The notes under the pieces are model-generated. The model was not told the DNA's origin. It saw nothing but the letters and a program-made list of their open reading frames with translations, and made no database searches. 38,783 bases of DNA from Elainella saxicola E1 (GTDB lineage Bacteria; Cyanobacteriota; Cyanobacteriia; Elainellales; Elainellaceae), in the NCBI GenBank assembly GCA_002796835.1, contig LUGL01000023.1:122656-161438 (forward strand), written 5' to 3'. Position numbers and translations under genes: made by a program. Within the stretch, counting starts at the first letter, position 1, and the number at the start of each line of letters is the position of its first letter. This document shows, in pieces, positions 1 through 38,783 of this stretch.

Positions 1-1
1 T

Positions 2-1012
2 TGGGCGCTCTTTCTGGGTAGACTCACTACTGCCGCCACGGCTGTGTTAGGGTTAGCGGGCTATCTGCTCAACAGTTTGCAGCAAACGGAACCTTTCTGG
101 TTGGTCCCAACTGCCATCGCTAGCCTGGTTTTTCTGGTGATCGCAGCAATTCAACGACGCACGGTTACCCGATTTTCCCAGATAGGGGTGATCGTAGGGG
201 TGATCGCATTACTGAGTCTGGTTGGGCTGGGCTTTCCTCAGGTGCTGCAATCTCACGAAGCTCTGTTGGACTGGGCTGCTCCTTTTGGGCGGTTCCTGCC
301 TACGCCATTTCTGCAAGCCACCGCACTGATGACCGTGGCCTATACAGGATTTGAAAGCTTGCTGCCCCAACCGATCCTTGCATCGGTTCAGCAGTCTTTG
401 AAGGCGACAGGTTGGACGATCGGCCTAATCTGGCTACTGTTATTCAGTGTTGCCATCGTTTCCATCAGCACCGTGGGGACTACCGTTTTGGGAAGTGCTG
501 TACAGGCCCATGCGGCTCCTTTAGCGATCGTGATGCGACAGCTGGCTTTTCCTGGTGGTGTCATACTCATGACCTTAGGAGCGATCGCCACATTAGCTGG
601 AACTGTCCTTGCCTTATTGCCCAAACTTGCCGATCGACTGGTATTGTTCACTCAACCGATCGATCGATCAGCGACCTGGCGGTTACAGCGAGCCAGCATG
701 ATGCTTTCTCCCAGGGCCGCTTGGATTCTGGTTGCGGTGGCGATCGGCTGCATTACGCTGGTAGGAGATGTTCAATTGCTCTGGTCATTCAGCGCAGTCA
801 TGTTTTTAATCCATTACGCGCTCGTGCATCTCAGGGCTTGGCAATATCGTCAAATCAGGCTTTATCAACGCTGGCTGAATGGGATCGGCCTGGGAGGCTG
901 CCTATTCCTCATCTTCTGGTTGGACTGGACCGTTTGGTTAGTTTGCTTGGGATTGGTAGCGTTAGGGGTACTCTGGTACGGGATGACGCAATGGTCTGAA
1001 GAAGAGGAGTAG
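2..1012 (+). CDS. Amino acid permease, APC superfamily (5'-truncated by window edge)
   Basis: The frame is open from the first bases of the window, so the gene starts upstream and only about 336 C-terminal residues are seen. They consist of successive hydrophobic segments, roughly eight or nine membrane helices, separated by short loops and ending in a run of acidic residues (EEEE). The arrangement, with a loop carrying ASVQQSLKATGWTIG, fits the C-terminal half of APC-type amino acid permeases, inner-membrane secondary transporters that exchange or symport amino acids or amines. No substrate can be deduced from this part. A GTG at 44 would give a shorter open frame but is not the real start. 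The stop lies 4 bases before the next gene, so the two are probably cotranscribed. The family call is from overall hydropathy and loop resemblance and is moderate. Confidence 0.6.
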   Translation, partial: WALFLGRLTTAATAVLGLAGYLLNSLQQTEPFWLVPTAIASLVFLVIAAIQRRTVTRFSQIGVIVGVIALLSLVGLGFPQVLQSHEALLDWAAPFGRFLPTPFLQATALMTVAYTGFESLLPQPILASVQQSLKATGWTIGLIWLLLFSVAIVSISTVGTTVLGSAVQAHAAPLAIVMRQLAFPGGVILMTLGAIATLAGTVLALLPKLADRLVLFTQPIDRSATWRLQRASMMLSPRAAWILVAVAIGCITLVGDVQLLWSFSAVMFLIHYALVHLRAWQYRQIRLYQRWLNGIGLGGCLFLIFWLDWTVWLVCLGLVALGVLWYGMTQWSEEEE

Positions 1013-1016
1013 GGAC

Positions 1017-1859
1017 ATGAAATTACCGCTGGGCAACCGGACAGGCAGGCTGTTGCTAGGCAGCATGATCGTCATTTTGTTGTCAAGCTGTACTGCGTTA
1101 CTCAATCCAATTGTCGGACAGAGCAGTCCACACCTGATGCTTGGCAAACCCAGCAATGCCACCCACTTCAATGCCAAAGATTATCTGATAGTCCGATCGC
1201 AATACGTCCTTTCCTACAATCGCGATCGGGGCATTCCCAACTGGGCTAGCTGGCAACTTAACCAGAGTTGGTTGGGTGATCTACCTCGAGCCTCTTTTAC
1301 TGCAGATTCTGAATTGCCTCAAGGCTGGTATCAGGTAGAACCGAATGATTACACAGGCAGCGGGTTCGATCGGGGACATCTAGTTCCGGCTGCCGATCGC
1401 AACAGGACTGAATCGGATAGTCGATCTGTGTTTCTGATGACCAATATTCTGCCCCAAGCACCAGACAACAATCAGGGACCGTGGGAACGGTTAGAGAGCT
1501 ACTGTCGGGATAAAGTGCGGCAAGGGAAAGAGCTGTATGTTATTGCGGGAGGCGTTGGCGAAGGGGGATCTGGATTAAAGGGCAAACGTGCCACGATTGG
1601 TAAAGGCAAAATTGCCGTCCCAGCAGCGCTCTGGAAAATTGTGGTTGTGCTCGATCGACCCGGTTCAGGCATTGAAAGTATTACCGCCCAAACGCCTGTG
1701 ATCGCAGTATTAGTTCCCAATCAACAGGGTTTAAAGGAATCGAGCTGGCAACTCTACCGCACTTCGATCGATGCAATTGAGCAACAGACGGGTTATGACT
1801 TTCTCTCGAATTTGCCTGAACCGATCCAGGCAAGTCTAGAAGCAAAAAAGAGTGCGTGA
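1017..1859 (+). CDS. DNA/RNA non-specific endonuclease, NucA type, predicted lipoprotein
   Basis: This 280-residue protein carries the signature DRGHLVPAADR around residue 121, whose His is the general base of the beta-beta-alpha-Me nucleases (Anabaena NucA, Serratia nuclease). A downstream NILPQAPDNNQGPWERLE segment supplies the conserved Asn that binds the catalytic Mg2+. Such enzymes cut DNA and RNA without sequence preference. The N-terminus has positive residues, a hydrophobic stretch and a lipobox ending LLSSC (Cys at about residue 25), so the mature protein is probably lipid-anchored outside the cytoplasmic membrane. That would be used for nutrient scavenging or destruction of incoming DNA. 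The start ATG at 1017 follows the permease stop by 4 bases. No NuiA-type inhibitor gene is recognised nearby, which is consistent with export. Confidence 0.9.
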   Translation: MKLPLGNRTGRLLLGSMIVILLSSCTALLNPIVGQSSPHLMLGKPSNATHFNAKDYLIVRSQYVLSYNRDRGIPNWASWQLNQSWLGDLPRASFTADSELPQGWYQVEPNDYTGSGFDRGHLVPAADRNRTESDSRSVFLMTNILPQAPDNNQGPWERLESYCRDKVRQGKELYVIAGGVGEGGSGLKGKRATIGKGKIAVPAALWKIVVVLDRPGSGIESITAQTPVIAVLVPNQQGLKESSWQLYRTSIDAIEQQTGYDFLSNLPEPIQASLEAKKSA

Positions 1860-1894
1860 GTTGCCCGATTGTTTAAAATCCACAAAATACAAAA

Positions 1895-2242
1895 TTATTC
1901 AACTCGAAGCAAGATATCTTCAACCAAAACTGGAATTGCAACAGGTTCAGCGTCTGGCAAAGTCAAACCTGTCATCGACAAGTCAGCAACAAGTGCGGTT
2001 TGAGGATCGCTGCAAGGTGACGCCCAGGGTTTGACTGCGGCTAGTTTCTTCCAAGAAGCAAAAGGAGCCGTGGCCAAAGAACAGGATTTCCAGCCACTTT
2101 GGACAGGAACTGCAAGCTGTTGACAGTATCCTCCCCGCCGTCCTTCTGAGCGATAGAACTGGCAATGGCGACAGGTAGATATAGCATCATTTACAGATTT
2201 CATATGCCAAGATTTCCCAGAGCGAATCAACGTTATTTTCAT
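1895..2242 (-). CDS. Small conserved cyanobacterial cysteine-motif protein
   Basis: This 115-residue protein has the core CRHCQFYRSEGRRGGYC followed by a Trp and a final SC, giving a C-x2-C...C...C arrangement plausible for a zinc or iron-sulfur site. I recognise this EGRRGG-containing pattern from unnamed small proteins in many cyanobacteria, but no function is known to me. The C-terminal half is hydrophobic and acidic and ends DILLRVE. Two starts are possible: ATG 2242, used here, and ATG 2203, which begins MKSVNDAIS just before the first Cys and may be the true one. It converges with the endonuclease gene and stands alone. A 9-bp inverted repeat lies immediately upstream of the longer start. 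Confidence 0.7.
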   Translation of the reverse strand: MKITLIRSGKSWHMKSVNDAISTCRHCQFYRSEGRRGGYCQQLAVPVQSGWKSCSLATAPFASWKKLAAVKPWASPCSDPQTALVADLSMTGLTLPDAEPVAIPVLVEDILLRVE

Positions 2243-2249
2243 CTCGGGT

Positions 2250-2275
2250 ATTCATTCCCAGAATTTGGAATGAAT
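2250..2275. promoter_or_regulatory. Inverted repeat upstream of the cysteine-motif gene
   Basis: ATTCATTCC at 2250-2258 is the exact reverse complement of GGAATGAAT at 2267-2275, with an 8-base spacer. Its near edge is 8 bases upstream of the longer minus-strand start at 2242. It could be an operator for a dimeric repressor or a hairpin in the leader mRNA. A function is inference only. Confidence 0.4.
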
Positions 2276-2666
2276 GGTGATTAAAACTGAGCCAATCCAA
2301 ATTGTGGAGATTCAAAAAAGAAACTATCAATTTAGATATTTTTTAGACCTCTATTAAGAGTTGGATACATTTCTAGTTATTTCTTTTTCAATGAGGATCT
2401 CGATGAACTCGATAAGTTTTTTCTTGAACCCCATGGGGATCACAAAGAAACCGTTTCAAGATTATTGTGAGACCTAAATTAGCTATCCCCCTCAAAAATT
2501 AAGAAACTTGTAAGGATTAAAAAAATGAACTAATTGCAACGAAAAACGCTTCTACCAAATCGAATTTAGCGAAGAAAAATAGTGATAAATTTAGGTAGAT
2601 TTAGGGATATAAACTTTTGTATTCTAAGTGTGATTTCTTCAGTTTTACGGAATTGAAATTCTAGAT

Positions 2667-2681
2667 GGGATCCGTGATCCC
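2667..2681. repeat. Short perfect hairpin GGGATC-CGT-GATCCC
   Basis: Six base pairs close a three-base loop, about 90 bases upstream of the DUF1824 start. No T-run follows on either strand, so it is not a standard intrinsic terminator. It may be an operator or chance. Confidence 0.3.
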
Positions 2682-2772
2682 TCGGTTATTTCCTTCTAGG
2701 GCTTCTTGCTTGAAATAGAATGCGCTGAAAAATGCGCTCCGTTTTATCTTTGTCGATTGCGTGCTTTTACTT

Positions 2773-3195
2773 ATGACTGATTCCCTTTCTGTTCCGTTAG
2801 ATTTGACAAGCGCCTGTGAATTATTACGCCCAATTAATTGCCTAAATTCACAGCCAATTTCCGATCGATCCCTGGTGCAAGCAGCAGTCCATCGGGTTGC
2901 AGCAGCATCTGACTATCAAATCCTGGGGATCTGTGCTAATACGCTTGCCGAAGGAATTCAGGCCCTCAAAACTTACGGGGCAGCGCTTGGATATCAACCG
3001 CAGCTCGATTTGGCTCCGATCGAAGGGGCCGTCTATATCAAGTTCAATCCCAAAAGTGCGCTGTGTTATGCCGATCGCTATAGCGGCGATTACCGAGGCG
3101 TTTTGATTTCTTGTCAGTCGGCCTACGAGTCAGGACTGAACGAAATGTTTGGTCACTTGCCGCTCGATTTATTTACTGATGCCGCTGATGGCTGA
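2773..3195 (+). CDS. DUF1824 family protein
   Basis: This 140-residue soluble protein belongs by sequence to DUF1824, a family of unknown function found in cyanobacteria. Recognisable parts are the N-terminal LDLTSACELLRPIN, the central YIKFNP, the RGVLISCQS segment and the C-terminal FGHLPLDLF. I chose ATG 2773; an in-frame GTG at 2761 would add four residues (MLLL) and looks less likely. No signal peptide or membrane helix is present. The stop codon lies inside a short tandem repeat. It stands upstream of ligA in the same direction with 124 bases between, so cotranscription is possible but not shown. Confidence 0.85.
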   Translation: MTDSLSVPLDLTSACELLRPINCLNSQPISDRSLVQAAVHRVAAASDYQILGICANTLAEGIQALKTYGAALGYQPQLDLAPIEGAVYIKFNPKSALCYADRYSGDYRGVLISCQSAYESGLNEMFGHLPLDLFTDAADG

Positions 3196-3228
3196 AATGG
3201 CTGATGCTGAAATGGCTGGTGCTGAAAT
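3184..3228 (+). repeat. 15-bp tandem repeat over the DUF1824 stop codon
   Basis: Two full units GGCTGATGCTGAAAT (3199-3213) and GGCTGGTGCTGAAAT (3214-3228) follow a partial unit ending GGCTGAAAT at 3198. The DUF1824 stop (3193-3195) is in the first unit, so the array looks like a recent slippage expansion at the gene's end. Confidence 0.7.
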
Positions 3229-3235
3229 AGCTTGA

Positions 3236-5527
<2,292 letters not shown>

Positions 5528-5592
5528 TCCAGCAATTCCCAACAGTCGCTTGTTAGAGTGGTCAAAGCCGCCTGCATAGTCTGGAATTGGGT

Positions 5593-7443
5593 ATGAATAG
5601 TCCTGCTGTCGTTGAAAATCCGCCTCGAAAGACTTTGTCAGAGGCGATCGCTCAGTGGAAACCAACAGCAGCAAGGCTGAGACTGTTTGGAGTTGCTCAA
5701 TCTAGAGTTGCTCAATCTGGAGTGGCTCGATCATGCAAACCCAATCCATTTATGTCGCGCTGGTTCAATCTCTTGTTGCTGCCTTTGGTGATGCAAGCCG
5801 GAGCCGCCAGAGCCGCCGATCGAATCACCATTTCCTATGGGTTGTTGGAGCGATCGATTACGGTTGAGTCTTTAGAACAGTATGCTGACGACGGTACGAT
5901 TAATCGGGATCTGAAGACCTACACGCGGTTTCTAGATGAAGCCCAGCGGGAGCAATTACGGCAGGCTTTGATGGCCCGTGCTGATTTAGGGGTAGTGGCG
6001 GTTTCGCAGTTCCTTTACACCCAGCAAGGCGAAATTTTGCTCCAGCGTCTGGGAGAAGTGATCAGAACTGATGCTAACCTGTCAGGATTTTACGCGATCC
6101 GATCGGCCCTGATTTTGGCGGCTGATGATCCCCAGGGTTTAACTGTGCTTAACGTGCTGCGGGAATTTCCACTCAGCAACATTCGAATTGATCTGGGCCG
6201 CACGCTGCAAATTTTGGGAGACCTGCAAACGCTAATTCGCCAAACCCAAGAGGCAGTGTTATTGGTTGATCAGCAATCTGCTCTGGAAGCTGAAGCTGCA
6301 CCTCAGTTGTCGAATTTGCCCAATTTACAGCGGTTGGGCGGGTTTAGCTGGCATCAAGCATCAATCCAGATGCAGGACATCAGCCGTAACCGCAGTTTTC
6401 CAGTTGATCTCTATTTGCCAGAGCATCGGGATCAAACGCCGGTTTTAGCTGCTCCCGTGGTTGTAATCTCCCATGGGTTGGGGTCCGATCGCAGCAGCTA
6501 TGCCTATCTCGCCAAACAATTAGCCTCCTATGGGTTTGCCGTTGCTGTGCCTGAACATCCCGGCAGCAATGCTCAACAGTTGCAGGCCTTAATTGCAGGA
6601 ACTGCCAGTGAAGTCACTTCCCCCAATGAATTTATCGATCGTCCTTTGGATATCAAATATTTGCTCGATCAGCTAACTCGCTTAAACCAGACCAATTCCC
6701 CGTTCCAGGGTCAGTTCAATCTTAATCAAGTGGGAGTAGTGGGCCAATCGTTTGGGGGCTATACGGCGCTGGCGCTGGCGGGTGCCCAAATCAACATGCA
6801 GCAACTCGCTCAGGATTGTAGCCAGGGGAGTCCTTACAATCTATCCTTGCTGCTTCAATGTCGCGCTTTAGAACTCACTCAACCTTTGCCCCAGCTCTAC
6901 GATCCTCGGGTTAAGGCGATTATTGCGATCAATCCGATCGGCAGCAGTTTATTGGGCGCAACAGATTTTTCTCAGATTCAGATTCCAGTGATGCTGATTG
7001 GCGGTAGTGCAGATACGATCGCCCCAGTCTTACTGGAACAAATTCGGCCTTTCACCTGGCTAGCCACGCCCGATCGATACCTGGTGGTTTTACAAGGCGG
7101 CACCCATTTTTCTACGATTGATGTTCCTGCGGGAGATGCTGCCAATGTAATTCAATTACCTCGCGAAATTGTAGGCCCTGATCCCAGCCTCGCCCGTGTC
7201 TATATCAATATTTTGGGCACTGCATTTTTCCAAACTTATGTCGCGAATCAAGCGAACTACCGCTTCTATCTCGATGCTGCCTATGTTCGCACCCTCAATC
7301 AGCCTGAGTTGCCCATTTCCCTGGTTCAGTCGCTGACCCCCAATCAACTGGAAACCCTGGCTGAGCAGCCCGGAGCCACTAATGCTCCTACAGCCAGATT
7401 GAACTCTCGGTTGACTTTGCCCCCAGCGCGATCGGTTAATTAA
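5593..7443 (+). CDS. Secreted alpha/beta hydrolase with DUF1400 domain
   Basis: The protein (616 residues from ATG 5593) carries an exported N-terminal DUF1400 domain (about residues 75-190, beginning ADRITISYGLLERSITV) and a C-terminal alpha/beta hydrolase resembling dienelactone hydrolase/PAF-acetylhydrolase-like enzymes. The catalytic triad is readable: nucleophile Ser386 in GVVGQSFGG, Asp474 in GGSADT, and His505 in GGTHFS; ISHGLGSD is the oxyanion strand. The substrate is unknown, and an ester or lipid is likely. A classical signal peptide starts at an internal Met (ATG 5752, MSRWFNLLLLPLVMQAGAARA). The 53 residues before it contain a 15-bp tandem repeat, so 5752 may be the functional start, giving a normal leader. 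It lies downstream of ligA in the same orientation. Confidence 0.88.
   Translation: MNSPAVVENPPRKTLSEAIAQWKPTAARLRLFGVAQSRVAQSGVARSCKPNPFMSRWFNLLLLPLVMQAGAARAADRITISYGLLERSITVESLEQYADDGTINRDLKTYTRFLDEAQREQLRQALMARADLGVVAVSQFLYTQQGEILLQRLGEVIRTDANLSGFYAIRSALILAADDPQGLTVLNVLREFPLSNIRIDLGRTLQILGDLQTLIRQTQEAVLLVDQQSALEAEAAPQLSNLPNLQRLGGFSWHQASIQMQDISRNRSFPVDLYLPEHRDQTPVLAAPVVVISHGLGSDRSSYAYLAKQLASYGFAVAVPEHPGSNAQQLQALIAGTASEVTSPNEFIDRPLDIKYLLDQLTRLNQTNSPFQGQFNLNQVGVVGQSFGGYTALALAGAQINMQQLAQDCSQGSPYNLSLLLQCRALELTQPLPQLYDPRVKAIIAINPIGSSLLGATDFSQIQIPVMLIGGSADTIAPVLLEQIRPFTWLATPDRYLVVLQGGTHFSTIDVPAGDAANVIQLPREIVGPDPSLARVYINILGTAFFQTYVANQANYRFYLDAAYVRTLNQPELPISLVQSLTPNQLETLAEQPGATNAPTARLNSRLTLPPARSVN
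5689..5733 (+). repeat. Three-unit 15-bp tandem repeat
   Basis: Three units, GGAGTTGCTCAATCT, AGAGTTGCTCAATCT and GGAGTGGCTCGATCA, encode GVAQS-RVAQS-GVARS. They sit in the N-terminal extension of the DUF1400 hydrolase, just upstream of the alternative start at 5752. Confidence 0.8.
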
Positions 7444-7575
7444 AGCTGACAAAAACGACAGGGCTGACAATGGGTAGAACGGGGTTGCAAGCGCGATTGG
7501 CCTGAATCGGTGTGAAGGTATGTAAAGCAATCCTTTAAAATAGGGAAAGCAATTTCTGGAAGCGTATTCGATCCA

Positions 7576-7848
7576 ATGGCCTTACCCCCTGCAGATACCC
7601 CCCTTTACAACCATCCTTTACCTGCCATTGAAGATTGGTTAAGAACCAATGGTTGTCAGCAGGATGAAGCCGATCTGCATTGCTGGCATGTGAAAAAACA
7701 GAACTGGCAAGCAGAACTTCATCTAGAAGTGGATTCGATCACGGTTCGCTATATTGGCGCAGGCGAGGGCGGGCGAGATATTCAGCGATCGTTCAAATAT
7801 TCTCTCAGCCGCCGTGATCTTGATGAGGTTGTGTTTGCTGGTCCCTAA
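7576..7848 (+). CDS. DUF3143 family protein
   Basis: A 90-residue protein matching DUF3143, a family of cyanobacteria and plastid-bearing lineages. Typical features are the N-terminal DTPLYNHPLPAIEDWL, then NGCQQDE, a Trp-rich middle (CWHVKKQNWQAELHLEVD), and the C-terminal RSFKYSLSRRDLDEVVFAGP. There is no signal peptide or membrane segment. The function is unknown to me, though I recall the family being discussed in connection with ribosome or photosystem biogenesis and cannot confirm that. ATG 7576 is the only reasonable start. Its end converges with uppS, 29 bases apart. Confidence 0.88.
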   Translation: MALPPADTPLYNHPLPAIEDWLRTNGCQQDEADLHCWHVKKQNWQAELHLEVDSITVRYIGAGEGGRDIQRSFKYSLSRRDLDEVVFAGP

Positions 7849-7877
7849 ACCTGACCACCAAGGCTTGATGCTAGACG

Positions 7878-8633
7878 CTAAACTTTGACTTTACCAAACC
7901 GACGATCGCGCTGTTGATAGGAGGCAATGGCTCGGTGGAACTCAACGCGATCGAAATCGGGCCAAAGCGTATCTGTCACATAGAGCTCTGCATAGGCAAC
8001 CTGCCATAACAGGAAATTGCTGATGCGCATCTCGCCACTGGTGCGGATCATCAAATCCAGATCAGAAATTCCATCGGTGTAAAGGTGATGCTCAAACAGG
8101 GTTTCATCGATTTCTTCAGGTTGTAAGACCCCTTGCTGCACTTTTCGGGCAATCTCACGACAGGCTTGAATAATTTCCTGTCTGCCACCATAGTTAGTTG
8201 CAACCGTAAACTGGATGCTTTTGTTTTGACGAGTTTGATCCATGGCTCGCTCAATTTCTAGCTGAAGTGATTTGGGTAAAGCGGATAGATTGCCAACGAA
8301 TCGAATCTGCACATCCTCTTCCATCATTTCTCGCAGCTCTTGCCGCAAAACTCGCTCGAAGAGTGTCATCAAAAAATCGACTTCTTCCAACGGGCGGCCC
8401 CAGTTTTCGGTTGAGAAGGCATAGGCAGTCAGGGCTTGAATTCCCCAATCCTTGCAGCAGCGCAGAATATCTTTGAGGGCATCCACTCCCCGGCGATGAC
8501 CCATAATGCGAGGCAGCCCCCGCTGTTTTGCCCAACGACCGTTCCCATCCATAATGACCGCAACATGCCGGGGCAACCGTTCGCGCACCAGATCCGGCGG
8601 TAACTCTTGTAGGATAGTGGGCTTGACTGTCAT
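7878..8633 (-). CDS. uppS: Undecaprenyl diphosphate synthase (cis-prenyltransferase)
   Basis: UppS adds isopentenyl units in cis to farnesyl diphosphate, making the C55 carrier used for peptidoglycan and polysaccharide assembly. The 251-residue sequence has the family's first motif [12 protein letters not shown] with catalytic Asp29, then [10 protein letters not shown], the [11 protein letters not shown] segment, and the C-terminal substrate-binding run [19 protein letters not shown] ending in [14 protein letters not shown]. Length is normal. The start overlaps the stop of cdaA by 4 bases (ATGA type), implying translational coupling. It is the last gene of the minus-strand lysA-cdaA-uppS group. 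Confidence 0.97.
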
Positions 8634-9535
8634 TTTTTCTCCCGAGAAGCTGATGATTTAGGTTGAAACAGACGCGCCAGCAGTGCCAGCGTACGAGCGC
8701 CCAACTGGCGACCCAAGGCTGCCTCCCGTTCGACAGAAGGGGAAAATCGTTCGCGCAGCATTTCCCTAAGCTTACTGCTCGTCAATGGCCGATATAGGGT
8801 ACCCCGTTCTGCCAGGGAAATTGAACCTGTTTCTTCAGATACAACAACGCAGGCACAGTTTTCGACTCGCTCTGTAATTCCCATTGCAGCTCGATGCCGA
8901 GTGCCTAGCTGCCGAGAGGCGGTGCGCTCTGAAATAGGCAGAATCACTCCTGCAGCCAAAACCCGAGAACCCCGAATCAGCACGGCTCCGTCATGTAAAA
9001 GCGTTGTTGTCTGAAAAATGGTTTGCAACAGCTCCTTTGATACTTCCGCATTCAATCTAACACCGGGTACGGAGAAATCTCGTTCATCGATCGGGCGATC
9101 GGTTTCCAAGATTAGCAGAGCCCCCGTGCGATTTTGCGAAAGTTCCTTCACTGCATCCACAATTTCATCAATCACACTATCTGGCTTTGGAATTGCTTCA
9201 TGAGATGGACGAAAAAGCTGCAAAATTTCTCCCCGCCCAATTTGTTCTAGCAGTCGTCGAAACTCACCCTGGAGGATCAGCGCCATGGCTACTGCCGATC
9301 CAATCACCAGCTTTTCCAGCACAAAACTGAGAAATCTCAACCCTAATGCGCTGCTAAGAGCAGAAGCCAGCATTAAGATAATCAGTCCTCGGACCATCCA
9401 CAAGGTTCTGCGCTCCCCGATAATCACCAAAATCATGTAGGCCAGCAGCAACACCAGCCCAACATCAATTACACGAGGTAGCAAGGACCAGGTCCAGCCA
9501 AGGTTGATCAGCCATTGCTTTAACTGAAATCCCAT
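8630..9535 (-). CDS. cdaA: Diadenylate cyclase CdaA (c-di-AMP synthase)
   Basis: CdaA makes cyclic di-AMP from two ATP. The 301-residue protein has three N-terminal membrane helices (about residues 20-90), a short linker, then the DAC (DisA_N) domain with the two nucleotide-binding motifs DGA (182-184) and RHR (213-215, in [12 protein letters not shown]). Both motifs are intact, so it should be active. In cyanobacteria c-di-AMP is tied to osmotic and potassium control, glycogen metabolism and day-night survival. The 4-base overlap with uppS and the lysA gene 124 bases upstream place it with cell-wall precursor genes. In Firmicutes cdaA instead sits with cdaR and glmM; neither is here. Confidence 0.95.
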
Positions 9536-9659
9536 TTGAGCGACGTTGGTGAACCTTGCGAACGGGGAAACAAAGGGAGAGAGGGAATCAGGGGTTTTTA
9601 AGTTTCAGACCTCAAAATTTAAAGCTCAATATTAAAGCTCAAAAATTGAGACAACAAAC

Positions 9660-11045
9660 TTAAAACTCCTTCAGTCTTTCGGGAAGACAATCCTGACGCA
9701 ACAAATCCTGATAGGTTTCACGTTGCAAAATCAGGTTGGCTTCGCCGTGGTGTACCAAAACAGCAGCAGGTCGGGGCAGCCGATTGTAATTGGAAGCCAT
9801 GCTGTAGTTGTAGGCTCCGGTCGCCATCACCACCAGCACATCGCCTGCTTGAGTTTCGGGCAGGTCTGCTTGTTTAATCACAATGTCTCCTGATTCACAA
9901 TGCTTGCCTGCAACGGCCACTTTTTGTGTCAGGGGTTCCGACATCCGGTTTGCCACCACCGATCGATAAACGGACTGATAGGTGATGGGGCGTGGATTAT
10001 CAGACATACCGCCATCCACCGTAACGTAGGTGCGGATGTTTGGGATCACCTTCTGGTTGCCGATCGTATAGGCGGTGACGCAGGCAGGGCCAATCAGCGA
10101 TCGTCCAGGCTCAGCAATCAGCTTCGGCAGGGCCAAATTCTGCGCCCGACAGGCGGCAACAATACCTTCACAAATCACCTTGGCCCAAGCTTCGATGCTG
10201 GGGGGATCGTCAGATTCGGTATAGCGAATTCCCAGGCCACCCCCAATATCCAATTCCTGAATGGACAACTCATACTGAGCGGCTTTGCTGAGCCATTGCA
10301 CCATTACGCCTGTTAAATCTTGATGGGCTTGCAGCTCAAAAATTTGGGAGCCGATATGGGCATGTAAACCGACACAGTTCAATTGGGGCTGCTGGCTGAC
10401 AAAGGCAAAGACGCTATCAAGCTGATCGGGATCAAAGCCAAACTTGCTGTCAAGGTGGCCCGTGCGAATGTATTCATGGGTATGACATTCAATGCCGGGA
10501 GTTAACCGCAACATGATGCGAATAGGCTGATCGCCTGCTAAAGAAACCAGCGTTCTTAGCTCTAGCCAGTTATCGACCACAATCGTACAGCCAACTTCGA
10601 TCGCCATTTGCAGTTCATCGATCGATTTATTGTTGCCATGAAAATACATGATGTCCGGTTTCACGCCTGCTTGCAAAGCCGTGTATAGTTCGCCACCCGA
10701 AACCACATCAATCCCCAAACCTTCGGAAGCCACCATGGCACAAACGGCCAAACAGTTCCAGGCCTTCGAAGCATAAATCATGAGGGATTCACCCGGATAA
10801 TGCTGCTCAAATGCCTGACGATACTGGCGGCAAGCTGTCCGTAGAGTTTCTTCATCCAAGATGTACAATGGAGTACCAAAGCGCTTCACCAGATCCACGA
10901 CATCGCAACCACCGACCTCAAGATGCTGTTGACTATTGACACGCGCTGTCAGAGGAAGCAAAGACTGATTTGGTGAGGAAATATCTGTTGTGACAGGCAA
11001 GTATTGGCGACCAGAAGCCGCGACTGTCGTAGAGGTCGATACCAT
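9660..11045 (-). CDS. lysA: Diaminopimelate decarboxylase
   Basis: LysA decarboxylates meso-diaminopimelate to L-lysine, the last step of lysine synthesis, with pyridoxal phosphate. The 461-residue sequence shows the fold III alanine-racemase-type barrel with PLP Lys94 in MIYASKAWN, the HAHIGSQIFE strand, the phosphate-binding glycine loop in LDIGGGLGIRY, EPGRSLIG, and the active-site Cys in HCESGD at the C-terminal domain. A roughly 40-residue N-terminal leader before HLEVGGCDVVDLV is the form I associate with cyanobacteria. ATG 11045 is divergent from rimI. The gene competes for meso-DAP with peptidoglycan synthesis, which makes its link to uppS sensible. Confidence 0.97.
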   Translation of the reverse strand: MVSTSTTVAASGRQYLPVTTDISSPNQSLLPLTARVNSQQHLEVGGCDVVDLVKRFGTPLYILDEETLRTACRQYRQAFEQHYPGESLMIYASKAWNCLAVCAMVASEGLGIDVVSGGELYTALQAGVKPDIMYFHGNNKSIDELQMAIEVGCTIVVDNWLELRTLVSLAGDQPIRIMLRLTPGIECHTHEYIRTGHLDSKFGFDPDQLDSVFAFVSQQPQLNCVGLHAHIGSQIFELQAHQDLTGVMVQWLSKAAQYELSIQELDIGGGLGIRYTESDDPPSIEAWAKVICEGIVAACRAQNLALPKLIAEPGRSLIGPACVTAYTIGNQKVIPNIRTYVTVDGGMSDNPRPITYQSVYRSVVANRMSEPLTQKVAVAGKHCESGDIVIKQADLPETQAGDVLVVMATGAYNYSMASNYNRLPRPAAVLVHHGEANLILQRETYQDLLRQDCLPERLKEF

Positions 11046-11170
11046 TCGTGTTTTTGATCCTTGAGAAATTAAGCTGTTGCAGGAACCCTTTAACGCGAGC
11101 GCGCCAGAGGCCCTCTATATTAAAGTGTACAATTGAGGGCTGTTCATCCTAATTTGTTTTTTCGGCTTTT

Positions 11171-11782
11171 GTGAATTTTCTAACGCTACAGCCTTTAACC
11201 TCGGAGCATCTGGCAGAAGCTGTCGCGCTCGATCGACGCTGTTTAGGCGGCTTGTGGACCGAAAGTGGCTATCAGCGAGAAATAGAAAGTCCGAATAGTG
11301 ATTTATTGATCTTGCAGCCCATTGCAACGGATGCGAGTGTTCTTGATGCGGATCAGACTCTCCCGCCCTTGATTGGGCTTGCCTGTGCCTGGTCGATTCT
11401 GGATGAATGTCACATCACGTTGCTTGCCGTTGATCCCCTCTATCGTCATCGGGGTTTTGGCCAACTCTTGCTTTATACCCTGCTTGTGTTGGCATACGAC
11501 CGGGGCCTGGAATGGGCCACTTTAGAGGTGCGAGCCTCGAATCAAACTGCAATTGCTCTCTATCAAAAGTATGGATTTGAATCGGTGGGCAACCGACCAA
11601 AATATTATCCCAATGGAGAAGATGCGCTGATTTTGTGGCGACGGGGACTGCAACGCCCAGAATTTCAAGTTGCTTTAAAGCAATGGCAGAAACAGTTGGG
11701 CGATCGTCTGCAATCACTCAATTATGCTTTAACCCAATTCCCAAACCTGGACTGGAAACCGGTTATCTCAATCCAAATTTGA
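11171..11782 (+). CDS. rimI: GNAT N-acetyltransferase, RimI type
   Basis: A 203-residue GNAT-fold enzyme. The acetyl-CoA loop is VDPLYRHRGFGQLLL, followed by LEVRASNQTAIALYQKYGFESVG, the hallmark of RimI-type ribosomal-protein S18 alanine acetyltransferases, and the NGEDALILWRR end. It would acetylate the N-terminal amine of a protein substrate with acetyl-CoA. The start is GTG 11171 (MNFLTLQPLTSEHLAEAV); no ATG lies near the conserved start. It is about 40 residues longer than E. coli RimI, with a basic C-terminal helix. It diverges from lysA across a 125-base gap. The RimI assignment within GNAT is likely but not certain. Confidence 0.85.
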   Translation: MNFLTLQPLTSEHLAEAVALDRRCLGGLWTESGYQREIESPNSDLLILQPIATDASVLDADQTLPPLIGLACAWSILDECHITLLAVDPLYRHRGFGQLLLYTLLVLAYDRGLEWATLEVRASNQTAIALYQKYGFESVGNRPKYYPNGEDALILWRRGLQRPEFQVALKQWQKQLGDRLQSLNYALTQFPNLDWKPVISIQI

Positions 11783-11940
11783 ACTCGATCTGCAAATTTC
11801 CTCTTGACGTGGGAGAACTTTTTTCGCAAAATTTCCCTTCGGGAGCTTTATTTACGATCCCCAATACTGCATTTTCCTGAACTTCAACAGGCCGTCTCTT
11901 CGGTTGCTTTCGGAAATCCCTACCTGAATCCTGCTGTCCG

Positions 11941-11970
11941 TTGCGAACAGCTTGAGGATTTTCCTATGCT
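11941..11970 (+). promoter_or_regulatory. Possible sigma-70-type promoter of clpC
   Basis: TTGCGA (11941-11946) and TATGCT (11965-11970) are separated by 18 bases, which fits a -35/-10 pair. The clpC start at 12013 follows after about 40 bases. The match is imperfect and the call is tentative. Confidence 0.3.
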
Positions 11971-12012
11971 AAAATCAGCGTACCGGTTCGCACCAGGTGA
12001 TAAAGGAACGCC

Positions 12013-14487
12013 ATGTTTGAACGCTTCACAGAGAAAGCCATTAAGGTGATCATGCTTGCCCAGGAAGAAGCTCGTCGCCTGGGACATAATTTTGTGGGTA
12101 CAGAGCAGATCCTCCTGGGTCTGATTGGAGAAGGGACCGGCGTCGCCGCCAAAGTTCTGAAATCCATGGGTGTCAACTTGAAAGACGCTCGGATTGAGGT
12201 CGAAAAAATTATTGGGCGGGGTTCTGGTTTCGTTGCTGTTGAAATCCCCTTTACTCCCCGTGCCAAGCGTGTGCTAGAGCTTTCCCTGGAGGAAGCTCGT
12301 CAACTGGGACACAACTACATCGGCACCGAACACTTGCTGTTAGGTTTGATTCGTGAAGGTGAAGGGGTCGCTGCCCGCGTCCTCGAAAACCTTGGAGTTG
12401 ACCTTTCGAAGGTGAGAACTCAGGTGATTCGCATGCTGGGTGAAACAGCGGAAGTTTCTGCCGGGGGCAGTCAAGGTCGCACCAAAACTCCCACACTGGA
12501 TGAATTTGGTTCTAACCTGACCCAGATGGCCGCTGAAGGAAAGCTAGATCCTGTTGTGGGTCGGCAAAAGGAAATCGAGCGAGTCATCCAGATCCTGGGT
12601 CGCCGGACAAAAAACAACCCTGTGCTGATTGGGGAACCTGGCGTTGGCAAAACAGCAATTGCTGAAGGGCTAGCTCAGCGTATCTCTAATGGTGATATTC
12701 CCGATATTTTGGAAGATAAGCGGGTTGTCACACTAGATATTGGTCTACTGGTTGCAGGGACCAAATATCGAGGTGAATTTGAAGAACGCTTGAAAAAGAT
12801 CATGGATGAAATCCGGCAAGCCGGAAACGTCATCCTGGTAATTGATGAGGTTCACACGTTGATTGGTGCGGGTGCTGCTGAAGGGGCGATCGATGCTGCC
12901 AACATTCTTAAGCCTGCCTTGGCTCGAGGCGAACTTCAATGTATTGGTGCCACCACGCTGGATGAATACCGCAAACATATTGAACGGGATGCTGCACTAG
13001 AGCGTCGTTTCCAGCCCGTCATGGTAGGCGAACCAACCGTGACAGAAACCATCGAAATTCTGCATGGTTTGCGCGATCGCTATGAACAGCACCACAAGCT
13101 GAAAATTTCGGACGAAGCACTGGAGGCGGCTGCAAAACTGTCCGATCGCTATATTTCCGATCGTTATCTACCAGACAAAGCGATTGACTTGATCGACGAG
13201 GCGGGTTCTCGCGTCCGTTTGATTAACTCTCAGTTGCCCCCGGCAGCCAAAGAGTTGGATAAAGAGCTGCGTCAGGTCCTGAAAGATAAAGACGATGCAG
13301 TCCGCTCTCAAGATTTTGATCGGGCGGGCGAACTGCGCGATCGAGAAATGGAGATCAAGGCGGAAATTCGTTCGATCGCTCAAAACAAGAAAGCAGAAGG
13401 TTCTGAAGGCTCTGAAGATTCCCCAGTCGTTACCGAGGAAGACATTGCTCAAATCGTCGCCTCTTGGACTGGCATCCCGGTCAACAAGCTAACCGAATCC
13501 GAATCCGAGAAGCTGCTGCACATGGAAGACACCTTGCATCAGCGCATGGTGGGTCAGGATGAAGCCGTTAAAGCGATTTCTCGCGCCATTCGTCGGGCTC
13601 GTGTGGGTCTGAAGAATCCAAATCGACCGATCGCTAGCTTTATCTTCTCCGGTCCAACTGGGGTTGGTAAGACGGAATTGGCGAAATCCTTAGCCGCTTA
13701 CTTCTTCGGTTCTGAAGAAGCCATGATTCGACTTGATATGTCCGAATTCATGGAGCGCCATACGGTTTCCAAGCTGATCGGTTCACCTCCGGGTTATGTG
13801 GGATACAACGAAGGTGGGCAGCTCACAGAAGCAGTACGTCGTCGGCCTTACACGGTAGTGCTGTTCGACGAAATTGAAAAAGCACATCCGGATGTGTTCA
13901 ACATGCTGCTGCAAATCCTGGAAGATGGTCGTTTGACCGATGCCAAGGGCCGCACGGTGGACTTCAAGAACACGTTGCTGATTATGACTTCCAACATCGG
14001 TTCAAAGGTGATCGAAAAAGGTGGCGGCGGTCTGGGCTTCGACTTTGCCGAAAGTGCTGCCGATGCTCAATACACCCGCATCCGATCGCTAGTGAACGAA
14101 GAGCTGAAGCAATACTTCCGCCCAGAGTTCCTTAACCGTCTAGACGAAATCATCGTCTTCCGTCAGCTCAGCAAGGACGAAGTCAAGCACATTGGCGATA
14201 TTCTGCTGAAGGAAGTCTACTCTCGTCTGCAAGAGCAGCACGGTATTACGCTGGAAGTCACCGAGAAGTTCAAGGATCGTCTGGTCGAAGAGGGTTATAA
14301 CCCCAGTTACGGTGCCCGTCCCCTGCGTCGAGCGATTATGCGCTTGCTAGAGGATTCCCTGGCTGAGGAAATTCTCTCAGGCAGAATTAAGACCGGCGAA
14401 ACGGCGATCGTTGATATCGGTGAAGAAGGCCAGGTTCAAGTCCGGGCTGAACAAACCCGTGAATTGTTGCCTCAAGCTGTTGAGTAA
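12013..14487 (+). CDS. clpC: ATP-dependent Clp protease ATPase subunit ClpC
   Basis: ClpC is the Hsp100 unfoldase that feeds substrates to the ClpP/R core, important for protein quality control in cyanobacteria and chloroplasts. The 824-residue protein has two N-terminal Clp_N repeats ([14 protein letters not shown] and [14 protein letters not shown]), a first AAA+ module with Walker [10 protein letters not shown] at about residue 207, a middle UVR domain around residues 430-465 ([20 protein letters not shown]), and a second AAA+ module with GPTGVGKTE at about residue 547. The C-terminal [17 protein letters not shown] is also present. All motifs are intact and the length is normal. It stands as a single gene with its own terminator. 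Confidence 0.98.
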
Positions 14488-14517
14488 CGATCGATAAAAA
14501 ACTTCGGTTCTAATAAG

Positions 14518-14552
14518 CGGTGGTTTCTAGGTTTCTGGAAGCCACCGTTTTT
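14518..14552 (+). terminator. Intrinsic terminator of clpC
   Basis: CGGTGG (14518-14523) pairs with CCACCG (14542-14547), extendable inward by weak pairs, and is followed by TTTTT. It begins 31 bases after the clpC stop. Confidence 0.75.
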
Positions 14553-14573
14553 GCTTTTGGGTGTTGGTTGAAC

Positions 14574-14699
14574 CTAAAACTCCAGTTCCACAAACAAATC
14601 AGTAACCGCTAAAGTAAACCCGGGCAGAACTTCCTCTCCATCTAACTGATCGGAGAATTGCGGTACGATCGATTTCTCACCTGCTTTTGCTTGCTTGAC
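14574..14699 (-). pseudogene. C-terminal remnant resembling Uma2/DUF820 protein
   Basis: On the minus strand an open stretch of about 41 codons reads ...GEKSIVPQFSDQLDGEEV, then LPGFTLAVTDLFVELEF and a stop. The pattern LDGE-VLPGF-L-V-DLF resembles the extreme C-terminus of Uma2 family (DUF820) nuclease-like proteins, which are abundant in cyanobacteria. The frame is closed by a stop at the ureE start, there is no start codon, and the catalytic body is absent. I read it as the tail of a lost gene left at a rearrangement junction between clpC and ureE. The family match is by eye on a short sequence and is weak. Confidence 0.3.
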
Positions 14700-14701
14700 T
14701 T

Positions 14702-15187
14702 ATGCCGCTGCATTTAATCAACCGCCTTCCCCCTGATCTGAACACAACTGTAAGTTTTACACTGGCGCTCACTGCTGAAGAACGGACCCGATCGCGTCAC
14801 TACTTTGAAACTGAGCATGAGGGTGTGTATTTGCAATTGCCACGGGGTACAGTCTTACGGCATGGGGATATATTACAGTCCGATCATCCAGAGCATTTAG
14901 TGCGGGTCATTGCCAAACCGGAACCCGTGATGGTCGTCACGGCTACTACACCGCTTCAGCTTTTGCGAGCGGCCTATCATTTAGGCAACCGACATGTGCC
15001 ATTAGAAGTGACTGCTGATTATTTGCGGCTTTCCCCCGATCCAGTCCTCAAAGCAATGTTAGAGCAATTAGGCGTGCAGGTGACTGAAGCGATTTTACCT
15101 TTTGAGCCAGAAGCAGGAGCATATGGCCAGGACTATACTGCTGGTCATCATGCTAATCATCACTCGGAGCACAGCCATCAACATTAG
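14702..15187 (+). CDS. ureE: Urease accessory protein UreE (nickel chaperone)
   Basis: UreE is a cytoplasmic dimeric metallochaperone that gives Ni2+ to the UreF/G/D-urease complex. The 161-residue sequence has the N-terminal peptide-binding domain (LTAEERTRSRHYFET, LPRGTVLRHGDIL) and the metal-binding domain. That domain holds the conserved AAYHLGNRHVPLEV, whose HLGNRH His is the interfacial nickel ligand, and ends in a His-rich tail (seven of the last 15 residues are His) for storing nickel. ATG 14702 is clear. ureF follows after 109 bases in the same direction. Confidence 0.96.
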   Translation: MPLHLINRLPPDLNTTVSFTLALTAEERTRSRHYFETEHEGVYLQLPRGTVLRHGDILQSDHPEHLVRVIAKPEPVMVVTATTPLQLLRAAYHLGNRHVPLEVTADYLRLSPDPVLKAMLEQLGVQVTEAILPFEPEAGAYGQDYTAGHHANHHSEHSHQH

Positions 15188-15296
15188 TAGATCATTAGTA
15201 TGATGACTTCGATGAAGACAAATATGTCTATAAATTATTTCTCTTTAGTGAACCCATAGTAATTGCAATTGAACCAAGACTGGACACTTTATTTTG

Positions 15297-15968
15297 ATGA
15301 ATGCTCGATCGCTCCTTTCTTTGCTGCAACTGGTTAGTCCGGGACTTCCGGTTGGAGCTTACACCTATTCAGAAGGATTAGAAACTCTGGTTCAACAAGA
15401 ACAACTGAAGACTGCTGCCGATCTCCAGCAATGGTTAATGCAGGAATTACAGTATGGTGGCATTCGAGTTGAAGCGGCAATTTTAGTGCGGGCTTATCAA
15501 GCAGCTCTGCAAGCTGATCCGCATCAATTGTCAATCTGGAATCAATGGCTCTCTGCATTCCGAGAAACCGAAGAAATGCGAGAACAAAGTTGGCAAATGG
15601 GTCGATCGCTGAATCGGCTCCTCAAGGAATTACAGCCCCAGTCTCAATCTTTACTAGCGATCTGTGAGCCTTGCAATTTTGCAGTTGCTTTTGCGGTTGC
15701 GGCGGCTTGTTGGCAGATCGATCGCTCCGAAGCAGTATTGGGCTACTTACAGAGCTGGGCCACGAATTTAATCAATGCCGGGGTGCGGCTGATCCCACTT
15801 GGCCAAACTCAAGGACAGCAGATTTTGCTAAATCTTTCCGATCAGCTAGAAAAGACCTGTGCAGAGGCATTCAGCCTTAGTGATGATCAATTGGAATGCT
15901 GTAGCTGGGGTGTTTCGCTCGCCAGCATGAACCATGAAACTCTATATTCTCGATTATTCCGCAGTTGA
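15297..15968 (+). CDS. ureF: Urease accessory protein UreF
   Basis: UreF is the helical GTPase-activating/fidelity factor that bridges UreD (UreH) and UreG in the urease activation complex. The 223-residue sequence opens with the family pattern LLQLVSPGLPVGAYTYSEGLE, then ETEEMREQSWQMGRSL, and ends LASMNHETLYSRLFRS, which matches the conserved C-terminal tail. ATG 15297 is chosen; an in-frame TTG three bases earlier is ignored. It lies between ureE and ureG with gaps of 109 and 84 bases, so the three accessory genes are likely one transcript. Confidence 0.96.
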   Translation: MNARSLLSLLQLVSPGLPVGAYTYSEGLETLVQQEQLKTAADLQQWLMQELQYGGIRVEAAILVRAYQAALQADPHQLSIWNQWLSAFRETEEMREQSWQMGRSLNRLLKELQPQSQSLLAICEPCNFAVAFAVAAACWQIDRSEAVLGYLQSWATNLINAGVRLIPLGQTQGQQILLNLSDQLEKTCAEAFSLSDDQLECCSWGVSLASMNHETLYSRLFRS

Positions 15969-16052
15969 CCACGAGCTGATCGCTACCGGGTTGGACGTGG
16001 TTTACTTTTACAAGTTTGAAATTTTACAGGTTTGAGATTTAGGGAGAGACCA

Positions 16053-16700
16053 ATGCAACCCTTTCGAGTTGGAATTGCTGGACCTGTCGGTTCTGGAAAA
16101 ACGGCTCTGGTTGATGCGCTATGTAAGGCCATGCGCGATCGCTGCAATATCGCCGTAGTGACAAATGATATTTATACCCAGGAGGATGCTCAATTTCTCG
16201 TCCGCAGTCAGGCATTGGAACGCGATCGGATCGTCGGCGTTGAAACAGGCGGCTGTCCTCACACTGCAATTCGAGAAGATGCCTCGATCAACTTAGTGGC
16301 GATCGAAGAATTAGAACGTAAATTCAATCCACTCGACTTGGTGTTTGTCGAAAGCGGCGGAGACAATTTAGCCTCAACCTTCAGTCCCGAACTCGTAGAT
16401 CTAACGATCTATGTGATTGATGTTGCAGCCGGTGACAAGATCCCGCGTAAAGGTGGACCGGGGATCACAAAATCTGATCTATTGGTGATCAACAAAATTG
16501 ACCTTGCGCCGCTTGTGGGAGCCAGTTTGGAGGTGATGGATCGGGATGCGCGTAAAATGCGAGGCGATCGTCCGTTTGTCTTCACCAATCTTAAAACTCA
16601 ACAAAGCCTAGATGTAGTGATCGATTTTATCGATCTCCATAGAGGTAGTGTCCTACCACCAGAAGTCAGAAAATCTACCTTAAGCAACTTAACAATTTGA
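16053..16700 (+). CDS. ureG: Urease accessory GTPase UreG
   Basis: UreG is the SIMIBI-class GTPase that couples GTP hydrolysis to nickel insertion in urease. The 215-residue sequence starts [19 protein letters not shown] (P-loop), followed by [15 protein letters not shown], the nickel-binding Cys-Pro-His in [21 protein letters not shown], and the base-specificity NKID motif. ATG 16053 is preceded by a purine-rich ribosome-binding site (AGGGAGA) and is better than the upstream TTG 16032. The urtA gene starts 113 bases after the stop, from its own predicted NtcA promoter. Confidence 0.98.
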
Positions 16701-16716
16701 GAAGAAGGTGCATTCT

Positions 16717-16758
16717 GTAGTCTAGGATACATTTTTTGCTCAAACTCAGCCATACCAT
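16717..16758 (+). promoter_or_regulatory. NtcA-activated (class II) promoter of urtA
   Basis: A perfect NtcA box GTA-N8-TAC lies at 16717-16730. A -10 element of the TAN3T form, TACCAT, lies 22 bases further at 16753-16758. This is the canonical spacing of NtcA class II promoters and predicts a start near 16765. NtcA activation of urea transporter genes under nitrogen limitation is established in cyanobacteria. Confidence 0.85.
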
Positions 16759-16788
16759 CGCTTATGGCGAGATTTGACAAGTATTTAG

Positions 16789-16801
16789 CCTCCGCAGGAG
16801 G
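16789..16801 (+). promoter_or_regulatory. Hairpin enclosing the urtA Shine-Dalgarno
   Basis: CCTCC (16789-16793), a three-base loop GCA, then GGAGG (16797-16801) form a perfect 5-bp hairpin. The 3' arm is the ribosome-binding site of urtA, 12 bases from ATG 16814. If formed in the mRNA, it would limit initiation. A second GGAG overlaps (16800-16803), so partial accessibility may remain. Confidence 0.5.
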
Positions 16802-16813
16802 AGTGAACAATCA

Positions 16814-18154
16814 ATGACAAGGCAATTTGGTCGGCGTAAATTTTTACTCTATGGGTCCGCAACATTAGGGACAAGCATTTTGTTGAAGGCTTGTGCCTCC
16901 AGTACGACATCATCTAGCGGCACCGCATCGCCAGCAGCAGAATCGCCAGCAGCAGAGTCTCCGGCTGCAGCAAGTGGAGATACGATTAAGGTCGGTGTCC
17001 TCCACTCTCTCAGCGGTACAATGGCCATCTCTGAGAAGAGTGTGGTAGATTCCACCATGCTTGCGATCGACGAAATCAACAAGGCAGGTGGTGTCGGCGG
17101 TAAGCAAATCGAAGCGGTTCAGGAAGATGGTGCTTCTGATTGGCCTACCTTTGCTGAAAAAGCGAAGAAATTGATTGAAGAAGATAAGGTCGTGGTCATC
17201 TTCGGCTGCTGGACTTCCGCTAGCCGTAAAGCTGTACTGCCGGTGTTTGAAGAAAAGAATCACATGCTGTTCTACCCGGTGCAGTATGAAGGTCAAGAAT
17301 GTTCGAAGAATATCTTCTACACTGGCGCAGCGCCGAACCAGCAGATCGAGCCTTCTGTGGACTGGCTGCTGAAAGAAAAAGGCAAAGACTTCTACCTGGT
17401 GGGTTCGGACTATGTCTTCCCCCGGACTGCGAACACTATCATCAAAGCGCAACTGCAAGCGAAGGGCGGTAAGACCGTCGGTGAAGATTACCTGCCGCTC
17501 GGCAGCACCGAAGTAACTCCCATCATTGCTAAGATCCGTTCTGCGCTCCCCAACGGCGGTGTGATTTACAACACGCTGAACGGCGACAGCAACGTGGCCT
17601 TCTTCAAACAGTTGCAAGGGGCCGGTCTGACTGCGGATAAATATCCAGTCATGTCAGTCAGTATCGCTGAAGAAGAAGTGAAAGCGATCGGTACAGAATT
17701 CCTCAAGGGGCAATATGCGGCATGGAATTACTTCATGACCGTCGATAGCCCTGAGAACAAGAAGTACGTTGAGGCATTTAAAGCTAAGTATGGAGACGAT
17801 CGGGTGACCAATGACCCGATGGAAGCCGGATACATTTCGGTGAACTTGTGGAAGCAAGCGGTTGAGAAAGCAGGCGATCCTGGCACCCCAACCGATCTGG
17901 AAAAAGTTCGGACTGCCGTTTATGGTCAGGAATTCGCGGCTCCAGAAGGTCCGGTGACCATGAAGCCCAACCACCACATCTCCAAGACGGTGCGGATCGG
18001 TGAAGTCCGAGATGATGGTCTGTTTGAGATCGTTTACGAAACTCCCAAGCCGGTGGATCCAATTCCATGGAACCAATATGTGGCAGAAACCAAAGGCTTC
18101 ACCTGCGATTGGACGAAGACAGGCGTCGATAATCCTGGCAAGTTCAAGAGCTAA
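16814..18154 (+). CDS. urtA: Urea ABC transporter substrate-binding protein UrtA
   Basis: UrtA is the periplasmic, lipid-anchored protein that binds urea (and short amides) for the UrtBCDE importer. The 446-residue sequence starts with a twin-arginine type leader (RRKFLL, Arg7-Arg8) and a lipobox LLKAC with Cys27, then a low-complexity linker made of repeated SPAAE units. The type I periplasmic-binding fold follows ([50 protein letters not shown]). The sequence [10 protein letters not shown] is typical of urea binders within the branched-chain amino acid-binding group. The gene has its own NtcA promoter and ends before a strong terminator, suggesting higher expression than urtBCDE. Confidence 0.97.
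16928..16972 (+). repeat. 15-bp tandem repeat in urtA linker
   Basis: Units TCGCCAGCAGCAGAA, TCGCCAGCAGCAGAG and the diverged TCTCCGGCTGCAGCA encode [15 protein letters not shown]. This is the flexible tether between the lipid-modified Cys and the binding domain. Number of units could vary between strains. Confidence 0.8.
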
Positions 18155-18193
18155 GTAGCTTTGGTGTGGATCTGAATCGGTCCAACTAAATTC

Positions 18194-18207
18194 GTATCGA
18201 TGAATAC
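18194..18207 (+). promoter_or_regulatory. Second NtcA box, between urtA and urtB
   Basis: GTA (18194-18196), eight bases, TAC (18205-18207): a perfect GTAN8TAC ending 3 bases before the terminator stem. A class II start would fall near 18242. At the expected -10 distance the sequence is AT-rich (TAATTA at 18232-18237) but is not an exact TAN3T. A chance match is possible because this pattern is expected about once per 4 kb. Confidence 0.5.
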
Positions 18208-18209
18208 TG

Positions 18210-18267
18210 TGGGGACAAAATTGTTGAGAAATAATTAAGTGCTGCTCAATAGTTTGTCCCCATTTTT
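18210..18267 (+). terminator. Intrinsic terminator between urtA and urtB
   Basis: TGGGGACAAA (18210-18219) is the exact complement of TTTGTCCCCA (18253-18262), with further inner pairing TTGAG/CTCAA, and is followed by TTTTT. It starts 56 bases after the urtA stop. It should stop most transcription from the urtA promoter before urtB. Confidence 0.85.
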
Positions 18268-18368
18268 GTGTCTGCCTGCATGTAGCAGATTGAGTAAGGG
18301 TTGAAGCTTAAGTTTTTAGCTGATTCACCAGCAGTTTGAGTCTCTCACGGCAGCTGAAGGAGCTTCTC

Positions 18369-19529
18369 TTGTTTACTGGAATCTTAGATGGAATTTTTAA
18401 TGGGCTGAGCGTTGGCTCGGTTTTGTTATTAGCAGCGCTGGGGCTGGCGATCGTCTTTGGCTTGATGGGCGTGATCAATATGGCTCATGGCGAACTGATG
18501 ATGCTAGGCGCTTACACTACTTTTGTCGTGCAAAACGGCTTCAAGCAACTGGGCGCACCCTGGACTCAGTTTTATATTTTCTTTGCAGTCATTGCAGCGT
18601 TTCTAGTAGCCGCACTGGTGGGTCTTGCCTTAGAAAGGGGAGTGATTCGCTATCTCTACGGACGACCTCTGGAAACTTTGCTGGCAACTTGGGGCGTCAG
18701 CCTAATTTTGCAGCAGTTCGTTCGGAGTGTGAATTGGGTCCTTGTGATTGGGCTGATCTTATTCTGCCTGCTGTTCTTTGGCGGCTTGTGGATCGTCAAA
18801 CGGCGGCCTGACTTTGAGCGCATTCGCAATTGGGCGATCGCCATTCTGCTTCCCCTTTCGGCAGCTATTTCGTTTGCAGTTGGTTCAGTGCTCAGCAAAA
18901 CCTATAAGCTGGCCGTGACCAAGCCCTGGTTCGGGGCCCAAAACGTGGATGTGACTGCGCCCAAATGGCTGTTGGGAGGATTGCCGATCGGCAATTATCA
19001 GTTGCCCTATACCCGGATGTTCATCATGGTGTTAACTGTGCTGTGTGTTCTGGGAATTTACTTCTTCCTTAATAAAACGCCCTGGGGCTTACGTATCCGT
19101 TCTGTCACGCAGAATCGCAACATGAGTGCCTGTCTGGGGATTCCGACCCAAAAAGTGGATGCCCTCACTTTTGCCCTGGGTTCAGGATTGGCAGGCATTG
19201 CCGGATGTGCAGTTAGCCTCCTGGGTTCAGTTGGTCCTAACACCGGACAAAACTATATCGTCAATACCTTCATGGTGGTCGTTGTGGGCGGGGTTGGCAA
19301 ACTGGTCGGCACGATCGTGGGAGCAATGGCGATCGGCATCACAGACTACATTGTGGGGACTGGCATCCTGGCCCAGCTATTTGCGCCTATTCCACCCCTG
19401 GCTAATTTCTTCACCTTCTTTGCCACAACCAGTATGGCAAAGGTAATGGTTTTCTTCCTGATTGTGGTCTTCCTGCAATTTCGACCTGCCGGTCTCTTCC
19501 CTCAAAAGGGCCGCACCGTCGATGCCTAG
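18369..19529 (+). CDS. urtB: Urea ABC transporter permease UrtB
   Basis: UrtB is one of the two inner-membrane permease subunits, of the LivH type. The sequence holds multiple hydrophobic helices, the family pattern LAIVFGLMGVINMAHGELMMLGAY near the start, RGVIRYLYGRPLETLLATWG, and the EAA-like loop TPWGLRIRSVTQNRNMSACLGI. I chose TTG 18369 because AAGGAG (18357-18362) lies six bases before it and the resulting MFTGILDGIFNGLSVGS matches the usual start. A TTG at 18336 would add 11 residues without a ribosome-binding site. No ATG is available in this region. It heads urtBCDE, 214 bases after urtA and beyond the terminator. Confidence 0.93.
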   Translation: MFTGILDGIFNGLSVGSVLLLAALGLAIVFGLMGVINMAHGELMMLGAYTTFVVQNGFKQLGAPWTQFYIFFAVIAAFLVAALVGLALERGVIRYLYGRPLETLLATWGVSLILQQFVRSVNWVLVIGLILFCLLFFGGLWIVKRRPDFERIRNWAIAILLPLSAAISFAVGSVLSKTYKLAVTKPWFGAQNVDVTAPKWLLGGLPIGNYQLPYTRMFIMVLTVLCVLGIYFFLNKTPWGLRIRSVTQNRNMSACLGIPTQKVDALTFALGSGLAGIAGCAVSLLGSVGPNTGQNYIVNTFMVVVVGGVGKLVGTIVGAMAIGITDYIVGTGILAQLFAPIPPLANFFTFFATTSMAKVMVFFLIVVFLQFRPAGLFPQKGRTVDA

Positions 19530-19598
19530 ACTTCAAAGCTCAAAGCTCAATCCAACCGTTCAAACTTGTAACTCATTCTTGTTCTTAAATGGAGTGAA

Positions 19599-20765
19599 AT
19601 GGCAGCAGAGATAGCCGTTGAGCGCCGAATTGATAGCTCAAAACGCCGATTGATCGTTGAAGCAGCGATTGTGTTGGCAATAGCCCTTTTCTTCATCCTG
19701 GTCGTGCCGTTGTTGCTGTCCGACTTCCGGCTGAATTTGATGGGTCGCTTTCTGGCCCTGGCGATTGTCGCATTAGGGATTGATTTGATCTGGGGATTCA
19801 CTGGATTGCTGAGCCTGGGGCATGGAATTTTCTTTACCCTGGGTGGCTATGCGATCGCCATGTATATCAAGCTCCAGATTCCAGAATCTGCGAGTTCTCG
19901 CCTGCCAGAGTTCATGTCGCTGTATGGGGTAACGGAACTGCCGTGGTTCTGGAAGCCATTCTATTCTTTTCCGTTTACTGCGTTGGCTGTTGTCTTAATT
20001 CCAGGCATTTTGGCGGGTTTGCTGGGCTATGTGATTTTCCGCAACCGGATTCGAGGCGTTTATTTCTCGATTCTGACCCAGGCTGCCACAATTATTTTCT
20101 TCAACTTCTTTAACGGTCAGCAGAAGCTGTTCAATGGCACCAATGGGTTAACCGACTTCCAGACAATCTTTGGTGCGAAGGTCAATTCACCCGGCACTCA
20201 ATATACCTTTTACATCCTCACCATCATTGTGCTGGTATTCGCCTATGCCCTCTGCCGCTGGTTGACGAGTGGAAGATTTGGACGATTGCTGGTGGCCATT
20301 CGAGACGATGAAAGCCGGGTACGATTTACGGGCTATGATCCGACGGGCTTTAAGGTGCTGGTATTTGCCATTTCTGGGGCATTGGCTGGCCTCTCTGGAG
20401 CCTTTTTCACCCTGCAAACTGGCATCATCTCGCCCAACTCAATGAACATTGCCTTTTCGATCGAAATGGTGATTTGGGTTGCGGTCGGCGGACGGGCTTC
20501 ACTGGTCGGAGCCATTTTGGGAGCGCTGGTCGTTAACTTTGCGAAAAGTTTGCTGAGCGAAAAGTTCCCGGATATCTGGTTGTTCTTCCAGGGTGGTTTA
20601 TTCCTGTTAGTGGTAATGTTCTTGCCCGATGGCATTATTGGCTGGCTGCGGACTCGCGGGAAGGATCTGTTCCGTGCGGCAACGGGCAGAAAACGCATCA
20701 TGACCTATCCGAGTTTAGAAGAGGATCCTGAGGTTGAGTATGAGCGAAAAAATCTTGGAGATTGA
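19599..20765 (+). CDS. urtC: Urea ABC transporter permease UrtC
   Basis: UrtC is the second permease subunit, of the LivM type. It is 388 residues with about ten hydrophobic helices. Family markers are IDLIWGFTGLLSLGHGIFFTLGGYAI, the FNGTNGLTDF segment after GQQKL, and the cytoplasmic loop SGRFGRLLVAIRDDESRVRFTGYD, followed by SGALAGLSGAFFTLQTGIISP. The start ATG 19599 has GGAG eight to five bases upstream. The 3' end overlaps urtD by 26 bases, showing tight coupling of permease and ATPase subunits. Confidence 0.97.
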   Translation: MAAEIAVERRIDSSKRRLIVEAAIVLAIALFFILVVPLLLSDFRLNLMGRFLALAIVALGIDLIWGFTGLLSLGHGIFFTLGGYAIAMYIKLQIPESASSRLPEFMSLYGVTELPWFWKPFYSFPFTALAVVLIPGILAGLLGYVIFRNRIRGVYFSILTQAATIIFFNFFNGQQKLFNGTNGLTDFQTIFGAKVNSPGTQYTFYILTIIVLVFAYALCRWLTSGRFGRLLVAIRDDESRVRFTGYDPTGFKVLVFAISGALAGLSGAFFTLQTGIISPNSMNIAFSIEMVIWVAVGGRASLVGAILGALVVNFAKSLLSEKFPDIWLFFQGGLFLLVVMFLPDGIIGWLRTRGKDLFRAATGRKRIMTYPSLEEDPEVEYERKNLGD

Positions 20766-21531
20766 GAACTTAACGGTAAGTTTTGACGGCTTCAAAGCCC
20801 TCAACAATCTCAACTTCAGCTTGAATACAGGCGAGCTGCGCGTCATCATCGGTCCAAATGGAGCTGGAAAGACGACCTTTCTAGATATCATTACCGGCAA
20901 AACGAAGCCCACTGAAGGGAATGTTCGGTTTAAAGGCAAAAATCTCCGCCCTTACTCAGAACATCAAATTGCTCGCATGGGGGTCGGACGGAAGTTTCAG
21001 ACGCCGAGAGTTTATCTAAATTTGACTCCAAGAGAGAATTTGGAACTTGCCTGTAACCGATTCAAAAATGTTTTCTCGACGCTATTCCGAAAGCCACCTA
21101 CTGCCGAACGCAGAACGATCGGAGGATTATTGGAAACGATCGGTCTAGCTCGCAAAGCGGATATGAAAGCCAATTTGCTGTCGCATGGCGAAAAGCAGTG
21201 GCTGGAAATTGGTATGTTGGTGGCCCAGTCTCCGGATTTGCTGCTGGTGGATGAACCGGTGGCAGGTCTGACGGACGAAGAAACGGAATTGACGGGAGAA
21301 TTATTAGTTTCTCTATCGAAAAGCCACTCAATTATTGTGATCGAACATGACATGGAATTTGTGCGGCAGATCGCCCAGGGACAGGTCACTGTGCTGCACC
21401 AGGGTTCTGTGCTCTGTGAAGGACATTTCGATGAAGTGCAGTCTGATCCACGCGTGATTGAAGTCTATCTGGGCCACGAAGTCGATCATGATCAGCCGAT
21501 CGATCTGCAACAGGCTGCTTTGCAAGAGTAG
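20740..21531 (+). CDS. urtD: Urea ABC transporter ATP-binding protein UrtD
   Basis: UrtD is one of two ATPase subunits (LivG type). The 263-residue sequence has Walker A GPNGAGKTTFLDIITG, a Q-loop region RKFQTPRVYLNLTPREN, the ABC signature LSHGEKQWLEI (an LSHGEKQ variant usual in this subfamily), Walker B LLLVDEPVAGLTDEE and the H-loop IVIEHDMEFV. ATG 20740 lies within the end of urtC; an upstream in-frame TTG at 20734 would add two residues. urtE follows after 56 bases. Confidence 0.97.
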   Translation: MSEKILEIENLTVSFDGFKALNNLNFSLNTGELRVIIGPNGAGKTTFLDIITGKTKPTEGNVRFKGKNLRPYSEHQIARMGVGRKFQTPRVYLNLTPRENLELACNRFKNVFSTLFRKPPTAERRTIGGLLETIGLARKADMKANLLSHGEKQWLEIGMLVAQSPDLLLVDEPVAGLTDEETELTGELLVSLSKSHSIIVIEHDMEFVRQIAQGQVTVLHQGSVLCEGHFDEVQSDPRVIEVYLGHEVDHDQPIDLQQAALQE

Positions 21532-21587
21532 TCGGTTTGAGCGCTAAGCGCTGAGTTTTGAATTTTGAGTTGGAATTGGTGTAAATC

Positions 21588-22340
21588 ATGACACAAGCTG
21601 CGCCGAGCTTTGACACTGCTGTAACTGACTATCCCCTCATGCTGCAAGTGTCTGGGCTAAATGTCTACTATGGTGAGAGCCACATTCTGCGAAACGTAGA
21701 CTTGAATGTACCCAAAGGGGAAATGGTTTGCTTGATTGGTCGGAATGGCGTGGGTAAAACCACACTGCTGAAGACAATTATGGGGTTGTTACGACCACGC
21801 AGTGGCAATATTTACCTGGAAAGGCAATCGATTCTCACCAAATCTCCAGATCAGAGGGCGCGGGCAGGCATTGGCTATGTGCCGCAGGGACGGGAAGTGA
21901 TTCCTCGTTTAACAGTGAAGGAAAATTTGCTGCTGGGCTATGAAGCTAGAGCCGATCGTCCTAAAAATCGCCAAGAGATTCCCGAAGAAATCTTTGAGTT
22001 ATTCCCGGTCTTAAAAGATATGCTGTGGCGAATGGGCGGTGACCTCAGCGGTGGTCAGCAGCAGCAATTAGCGATCGCCCGTGCTATTATGGGCCAGCCC
22101 CAGTTGCTCGTGCTAGATGAACCGACAGAAGGAATTCAGCCTTCGATTATTCTGGACATTGAATCAGCGGTGCGGCGCATTGTAGCCACGACTGGCATTT
22201 CAGTCTTGCTGGTAGAACAGCACCTGCATTTTGTGCGGCAGGCCGATCGCTATTACGCTATGCAAAAGGGTGGCATTGTGGCTTCTGGTCCCACCAGCGA
22301 ACTTAGCAATGAGGTGATTCAGCGCTTTCTGGCGGTGTAA
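21588..22340 (+). CDS. urtE: Urea ABC transporter ATP-binding protein UrtE
   Basis: UrtE is the second ATPase (LivF type). It has 250 residues with Walker A GRNGVGKTTLLKTIMGLL, the GIGYVPQGREVIPRLTVKENL stretch, the signature LSGGQQQQLAIARAI, Walker B LLVLDEPTEGIQPSI and the H-loop VEQHLHFV. The short N-terminal leader MTQAAPSFDTAVTDYP precedes the conserved LNVYYGESHIL. It closes the operon and is followed by a strong terminator at 22457. Confidence 0.97.
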   Translation: MTQAAPSFDTAVTDYPLMLQVSGLNVYYGESHILRNVDLNVPKGEMVCLIGRNGVGKTTLLKTIMGLLRPRSGNIYLERQSILTKSPDQRARAGIGYVPQGREVIPRLTVKENLLLGYEARADRPKNRQEIPEEIFELFPVLKDMLWRMGGDLSGGQQQQLAIARAIMGQPQLLVLDEPTEGIQPSIILDIESAVRRIVATTGISVLLVEQHLHFVRQADRYYAMQKGGIVASGPTSELSNEVIQRFLAV

Positions 22341-22456
22341 TGGTCTTTTCGAAATATCTCTTCAAAGAGTTCGTGATCTTAGAGAGGCCGCGAGCGAGAC
22401 GCTTGAACTATATTGGCCGAACATTATTGGTTGGACATTTCCGTTTTGGAACATGA

Positions 22457-22483
22457 GGGCAGTTTGCGAACTGCCCCTTTTTT
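22457..22483 (+). terminator. Intrinsic terminator of the urt operon
   Basis: GGGCAGTT (22457-22464) pairs perfectly with AACTGCCC (22469-22476) around a TGCG loop, followed by C and six T. It ends the plus-strand operon just before the converging antiporter gene (stop at 22493). Confidence 0.92.
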
Positions 22484-22492
22484 ATATGAGCC

Positions 22493-24073
22493 TCAAGTTG
22501 TGGCTTCTTCCTGCTCCAGATGGTGATGAATCGGATCCAGGATGCCCGGTAGTTCGTGATCTAGCCGACCCGATCGAACAAATTCCGTGTAGGTAGCTGC
22601 TTCGATCGCAAACAAATCACGCTGGAGTTGTTCGGCTCCGACTTCTAGCAAGTCTGGATCTTGCTGACAGAGTTTGCTGCTTTCGTCTTGCAGAAGGGCC
22701 AATTGCTGCCGCACCTCGGCTTCTTTGGCCTGATGAGTAGCTGGTTCGATGCCGAATTTAGAAGCGGGCTGTTGCAAATAGTCCAGTACCCGACTCAATG
22801 CGGCCTGCCGAGAAATCACTTCGAGATAGCGATCGCGCAGCGGACTAAATTCGATGAGTTGCAGCTTCTCCAGAATCGATTTTGCGGTTGCCCCCTGAAG
22901 TAAAGTCGTCAGGAAAACAACGCCAAAGACAGCTACCAACACCGCCCGTCGTTCTGGCAATTCGTCGGGCACACTTAGGGCTAGCGCCAGGGAAACCCCA
23001 CCCCGCAAACCACTCCACCAGAGCATCGTCTGAGTTGGCAGATCAATATCGGATTGAGTCAACTGGTTACTTAACCCAGTTAGGCCAAAAATGACGATCG
23101 CCCGCATCACCAGGACAGTTCCAAAGGCGAGGGCAACCAATGTCAAATCCTGGCTATCCATGCCCAAACGAAACTGTGCCCCGATCAGCAAAAACAGAAT
23201 GGAATTGGTGAAGAAGGCCACAAACTCCCAGAACTCACTCACCGCAATGCGAGTGCGGGGATTCATGCCAATGCGGGACCCGAAATTTCCTAAAATCAAG
23301 CCTGCGGTCACGGTACCGATTACGCCAGAGCCGCCTAATTTTTCTGCGATCAGATAGGCAGAATAGGCTGTGACTAACGTTAAGGATTGCTCCACCAAAG
23401 GCAAATCAAATCGCTGGGTTAAATAAGACACGCCGAATCCCAGCAGTGCGCCAACCAGCAATCCAACACCAACAACCGTAATAAAGTTCACCAGCAAATT
23501 CTGCGGGTCAAAGGTATCGGTGCCCATGGCAATGCCCACCACGAGGCTGAAAGCGACCACCGCAGTTCCGTCATTGAACATGCTTTCCCCTTCCACCAGG
23601 GCCTTGAGGCGGGGCGGCGCACCCAGTTCTCGCAGTAAAGCGCTAACTGAAACCGGATCGGTAGCGGCCAAGCAGGCTCCGATCAGCAGCGCCACCGGTA
23701 AACTAATACCAGTCCATTGGGCGATGGGCAGAGCAATGCCAAGAATGGTGATGCCAACACCAATCGTGACATAGAGGGCGATCGGTCCCAGATCCCGTTT
23801 CAAATCGTCCCAGCTTAAATTCCAGGTGGCTTCAAACAGCAAAGGCGGCAAGAAAATCCATAAAATCAGCTCAGGAGAAGGCGTAAAAAAGCGAACATCC
23901 AGCAGGGCCAGCCCCATGCCAGTAATTACCAGCATCAGGGTATAGGGAACCTGCCGTAACCAGGGCACGATCTGCGAGATAGTAGCCACGCCCAACGCGG
24001 CTGAAATAATCAGCAAAAACTGCTGCAGGTTTTCTTCGATCGCAAGATGTCCGGCGGTAGTACTTAATAGCAT
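22493..24073 (-). CDS. CPA1-family Na+/H+ antiporter
   Basis: This 526-residue inner-membrane protein has about twelve hydrophobic helices and a cytoplasmic helical tail of about 120 residues. CPA1 features are PPLLFEATWNLSWDDLKRD, the ion-binding AATDPVSVSALLRELG, and EGESMFNDGTAVV, whose Asn-Asp pair is the essential motif of NhaP/NHE-type exchangers. It exchanges Na+ (possibly Li+ or K+) for protons in salt and pH homeostasis. The tail (LLEVGAEQLQRDLFAIEAATYTEF) has a helical, regulatory look. It stands 86 bases upstream of the RND pump stop on the same strand, and cotranscription downstream of the pump is possible. Confidence 0.93.
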   Translation of the reverse strand: MLLSTTAGHLAIEENLQQFLLIISAALGVATISQIVPWLRQVPYTLMLVITGMGLALLDVRFFTPSPELILWIFLPPLLFEATWNLSWDDLKRDLGPIALYVTIGVGITILGIALPIAQWTGISLPVALLIGACLAATDPVSVSALLRELGAPPRLKALVEGESMFNDGTAVVAFSLVVGIAMGTDTFDPQNLLVNFITVVGVGLLVGALLGFGVSYLTQRFDLPLVEQSLTLVTAYSAYLIAEKLGGSGVIGTVTAGLILGNFGSRIGMNPRTRIAVSEFWEFVAFFTNSILFLLIGAQFRLGMDSQDLTLVALAFGTVLVMRAIVIFGLTGLSNQLTQSDIDLPTQTMLWWSGLRGGVSLALALSVPDELPERRAVLVAVFGVVFLTTLLQGATAKSILEKLQLIEFSPLRDRYLEVISRQAALSRVLDYLQQPASKFGIEPATHQAKEAEVRQQLALLQDESSKLCQQDPDLLEVGAEQLQRDLFAIEAATYTEFVRSGRLDHELPGILDPIHHHLEQEEATT

Positions 24074-24158
24074 ATTGAAATGTTAAAGATGCGACAGAGA
24101 AGATCGAGCAATAGACAGAAAGGATAGGAAAATTCAGCTAATTCCGCTGATGGATTGC

Positions 24159-27100
24159 TCACTCTCCTGGCGATGGTTCAATTTCTGCTGAGAAATTGCT
24201 TGTGGTTAAAGCAGGCTCTTCAACAGAAGGTTCTGGTAGCGGTGCTTCTAAGGGGGGCTCAGTTGGCGGTTCGGAAGGTGGTTTAGGACGAGAGCCAGAA
24301 CTAAAAAACTGCTCGGCCAACCCCTTAATCAGGATGTACAGCACGGGAACCACCAGCAAACTCAGAATCGTGGAAACCAGCAAGCCGCCAAATAGGGCCG
24401 TCCCCAGAGACCAGCGTGAGGCAGAACCTGCACCGCTAGCAATGACCAGCGGGAAAAAGCCCACCAGCGAGGAAGCCGCCGTCATGATGATGGGGCGAAA
24501 CCGTTCTTTGGAAGCCTTCAGAGCAGCCTGGGCCAGATTTAAACCTTCTGCCCTTGCCTGATTGGCAAATTCCACAATCAAAATCGCGTTTTTACTGGCC
24601 AAACCGATCAGCATTACCAGCGCCACGTTGCAGTAGACATCGTTGGTTAAACCGCGCATGGCGATCGCCCCCAAAGCACCCAAGAGTGCCAGCGGCACCG
24701 TCAGCAGAATGATGATCGGGTCAATATAGCTTTCATATTGAGCAGAGAGAGTAAGGAACACCATGATGATGCCAAAAGCAAAAATCAGCACGCCCAAACT
24801 TCCTGCAGCCAGCTGCTCACGGGCAAGGCCAATCCAGTCGCGACCTACACCCGTTAGCGCTGCTTCTTTGTAAGCTGTCTCCATCGCCTCGATCGCCTGT
24901 CCGCTACTGTAGCCATCTGCCTGTCCACCTTGCAGCTTGATCGATCGGTAGCTGTTATAGCGGCCAATCACCTGCGGCCCCGTGGTGCGGCTAATTGTGG
25001 CAATTTGAGCCAGCGGCACTAAGGCTCCCTCTCTCGATCGAACATAAAGTTTGCCGATATCATCAGGCGAATTGCGGTAAATACCATCCGCCTGGACAAA
25101 CACCCGGTAGTTGCGGTTATCTAGCGTGAAATCATTGACATATTGGGAACCCAACGTCGCACCAATCGTTGCCAGCGCCTGTTGAAAATCGATGTTGAGG
25201 GATTCAATCTTATTACGATCGATATCCAGCCGCAATCGAGGCGTTCCAGTCGTAAAAGTGGTCGAAACCGTTCCGGCTGTCGCAGGCAATTGATTCGCTT
25301 TAGCAATGATTTCCCGTGCATTCTGGGCAAAATCATCAATGCTGAGCTGACCGCCGCTGCGATCTTGCAACTGCATTTCAATCCCGCCTGTGGCACTGAA
25401 ACCTGGAATCGGAGAAGGGTTAATGCCTAATACCACCGCATCGGTGATTGTTCGAAACTTGCCATTCAAGGTTCTGAGAATGCCATCAACACTTTGATTC
25501 GCATTAGGCCGCTCTTCCCAGGGTTTCAGTCGGGCAAAGAACAGACCCAGATTAGGACCGTTGCCATCAAAGCCAGCTCCGCTCACCGTAAAGGTTGATT
25601 CAATTTCAGGAATCTCCCGCATCCGCTGTTCCGCCTGGGCAATTACCCCATCGGTATAGCTGAGCGACACGCCATCCGGACCTTGAATCACGCCCAAAAA
25701 GGCTCCCTGGTCTTCGTTGGGCACAAAGGCCGTAGGCACAGCCGTGAACATATAAACTGTCAACACCAACCCTGCCACGAACACCCCCAGAATGACGGCG
25801 CGAATTCGGATGAAGAATTGCACCAAACGCAGGAAGCGATCGCTGACCCAGGCAAATCCCTGATTGAACTTGTTGAAGAACCAGCCTAAAGGCCCTCTGG
25901 CAGGTTTGGGCGGACCCAACAAAATTGCCGCCATACTGGGGCTGAAGCTCAAGGCGTTGAAGGTCGAAACACCAACCGAAAAGGCAATGATTAAAGCAAA
26001 CTGCTGGTAGAGCTGTCCGGTAGAACCCGGGAAAAAGGCGACCGGGATGAACACCGCCATCAACACCAGAGAAGTGGCGATCGTGGCTCCGCTCAGTTCT
26101 TCCATTGAGGCCAGCGCCGCCTGTTTAGCCGTCATGCCCTGCTGCTGAATCTTTTCGGTACAGGACTCTACAATTACGATCGCGTCATCGCACACCAGAC
26201 CCGTGGCCAGAATCAGACCAAACAAGGTGAGGTTATTGATCGAAAAGCCAAACAGAAAGGCAAAGGCCATGGCTCCGATCAGAGCAACGGGAATCGCGAT
26301 CAGCGGAATCACCGTGGTGCGCCAGTCTTGCAGGAAGATGAAAATCACCAGCACTACCAACAAGAAGGCTTGCAGCAGCGTGATCACCACTTCCTTGATC
26401 GAAACTTCCACGAAGTCGGTGGTGTCATATACAATTTTGGCTTTGAGGCCAGGCGGAAAGGCAGCAATAATGTCTTGCATCTGGCCGTCGATATTTTCGG
26501 CAATATCCAAAGCATTACTGTCTGGAGCCTGGTAGATCGCCACCCCAACTCCAACTCTGCCGTCAACCTTCGCGTTGCTCATGTAGTTCTCTGCGCCCAG
26601 TTCAGCCCGTCCCACATCCCGCAGGCGAATCAAACTGCCACCCGGACCCCGCTGAATCACCAGACTTTCAAACTCCCTGGCGCTTCTAAACCGTCCCTGA
26701 ACCTGCACCGGCAGCTCAAAATTTTGCCCTTTCGGAACGGGCTCCTGACCGATCGCCCCAGCGCCCACCACCACGTTTTGCGATCGCAGCGCATTGGCTA
26801 CATCCAGAATCGTCAGGTTGCGGCTAGCCAGAGCATTTGGGTCGATCCAGAGGCGCATGGCGTTCACTTTTTGGCCAAATACCTGCACATCACCTACGCC
26901 TGGAACCCGGCGCAGCACATCAACGATATTTTGATCGACGTAATTGCTGATGAAAATGTCATCATAGTCATCGGTTTCGCTATAGATGCCATAGATCAGC
27001 AAAATACTGCTGGAGGTTGCTCTGGTGGTGACACCCAACTGCTGCACCGTAGAGGGCAACTGGGGCATCGCCTGCGCTACCCGGTTCTGAACGTTGACCT

Positions 27101-27419
27101 GGTTGATATTTTTGTCTGTACTGGATCCAAAGAAAACAGAAATAACGCTGTTTCCGGCATAGGTATTAGAAGTCATGTATTCCATGTCTTCCACCCCGTT
27201 GATTTGCCGCTCCAGCACGCTCGTCACCGTGTCTTCAACGGTATTCACATCCGCACCGCTATATAGCGATGAAACCCGAATCTGAATCGGCGCGATGTCA
27301 GGCAGGTAATTAATTGGCAGCAGCGGAATACAGACTGCTCCTAAGAGCAAAATCACCAGGGTGCAAACCGTAGTCAGCACCGGACGTTTGATGAAGGGCG
27401 TGGCGATCGAAAAAATCAT
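24159..27419 (-). CDS. RND efflux pump inner-membrane transporter, HAE1 family
   Basis: A 1086-residue AcrB/MexB-like proton-driven drug exporter. The N-terminus MIFSIATPFIKRPVLTTVC begins the first helix. Two large periplasmic loops and twelve membrane helices follow, with the paired proton-relay aspartates in LATGLVCDDAIVIVES (helix 4) and the GASKNAILIVEFA type segment in helix 10. The first periplasmic loop begins SSLYSGADVNTVEDTVTSVLE, as usual for the family. The adaptor gene is 12 bases upstream in the same direction. An outer-membrane TolC partner is not encoded here. The last 45 residues form an unusual Pro/Glu-rich tail not needed by AcrB homologues. Confidence 0.96.
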   Translation of the reverse strand: MIFSIATPFIKRPVLTTVCTLVILLLGAVCIPLLPINYLPDIAPIQIRVSSLYSGADVNTVEDTVTSVLERQINGVEDMEYMTSNTYAGNSVISVFFGSSTDKNINQVNVQNRVAQAMPQLPSTVQQLGVTTRATSSSILLIYGIYSETDDYDDIFISNYVDQNIVDVLRRVPGVGDVQVFGQKVNAMRLWIDPNALASRNLTILDVANALRSQNVVVGAGAIGQEPVPKGQNFELPVQVQGRFRSAREFESLVIQRGPGGSLIRLRDVGRAELGAENYMSNAKVDGRVGVGVAIYQAPDSNALDIAENIDGQMQDIIAAFPPGLKAKIVYDTTDFVEVSIKEVVITLLQAFLLVVLVIFIFLQDWRTTVIPLIAIPVALIGAMAFAFLFGFSINNLTLFGLILATGLVCDDAIVIVESCTEKIQQQGMTAKQAALASMEELSGATIATSLVLMAVFIPVAFFPGSTGQLYQQFALIIAFSVGVSTFNALSFSPSMAAILLGPPKPARGPLGWFFNKFNQGFAWVSDRFLRLVQFFIRIRAVILGVFVAGLVLTVYMFTAVPTAFVPNEDQGAFLGVIQGPDGVSLSYTDGVIAQAEQRMREIPEIESTFTVSGAGFDGNGPNLGLFFARLKPWEERPNANQSVDGILRTLNGKFRTITDAVVLGINPSPIPGFSATGGIEMQLQDRSGGQLSIDDFAQNAREIIAKANQLPATAGTVSTTFTTGTPRLRLDIDRNKIESLNIDFQQALATIGATLGSQYVNDFTLDNRNYRVFVQADGIYRNSPDDIGKLYVRSREGALVPLAQIATISRTTGPQVIGRYNSYRSIKLQGGQADGYSSGQAIEAMETAYKEAALTGVGRDWIGLAREQLAAGSLGVLIFAFGIIMVFLTLSAQYESYIDPIIILLTVPLALLGALGAIAMRGLTNDVYCNVALVMLIGLASKNAILIVEFANQARAEGLNLAQAALKASKERFRPIIMTAASSLVGFFPLVIASGAGSASRWSLGTALFGGLLVSTILSLLVVPVLYILIKGLAEQFFSSGSRPKPPSEPPTEPPLEAPLPEPSVEEPALTTSNFSAEIEPSPGE

Positions 27420-27431
27420 GGGTTTGCCCTC

Positions 27432-28742
27432 CTAAGATTCGGGTTGAATTGGCATGCCATCTCGCAATCGCAAGATCCCCGAAACAACCAGGTTATCCCC
27501 TGGCTTCAGGCCATTAACCACTTGATAACTCTGTTCTTGAATATCCCCCAAGGTGACAGGGCGCATTCTGGCTACCTGCCGCTCCTCTCCCTGGGAGTCG
27601 TCTTTTTCTGCCACATAGGCAAAACTCTTGCCGCTCACCTGCAACACGGCATTAGTGGGAATCAGCACCCCCGTGCCCCGATCCCAAATAATCCGAGCCT
27701 CCACATGCTGACCGTTCTTCAAAACGCCACTGCTGTTGGGAAATCGCGCTTTTGTAAGAATGACCTGCGCTGCTGAATCGACACTAGGAGAAATGAAGTT
27801 GATTTGGCCGGTGCTGATGCGTTTGCGGGTTGTCGGATCGATCAACTCTACCGTCAGGCCCGTCCGGAGTTGGTTGATGCGATTAGATGGCACAGACAAG
27901 CGGAGGTCCAGCGCATCGTTTTGGACAATATTGGTCAGCGTTTGCCCAGTGGAAACAAAATCCCCGGCCTTGACAAAGACATCCCCCACAATTCCGGTGA
28001 TCGGAGCAGTCACTTGTCTAAAGCCGACGTTCACCTGCGCAGATGAAACCTGAGACTGGGCCTGACGAATGCCCGCATTGGCCTGTTCCACACCCGATCG
28101 AGCCTGACTGACCGCTGCCTGAGCCTGACCAACCTTTTGCTGGGCAACCTGAACCCGATTGCTGGAAATTTCCAGATCAGTCTTAGCCCGATCGTAGTCA
28201 TAGCGGCCAATCACCCCTTCATTGAGCAGATAGCTGGCCCGATCGAAATTGGTTTTAGATAGACTACGGCTGGCCTCAGCACTCGCTAATTCTGTCCGAG
28301 CAACCTGTAACCCTTTCTCTGCTGCCTTCAACTGATCCTGTGAGACATTCTTACTGGCCTGGGCAACACTCAGGGATGCCTGAGCCCCTTCGAGTTGAGG
28401 CTGGGTTTGGTCAGGTTGCAGAACCATAATTACTGTACCGGGACTGACCCGATCGCCTGGTTGCACGCGCACTTCGGCAATCCGTCCCTGTGTCTCTGGC
28501 TTCAAATCCACCTTAGCAGCGGATTCTAGAGTGCCAACAAACTCAGAGGTTTCGGCGACGCTACTGGACTCCAGCACTTGCAATTTGACGGGAACGGCTG
28601 GCGCTGCACTTTGAGTTTCTTCTTTCTGACAAGCCACCAGCATCATCGCCAGAAGAAACAGGCCCAGCCGCGCAAGCGATCGGAAGCGAATTGTAGAGCC
28701 AGATCTTCGCCAAGTTGGGTGAAAACACTGCATAGGCTTCAT
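27432..28742 (-). CDS. RND efflux periplasmic adaptor (membrane fusion lipoprotein)
   Basis: This 436-residue AcrA/MexA-like protein links the RND transporter to an outer-membrane channel. It has a lipoprotein leader with lipobox MLVAC (Cys at about residue 38) preceded by a longer than usual basic N-terminus. Then come a lipoyl half (VGTLESAAKVDLKPETQGRI), a long alpha-hairpin coiled coil of about 130 residues with Ala/Gln-rich heptads, the second lipoyl half (VTAPITGIVGDVFVKAGDFV), and beta-barrel and membrane-proximal domains. ATG 28742 is used; an internal ATG at 28733 is also possible. It heads the adaptor-pump operon. Confidence 0.93.
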   Translation of the reverse strand: MKPMQCFHPTWRRSGSTIRFRSLARLGLFLLAMMLVACQKEETQSAAPAVPVKLQVLESSSVAETSEFVGTLESAAKVDLKPETQGRIAEVRVQPGDRVSPGTVIMVLQPDQTQPQLEGAQASLSVAQASKNVSQDQLKAAEKGLQVARTELASAEASRSLSKTNFDRASYLLNEGVIGRYDYDRAKTDLEISSNRVQVAQQKVGQAQAAVSQARSGVEQANAGIRQAQSQVSSAQVNVGFRQVTAPITGIVGDVFVKAGDFVSTGQTLTNIVQNDALDLRLSVPSNRINQLRTGLTVELIDPTTRKRISTGQINFISPSVDSAAQVILTKARFPNSSGVLKNGQHVEARIIWDRGTGVLIPTNAVLQVSGKSFAYVAEKDDSQGEERQVARMRPVTLGDIQEQSYQVVNGLKPGDNLVVSGILRLRDGMPIQPES

Positions 28743-29623
28743 AAAGTGGTTGATCTTAATGCAAAACCTAACTTAAACCCTGGATCTGTCTGACTCTTCA
28801 GCGAACTATTTTGCAACTGAGTTGCCAAGCAAGCTGAACAGTGACTGACATCCAGCTAGAGTATGATATATAAATGTAGAAAGATTATATGAAAATCCTG
28901 CATAAGTTCATAGAAAATCGATCACTTATTTGCTTAAAGCACTTGGATGGCAGGGCTTAGCAATAAGTGGTTGGTAGTACGTGACTGCAAGTATGGGACG
29001 ATGTGAGTCAGCAGACTTGGTGAGTTGATACTGCGTTTCAGACCTTGCCAAATTTAGGTTTTGCTAAGATATGGTTCCTCAAAGCGGATAGCCCTACAAA
29101 GATCCCGTTTTCACAAGCTATCTAGGGATTATGCTGGCAACTTTCCAGATTTTTCAATACAGCATCGGATCGCTTAATTAAAGGCAAAAATCAAAGGTGG
29201 GAAAAGTAGGCGGCTCTATCTGCCGATCGTCTATTTTTAAGTAGGCTCTATCTGCAAACAGGTTTAATTTCCAGCTTGTCCTTATTCCTGTCAGGAGAAT
29301 GAGAAAATTCTATGTTCATCAATGATCTATCGATTGAACGGTAGATTGATTATTGAATTCTAGAAGATATCTCTAAGTAGAGTGAAAAAATAGTTATCCA
29401 ATGACTTTTATCTTTGAAAATTTGATATGTCAATCCAGCATTGGTTACGCTAAGTTTGTTTAGATTAAGAATATGTATAAATATCAATGAAACAGAATAA
29501 AGTGCAAAATGAGAAAAGATGAGGTGTCATCAGGAGGATGATAATCGCTAATTCAAGCAGGGTGATTGAATTGCAGACAGAAGTGATTTCTATAATTAAT
29601 CGTGAATTTCTGGAGAGAAGTGA
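28743..29623. other. Long AT-rich intergenic region upstream of the RND operon
   Basis: No gene is supported in these roughly 880 bases. The region must hold the promoter for the minus-strand RND operon. Visible structure is a 47-base imperfect hairpin at 28923-28969, and a duplicated motif CTCTATCTGC about 40 bases apart near 29213 and 29248. No regulator gene adjoins the pump. Confidence 0.6.
28923..28969. repeat. Imperfect hairpin in the RND upstream region
   Basis: CACTTATT (28923-28930) is complementary to AATAAGTG (28962-28969), and the inner arms TGCTTAAAGC / GCTTAGCA continue the pairing with one or two bulges. No T-run follows on either strand. It could be part of an untranslated leader, an operator or a mobile-repeat relic. 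Confidence 0.35.
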
Positions 29624-30074
29624 ATGAAAACACAGCAATGAGGAAGAAATGGCATAACAGCCTCTGCAATGGGCTTGGGCTGGGTGGGCATGTCCGCTTT
29701 TGATGGCAACCGGGATAAGCAAGATAAGCAAGAAGTGATCGCCATAATTCATCAAGTGCTGGATTTGGGGATTACTCTGCTAGATGTGGCTGATGTGTAT
29801 GGGCCGTTTACAAACGAAGAATTGGGGGTCGGGCCATTCGCGATCGGCGAGATCAGATGGTTTTAGCTCCTAAATTTGGTATTGTGCGAACTTCTGATCC
29901 TCAAGCACGGGAGGTGAATGTCAAACCTGACTAGCTAATGATAACTATCGTCGCCAATCTCCCAGGTTTCAAAGCGAGAATTTCCAGAAAAATTTGGAGC
30001 TTGCGATTTCCCCTCAAGGGATTGCCGCAGGTGCACGCTATCCAGAAGCGATAATGAGTTTGGTGAGACAGTAA
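29624..30074 (+). pseudogene. Degenerate aldo/keto reductase
   Basis: A decayed aldo/keto reductase can be read in pieces. From ATG 29624 it gives MKTQQ, a stop where homologues have Leu, then GRNGITASAMGLGWVGMSAF and VLDLGITLLDVADVYGPFTNEEL, matching the AKR N-terminus including the Asp of the active site and Tyr of DxADxYG. A frameshift near 29845 leads to RDQMVLAPKFGIVR. About 110 codons are then missing. NDNYRRQSPRFQSENFQKN begins near 29938, another roughly 60 codons are missing, and ISPQGIAAGARYPEAIMSL (the normal C-terminal end) closes at 30074. At least one stop, one frameshift and two deletions make it non-functional. A ribosome-binding site (GGAGAGAAG) is still visible upstream. Confidence 0.88.
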
Positions 30075-30328
30075 ATTTCTGCTAGACCATGAATCCGGCA
30101 TTGAACAATCGCAATGTCACATTGATCACTTTAACCCGTTCCGATTCGATCGATTTCTCTCGCCAATTGGATAGATCTCCAATCCGTTGAAAGACGTTAT
30201 TCATGAATTATGGAGAGTCTGGAATCAGAAAGCATACTTTCACTTTTCAAATATTGTTTGTTGCAACTTTTCAAACCATCTCCAGACCCAACACAGTCTA
30301 TCCATTCTTCACGGAACGGGAATTCAAC

Positions 30329-30970
30329 ATGTTGAAATTTGCACTAGTTACATCAGCTTTAGTATGCCTCGGTTTACCGCTTGCGGCAGGTTGCACTCCC
30401 AATACTTCGCAAAACCAGGATACTGCTCAGGCTCCCACGGAACCAGGATCGCCAACCAGTCCATCACCAACTACGGGCACTTCAGCGCTGAGTAGTTCAG
30501 ATCGGCAATTTATGACTGAAGCAGCTCAAGGTGGGCTGGCAGAAGTTCAACTGGGTCAGATTGCAACCCAGAAGGCTTCCAGCAGCGCTGTGAGAGAATT
30601 TGGTCAGCGAATGGTGACGGATCACACCCAAGCCAATAATCAACTACAGCAAGTCGCAAGTCAAAAGGGAGTGACACTGCCTACGGATATTGGAGACGAG
30701 AATCAAGCTATGGCCGATCGGCTATCTAACCTGTCAGGGACAGAATTCGATCGTCAATATATGCAGCATATGGTTCAAGATCATACGCAGGATGTTTCGC
30801 TCTATCAACAACAGTCACAACAGGGAACCGATCCTCAACTCAAGGCCTTTGCAACGCAAACGTTACCTACCCTTCAGGAGCATCTGCAATTAGCTCGATC
30901 GGTTTCTGGGAATTCTTCTTCCTCAAGCCCGTCTTCTTCAAGCAGCCCATCTTCTTCAGGCACCCCGTAA
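30329..30970 (+). CDS. DUF4142 lipoprotein
   Basis: The 213-residue protein begins with a lipoprotein signal (MLKFALVTSALVCLG, lipobox LAAGC, Cys about residue 22) and a Thr/Ser/Pro-rich linker. A DUF4142 domain follows (about residues 55-190): SSSDRQFMTEAAQGGLAEVQ, LGQIATQKASSSAVREFGQR, MVTDHTQANNQLQQVA, FDRQYMQHMVQDHTQDVSLY. DUF4142 is a helical, ferritin-like domain of unknown function in envelope proteins. The tail is low-complexity (SSSSSP repeats). The frame is open upstream to 30203, but ATG 30329 gives the correct lipoprotein start and is preferred. It is monocistronic. Confidence 0.87.
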   Translation: MLKFALVTSALVCLGLPLAAGCTPNTSQNQDTAQAPTEPGSPTSPSPTTGTSALSSSDRQFMTEAAQGGLAEVQLGQIATQKASSSAVREFGQRMVTDHTQANNQLQQVASQKGVTLPTDIGDENQAMADRLSNLSGTEFDRQYMQHMVQDHTQDVSLYQQQSQQGTDPQLKAFATQTLPTLQEHLQLARSVSGNSSSSSPSSSSSPSSSGTP

Positions 30971-31003
30971 TTCCGGCAAGACTGCCAATTTTCATAAAAT
31001 GAA

Positions 31004-31023
31004 GGGGCGATCTTTTTCGCCCT
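31004..31023. terminator. Weak hairpin between converging genes
   Basis: GGGCGA (31005-31010) and TCGCCC (31017-31022) form a 6-bp stem. The T-run lies in the loop rather than after the stem, and only a loose T-rich stretch follows on the minus strand. It may serve the minus-strand glycosyltransferase; tentative. Confidence 0.3.
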
Positions 31024-31084
31024 CTGGATAAGTTTTGGATCAGTTGTTTCAATCTAGGCTGCGTTTAACGGTTTAACCAAGCTG

Positions 31085-32161
31085 TTACATAGAATTTCGG
31101 CTGGCCTGGAGCCGTCCGTTGCTGGCAAACCGCTTTTCCAAAAGTTGATAATAGACGGCTTCGTAACCTTCTACCATCCGAGTATGGCTAAAGTTCTGCT
31201 CAACATGAGTTCGGCAAGCTCGACGATCGATCTGTTCGATGCGAGCCACGGCATCAACGCAGTCTTCCATAGTGTTGCACAAAAAGCCTGTTTTGCCATG
31301 CACAATCAACTCTGGTGCAGAACCTCTCGCCATCGCGATGACGGGCGTGCCACAAACCATGGATTCTGGCATTACTAAGCCGAAGGGTTCTTCCCAAGTC
31401 AGTAAACAGAGAGTCGCAACCGCACCGCCCATAATTTCACTTTTTTGTTCGTGGTTAGCCTCACCAACATATATAATTTGCTCACCATCAATTAAAGGTT
31501 TAACTTCACTTTCATAAAATGCCTGATCAGCCCGATCGACCTTACCGGCCATAATCAGTCGCCAGCCTGTTCGCTTGGCAAGTTCGATCGCTAGATGCGG
31601 TCCCTTTTCTGAAGAAATTCGCCCGAAGAAGGCGAGGTAGGGAGGAGAGTCTGGCTGAGGATGAAACTCATAAGTCTCTGGATCGATGCCGTTATAAACG
31701 GTCGCGACATAGTTGAGACCCAAATCATTACGCCGTTGTGAATCAGAAATACTCACAAAATTTTGGTGGGCATTTTGTCTGAATAGATCGGATGCTAATG
31801 GCGTCAAAATACCATGAACCGTGTGAACCACAGGCGTTTTCAGAATATTGCCATAGGGTAACGCGGAAGCATCAACATGGAAATGAATTACATCAAATTC
31901 ATCTGCCTGTTGTACGACTCTGGTCAACTGCATTAAGTCATACATTTGGTATTCATGGGGTGTAATACCAGCGAGGCGCATGGGTTGAGGTGCTCCAGGC
32001 ACCAGATTTGCTAAGGTTTGAGAATCTGCAGTTGCAAATAGAGTGACTTCATGTCCTCGCCGGACGAGGTGATTCGCGAGGTGTGCAACTACTAATTCAG
32101 TACCACCATAAGCTGGAGGAGGAACCCTTTCCCAGAGCGGAGCAACTTGAGCAATTCGCAT
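31085..32161 (-). CDS. Glycosyltransferase family 4
   Basis: A 358-residue GT-B fold retaining glycosyltransferase. The N-terminus has the acceptor-domain signature MRIAQVAPLWERVPPPAYGG with TELVVAHLANHLVRRGHEVT, and the C-terminal donor domain shows YLAFFGRISSEKGPHLAIEL and the EX7E motif in EEPFGLVMPESMVCGTPVIA, then GKTGFLC. It transfers a sugar from a nucleotide donor in polysaccharide, glycolipid or compatible-solute synthesis; the acceptor is not deducible. It is soluble and lies alone, converging on the DUF4142 gene. A PPPAYGGTE start like this is common in cyanobacterial GT4 proteins. Confidence 0.93.
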   Translation of the reverse strand: MRIAQVAPLWERVPPPAYGGTELVVAHLANHLVRRGHEVTLFATADSQTLANLVPGAPQPMRLAGITPHEYQMYDLMQLTRVVQQADEFDVIHFHVDASALPYGNILKTPVVHTVHGILTPLASDLFRQNAHQNFVSISDSQRRNDLGLNYVATVYNGIDPETYEFHPQPDSPPYLAFFGRISSEKGPHLAIELAKRTGWRLIMAGKVDRADQAFYESEVKPLIDGEQIIYVGEANHEQKSEIMGGAVATLCLLTWEEPFGLVMPESMVCGTPVIAMARGSAPELIVHGKTGFLCNTMEDCVDAVARIEQIDRRACRTHVEQNFSHTRMVEGYEAVYYQLLEKRFASNGRLQASRNSM

Positions 32162-32648
32162 AACAAACCTCCTAAATTCAAAGTCGCTAAGGCCATTTCA
32201 GCCTGACAGCAAGATATTGCTGCACTGACCTTGCGCTAGCGAACTGGCCAACAGCTGTTTCGAACCAGCCAATGCCACACATAAACCAGTTTGCTAACGG
32301 AGTGAATTTGTTAACGCTCTGGTTTATTAGCGAACCAGCTTGCCAAACACAGGGAATGCAGCGATCTAACTTTCACAACCAGAGATCCAGGTCAAGTTTT
32401 GGATCAAGTTCTGGTGTGAATTTTAACTAACTTTTACATTTTGTCAATTCTGATCACATCTCTCCCTGGGTCAGGGTTTGAGATCTGGTAGGTAGATCTT
32501 GAGGGCAGCGCTACATCTGGTGTAATTCTCTGGTTTAGGAGAAAATAGGGACGGTTGGTCAAACTCGATCGACCTATCGACCTATTTGGACCAACCTCTG
32601 ACCCAATGGTTGCTGACCTCAAGCTGAATTGCGCTTCTGGAGCCTACG
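32162..32648. other. Intergenic region between divergent glycosyltransferase and protease genes
   Basis: No coding frame is supported in this stretch of 487 bases. It contains a 9-bp inverted repeat (32281-32327) set among near-repeats of GCGAAC and GCTAACG. It must hold both divergent promoters. Confidence 0.55.
32281..32327. repeat. Inverted repeat ATAAACCAG / CTGGTTTAT
   Basis: ATAAACCAG at 32281-32289 is the perfect complement of CTGGTTTAT at 32319-32327, with a 29-base spacer that itself contains two TAACG copies. It lies about 320 bases upstream of the protease gene. Function unknown. Confidence 0.45.
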
Positions 32649-33995
32649 ATGAACGCTAAGTCTCAACGATTCAAGCGACGCCTTTTCAAGCCTTCTCTAG
32701 GTCTGCTTGTCATTGCAGTTTTACTATTGCCAATGGTTCCCCAACTCAGCAGTTGGATAGTTGAAAAGTTTCGCGGCAATCACTTCTTGCCCGATCCTAA
32801 ATTTGAAACTGCCTATCAGGGGATGCTGCAAATTAGCGAACAGACTTCCGGCTATGCCAGTCTTTTAGGCGGATTAAATCAATATGGCATCAGCCAATTG
32901 GATTACGATACTTGGCGACAGCTGAATGGCAAAGCGGTCGAGGAGCTGATCAACATCAAACCTGAGGAAGTTAAAGCAATTTACTATGAGCACTGGCAAG
33001 GCGGCCACTGCGATCGCTTCAATACCCCGCTAGATGTCACCTGCCTGGACACAATGCTCAGCTTTGGAGTTGCTCAGAGCCAGGGATTATTCGCCAACTT
33101 GCCAGGAGATCCCAAGCAAGCAGCCATGGAAGTTGCCAGTCGGCGGGAACTATTACGACGTCGTCAGGTTCGCCCTCCCCTCACCCCCAGCAAAAAACTG
33201 ACCATGCGAGAAGGGCTGCGGCGCGATCGGGCCTTAGCGGATTGGATTGTATCGGTAGAAGCTTCGCCCCCTCCGATCGCCAGTCCTTTACCGACTCAAG
33301 TCCCCGCTCCCTCCCTCAGTCAGGAGCCGTCGAATCAAGAGCCATCCAGCTCGACAGCCCTTTCAGCCGATCAAATTTATCAGCAGCTCAAGCCCATTAC
33401 GGTAGAAGTGTGGAACAATTCCCAACGCGGCATTGCCACCACAGCATCCGGTGTCCTTTTAACGGCTGACGGTCTGGTTTTAACCAATCATCATGTAATC
33501 GAAACCAATCCGTCTCCTAGCGTCAAGTTGGCTGATGGGCGAACGTTTGAGGGAGAAATTGTATCTGTGGATTCAAATCTAGATTTAGCCCTGATCCAGT
33601 TGCACAAGGCCAGAGATTTACCTGTCGCACCCCTGGCAGCTAACACGGCTCATGTGAAGGAGGGAGATACCGTTTATGCGATCGGCTCACCGCTGGGAGA
33701 GAGTTGGAAAATGACCAGTTCGCAAGTGATTGAGCTGCACAGCACCTGTGCAAATGGAGCATCTCCCCTCCGCTGTATTCGCACCCCAGGCGGTTTTTTG
33801 CAACCGGGCAATAGTGGCGGTCCCTTGATCGATAGTTCCGGTCAGGTGATCGGCATTAATCGGGCAGTGCAACAATCTACCGGAGAAGGAGTTAGTATTC
33901 CAGTTGAGACGGTTCAAGATTTTTTGAATCGGCGCATGGGACAGCCTGAAAAGATTGAACCTAAAAAGCGCAAACTATTTGGACGATGGCTATGA
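32649..33995 (+). CDS. GH108-like domain fused to a trypsin-like (HtrA-type) serine protease
   Basis: This 448-residue protein has an N-terminal membrane anchor (LGLLVIAVLLLPMVPQL, about residues 18-40). An N-terminal domain (about 55-200) follows that resembles GH108/N-acetylmuramidase-like peptidoglycan hydrolases (NQYGISQLDYDTWRQL, AIYYEHWQGGHCDRFNTPL, DTMLSFG). A Pro/Ser-rich linker (215-250) joins it to a chymotrypsin-fold protease with readable triad: His282 in TNHHV, Asp312 in NLDLALIQL, Ser389 in PGNSGGPLID. The GH108 EGG motif that carries the catalytic Glu looks degenerate (SEQTSG), so the domain may bind rather than cut cell wall. No PDZ domain follows, unlike DegP/HhoA. Location is probably periplasmic. 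Confidence 0.85.
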   Translation: MNAKSQRFKRRLFKPSLGLLVIAVLLLPMVPQLSSWIVEKFRGNHFLPDPKFETAYQGMLQISEQTSGYASLLGGLNQYGISQLDYDTWRQLNGKAVEELINIKPEEVKAIYYEHWQGGHCDRFNTPLDVTCLDTMLSFGVAQSQGLFANLPGDPKQAAMEVASRRELLRRRQVRPPLTPSKKLTMREGLRRDRALADWIVSVEASPPPIASPLPTQVPAPSLSQEPSNQEPSSSTALSADQIYQQLKPITVEVWNNSQRGIATTASGVLLTADGLVLTNHHVIETNPSPSVKLADGRTFEGEIVSVDSNLDLALIQLHKARDLPVAPLAANTAHVKEGDTVYAIGSPLGESWKMTSSQVIELHSTCANGASPLRCIRTPGGFLQPGNSGGPLIDSSGQVIGINRAVQQSTGEGVSIPVETVQDFLNRRMGQPEKIEPKKRKLFGRWL

Positions 33996-34004
33996 ATTTA
34001 AGAA

Positions 34005-34997
34005 TTACGGACCACTACGACGGACTTCTTCTACCTGCCCGACGACAAAGACCAGATTAAACCGATGCCCCAGCCGCTCCTGGACAAACTGTTCTAATAG
34101 GTCCACCTGATTAGATGTAATTGGTTCTTTGGCAATTACCCTGAGGTAAACGGTGGGTGGCTCTGTTTGCCAATCGGTTTGACTACTGAGCAGTTCTACC
34201 CGTTGAAAAGTCACGGTTCGGTTGAGTAAAAGCTGTTGCAAGCTGGCTTCCAGATGGGTTTGTCGAACTAAGCGAGTAAAGCTGGCTCCCAGGGGAACAA
34301 ACAAAGCGGCAGTCAACAGCAATGTTGAGATCAGAGCCTTGCTGGCCCGTCGGAATGAGGCATACCCCGTGACCAGAAACGCCAGCATGCAAGACAAAGT
34401 AATGCCTAGAAGATTGGTGAGATATAACAGGGTTGCCCCTTGGCTCAAGGCAAAATCGGCCTGCGATAAGCCCAACCCGATCACACAAACAGGCGGCATC
34501 AATGCGACCGCGATCGCCGTTCCTGCTAAGCTGCTGGCGATTCTAGGTTGCACCTTGGCATAGCCACTGATTCCCCCTGCAGCAATCGCAACCCCCAGAT
34601 CCAGTAAGGTAGGTTCCGATCGGGCCAGAACTTCACTGCCAAAATGCGGCAACCCGACCAGCCAACCCAGGCTACAAGACAGCAGAGTTGCTAATACAGT
34701 GCCAACAAAGATGGCAATCAGTCCCTTCCGCAAAAGGGTGACGTTGCCTTCTAATAACCCAAAGGCCATGCCCCGAATCGGTGACATCAAAGGAGCGATG
34801 ATCATGGCTCCAATAATCACAGCCGCACTATTGGCCAGCAAGCCACAGGTGGCAATAATACAAGACCCGACAATTAAAACTAAATAGCTTGAGTCCAGAG
34901 CAGATTCATCCAATAAATCCGATCGCAATTGCTGTAAACTTTCCAGACTCTTGTTTTGATATTTCAATTGATTAAATCGATCGCGTATAACGTTCAA
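34005..34997 (-). CDS. DUF389 family membrane protein
   Basis: A 330-residue protein of the DUF389 / TIGR00341-type family of unknown function. It has five or six hydrophobic helices and the family core SYLVLIVGSCIIATCGLLANSAAVIIGAMIIAPLMSPIRG (written here as two overlapping conserved pieces: IIATCGLLANSAAVIIGAMI and APLMSPIRGMAFGLL). Further markers are AVAIAAGGISGYAK and ALMPPVCVIGLGL. The last 90 residues form a soluble domain. The protein is inner-membrane. It converges on the protease gene, nine bases apart. ATG 34997 begins MNVIRDRFNQLKYQNKSLES. Confidence 0.9.
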   Translation of the reverse strand: MNVIRDRFNQLKYQNKSLESLQQLRSDLLDESALDSSYLVLIVGSCIIATCGLLANSAAVIIGAMIIAPLMSPIRGMAFGLLEGNVTLLRKGLIAIFVGTVLATLLSCSLGWLVGLPHFGSEVLARSEPTLLDLGVAIAAGGISGYAKVQPRIASSLAGTAIAVALMPPVCVIGLGLSQADFALSQGATLLYLTNLLGITLSCMLAFLVTGYASFRRASKALISTLLLTAALFVPLGASFTRLVRQTHLEASLQQLLLNRTVTFQRVELLSSQTDWQTEPPTVYLRVIAKEPITSNQVDLLEQFVQERLGHRFNLVFVVGQVEEVRRSGP

Positions 34998-35642
34998 AAC
35001 CGCTTACTCCTCGATATTGATTGGTCGCTTCGAGAATGATTTGGGATTATTATAAACTGCCACGATTCAAATCCAGTCTATATTTGCTGAGATTGTCAGG
35101 GATACTTCTGGGGGCATGACATCCCCAAACCGTACTTCGTTATCGTCCGTCTAGCAAGGAGTAGGGATCTCCAGTCATCTCGTATAGGAGAACGCCTGCT
35201 GAGCTGGTCAAAGACAGGATTTGCCCAGACAAGTACCTTCGCGAGGAACGCCGTTACAAAATATATGCCAACTTCAAGTCAGCGCAAGCTGAACAGCAAA
35301 AAGGTGAACTGAAGTTTTCCTCTAATATTAAGGAATTGAGACAACTGATAGAGAAGTGATTTGTGGAAGTTAGTTTCAGTTCTCCATTCAAACGTGCTTT
35401 CAAAAAGCATATTCAAAGGAACATAAATCTTACTATAGATCTTGTGAAAAAATGAATTCACAGCTGCTTTTGCACCATTGCCATTCGTCTTTGAGTTCTC
35501 AACAGATAGCGTCATCATTCCTTCTACGATAGACGTTGGTGTAATTGTTGAAAAAATGCTGACTTCTAAAAAAAATTGGCGCGTAGCGCCAGGGAGGGCA
35601 AAGAAAAGAGTGTAGAGGGCACAAGGAATAAAGGGAAAAGAG
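34998..35642. other. Intergenic region downstream of the NACHT gene
   Basis: No confident gene. Two weak open stretches exist: 79 codons on the minus strand (35279-35518, start MMTLSVENS, with AAGGA directly against the ATG), and a plus-strand stretch 35165-35359 lacking a start codon. Neither resembles a family I know. A terminator for the minus-strand gene lies at 35568-35591. No template repeat matching the end of the NACHT gene was seen. Confidence 0.5.
35568..35591 (-). terminator. Intrinsic terminator of the NACHT-HEAT-FGE gene
   Basis: Read on the minus strand, TGGCGC-TAC-GCGCCA is followed by A and a run of T (eight A on the plus strand, 35568-35575). It is about 50 bases beyond the gene's stop. 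Confidence 0.75.
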
Positions 35643-38246
35643 CTACCGAGTCCAAGAGGGAAGACAGATTACTCGAAAACCGCTGTCATCGTGCTGATTA
35701 TTCGGAGTATACCGATCGCGGCGAGCAGAGCGGCAGTAGTCTGGGGAAGTGTACCAGGAACCACCCCGCAGCAGCCTATACCGATCATCTCCGTCCGTGA
35801 TCCAGGCACTTCCGTTAGTCGGTGCTGCTTCATAAGACGGATGCCAATGATCTAGGCACCATTCACAGACGTTGTCGTGCATATCAAATAGACCGAAGGC
35901 ATTCACTACACCAAAACTGCCAACCTCGGTGGTTTTCTCGCGAAATATACCCTCAGCCCCATCTCCATAAGTATCGACACCTCTGTAATTGGCAATCTCT
36001 GTGGAAAGTGTGCCGCCAAAGTGAAATGGCATCGTTGTACCACCTCGACAAGCATATTCCCACTCGGCTTCGCTGGGGAGACGATAGGTTTTACCCGTAT
36101 GTTGAGATAATCGGGCACAAAACTCCATCGCCGCGTACCAGGATACTGTCTCAACGGGTCGATTATCTCCCTTATAACTAGCTGGGTCTGGATTCAGTTC
36201 TCGGTCTACTTTGGGTAACCCTGCGACAAATCGCCATTGTGCTTGAGTAATCGGGTTTTGACTCATTGAGAAAGCAGATACCGTTACCAAATGCTGTGTT
36301 TCCACATCCACTCCTTTGGTGTCGTCATAATAGGACGCATACCAATCTCGATGCGCTTCATCAGCAGGCGATCCCATCAGGAATTCTCCGGCTGGAATAT
36401 TCACCAGATCCAGAGTCAGGTTCTCTGTGAGTGGTTCTCTCCAAACGGGGATAGATTTAATCTGAGTTATAAACTGTCCCGCGTTTAACTCAACCAGCAA
36501 CATTAGCACAGGTTCTCCACTGGCAGCACCAATCAAGCTTAGCGCTCTGGCTGCACCCTGACGGATCGGCAAAGGCTGATCCTTATTTTCCAATAGCTGG
36601 CGCAGTTCAGTTTGCTTCGCTTTCATCAGCCCCAGCGATTCTGCCGCACTGCGTCGGAGTGCCAAATCTTCAGTGGAGTTGATCAAGAGCGCCAGCAAAT
36701 TATCCGCGCCAATTCCCAGCTTTCCTAACGTTTGCGCTGCCGCCTGCCTTGCCTCCATCTCCTGATTGCGGTTCTCCATCATCCCAATCAGGTTGGGTTG
36801 CGCCGATCTTGCCGCTATTCCTCGCTTGCCCAAATCTTCTGCCGCTCGAATGCGGAATTCTAACTCTGGAGCCGAGAGATCTGAGATCAATATCCGAACC
36901 CGGCGTTTCTCTTCCTCCTGCCGCAATGTTTCGAGGTCTAACTTCGCTTTGTGGGCAAGTTTTTCTGGTAATCCATCAGGGATTTGGGCTTCCTTCTGTT
37001 TCGCCAAACAACAATCCCGTACCGCCAGTAAAAATCCCTTAATCGTGTCAGATGAGCTTTCATTCTTCTGCAAAATTGGATCAATCGAATCCAAAAACTC
37101 CTGCCAGAATTGCTCTCGGTTCTCTTGGCTCCGGCTTTGCTTGACTAAATAAGTTGCAGCTAGATATTCTGCCAAGGGATCAAGCACAACCCGGATTTTG
37201 TCCCCTGGTTCTAGAGTTTGCACCAACCGTAAGCGTTCCTCCAAATAGTTCAAACTGTCAGAGCAAGCCTTCTCTTGAGCTTTGGGGTCTTCTGCGGACT
37301 GGGTTGCTTGTAAAGCTTTAATAACATCTTCTCGCGGAGCAGTAGTCGGGAAATAAGTTCCTTTCAGACATTCCCAAGCGATCACCAGAGCCTCTCGCTG
37401 AACTTCTTGATTCTCGCGCCGATTATCAGGAATCGTACTGTTGAGTTGGTTGATATAGCTGAGCATCAACTCCTGTACGGAAGTGGGTGGTAAGTCCCCA
37501 GATCCCTCCTTTCGCTGAATACTCATCATCTTGTCTGTATAGAGCTTCACCATCAATACTGTGATATCTCGTTCTACCATTCGACATAGGCGATCGCGGG
37601 CAGCCTCGTATTCATAATCTATAAATGGATCTTTGTCTAAAGCATCATCTTGCTTGACTAGCTCGTTCACGTACAACTTCATGAAACCAATCAGGCGATT
37701 GGCTTCAATTCGCTGAGGTTTTATGATGGTTCTGTTAGGCGTATCGCTCAAGGAGCTGTCTAGACGAGAGGTGATCACCACTGCCTTGACCGGAGAATTA
37801 TCTATGGCATTTCTGACTTGATCCTGAGTTACTTTGCCCATTTCCGAGAAGTGATCCACAATCACCAGAATGCGTTGCCATTCCAGTAGCTTCTCTAGCA
37901 GATTGGTAGGGATATTCTCTGGAGGACGGTTTGCCTTACTGATCCAGGCGTTAAGCTGTACGCGAATAGCTTCAACCAACGTCTTTTTATCATCCAGTTC
38001 AGTTTCAATCAATACAGGCAGCAGACGATGGGCAGTAAGCTCTTTCTTCAGTCCCCATTGGGCAATCTGACAAGCCAAACTGGTTTTCCCGGCTCCTCCC
38101 TCTCCCACAATCAGCAGCACTGCCGGTCGTTTTTGAAAGGCAGCAGTCAGATCACTGCCGCTGAGCGAATTGATAGTCTGCTCTTTTAGATCAATGAACC
38201 GCTTGAGCTGAACGGGCAGCACAACATGGATCCTCCGGTCCTGCAC
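35643..38246 (-). CDS. NACHT ATPase-HEAT repeat-FGE-like STAND protein, probably 5'-truncated by an insertion sequence
   Basis: The 867 residues hold a NACHT-type NTPase (Walker A GEGGAGKTS with Lys54; Walker B ILVIVDHF with Asp131) and a helical region. HEAT-like repeats follow at about 460-590 (RIRAAEDLGKRGIAARSAQP, EARQAAAQTLGKLGI, LRRSAAESLGLMKA). A C-terminal formylglycine-generating-enzyme/lectin-like domain from about 605 (NIPAGEFLMGSP, RLPSEAEWEYACRGG, LRGGSWYTSPDYC) completes it. STAND proteins of this kind act as stimulus-triggered switches in signalling or anti-phage conflict. The first residues look internal: the P-loop starts at residue 48, no effector precedes it, and the ORF opens (GTG 38246) three bases from an insertion-sequence end. 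The original N-terminus was probably cut off. The FGE-like domain lacks the first catalytic Cys. Confidence 0.85.
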   Translation of the reverse strand: MQDRRIHVVLPVQLKRFIDLKEQTINSLSGSDLTAAFQKRPAVLLIVGEGGAGKTSLACQIAQWGLKKELTAHRLLPVLIETELDDKKTLVEAIRVQLNAWISKANRPPENIPTNLLEKLLEWQRILVIVDHFSEMGKVTQDQVRNAIDNSPVKAVVITSRLDSSLSDTPNRTIIKPQRIEANRLIGFMKLYVNELVKQDDALDKDPFIDYEYEAARDRLCRMVERDITVLMVKLYTDKMMSIQRKEGSGDLPPTSVQELMLSYINQLNSTIPDNRRENQEVQREALVIAWECLKGTYFPTTAPREDVIKALQATQSAEDPKAQEKACSDSLNYLEERLRLVQTLEPGDKIRVVLDPLAEYLAATYLVKQSRSQENREQFWQEFLDSIDPILQKNESSSDTIKGFLLAVRDCCLAKQKEAQIPDGLPEKLAHKAKLDLETLRQEEEKRRVRILISDLSAPELEFRIRAAEDLGKRGIAARSAQPNLIGMMENRNQEMEARQAAAQTLGKLGIGADNLLALLINSTEDLALRRSAAESLGLMKAKQTELRQLLENKDQPLPIRQGAARALSLIGAASGEPVLMLLVELNAGQFITQIKSIPVWREPLTENLTLDLVNIPAGEFLMGSPADEAHRDWYASYYDDTKGVDVETQHLVTVSAFSMSQNPITQAQWRFVAGLPKVDRELNPDPASYKGDNRPVETVSWYAAMEFCARLSQHTGKTYRLPSEAEWEYACRGGTTMPFHFGGTLSTEIANYRGVDTYGDGAEGIFREKTTEVGSFGVVNAFGLFDMHDNVCEWCLDHWHPSYEAAPTNGSAWITDGDDRYRLLRGGSWYTSPDYCRSARRDRYTPNNQHDDSGFRVICLPSWTR

Positions 38247-38248
38247 AG

Positions 38249-38783
38249 CAGGGTTGTTTCAAAGTAAGGAGAGAAAAATTAAACTAAGGCTCAATCGTCG
38301 CAATGGTTGAATCAATCATGAATCTCATTGACCACCTCAAACAAGTGCCAGAGTTTCGTGCTGCTCGCGGTCAACGTCATCCGCTTTGGCTGATTTTGCT
38401 GTTGATTATCCTAGGAGCAATGATGGGCTACTGGGGCTATCGTCCTTTAGCTGAGTTTGTTGCACTCTACGGTCGTGACATCTGCCGCAAACTAGACATT
38501 GCTGAAGACACCAAACTCCCCTCCTACTCAACTTTTCGCCGTATCATGCAACAGTTGGATTATCAGGTGCTAGCAGCCCTGTTCACCGACTGGGTGCAAT
38601 CTTACCAACCTGTCACAGCCGGAGAATGGTTCAGTGCCGATGGCAAAAGCATCAGAAGCAGTGTGACCGACTATGACCAAGCAGAGCAGAACTTTGTCAG
38701 CTTAGTCTCGCTATTTGCCCACCAACGCGGCGTGGTACAAGCCGTCATGCCGATGGAGAACAAGCTGATGAGTGAACAAGAAG
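38249..38783 (+). mobile_element. ISAs1-type insertion sequence, left part (runs off window)
   Basis: The element is inferred from its transposase and from a plausible left end CAGGGTTGTTTCA at 38249, 54 bases before the transposase start. The right end, its inverted repeat and any target duplication are outside the window, so the exact boundary is a proposal. The position coincides with the opening of the NACHT reading frame. Confidence 0.6.
38303..38783 (+). CDS. ISAs1 family transposase (3'-truncated by window edge)
   Basis: About 160 residues are visible in an open frame to the window end. The N-terminal helical segment (HLKQVPEFRAARGQRHPLW, then GAMMGYWGYRPLAEFV) is the DDE_Tnp_1-associated domain typical of ISAs1/H-repeat transposases. 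It is followed by the start of the DDE domain with SADGKSIRSS carrying the first catalytic Asp, and VSLFAHQRGVVQAVMPME. Start ATG 38303 (MVESIMNLI); ATG 38318 is also possible. The enzyme moves the element by cut-and-paste. No frameshift or stop is seen so far, so it may be intact. Confidence 0.9.
   Translation, partial: MVESIMNLIDHLKQVPEFRAARGQRHPLWLILLLIILGAMMGYWGYRPLAEFVALYGRDICRKLDIAEDTKLPSYSTFRRIMQQLDYQVLAALFTDWVQSYQPVTAGEWFSADGKSIRSSVTDYDQAEQNFVSLVSLFAHQRGVVQAVMPMENKLMSEQE

Follow-up and report, generated by a model that had tools for sequence, protein, structure and literature searches.

We find that the gap between urtA and urtB in cyanobacterial urea transporter operons widely contains a hairpin that is conserved in position and oriented with the operon, and that strict NtcA boxes (GTAN8TAC) occur in the same gap at chance level. 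The gap that we analyzed most closely lies in a 38,783-nt stretch of Elainella saxicola E1 DNA (the window), where a perfect GTAN8TAC stands in front of a strong hairpin. We consider it probable, at roughly three chances in four, that this hairpin acts as an intercistronic element or terminator that leaves urtA mRNA in excess, and that the box is either a coincidental match or a weak site specific to this lineage, giving no second transcript. The original prediction was that box and hairpin form a terminator together with a second promoter, one that escapes termination and supplies urtBCDE; our comparison across cyanobacteria supports the terminator half of this proposal and not the promoter half.

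Results

The urt operon of the window

A profile search of the 8.70-Mb genome identified NtcA with 390.6 bits, which exceeds the curated cut-off, and NCBIfam profiles placed ureE and ureG upstream of urtA, followed by urtB, urtC, urtD and urtE, with all five urt genes scoring above their cut-offs (Table 1). The urtB score was obtained with a longer frame starting at 18336; the TTG start of urtB is preceded by AAGGAG (18357-18362), and the gap between urtA and urtB measures 214 nt. The PSSM score of the NtcA box in front of urtA is 29.7, and the median over 116 boxes in this upstream position is 27.4. In the interval between ureE and ureG, an open frame of 224 aa (15294-15968, forward strand) gave no NCBIfam match at E 0.001 and could, judged by its position, be ureF.

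Table 1. Coordinates of the urt genes and of the elements in and around the urtA-urtB gap.
Feature	Position in window	Strand	Basis or remark
NtcA box of the urtA promoter, GTAGTCTAGGATAC	16717..16730	+	GTAN8TAC; TACCAT 22 nt downstream at 16753-16758
urtA, urea ABC transporter substrate-binding protein	16814..18154	+	TIGR03407, 609 bits
GTATCGATGAATAC, strict GTAN8TAC match in the urtA-urtB gap	18194..18207	.	sequence
Terminator-like hairpin	stem 18209-18263, T5 tail 18263-18267	+	fold and sequence
Candidate -10, AATAAT, in the hairpin's apical part	18230..18235	+	lacks the first T of TAN3T
urtB, urea ABC permease, TTG start	18369..19529	+	TIGR03409, 374 bits
urtC	19599-20765	+	TIGR03408, above cut-off
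urtD	20734-21531	+	TIGR03411, above cut-off
urtE	21588-22340	+	TIGR03410, above cut-off

A terminator-like hairpin between urtA and urtB

The core arms of the hairpin, TGGGGACAAA (18210-18219) and TTTGTCCCCA (18253-18262), match exactly, as originally described, and are extended by TTGAG/CTCAA to a stem of 21 predicted pairs. The predicted fold reaches -24.4 kcal/mol over 71 nt (z = -4.9), and none of 200 shuffled sequences was as stable. A run of five T bases lies directly 3' of the right arm on the operon strand, and the hairpin-plus-T-run scan that we applied to urtA-urtB gaps calls this hairpin as a terminator. A stock terminator scan of positions 14000-24000, which permits loops of 3-8, leaves it out. 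Matches from the stock scans of this region are at background, with 8 promoter-like matches (9.7 in shuffles) and 13 terminator-like matches (10.9 in shuffles), and for this reason we set aside a sigma-70-like match located inside the hairpin (TTGAGA-18-AATAGT; 18224-18253). No Rfam family reached its gathering score in the same region.

We also considered and rejected a dispersed repeat, as the 79-nt segment comprising box and hairpin is present in full only once in the genome. Its best partial match spans 23 nt (E = 0.002; L200), and we treat this match as chance because its surroundings, by eye, resemble part of a protein-coding gene on the opposite strand.

Hairpins recur in the urtA-urtB gaps of cyanobacteria

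We searched 291 genomes for UrtA and obtained a match in 250. Eighty loci were hand-picked among the score-sorted matches listed (3 from the window's family and 77 from its class), and another set comprised the best 80 of 540. Among 190 loci, 178 contain adjacent urtA and urtB genes, and in 12 no adjacent pair was found in the stretch concerned. Removal of 6 identical duplicates, merging only identical junctions, left 172 loci, and leaving out 7 loci titled Paenibacillus, Cohnella or Chloroflexi gave the final 165. One locus from a record titled as a Bifidobacterium breve MAG (L170) was kept because its gap resembles Synechococcus gaps; its Synechococcus-like urtA-urtB junction suggests that the title or the binning of this record is wrong. 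Folding was applied to the 160 gaps of 60 nt or more, and the terminator scan to the 161 gaps of 40 nt or more. The window's family is represented by 29 gaps, the window included, out of 36 genomes, with 7 dropped for a weak or missing UrtA match or a contig end.

Folding of the first 120 nt after urtA gave z below -2 in 117 of 160 gaps and below -3 in 86 of 160, with a median of -3.0 and 43 of the 160 gaps short of -2. The controls reached z below -2 in 16 of 162 segments upstream of urtA, 8 of 165 urtA ends and 25 of 165 urtB starts. Of 161 gaps, 86 have a hairpin followed by a T-run on the operon strand and 31 have one on the opposite strand, compared to 14.5 in shuffles and 11 of 161 in a urtA coding control; because the loci are often related (for example, eleven of the gaps are from Prochlorococcus), these counts are not counts of independent events. 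The sequences of the gap hairpins are by eye unrelated among lineages, Prochlorococcus included, a pattern to be expected under selection on position and structure and not on sequence.

A considerable number of gaps (75 of 161) fail the terminator criterion, and within the window's family 14 of 29 gaps pass and 15 fail. Since about half of the family fails, the hairpin in these genomes may act in RNA processing or stability instead of termination, and the gap hairpin may serve termination in some lineages and 3'-end protection or processing in others. A narrower version of our preferred reading, which overlaps it, is that the hairpin mainly protects 3' ends or directs RNase processing, so that full-length RNA is made and its downstream part decays faster. 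The failure of so many gaps despite extreme folding in most of them is consistent with this proposal, as is the precedent of differential decay at malE, recounted in the introduction of PMC5927463. The bias of T-runs to the operon strand instead favors termination in many lineages, and the hairpin of the window itself ends in T5; overall, we regard a mainly protective or processing role as possible but on balance unlikely.

In the window's own genome, 20 genes matched the NMT1_2 family of binding proteins, and we looked at six of these loci. Hairpins were seen by eye after the gene at the two best-scoring loci (L212 and L213, on C196 and C88; z = -1.4 and -3.1), whose genes we take to be nrtA-like from their size and neighbors. 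At the other four loci, no hairpin after the gene was indicated by z (1.8, -0.2, -0.8 and 1.0). Six loci are too few for a general claim on hairpins after binding-protein genes.

NtcA boxes in the gap occur at chance level

Across cyanobacteria, GTAN8TAC is present within 400 nt upstream of urtA at 109 of 161 loci, while shuffles contain 7.5 on average and 13 at maximum. In the urtA-urtB gap, the motif is present at only 5 of 165 loci, compared to 3.8 in shuffles, 36 of 100 of which reach 5. None of the gaps of the 28 other family members, drawn from 35 other family genomes, contains a strict box. One of the five gap boxes belongs to a distant cyanobacterium (L106), where a strict GTAN8TAC at offset 65 after urtA is, by eye, closely followed by a T-run hairpin; this is the only other pairing of box and hairpin that we noticed among the five.

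The motif occurs 724 times in the 8.70-Mb genome, or about once per 12 kb, which is a third of the frequency given in the original prediction (once per 4 kb). At this density, a strict box in a 214-nt gap is a ~1.8% event, and a chance of about 2% per gap makes the box unremarkable over the whole 38-kb window. The window contains five such motifs, one of which is the urtA promoter box, versus 2.2 in shuffles, and 8 of 100 shuffles reach five.

A PSSM scan of 160 gaps returned 8 sites scoring at least 14, the window's site included, versus 0.45 in shuffles. We did not accept the mid-scoring sites as promoters because several of them lie in other hairpins within a TTACAGA-like stretch recognized by eye, and two of the eight are from related genomes (L037 and L038); some of these sites could be real weak sites. 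A TACAGA-like stretch is, by eye, common to the gap hairpins of L049, L055, L057, L074, L109, L114 and L117. It falls partly within GGATTTTGG...CCAAAATCC stems, lifts NtcA-model scores above those of shuffles, and could represent a dispersed repeat.

The nearest relative retains the hairpin and a degenerate box

The urtA gene of the nearest relative (L010) shares 80.5% DNA identity with that of the window, and 53.6% at third positions. The NtcA box and -10 block of its urtA promoter are strongly kept, with a site score of 32.0. Its gap contains a hairpin homologous to that of the window, with a predicted energy of -20.6 kcal/mol (z = -4.7): 11 of the window's 21 pairs are unchanged, 4 are kept with a one-sided and 2 with a two-sided change, and 4 are broken. 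By the 120-nt measure, the L010 gap shows a z of only -0.9, because the homologous hairpin starts ~75 nt past the stop codon and is 54 nt long, so that the 120-nt limit cuts it. No hairpin in the L010 gap passes the terminator criterion, and the most stable hairpin of this gap is a different one, further down.

The corresponding box in the L010 gap is GTTGCTTGCGATAC, with GTT for GTA. Box and -10 together score -0.8, which is background, while the urtA site of the same genome scores 32.0. Aligned with the window, L010 matches 5 of 6 positions in the box arms, 2 of 8 in the core, 16 of 22 in the spacer and 6 of 6 in the -10. In the original prediction, loss of the box from close relatives that keep the terminator would count against the second promoter; in L010 the hairpin persists and the box is degenerate, and together with the lack of strict boxes in the other family gaps this largely refutes that promoter. 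The refutation is incomplete, because L010 keeps GTN10AC, the 22-nt spacing and AATAAT.

The gap box resembles a urtA-type promoter poorly

AATAAT starts 22 nt after the gap box, which would put a class II start near 18242, inside the hairpin, in agreement with the geometry that had been proposed. Among the five hexamers at 20-24 nt after the box, none is a TAN3T; AATAAT is the best of them, and it lacks the first T. Predicted RNA from 18242 onward, which lacks the 5' arm, has no unusual fold (z = +1.2, with 176 of 200 shuffles folding at least as well), again as anticipated.

We scored box and -10 together with a model trained on 116 urtA-upstream boxes of other cyanobacteria, with the window and L010 left out. 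The gap site scores 15.1, a value that only 11 of these 116 boxes fail to exceed, in a comparison where the training sites are scored in-sample and, coming from related urtA promoters, favor ancestry as well as function. Random strict boxes score 2.6 on average (sd 5.8) and reach 15.1 with P = 0.019, so that the gap box beats 98% of them, and none of 19 boxes located inside urtA genes reaches this value. The base after TAC is T in the gap box and A in 105 of the 116 upstream boxes, and TAN3T is present in 84 of the 116. In a stricter model trained only on these TAN3T boxes, the gap site scores 7.8, below all 84 training sites. By these sequence models, the gap box is better than a typical chance box and poor as a urtA-type promoter. 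GTATCGATGAATAC is probably not a functional promoter element.

These scores bear on the proposal that NtcA bound at 18194-18207 activates a class II promoter inside the hairpin, giving urtBCDE transcripts that pass the terminator. If true, one short sequence would both cap read-through from urtA and supply urtBCDE. The score of 15.1 among random strict and urtA-internal boxes speaks for this proposal, as do the 22-nt spacing, which is the commonest in urtA promoters (50 of 84 boxes with TAN3T), the lack of an unusual fold in RNA from 18242, which misses the 5' arm, and the presence of NtcA in the genome. In Anabaena, a ChIP-seq study reported that strong conservation within NtcA sites falls on GTN10AC, and that class II sites also occur at internal starts (PMC3898017); together with the GTN10AC, spacing and AATAAT retained in L010, this makes a weak shared site possible. 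The low rank among upstream urtA boxes, the T after TAC, the incomplete -10 and the result of the stricter model all speak against it. So do the lack of strict boxes in the gaps of the 28 other family members, the chance-level frequency of boxes in gaps overall, and the background score of the L010 gap site beside the intact urtA site of that genome; moreover, the AATAAT kept in L010 is part of a longer stretch that is conserved throughout, spacer included. We therefore think an NtcA-activated promoter at this position mechanically sound but unlikely. We give equally little credence to its evolutionary variant, in which an NtcA promoter would have evolved inside the terminator hairpin in this lineage and be shared in weaker form by L010, with transcripts that start in the apical part, lack the 5' arm and get past the terminator under nitrogen limitation.

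NtcA on 18194-18207 might alternatively block polymerase that comes in from urtA and, as such a roadblock, boost pausing or termination when nitrogen is limiting. The box ends 2 nt short of the left arm, an arrangement that would suit a roadblock, and the box of L106 also shortly precedes a T-run hairpin, but a roadblock would depend on the same poorly conserved box as the promoter, and we judge it very improbable.

Discussion

We favor partial termination or 3'-end protection at the urtA-urtB hairpin, with one NtcA-dependent start. A single NtcA-type promoter in front of urtA would drive transcripts into the junction, where most would stop at the hairpin or be trimmed back to it and a minority would read through into urtBCDE, leaving more urtA RNA than urtBCDE RNA. 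With transcripts mostly ending at the hairpin, the urea-binding protein would probably be in excess over the permease and ATPases. If this is correct, cyanobacteria would possess a simple, sequence-encoded way for the urea-binding protein to outnumber the permease, in which structure and position are retained while the sequence turns over. Our data also carry a warning for motif-based annotation: a perfect intergenic GTAN8TAC is weak evidence of NtcA control, because the box is far above chance upstream of urtA and not in the gap just downstream.

In Prochlorococcus MED4, a published study reports that internal starts increase under nitrogen deprivation and that reads over urtA-E gather at the urtA start; no urtB start is named in the passages concerned (PMC5607370). 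Among the literature matches listed, no title or abstract opening concerns a urtB start or a urtA-urtB terminator. NtcA class II promoters are described as carrying GTAN8TAC near -41.5 and a TAN3T -10, with urtA as a named example (PMC3898017). The promoter in front of urtA in the window matches this canonical arrangement, with its box followed 22 nt on by TACCAT. In contrast, the box in the gap has neither a TAN3T nor an A following TAC, and it is not conserved.

The closest functional parallel lies outside cyanobacteria, in the malE-malFG operon of E. coli. After malE, an intercistronic hairpin (REP) without a T-run brings about differential decay of the transcript. RNA for the binding protein builds up while the part encoding the permease is broken down, as described in the introduction of PMC5927463. 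Like malE-malFG, the urt operon encodes an ABC importer in which the binding-protein part would be favored. Unlike in malE-malFG, where the effect is one of stability, the urtA-urtB hairpin of the window is followed by a T5 tail in its sequence.
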